From: Actinomycetota bacterium
Lineage (GTDB): Bacteria > Actinomycetota > Thermoleophilia > Gaiellales > Gaiellaceae
DNA length: 8,329 nt
NCBI GenBank assembly: GCA_013812465.1
Contig: JACCTK010000224.1
Location: 1-8,329, forward strand
Direction of reading: 5' to 3'
Under the pieces are notes generated by a model. That model was not told where the DNA came from and did no database searches. It saw only the letters and a list, made by a program, of their open reading frames with translations. Shown in pieces: positions 1 through 8,329 of the stretch (position 1 is the stretch's first letter; the number at the start of each line of letters is the position of its first letter). Made by a program: the position numbers and the translations under genes.

Positions 1-23
1 GGCAGGCCCCGCTCAACCTCGAT

Positions 24-55
24 TGCGACCGCGACGCGCTAGTTCCCCGGTCGCA
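24..55. terminator. Inverted repeat spanning the phoX-like stop codon
   Basis: Positions 24-31 (TGCGACCG) and 48-55 (CGGTCGCA) are perfect reverse complements, 8 bp, around a 16-nt loop that contains the TAG stop of the minus-strand PhoX-like gene. No T-run follows it on either strand. It could help end transcription of that gene, but the loop is long and such repeats arise by chance in GC-rich DNA. Bases 1-38 hold no gene that I can support. Confidence 0.3.
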
Positions 56-1607
56 GCATCAGGAGCTGTCCATCCTCGACGGTGACCGTGCTCGCGGGGT
101 TCGCGATGCTCCCACCAGGAGCTGCCGTCGGCGAGTGCGCCTGGACGTCGAAGAGCCAGGTGTCCGCCCCGAACATCGTCGAGGCGTCGATGATCCCGCT
201 CGTCTCCCACACGCCAGGACGGACGGGGACGCCGTCCCGGCCCGGTGGGTCGAGCTCGGCGACGCGGGCATTCGACGACACGTCGACGCCTGACCTCTCG
301 AGATCGAAGCGCCAGATCGAGCCATCGCGATTCTTCTGGGCCATGATCGCCCGGCTCTCGGTCGTCCCGTCCTCGTTGATCATGAGGTAGTCGGAGCTGA
401 CGTCGATGTTGTCGGGGCTGATGGCGATATCGCCACCTGCATCGACGACCGCGTCCGCGTCGTACTCGATGGTCAGCGTCCCGCCCTTCGTGACGTTCCC
501 CGGATGGAGGTCGAGCGAATACAAGCGGCCGAGCTCGTTTACACCCGCCGCGCCACCCGTCGTGACGAAGAGAAAGTTGTTCCGGTTTCTCTTGTTGAAG
601 GCGCCGTCCTCCGGACGGGCGAAGCGAAACGCCCCAACGGCATCGCTTGCTGCCTCGAGTTGCACCGCGGTGAGCTCATCTGCGTTCGGGATCGGCGCCC
701 ACTCGACGTCGATAGACCCGCTCGTGAAGGAGGCCTCGCTCGACTTCGAGGCATCGGACGGCACCAGCACGTGGAGCTCGCCGTTGTCCAACCCGTTCCG
801 TCCGAGAACCCCGGCGCCAGCGCGGCGATCCTTCTTGCCGACGTACATGTAGACCTGGCTGTTCTCGACCTCAGGGGCGAGCGCAGCCGGGCCGTCCTCC
901 ATGCCCATGATCACTGTCCGATTCCCTTGGTTCGGTTGCACGAGCGTGTTCTCCCAGGCGAAGCGGCCGAGCTTGGGCAGCGTGTACAGGTTGTTGTCTA
1001 CGATCGCGACTGCGAGGCCGCCCTTGGTGTCGAACGTGTTGGCGGGTATTCCCTCCTCCTCGTTGGTGAGATAGATCCAGCGGTCGAAGCCGTCCGGAGG
1101 GCCGGCGAGCGAGCCCGAGCAGAACCGAGAGAAGGCTCGGGTCTGGTTCTCGACCGTAGGCGCGGGTCCGACGAACGTGTTCTCGTTGAAGATGAAGTCG
1201 TACGCGCGACGTCCCGCGATCGGATCGCCATCCTCGTCGAGGATGAATTTCGAGACGATCGCTCCGCGGTTCTTCGCCCCGCCGACGTACGGCTCCGACA
1301 CGATCGGACCTGGAGCAGCGGGCGGCCTGGTGAACGCCGCAAACTCGTGATTCATGTAGAGCGTCGACGTGCCGTTGCCGGTCGAGTGGGCGCCGAGCCC
1401 GTCCGGAATGCCCACCATGCGGTACTGGCCGGTTCCGCCGAGCACCGGGACCCGGTCGTCCACGCTGAACAGCGGCGTGACGTCGTACTCGCCGCCGACG
1501 GGCTGCGTGTACGACTTGATGGCTGTGGTCGCAAGCGCGGCGGTGGCCCCCACTGCCGCAACGGCGCCGACCAGCAACGCAAGAGAGATCGTCCTTCTGC
1601 GTTTCAT
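39..1607 (-). CDS. Secreted PhoX/DUF839-like beta-propeller protein
   Basis: 522 residues. The N-terminus is a signal peptide: basic residues 2-5 (KRRR), hydrophobic stretch about 8-25, and a likely cleavage near ALA-TTA around residues 25-28, so the product is exported. The rest resembles the PhoX alkaline phosphatase/DUF839 family, a calcium- and iron-dependent beta-propeller. Family-like blocks are NHE (86-88), YLTNEEEG (179-186), MGMEDG (234-239), EDGAFN (333-338), ISPDNIDV (396-403) and MINEDG (409-414), all acidic as expected for metal sites. The canonical PhoX T-C-E-E block reads T-N-E-E here (residues 181-184), so the iron-bridging cysteine seems to be missing and phosphatase activity is uncertain; Cys163 is the only nearby cysteine. 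The ATG start is supported by a purine-rich GGGGGAGGA at 1617-1625, 9 nt upstream. It is transcribed alone, downstream of and parallel to the PHP gene with a 112-nt gap. The family call is firm, the enzymatic role is not. Confidence 0.85.
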   Translation of the reverse strand: MKRRRTISLALLVGAVAAVGATAALATTAIKSYTQPVGGEYDVTPLFSVDDRVPVLGGTGQYRMVGIPDGLGAHSTGNGTSTLYMNHEFAAFTRPPAAPGPIVSEPYVGGAKNRGAIVSKFILDEDGDPIAGRRAYDFIFNENTFVGPAPTVENQTRAFSRFCSGSLAGPPDGFDRWIYLTNEEEGIPANTFDTKGGLAVAIVDNNLYTLPKLGRFAWENTLVQPNQGNRTVIMGMEDGPAALAPEVENSQVYMYVGKKDRRAGAGVLGRNGLDNGELHVLVPSDASKSSEASFTSGSIDVEWAPIPNADELTAVQLEAASDAVGAFRFARPEDGAFNKRNRNNFLFVTTGGAAGVNELGRLYSLDLHPGNVTKGGTLTIEYDADAVVDAGGDIAISPDNIDVSSDYLMINEDGTTESRAIMAQKNRDGSIWRFDLERSGVDVSSNARVAELDPPGRDGVPVRPGVWETSGIIDASTMFGADTWLFDVQAHSPTAAPGGSIANPASTVTVEDGQLLMLRPGN

Positions 1608-1713
1608 CGAGATGTGTCCTCCCCCTCTGGGTTAGATGTCGATGGGAGTCATCTCACGCGGGCCGCCGCCTGTGGGTGTCGGGTAGGTCGCGCTCTCATG
1701 TGGAAGCGGTGAA

Positions 1714-1729
1714 CGCCGCTCAGGCGGCG
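1714..1729 (-). terminator. GC-rich hairpin at the end of the PHP gene
   Basis: CGCCGC (1714-1719) and GCGGCG (1724-1729) pair perfectly around a 4-nt loop that includes the stop codon of the minus-strand PHP gene. An overlapping alternative hairpin is GCGGT/GCCGC at 1706-1719. There is no T-tract, which is common for terminators in high-GC actinobacteria. The remaining spacer, 1608-1705, holds the ribosome binding site and presumably the promoter of the PhoX-like gene, but I see no clear -10/-35 pair in it. Confidence 0.35.
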
Positions 1730-2454
1730 GCCAGCGCCGTGTCTGCTTCGAGCCGCGTCAGGAACACGGGGCGGCGCGACCGGAGATAGTCGACCACCGC
1801 GACCTCGTCATGGAGGCTCGGAAGGAGCGTCTTCCACCCGACCAGGTGCTCGGGGCGGTGGAAGTCGCCGGTTGCGACGGCCGGGAGCCCAGCCTCTGCG
1901 ACCCAGCCGTAGAGCTGGGTGCGGTTGAAGAGCTCGAAGCGGTGGGCGAGCCCGCACAGATTCGCGTCACGCGCGAAGCGCTGCGTGAGGCGCGTGCTCA
2001 TCGGCGCGGGCCCGTCGTCATACGGGTGCGCCGCGATGATCGCGGCGCCGGCCTCGGCGGCCGTCTTCATCGCCTCCGCGATCCCGTCGTCCACGGAGAC
2101 GAAGCTTCGTAGCCCCAGGGCGACGGCATGCGCAGCCTCGCGGGGGTCACTGTGATTGAAGGTGAGCTCGACGCCGGGGACCACCAGGAGGCCGTACGTT
2201 CGCCACGCCCGCGCTGCCTCGCGCTCGACATCGGCGACGTACTCCGCCCAGCAGTCTTCGTCGACTGACCTGAACGCGAGCCCGGGTTGCCCGCGCCATG
2301 GGTCGTCCTGTCGGACCACGTGATCCGTGATGCCGAGGACGTCGAAGCCGCTGCGCCCGTGTAGGTCAACGAGCTCGGCGACGGTGAACACGCCATCGCT
2401 CCACCGGGTGTGCGCGTGGAGCTCGCAGAGCAGCGGTCCCAGGGTTCGTCGCAT
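1720..2454 (-). CDS. PHP-domain metal-dependent phosphoesterase
   Basis: 244 residues, a cytosolic single-domain PHP (polymerase and histidinol phosphatase) protein of the TrpH-like type. The trinuclear metal site is fully recognisable: H13-x-H15 (ELHAHT), D20 (WSDG), T43-D44-H45 (GITDH), E96 (VPGVEL), H143 (AAHPYDD) and the terminal pair D197/H199 (GDFH). Such enzymes hydrolyse phosphoesters (nucleotides, oligonucleotides, histidinol phosphate); the substrate here cannot be told. The ATG at 2452-2454 is chosen because the catalytic ELHAHT follows at once. A GGGAG abuts it with no spacing, so it is a poor ribosome site, and translation may depend on the upstream Rieske gene, which ends 87 nt before. 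That 87-nt gap stays open in the same frame but has no start codon and no family sequence, so I leave it untranslated. The gene probably forms an operon with the Rieske gene. Confidence 0.92.
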   Translation of the reverse strand: MRRTLGPLLCELHAHTRWSDGVFTVAELVDLHGRSGFDVLGITDHVVRQDDPWRGQPGLAFRSVDEDCWAEYVADVEREAARAWRTYGLLVVPGVELTFNHSDPREAAHAVALGLRSFVSVDDGIAEAMKTAAEAGAAIIAAHPYDDGPAPMSTRLTQRFARDANLCGLAHRFELFNRTQLYGWVAEAGLPAVATGDFHRPEHLVGWKTLLPSLHDEVAVVDYLRSRRPVFLTRLEADTALAAA

Positions 2455-2541
2455 CTCCCGCCATGGTGGAGTCGCTGGACGTCCGCATGGGAAGAGAAGT
2501 GGTGCATTTCCAGCGAAAAACGCGAGAACGGTTGCGAGCCG

Positions 2542-3600
2542 CTACGTCAGTGCGTCGAGCACGAGCGACTGAAAATGGATGACGAGCTGCTCCGACTCGG
2601 GCAGCATCCGTCCTTCGGCGAGGAGCCCTGAGCGGACACCCTGCTGGACGCGCTCGACGAGGATCCGATCCTCGGCGCCGACCTCGTCGTCGAAGGCGAG
2701 CATGTCGTCGATCCAGGCGTCGTCCGCGTCCGGCGCCACGAAGTAGTCGAGGAAGCGATAGCTGCGCTCGGGCGCCTGAGGGTGGATCGGGCCGATCGAG
2801 AGATTCGGATGTCCCGGCATGACGTTCACGGCCGTGTTCGGGAACAGGAAGTGGAACTGGCCCTGCTCGATCTCTCCCGAGGGATCGTAGGCGCCGCGCG
2901 GCTCGGGTCGCGGCGGGCCGACCTGGGACATCCGCCGGCCTCGGGCCTCCAGCAGGTAGGAGTCCGGCGAGACATCCACCACGGCGGAGAAGCCGGGGTG
3001 CGCCACCGGGCAGTGGTAGCACTCGAGGAAGTTCTCCGCGCAGATCTTCCAGTTCGCGTCGAGCTCGGACTCGAACCGCTGCAGGAAGCGAAGAGCGCCG
3101 ACGTCGACGCCCGCCGCGGCGACGCGCTCGGGAATGTCCTCCAAAAGCTCGGAGAGAGGAGCAGCGTCCAGATCAGGGTTGACGAAGAGGAACGGCCCCC
3201 ACGACTCGAGCCGCAGGGGGACGAGGCCCAGCTCGTCGCGCTCGATGCCGCCTTCGCGGTCCCCGCGCGGCGCCGACAGGAGCCTGCCGTCGAGCGCGTA
3301 CGTCCACGCGTGGTACGGGCACTGGAGCGTGGCTCTGCGACCGGAGCCCTCGCAGACGAGCGAGCCACGGTGCCGGCAGACGTTGAGAAAGGCGCGCGGC
3401 ACGTCTTCCTCGTCGCGGACGAGCACGACGGGAATGTGACCCACTTGGGTCGCCCTGAACGATCCACGCTCGCCGATCTCGTCCGCGTGGCCGACGTACT
3501 GCCAGGCGCGGCGAAAGATGTACTCCCGCTCGCGCTCGAGCACGGCAGGGTCGCTGTACCAGCTCCACGGCAGCGTTCGTGTCCGGGTCAGCGAGCTCAC
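2542..3600 (-). CDS. Rieske non-heme iron ring-hydroxylating oxygenase, alpha subunit
   Basis: 352 residues from the GTG at 3598-3600. The N-terminal Rieske domain has the 2Fe-2S ligands C75-x-H77 (NVCRHRG) and C94-x2-H97 (QCPYHAW), 16 residues apart as in the family. The C-terminal catalytic domain has the mononuclear iron histidines H196 and H201 in ENFLECYHCPVAHP; D311 in the EDRILVERVQ block is the probable carboxylate ligand. The family hydroxylates or demethylates aromatic or quaternary-amine substrates using electrons from a reductase; no reductase, ferredoxin or beta subunit is encoded nearby, so the partner must lie elsewhere and the substrate is unknown. A GTG at 3634-3636 would add 12 residues, but the 3600 start lies exactly 13 nt after the T of a TAGTTT -10 box, suits the usual short N-terminus before LPWSWYSDP, and leaves room for the divergent promoter. 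It precedes the PHP gene on the same strand. Confidence 0.94.
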   Translation of the reverse strand: MSSLTRTRTLPWSWYSDPAVLEREREYIFRRAWQYVGHADEIGERGSFRATQVGHIPVVLVRDEEDVPRAFLNVCRHRGSLVCEGSGRRATLQCPYHAWTYALDGRLLSAPRGDREGGIERDELGLVPLRLESWGPFLFVNPDLDAAPLSELLEDIPERVAAAGVDVGALRFLQRFESELDANWKICAENFLECYHCPVAHPGFSAVVDVSPDSYLLEARGRRMSQVGPPRPEPRGAYDPSGEIEQGQFHFLFPNTAVNVMPGHPNLSIGPIHPQAPERSYRFLDYFVAPDADDAWIDDMLAFDDEVGAEDRILVERVQQGVRSGLLAEGRMLPESEQLVIHFQSLVLDALT

Positions 3601-3607
3601 CGGACGA

Positions 3608-3613
3608 AAACTA
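3608..3613 (-). promoter_or_regulatory. Predicted -10 box (TAGTTT) of the Rieske gene, leaderless type
   Basis: On the minus strand this reads TAGTTT, matching TAnnnT. Its first T is 13 nt from the GTG at 3600, the same distance as for the two plus-strand boxes described below, so transcription would begin at or next to the start codon. No purine-rich ribosome site precedes either candidate start, which agrees with leaderless translation. No convincing -35 is visible. Confidence 0.4.
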
Positions 3614-3618
3614 GACGA

Positions 3619-3632
3619 CTGAGTATGCTCAG
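3619..3632 (+). promoter_or_regulatory. Promoter/operator box CTGAGTATGCTCAG before the M2 peptidase
   Basis: The box is a perfect inverted repeat (CTGAG, 4-nt centre TATG, CTCAG) and contains TATGCT (3624-3629), a good TAnnnT -10 element. The ATG at 3637 lies 13 nt after the first T of that hexamer, where transcription should start. A 12/14 identical copy lies at 6369-6382 before the neutral metallopeptidase, also 13 nt from an ATG. It may be a -10 region, a binding site for a shared regulator, or both. It lies upstream of the chosen Rieske start, between the two divergent genes. Confidence 0.5.
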
Positions 3633-3636
3633 GCAC

Positions 3637-3669
3637 ATGCGGTTGCGGCGGCGGATGCGGGCTTCTTGA
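3637..3669 (+). CDS. Possible 10-codon leader ORF (MRLRRRMRAS)
   Basis: An ATG placed exactly at the predicted transcription start opens a 10-residue, arginine-rich reading frame (MRLRRRMRAS). Its TGA stop at 3667-3669 overlaps the TTG start codon of the M2 peptidase as TTGA. This geometry suits termination-reinitiation coupling: the ribosome would load on a leaderless ATG and pass to the peptidase frame. Five arginines in ten residues is also notable. The peptide need not have a function of its own. The alternative is a chance ORF or a single-base sequencing error separating this ATG from the peptidase frame; I cannot distinguish these. Confidence 0.35.
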   Translation: MRLRRRMRAS

Positions 3670-5240
3670 CGGACGCCATCTCGCTTGCGCGCACCGCCGA
3701 GGAGACGTTCCGCCCGCTGACGTTGGCGAGCAACCTCGCCTGGTGGGACTCGAACGTCGATGCCACCGACGAGAACGCGCGCCGGCGCGCCGACGCCGAG
3801 CTCGCGTACTCGGACGCGCTCTCCGACCGGGAGCTCTACGGCGCCATCGAGGCGGCCCGAGGCAACGGAGCCGATCCTGTCCACGCGCGCGTGCTCGAGC
3901 TCTATTCGAGCGCGATGCTCCCGCACCAGATCTCGAGCTCGCTGCGAGAGCGGATCGTGGAGCTCGAGACGTCGGTCGAGACCCGCTTCTCCCGCCATCG
4001 GGGAGCCATGTCCGGCGAGCCGGTGGACGACAACCGGATCAAGCAGATCCTGCGAGAAAGCCAAGATCCAGAGGAGCGCCGGGAGGCGTGGGAGGCCTCG
4101 AAGACGGTCGGACGCGAGGTGGCGGACGATGTTCGTGAGCTCGCGCGAATGCGTAACGAGGCAGCGCGATCGCTTGGCTATCGAGACTGGTTCGCGCTCT
4201 CGTTGACCACGGACGAGATGGACGAGGACAAGCTCTTGGAGACACTCGCCGCCGCCGACCGCGCGACGGCCGAGCCATTCGCGCGCTGGAAGAGCTCTCT
4301 CGACATGCGGCTCGCCGAGCGCTTTGGCTGCTCCGTCTCCGACCTTCGCCCCTGGCACTATGCCGATCCGTTCTTCCAGGAGCCGCCGCCGGAAGGCGCG
4401 GTCGACCTCGACCCGCTGTTCAAGGGCAAGGACGTCGTCGCGCTCGCCCGGCGGACCTTCGAGGGCCTTGGGTTCGCGGTCGAGGGAATTGTCGACCGGA
4501 GCGACCTGTATCCGCGCGCCGGGAAGAACCAGCACGCGTTCTGCATCGACATCGATCGCGGCGGGGACGTGCGCGTTCTCGCCAACGTGGTCGACAATCA
4601 CAGCTGGACCGACACGATGCTCCACGAGCTCGGCCACGGCGTCTACGACCTCGGGTTCGACGACCAGCTGTCGTGGGTGTTGCGCGACACGCACCTCGTC
4701 ACGACCGAGGCGTCCGCGCTCCTGTTCGGCGCGCTCGCCGGCGACCGGGAGTGGCTCGAGCGCATCCTCGAGGTCGACGCGGGCGAGGCGGACGAGCTCG
4801 AAGGTCGGCTCCGTGCAGCTCGAGCCGCCGAGTTGCTCGTGTTCACGCGCTGGGTGCTCGTCATGAACGCGTTCGAGCGCGCTCTCTATGGCGATCCGGA
4901 GCGCGACCTGGACGGGGTCTGGTGGGAGCTCGTCGCGCGGCACCAGCTGCTGACGCCACCCGAAGGTCGAAGCGCGCCGGACTGGGCGGCCAAGATCCAT
5001 ATCGCCGTCGCGCCGGTCTACTACCACACCTATATCTACGGGGCGATCGTCGCGGCTCAGGTCAAAGATGCGTTGCGGAGCGCCGCCGGCGGTCTCGTCG
5101 ACCGTCCGGAAGCGGGAAAGCTGCTCGTGCGGAAGCTCTACGCCCCCGGCGCCTCGATTCGCTGGGACAAGCTGGTCGAGCAGGCTTCGGGGAAGCCGCT
5201 GTCGGTCGACTCGCTGGCGAGAGAAGTGGCAGCCGCGTAA
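3666..5240 (+). CDS. M2-family (ACE-like) zinc metallopeptidase
   Basis: 524 residues, gluzincin peptidase. The zinc site is H320-E321-L-G-H324 with the third ligand E348 in TTEAS, 24 residues after H324. This is the same spacing as in angiotensin-converting enzyme (HEMGH then Glu 24 later). Other ACE-like blocks are LAWWDSNVDATDEN (24-37), resembling the family's W-x-Y-N-T-N-I-T-x-E-N, and KIHIAVAP..YY..Y.Y (443-458), which corresponds to the ACE substrate-binding His and Tyr residues. No signal peptide or membrane segment is visible, so it is probably a cytosolic oligopeptidase or dipeptidyl carboxypeptidase. It is a single domain of ordinary length for bacterial M2/M3-type enzymes. The start is TTG: a stop at 3612-3614 closes the frame upstream, no ATG or GTG lies between, and the next ATG falls inside conserved sequence. 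Only 65 nt separate it from the Rieske start. The M2/M3 division of such bacterial proteins is sometimes blurred; M2 is favoured by the spacing. Confidence 0.93.
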   Translation: MTDAISLARTAEETFRPLTLASNLAWWDSNVDATDENARRRADAELAYSDALSDRELYGAIEAARGNGADPVHARVLELYSSAMLPHQISSSLRERIVELETSVETRFSRHRGAMSGEPVDDNRIKQILRESQDPEERREAWEASKTVGREVADDVRELARMRNEAARSLGYRDWFALSLTTDEMDEDKLLETLAAADRATAEPFARWKSSLDMRLAERFGCSVSDLRPWHYADPFFQEPPPEGAVDLDPLFKGKDVVALARRTFEGLGFAVEGIVDRSDLYPRAGKNQHAFCIDIDRGGDVRVLANVVDNHSWTDTMLHELGHGVYDLGFDDQLSWVLRDTHLVTTEASALLFGALAGDREWLERILEVDAGEADELEGRLRAARAAELLVFTRWVLVMNAFERALYGDPERDLDGVWWELVARHQLLTPPEGRSAPDWAAKIHIAVAPVYYHTYIYGAIVAAQVKDALRSAAGGLVDRPEAGKLLVRKLYAPGASIRWDKLVEQASGKPLSVDSLAREVAAA

Positions 5241-5250
5241 GCCGGTGACA

Positions 5251-5270
5251 GGCGCCGTTCGGCGGGCGCC
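5251..5270. terminator. Shared terminator-like hairpin between convergent genes
   Basis: The 36-nt gap between the M2 peptidase stop (5240) and the end of the selenoprotein gene (5277) contains GGCGCC at 5251-5256 and again at 5265-5270, pairing with an 8-nt loop that can pair further inside. The position between two convergent stops suits a bidirectional terminator. There is no T-tract on either side. Confidence 0.4.
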
Positions 5271-5276
5271 AAGCAT

Positions 5277-5669
5277 CTAGGGGAAGCGCTTCGGCCCTGG
5301 TCGATCGGGAACCAGGCGCCCCAGCTTCTCCCGATGCTCGGCGGCGAGCCGATAGGCGCTTTCGAGGATCGGGTCGGGAACGCGTGCGAGCACTCGCGCA
5401 GCGCGCCTTGTGAGCGCCATCGTCTCCAGAAGCCGCACCGCTCCGGCGCCGTACCCGACCACGGATCCGTTGGCGCGGGCGAGACGCCACGTGGCGAAGC
5501 GCTCGTCCTCCGAAAGGCCCGCGAGGAGCGTTCCAGCTTCAGGATCGGCGAAGGGAAGAATCGCGAGCTCCTGCTCGCGGTCGAGGCGGACGACGACACG
5601 CGCCGTCCAGCAGCAGAACCGTCACCCGCCGTCGTAGAGTAGAACCGGCCGGGCCAACTCGGGGCGCAT
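5277..5669 (-). CDS. Predicted DCC-family (DUF393) thiol-disulfide oxidoreductase selenoprotein, Sec16 by TGA
   Basis: 130 residues if the in-frame TGA at codon 16 is read as selenocysteine. The first part, ending VLLYDGG, then TGA, then RFCCW, matches the DCC-family N-terminus (LYDGDCxFC). D13-G-G-U16-R-F-C19 is the family's DxxCxxC motif with the first Cys replaced by TGA. The rest is also family-like in the same frame: ILPF near 37-40, SVVGYGAGAVRLL (69-81), and the usual end with ARVPDPILESAYRLAAEHR and LGRLVP. There is no other interruption, and codon use is equally GC-rich on both sides. Family members have a thioredoxin-like fold and are predicted thiol-disulfide oxidoreductases; a UxxC centre would be more nucleophilic. 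No signal peptide is seen, so it is cytosolic. The ATG at 5667-5669 directly follows the cupin's TAG, which blocks any upstream start and lacks a ribosome site, implying translational coupling. A recent pseudogene or a TGC/TGT-to-TGA sequencing error are the alternatives; the downstream hairpin argues against them. Confidence 0.82.
5588..5608 (-). promoter_or_regulatory. Candidate bacterial SECIS hairpin
   Basis: Read as mRNA on the minus strand, GGACGGCG (5608-5601) pairs with CGUCGUCC (5595-5588): eight consecutive pairs, one of them G-U, closing a 5-nt apical loop CGUGU (5600-5596). The loop starts 21 nt past the TGA and has G at its second position. Known bacterial SECIS elements lie just downstream of the Sec codon, inside the coding sequence, with a short apical loop carrying G in its first or second position, roughly 16-37 nt from the UGA; this hairpin meets all of these. 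SelB would bind the loop to deliver Sec-tRNA. GC-rich coding DNA can form stems by chance, so the support comes from position, loop and the TGA taken together. Confidence 0.7.
5622..5624 (-). other. In-frame TGA, predicted selenocysteine codon
   Basis: The + strand TCA reads TGA in the DCC-family frame, at residue 16, precisely at the position of the first redox cysteine of DxxCxxC. The following codons are CGG TTC TGC, giving U-R-F-C. The + strand has no other stop signal in this frame between the TAG at 5670-5672 and the TAG at 5277-5279. Confidence 0.8.
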
Positions 5670-6338
5670 CTAGGCGCTCGCGAGGTAGGCGGCGGCGGGG
5701 CTGCCGGCGGGGGTGAAGATGCCGATCACGGTCATCTCCCGATCGGGGCTCGAGTTCTCGACGATGTGGACTTCGCGGGGACGAAGCCGGAACGCCGCTC
5801 CCGCTGCGAGCGCCTCGTCGGAGTCGCGACGGTGGACCCGGCCCGGCCCCTCGGGAATCCACACGATCTCGTCGTAGAGGTGGTAGTGCCACGGCGCCCG
5901 CCCGGGCGGGAGGTAGCCCGCGAAGAGCGTCGCTCGCGTCGAGCCGTTGCGCGGCCCGAAGAGCACCCGAAAGGATCGCGCCCCCGTCGCCTGCGAGGCG
6001 CTCGCGTCGTCGACGTCGACGACGAGCTCGCGGGCGCCGAGAGGCGCATGGCGGTCGGCCTCCGGCCCGACGGTCGCCTGCAGGAGTGCCAGATCTGCGG
6101 AGTCTGGCGCGATCGTCACCGTCTCGCCGGCGAGGGCCAGCGCCGCGGAGCCTGTGCGCAGGCCGACGACATCGCCTTCCAGCGCAAGAGATCCCGCGCC
6201 CGCGATGACGTAGAGGAGGGAGTCGTGGTCCGGCTCGTGGATCTCGATCTTGCGCCCCTGGGCGCGAACGCCGGAGAGCGCGAGCGTCGAGCCGGCGATC
6301 GCAGGGACGAGCTCCTGGGTGTCGGCCGGCCGATCCAT
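5670..6338 (-). CDS. Bicupin-fold metal-binding protein
   Basis: 222 residues with two tandem cupin halves. The N-terminal half (about 28-75) has a cupin-like strand pattern but lacks the metal histidines. The C-terminal half (about 135-210) has the full first motif G146..H151-x-H153-x3-E157-x6-G164 and the second motif P188..H191-x3-N195, so it should bind one metal through H151, H153, E157 and H191. Cupins range from dioxygenases and isomerases to sugar or ureide enzymes, and I cannot assign a substrate. No signal peptide is visible. The ATG at 6336-6338 is chosen because the frame upstream has no nearby alternative start and a TACGGT -10 box lies 12 nt before it. Its TAG stop is followed directly by the ATG of the predicted selenoprotein, so the two form one transcript and probably act in the same process. 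It is divergent from the neutral metallopeptidase, with 48 nt between them. Confidence 0.9.
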   Translation of the reverse strand: MDRPADTQELVPAIAGSTLALSGVRAQGRKIEIHEPDHDSLLYVIAGAGSLALEGDVVGLRTGSAALALAGETVTIAPDSADLALLQATVGPEADRHAPLGARELVVDVDDASASQATGARSFRVLFGPRNGSTRATLFAGYLPPGRAPWHYHLYDEIVWIPEGPGRVHRRDSDEALAAGAAFRLRPREVHIVENSSPDREMTVIGIFTPAGSPAAAYLASA

Positions 6339-6344
6339 CCCAGT

Positions 6345-6350
6345 ACCGTA
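6345..6350 (-). promoter_or_regulatory. Predicted -10 box (TACGGT) of the cupin-selenoprotein operon
   Basis: The minus strand reads TACGGT, a TAnnnT hexamer whose first T is 12 nt before the cupin ATG, so the transcript would begin at or within a base or two of the start codon. Only a weak GGG lies before the ATG, in keeping with a leaderless message. No clear -35 is visible. Confidence 0.4.
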
Positions 6351-6353
6351 GTT

Positions 6354-6366
6354 AGCGCGACGCGCT
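6354..6366. repeat. Palindrome AGCGCG-A-CGCGCT in a divergent promoter region
   Basis: A perfect 6-bp inverted repeat with a 1-nt centre lies in the 48-nt gap between the cupin and metallopeptidase starts, just upstream of both predicted -10 boxes. The half-site AGCGCGA recurs at 6381-6387, reaching the A of the metallopeptidase ATG. It is a plausible operator for a dimeric regulator controlling both directions, but it is short and made of CG repeats, so chance is possible. Confidence 0.3.
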
Positions 6367-6368
6367 TG

Positions 6369-6382
6369 CTGGGTACGCTCAG
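6369..6382 (+). promoter_or_regulatory. Promoter box CTGGGTACGCTCAG before the neutral metallopeptidase
   Basis: It contains TACGCT (6374-6379), a TAnnnT -10 element whose first T is 13 nt before the ATG at 6387. It is 12/14 identical to 3619-3632, and the similarity extends through the following ATGCGGTT. There is no ribosome binding site, so the mRNA is probably leaderless. Confidence 0.5.
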
Positions 6383-6386
6383 CGCG

Positions 6387-7268
6387 ATGCGGTTCCGGAA
6401 AGACGCGAAGCTCGATCGCTCGCAGGTCGACGACCAGCGTGGCCGTCGCGCAGGTGGCGCTCCGATGGCGCTCGGAGGTGGCGGAATCGTGACGCTGATC
6501 ATCATCGTCGCCATCGCACTCCTGGGCGGAAACCCGATCGACACGGGGGGTGGCGGCACTCCCTTCGACGATCTCGCCGGCCAGACCGCCGGCACGGGCC
6601 CGCCCTCCTCGACGCTCGAGCACTGCCAAACGGGACAGGATGCGAACGAGCATCAGGACTGCCGCATCCTCGCCGTCGTGAACAGCGTGCAGAAGCACTG
6701 GTCGACGGCGTTTCGCGGCTATGAGCCTGCTCGCACGACGTTCTTCACGGGCGGGGTCTCGACCGGTTGCGGCCAGGCGAGCTCGGCCGTGGGCCCGTTC
6801 TACTGCCCGGCTGACCGCAACGTGTACATCGACCTCGGGTTCTTCGAGCAGCTGCAGTCGCAGTTCGGCGCATCGGGTGGCGTGCTGGCCGAGGCGTACG
6901 TCCTCGCCCATGAGTACGGGCATCACATCCAGAACTTGACCGGCGTGCTTCGCAAGGCGCAGAGCCAGGACACCGGCCCGCAGTCGAACGCCGTGCGCGT
7001 CGAGCTGCAGGCCGACTGTTACGCCGGCGTCTGGGTCGCGAACGCGGTCCGCACCGGGCTGATCGTGGAGATCACCCGTAAGGACATCCAGGACGGCCTC
7101 TCCGCCGCCGCGGCTGTCGGCGACGACCGCATCCAGGAGAAGTCGCAGGGCAGCGTCAACCCCGAGGCCTGGACGCACGGCTCCGCCGAGCAGCGCCAGA
7201 GCTGGTTCGTCCGCGGGATCGAGGGCAAGAGCGCCAACTCCTGCGACACCTTCTCCGGACGCGTCTGA
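6387..7268 (+). CDS. Membrane-anchored neutral zinc metallopeptidase, KPN_02809/YpfJ family
   Basis: 293 residues. The N-terminal 30 residues are basic and cytoplasmic, followed by one membrane helix at about 33-47 (IVTLIIIVAIALLGG), then a glycine-rich linker (48-72) and an extracytoplasmic catalytic domain. The zincin motif is H175-E176-Y-G-H179-H180 and the third ligand is probably E207 in VELQADCYAG, the usual signature of this family (Pfam zinc metallopeptidase, YpfJ-like). Cysteines at 80, 92, 128, 140 and 286 suggest disulfides outside the cell. Family members are of unknown substrate. The ATG is supported by the start of the usual MRFR-type N-terminus and by the -10 box 13 nt upstream. 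It is divergent from the cupin gene and convergent, with a 13-nt gap, with the membrane-protein gene that follows. No hairpin fits in that gap; an inverted repeat TCGCGCG/CGCGCGA at 7292-7320, inside the neighbouring gene, is the nearest terminator-like structure. Confidence 0.94.
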   Translation: MRFRKDAKLDRSQVDDQRGRRAGGAPMALGGGGIVTLIIIVAIALLGGNPIDTGGGGTPFDDLAGQTAGTGPPSSTLEHCQTGQDANEHQDCRILAVVNSVQKHWSTAFRGYEPARTTFFTGGVSTGCGQASSAVGPFYCPADRNVYIDLGFFEQLQSQFGASGGVLAEAYVLAHEYGHHIQNLTGVLRKAQSQDTGPQSNAVRVELQADCYAGVWVANAVRTGLIVEITRKDIQDGLSAAAAVGDDRIQEKSQGSVNPEAWTHGSAEQRQSWFVRGIEGKSANSCDTFSGRV

Positions 7269-7281
7269 CGATCTCTCGCCC

Positions 7282-7776
7282 CTACGTGGTCTCGCGCGGT
7301 CTCCGGGCTCGCTCGCGCGACACCATCAGATAGGCGACAAAGGCCGCCATCGCCAGCGCGATCAGCGCGCCCACGAGGCTGGCGCCGCGAAACGCCGGCG
7401 CCTCGACGTCGAGAATCCGCTCGCCGGCATGGGCGGCGTTCCCGGTTCCGAGCACGATGCCGAGCGTCATCAAATTGGGAATCGCCAGGATGAGGGCGAA
7501 AACCACCGCGACGGCGATCGCTCGCGGAGCGCGCCGCCATCTCGCAACCGCGGCGAGTGAGAGGAGCGGAAGAGCGGTGAAGACGAATCCGTAGAAGAGC
7601 CCGATGAAGACTCCGGTCACGATGCTGCCGTCCACTTGGTCGCCGATTCGCTGAGCCCACCAGCGCGGAATCGTCGCCGATGCGATCAGGCCTCCGCCGA
7701 GCACGAGCGCGACGACGATTGCGGCGAACAGCAGCCGCCGCGACCAGTTGGGGTCGGTGGTTGGCGCGGAGTCCAT
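7282..7776 (-). CDS. Four-helix integral membrane protein of unknown function
   Basis: 164 residues. Hydrophobic segments at about 15-35, 52-77, 85-110 and 131-152 predict four membrane helices with both termini inside; the tail after 152 is arginine-rich (SRERARRPRE), consistent with the cytoplasm. A conserved-looking loop W39-W40-AQRIGDQVDGS links helices 1 and 2, and helix 3 carries a P-N pair (100-101) that would kink it. I do not recognise a family or catalytic residues. The ATG at 7774-7776 has no ribosome site but a GATACT box preceded by TGG lies 13 nt upstream. It lies downstream of the cupredoxin gene on the same strand, but a strong hairpin separates them, so it is probably its own transcript. 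Confidence 0.8.
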   Translation of the reverse strand: MDSAPTTDPNWSRRLLFAAIVVALVLGGGLIASATIPRWWAQRIGDQVDGSIVTGVFIGLFYGFVFTALPLLSLAAVARWRRAPRAIAVAVVFALILAIPNLMTLGIVLGTGNAAHAGERILDVEAPAFRGASLVGALIALAMAAFVAYLMVSRERARRPRETT

Positions 7777-7783
7777 CGACTCG

Positions 7784-7789
7784 AGTATC
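7784..7789 (-). promoter_or_regulatory. Possible extended -10 (TGG-GATACT) of the membrane-protein gene
   Basis: The minus strand reads TGGGATACT. The hexamer GATACT keeps the key A2 and T6 of a -10 element, is preceded by the TGn of extended promoters, and lies 13 nt from the ATG, the same spacing as the other leaderless-type promoters here. Confidence 0.3.
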
Positions 7790-7808
7790 CCAGGTGCTCG
7801 GGCAGGGA

Positions 7809-7836
7809 GCGAGGGGGCCAGACCCGGCCCCCTCGC
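7809..7836 (-). terminator. Strong 11-bp hairpin terminator downstream of the cupredoxin gene
   Basis: GCGAGGGGGCC (7809-7819) and GGCCCCCTCGC (7826-7836) pair perfectly around a 6-nt loop, beginning 24 nt past the cupredoxin stop. It is nearly all G-C pairs and has no T-run, the form often seen for actinobacterial terminators. It should end the cupredoxin transcript before the membrane-protein promoter. Confidence 0.6.
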
Positions 7837-7860
7837 GGTCGTAGCTCGAGCTCTCGGGTG

Positions 7861-8256
7861 TCAGCGGACGGAGAACGAGCCGTGCATCTCGTCCGAGTGC
7901 GGCGTGCAGACGAAGGAGTACCGGCCGGAGCCGAGGCGAATGCTGATCGTCTTCGTGCCGACGAAGTCGACCCCGGTGAACGCTTTCGACACGCCCGGGC
8001 CACGCACGTAGAAGTTGTGGTCGTCCGAGCGGTCCTTGACGACGATCGTATAGGCGCCGCGAGTCAGCGTGTTCACCGGCTTCCCGCTGACGGTCTTCAG
8101 GGAGATGCTGTAGCCGGGCCCCACGATGCCGACAAGCTTCTGCGGCGCCGCGTCGGCGGTGACGGAGAAGACCAGGGCAAGGGCGACCAGCGCGACCAGG
8201 AAACCTGCGGCGAGTCCTACGCCGATTCTGCTGCGAGCTGAGATTGTCTGAGACAT
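7861..8256 (-). CDS. Secreted cupredoxin-like (type 1 copper) protein
   Basis: 131 residues. A signal peptide is clear: R8/R10, hydrophobic core about 11-31, likely cleavage after the ADA at 34-36, leaving a mature domain of about 95 residues. The mature part is a small beta-sandwich with the type 1 copper ligands H80 (DDHNFYV), C117, H120 and M124 (CTPHSDEMHGSF), giving C-x2-H-x3-M, intermediate between the plastocyanin and amicyanin spacings. It probably carries electrons or binds copper in the cell envelope; no oxidase or partner is encoded beside it. The ATG is firmly placed by AAGGAG at 8261-8266, 4 nt upstream, and by the signal peptide. It appears to be a single-gene transcript ended by the hairpin at 7809-7836. 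Confidence 0.88.
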   Translation of the reverse strand: MSQTISARSRIGVGLAAGFLVALVALALVFSVTADAAPQKLVGIVGPGYSISLKTVSGKPVNTLTRGAYTIVVKDRSDDHNFYVRGPGVSKAFTGVDFVGTKTISIRLGSGRYSFVCTPHSDEMHGSFSVR

Positions 8257-8291
8257 GACGCTCCTTCGAGATCGGTTGCGTGAACACCTCG

Positions 8292-8297
8292 AACGTA
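8292..8297 (-). promoter_or_regulatory. Possible -10 box (TACGTT) of the cupredoxin gene
   Basis: The minus strand reads TACGTT about 40 nt before the ATG, which would give a short leader containing the AAGGAG site. Unlike the other genes here this one would have a conventional leadered mRNA. No clear -35 is seen, and the rest of 8257-8329 holds no gene. Confidence 0.25.
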
Positions 8298-8329
8298 CGC
8301 GCCGCCGTCCCAGCCGCAGGACTTCGCTC

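Follow-up and report, generated by a model that had tools for sequence, protein, structure and literature searches.

The nearest described relatives of the gene analysed here are the DCC1-like proteins (DUF393, PF04134; YuxK) in their cysteine form, which carry a DxxCxxC site and are thiol-disulfide oxidoreductases by annotation, an activity best regarded as predicted; no functional study of DCC1-like proteins surfaced in the portion of the literature reached by a name-based search. The thioredoxin and glutaredoxin selenoproteins (PF00085, PF00462) have UxxC in common with the protein described here, together with a weak resemblance of fold of the thioredoxin, glutaredoxin or GST kind, but they belong to a different sequence family. 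The thiol:disulfide interchange and DsbA/DsbG-like groups (PF13098, PF01323, NF041057), listed as predicted UxxC selenoproteins in Table 1 of PMC13188914, are likewise built on other domain families, none of which our protein matches. That 2026 table, which covers 119 prokaryotic selenoprotein families and subfamilies, holds no PF04134 or DCC entry, the term 'DCC' does not occur in the accessible parts of PMC9312934, PMC12013277 and PMC2398784, and we found no paper on a Sec form of DUF393, DCC or COG3011 in a search that covered chiefly open-access journal papers.

Here we describe, in an 8,329-nucleotide stretch of actinobacterial DNA (the window, meaning the whole stretch that was analysed), a DCC1-like gene that shares with the Cys form its profile match, its active-site motif and the similar neighbourhoods of its orthologues, but that has a TGA in place of the first Cys and a hairpin-forming stretch behind it. 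We believe, with a probability of roughly 0.9, that this TGA, at codon 16, is read as selenocysteine (Sec), which would make the product a predicted UxxC thiol-disulfide oxidoreductase. Both the decoding and the catalysis are what we infer from sequence, and the best reading is a new UxxC selenoprotein family. As a system it is not of a new kind, but a new Sec form of a family already described.

The reading frame and its neighbourhood

The gene (5277..5669) runs on the minus strand from an ATG at 5669 to a TAG at 5279-5277 and spans 130 residues, with the predicted Sec at position 16. An earlier reading of this DNA, made from the sequence only, had proposed a single frame broken solely by TGA, and translation of 5669-5277 confirmed that the TGA at codon 16 (5624-5622, minus strand) is its one interruption. 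This codon lies at the first Cys of the DxxCxxC motif, which in the window reads D-G-G-U-R-F-C, and translation and alignment place a TGC codon for the presumed resolving Cys19 of the UxxC at 5613..5615 on the same strand. The assignment to the DCC family also stood: with Cys substituted for the TGA, the protein (P0001) matches PF04134 over residues 10-118 at 48.6 bits, against a gathering cut-off of 27.8 bits, and at E 0.001 it matches nothing else in Pfam and nothing in NCBIfam. So did the expectation that standard gene calling would leave a 61-codon remnant, since calling under table 11 yields, in the DCC frame, only a 61-residue product with a GTG start (5277-5462). Across the 12 TGA genes now in hand (see below), the second Cys of the motif is always retained, and the leading Asp gives way to another residue (Ala, Gly, Ser or Glu) in four of them, G005, G063, G081 and G474.

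Directly upstream, on the same strand, lies a cupin-domain gene (5670..6344) whose TAG (5672-5670) abuts the DCC ATG, so that the two genes are probably co-translated; that the products are functionally linked is a guess from position. On the plus strand, convergent with the DCC gene, a frame at 3666-5240 encodes a peptidase-like product with matches to M2 (ACE-like) profiles as well as to M3 profiles. In the stretches of 3 to 12 kb fetched per genome for comparison, a cupin gene occurs near the DCC gene in six of ten TGA genomes (G001, G004, G052, G053, G054 and G056, in the last about 2.5 kb away) and in two of three genomes with a Cys orthologue (G003 and G051), and a peptidase or Rieske gene occurs near it in G001, G004, G052 and G054 as well as in G002, G003 and G051. 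None of the window neighbours tested was found in common around the DCC gene in G100, G005, G063 or G081. Because the TGA and Cys forms share neighbours, it appears that Sec and Cys take each other's place at a single locus.

TGA and cysteine among the relatives

Within one order, 27 of the 129 genomes searched for homologues gave a match; of 399 genomes drawn from the class, 114 had a match at 1e-8, and of 396 drawn from the phylum, 31 had one at 1e-12. Thirteen of the class-level matches are close (E below 1e-28, the next-best match in that survey standing at 2.5e-27). Relatives with Cys and relatives with TGA at residue 16 had both been named as worth seeking, and both kinds exist: ten of the 13 close genomes, all ten from one order, have TGA at codon 16 (G001, G004, G005, G052, G053, G054, G056, G063, G081 and G100), and three have Cys, encoded by TGT or TGC (G002, G003 and G051). 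The phylum survey yielded one further TGA gene, in G474, whose product is 38% identical over 91 residues and is itself a PF04134 protein at 37.1 bits; this brings the count to 11 TGA genomes and, with the window, 12 TGA genes. No other stop was found in the frames of the TGA genes from residue 7 to the end. The N-terminal strand and the active-site region are conserved across the TGA, and when residues 7-130 are taken as one whole, both sides of the TGA together, each of the nine TGA pairs tested gives a dN/dS (NG86) of about 0.2-0.4, similar to the 0.38 of the single Cys pair tested.

Among 52 database protein relatives, 22 have Cys at residue 16, and 29, as judged from protein records only, start downstream of codon 16, which is what standard gene calling would leave of a TGA gene. 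The called lengths of these short relatives range from 73 to 113 residues; one of the 29 (P0039) has no start residue and may owe its short form to the end of a contig. Of ten relatives of the G474 protein, nine are likewise truncated and the tenth (P0054) has Cys. The remaining database relative, P0051, a metagenomic DCC1-like protein, has Tyr for the first Cys (LLYDAEYRLC); it is a single member, and an error is possible.

Alignment A1 holds 46 of the 53 proteins, and A3 (20 rows) and A5 (53 rows) were hand-picked. In a tree of 43 rows, from which the truncated proteins, P0024, P0050 and P0051 were left out, as were the Cys loci first found in the class and phylum surveys, at least three changes of state between Sec and Cys are required on the starred branches. 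Within it, the TGA gene of G054 is paired with the Cys protein P0002, and that of G474 with the Cys protein P0054.

A SECIS-like hairpin behind the TGA

In the fold of the window, a SECIS-like hairpin (5588..5608, minus strand) begins 13 nt after the TGA, with an 8-bp stem formed by 5608-5601 and 5595-5588 and a 5-nt loop, CGUGU (5600-5596). That TGA-bearing relatives should carry a matching hairpin was borne out: six core pairs are possible in the same columns in 11 of the 12 TGA genes (10 of 11 before G474 was added), in none of the three Cys orthologues, and in none of the distant Cys loci, of which 27 were scored (25 distinct, two genomes having been counted twice; L045, L147 and L152 unscored). 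G056 has five core pairs and one U-U mismatch, and in G474 both stem and spacing are the same and the loop is AGGUU. In the alignment of the 12 sequences, 90.6% of 96 cells are paired and three pairs have changed on both sides; the covariation score was matched by only 4 of 500 shuffles, slid versions of the stem pair less, and two of the five covariation measures, pairs changed on both sides (63/500) and pair types (427/500), are not clearly above shuffles.

Loop guanosines mark bacterial SECIS elements according to the Fig. 7 legend of PMC2398784, and the window has such a hairpin just after the UGA with a G in its apical loop, a G that is present at column 26 in all 12 TGA genes. The Arg codon at the loop is CGT, CGG or AGG in all 12 and CGC in none, although CGC makes up 97 of 239 when the other Arg codons of the 14 close genes are counted.

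Taken by itself, the window hairpin has a folding energy that is unremarkable given its composition (z -0.22; 76 of 200 shuffles do as well), and with the protein held fixed and synonymous codons drawn at random, the chance that all six core pairs arise in a given gene is about 0.16-0.22 (for G056 it is 0), a figure that is if anything overstated, the codon pool having included the tested genes. The support that the hairpin lends thus comes from related genes conserving it jointly. When the first 40 nt are folded, the six core pairs are part of the best predicted structure in eight of 12 TGA genes and in none of the three Cys genes; when columns 13 to 45 are folded, that structure has six pairs in ten of the 12, five in G056 and none in G004, and again the stem in none of the three Cys genes. 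An alternative fold is preferred for G004 in all four stretches tried, and for G052, G100 and G056 in the three stretches beginning with the TGA. The case for Sec is built on the joint conservation of the stem and on the contrast between Sec and Cys genes, and not on the best fold in every TGA gene.

Codon 21 (window 5607-5609) is Trp TGG in nine of the 11 closer TGA genes and Phe TTC in the three close Cys orthologues. Since the GG of this codon adds lower-stem pairs, the needs of the RNA may have influenced the protein here. Trp stands at 21 in the Cys protein P0002 as well, which fits a recent change from Sec to Cys or plain chance.

Selenocysteine machinery and competing explanations

SelD was found in all ten order-level TGA genomes, SelA and, over the cut-off, SelB in the same six of the ten (G001, G004, G052, G053, G054 and G063), and tRNA-Sec(UCA), as called by ARAGORN, in four (G004, G052, G053 and G063). 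In G056, G100 and G005, where SelA, SelB over the cut-off and tRNA-Sec were looked for, SelD alone was found, which may reflect either gaps in the metagenome-assembled genomes (MAGs) or recent loss of Sec decoding; G081 falls short of a complete set too, with SelD and part of a SelB (133.7 bits) at the edge of a contig. SelA over the cut-off is present in 77 of the 129 genomes of the order, against six of ten TGA carriers, which is no enrichment, and so the presence of SelA in TGA MAGs does not by itself discriminate. Among the Cys genomes, G051 has all four components, G002 has only SelD of the four, and G003, a single contig, gave no SelA, SelB over the cut-off, SelD or true tRNA-Sec. The clearest case for Sec machinery beside a TGA gene is G474, in which one 1.06-Mb contig (C4) carries selB (329.1 bits), fdhD, selA (519.5 bits), tRNA-Sec(UCA) and the TGA gene, the last 2 kb beyond the tRNA-Sec and the whole set within about 20 kb (about 42.1-62.3 kb; L193/L194).

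Some hits in these searches call for care. The selA and selD of G063 (C1:1901018-1902291 and 2314639-2315411) each consist of two overlapping pieces in different frames, splits that look like assembly indels or real frameshifts, and within the order three tRNA-Ser(UGA) genes (L007, L166 and L167) exceed the Rfam tRNA-Sec cut-off as false positives (51.9-52.7 bits).

Consider, then, the possibility that the TGA is a real stop in a pseudogene, or a sequencing error. Such an account would accommodate both the TGA MAGs that lack a complete Sec system and the annotation of many database relatives as short proteins, but it would require the identical codon to be hit in 12 separate sequences, and it sits poorly with the selection measured over the entire frame, with frames that run from residue 7 to the end without a further stop, and with a stem that accompanies TGA and is absent with Cys; we regard it as very unlikely. 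The short forms called for 29 of the 52 database relatives could instead be taken at face value, as functional proteins without a UxxC that arise by a downstream restart and are regulated by the upstream short frame. Their called lengths vary widely, however, the N-terminal strand and active-site region are conserved across the TGA, and no stop breaks the frame of the Cys orthologues, all of which makes a restart scarcely credible.

It is also conceivable that the TGA is read as Trp or Cys, or by near-cognate read-through, with no Sec involved, and the four TGA MAGs without a complete Sec set would fit such decoding. Yet TGA terminates other genes (window 7266-7268, and the DCC genes of G005 and G063), the alternate residue at the site is Cys, the SECIS-like stem accompanies the TGA, and most TGA carriers have Sec machinery, so that we consider non-Sec decoding highly unlikely. 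Overall, decoding as Sec, the central proposal of the sequence-only reading, is supported by the same-codon TGA in relatives, the stem, the Cys orthologues and the Sec machinery in related genomes.

If the TGA is indeed read as Sec, the general course of events can be outlined. SelB with Sec-tRNA-Sec(UCA) would bind the hairpin that follows the UGA at a distance of 13 nt, the UGA would be read as Sec, and translation would continue to the TAG at 5277. In the structure model (pLDDT 89.9, from 53 sequences), a strand spans residues 9-12 and residue 16 sits just before a helix at 17-29; the structural matches of the model are weak and of the thioredoxin, glutaredoxin and GST type. In thioredoxin-like folds the attacking residue occupies the corresponding place just before the helix. 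From the model we infer that Sec16, placed where helix 1 of a thioredoxin/glutaredoxin-like fold begins, would be the nucleophile that attacks a disulfide or peroxide, and that Cys19 would be the residue that resolves the bond.

Beyond the single locus, we think it quite probable that the Sec-DCC proteins form a family with its own compact SECIS, spread over two or more diverged lineages of actinobacteria and marked by at least three swaps between Sec and Cys, and that most of its close database relatives are annotation-truncated selenoproteins, the family having been hidden because annotation truncates its genes. Standard gene calling is shown here to hide such genes. If this reading is true, the uncultured high-GC Actinomycetota would gain a further selenoprotein family, and it would provide a selenium handle, through 75Se or Sec-specific labelling, on the DCC1-like proteins. 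In this context, the natural pairs of Sec and Cys orthologues would serve for studying the reasons behind the switch from one residue to the other.
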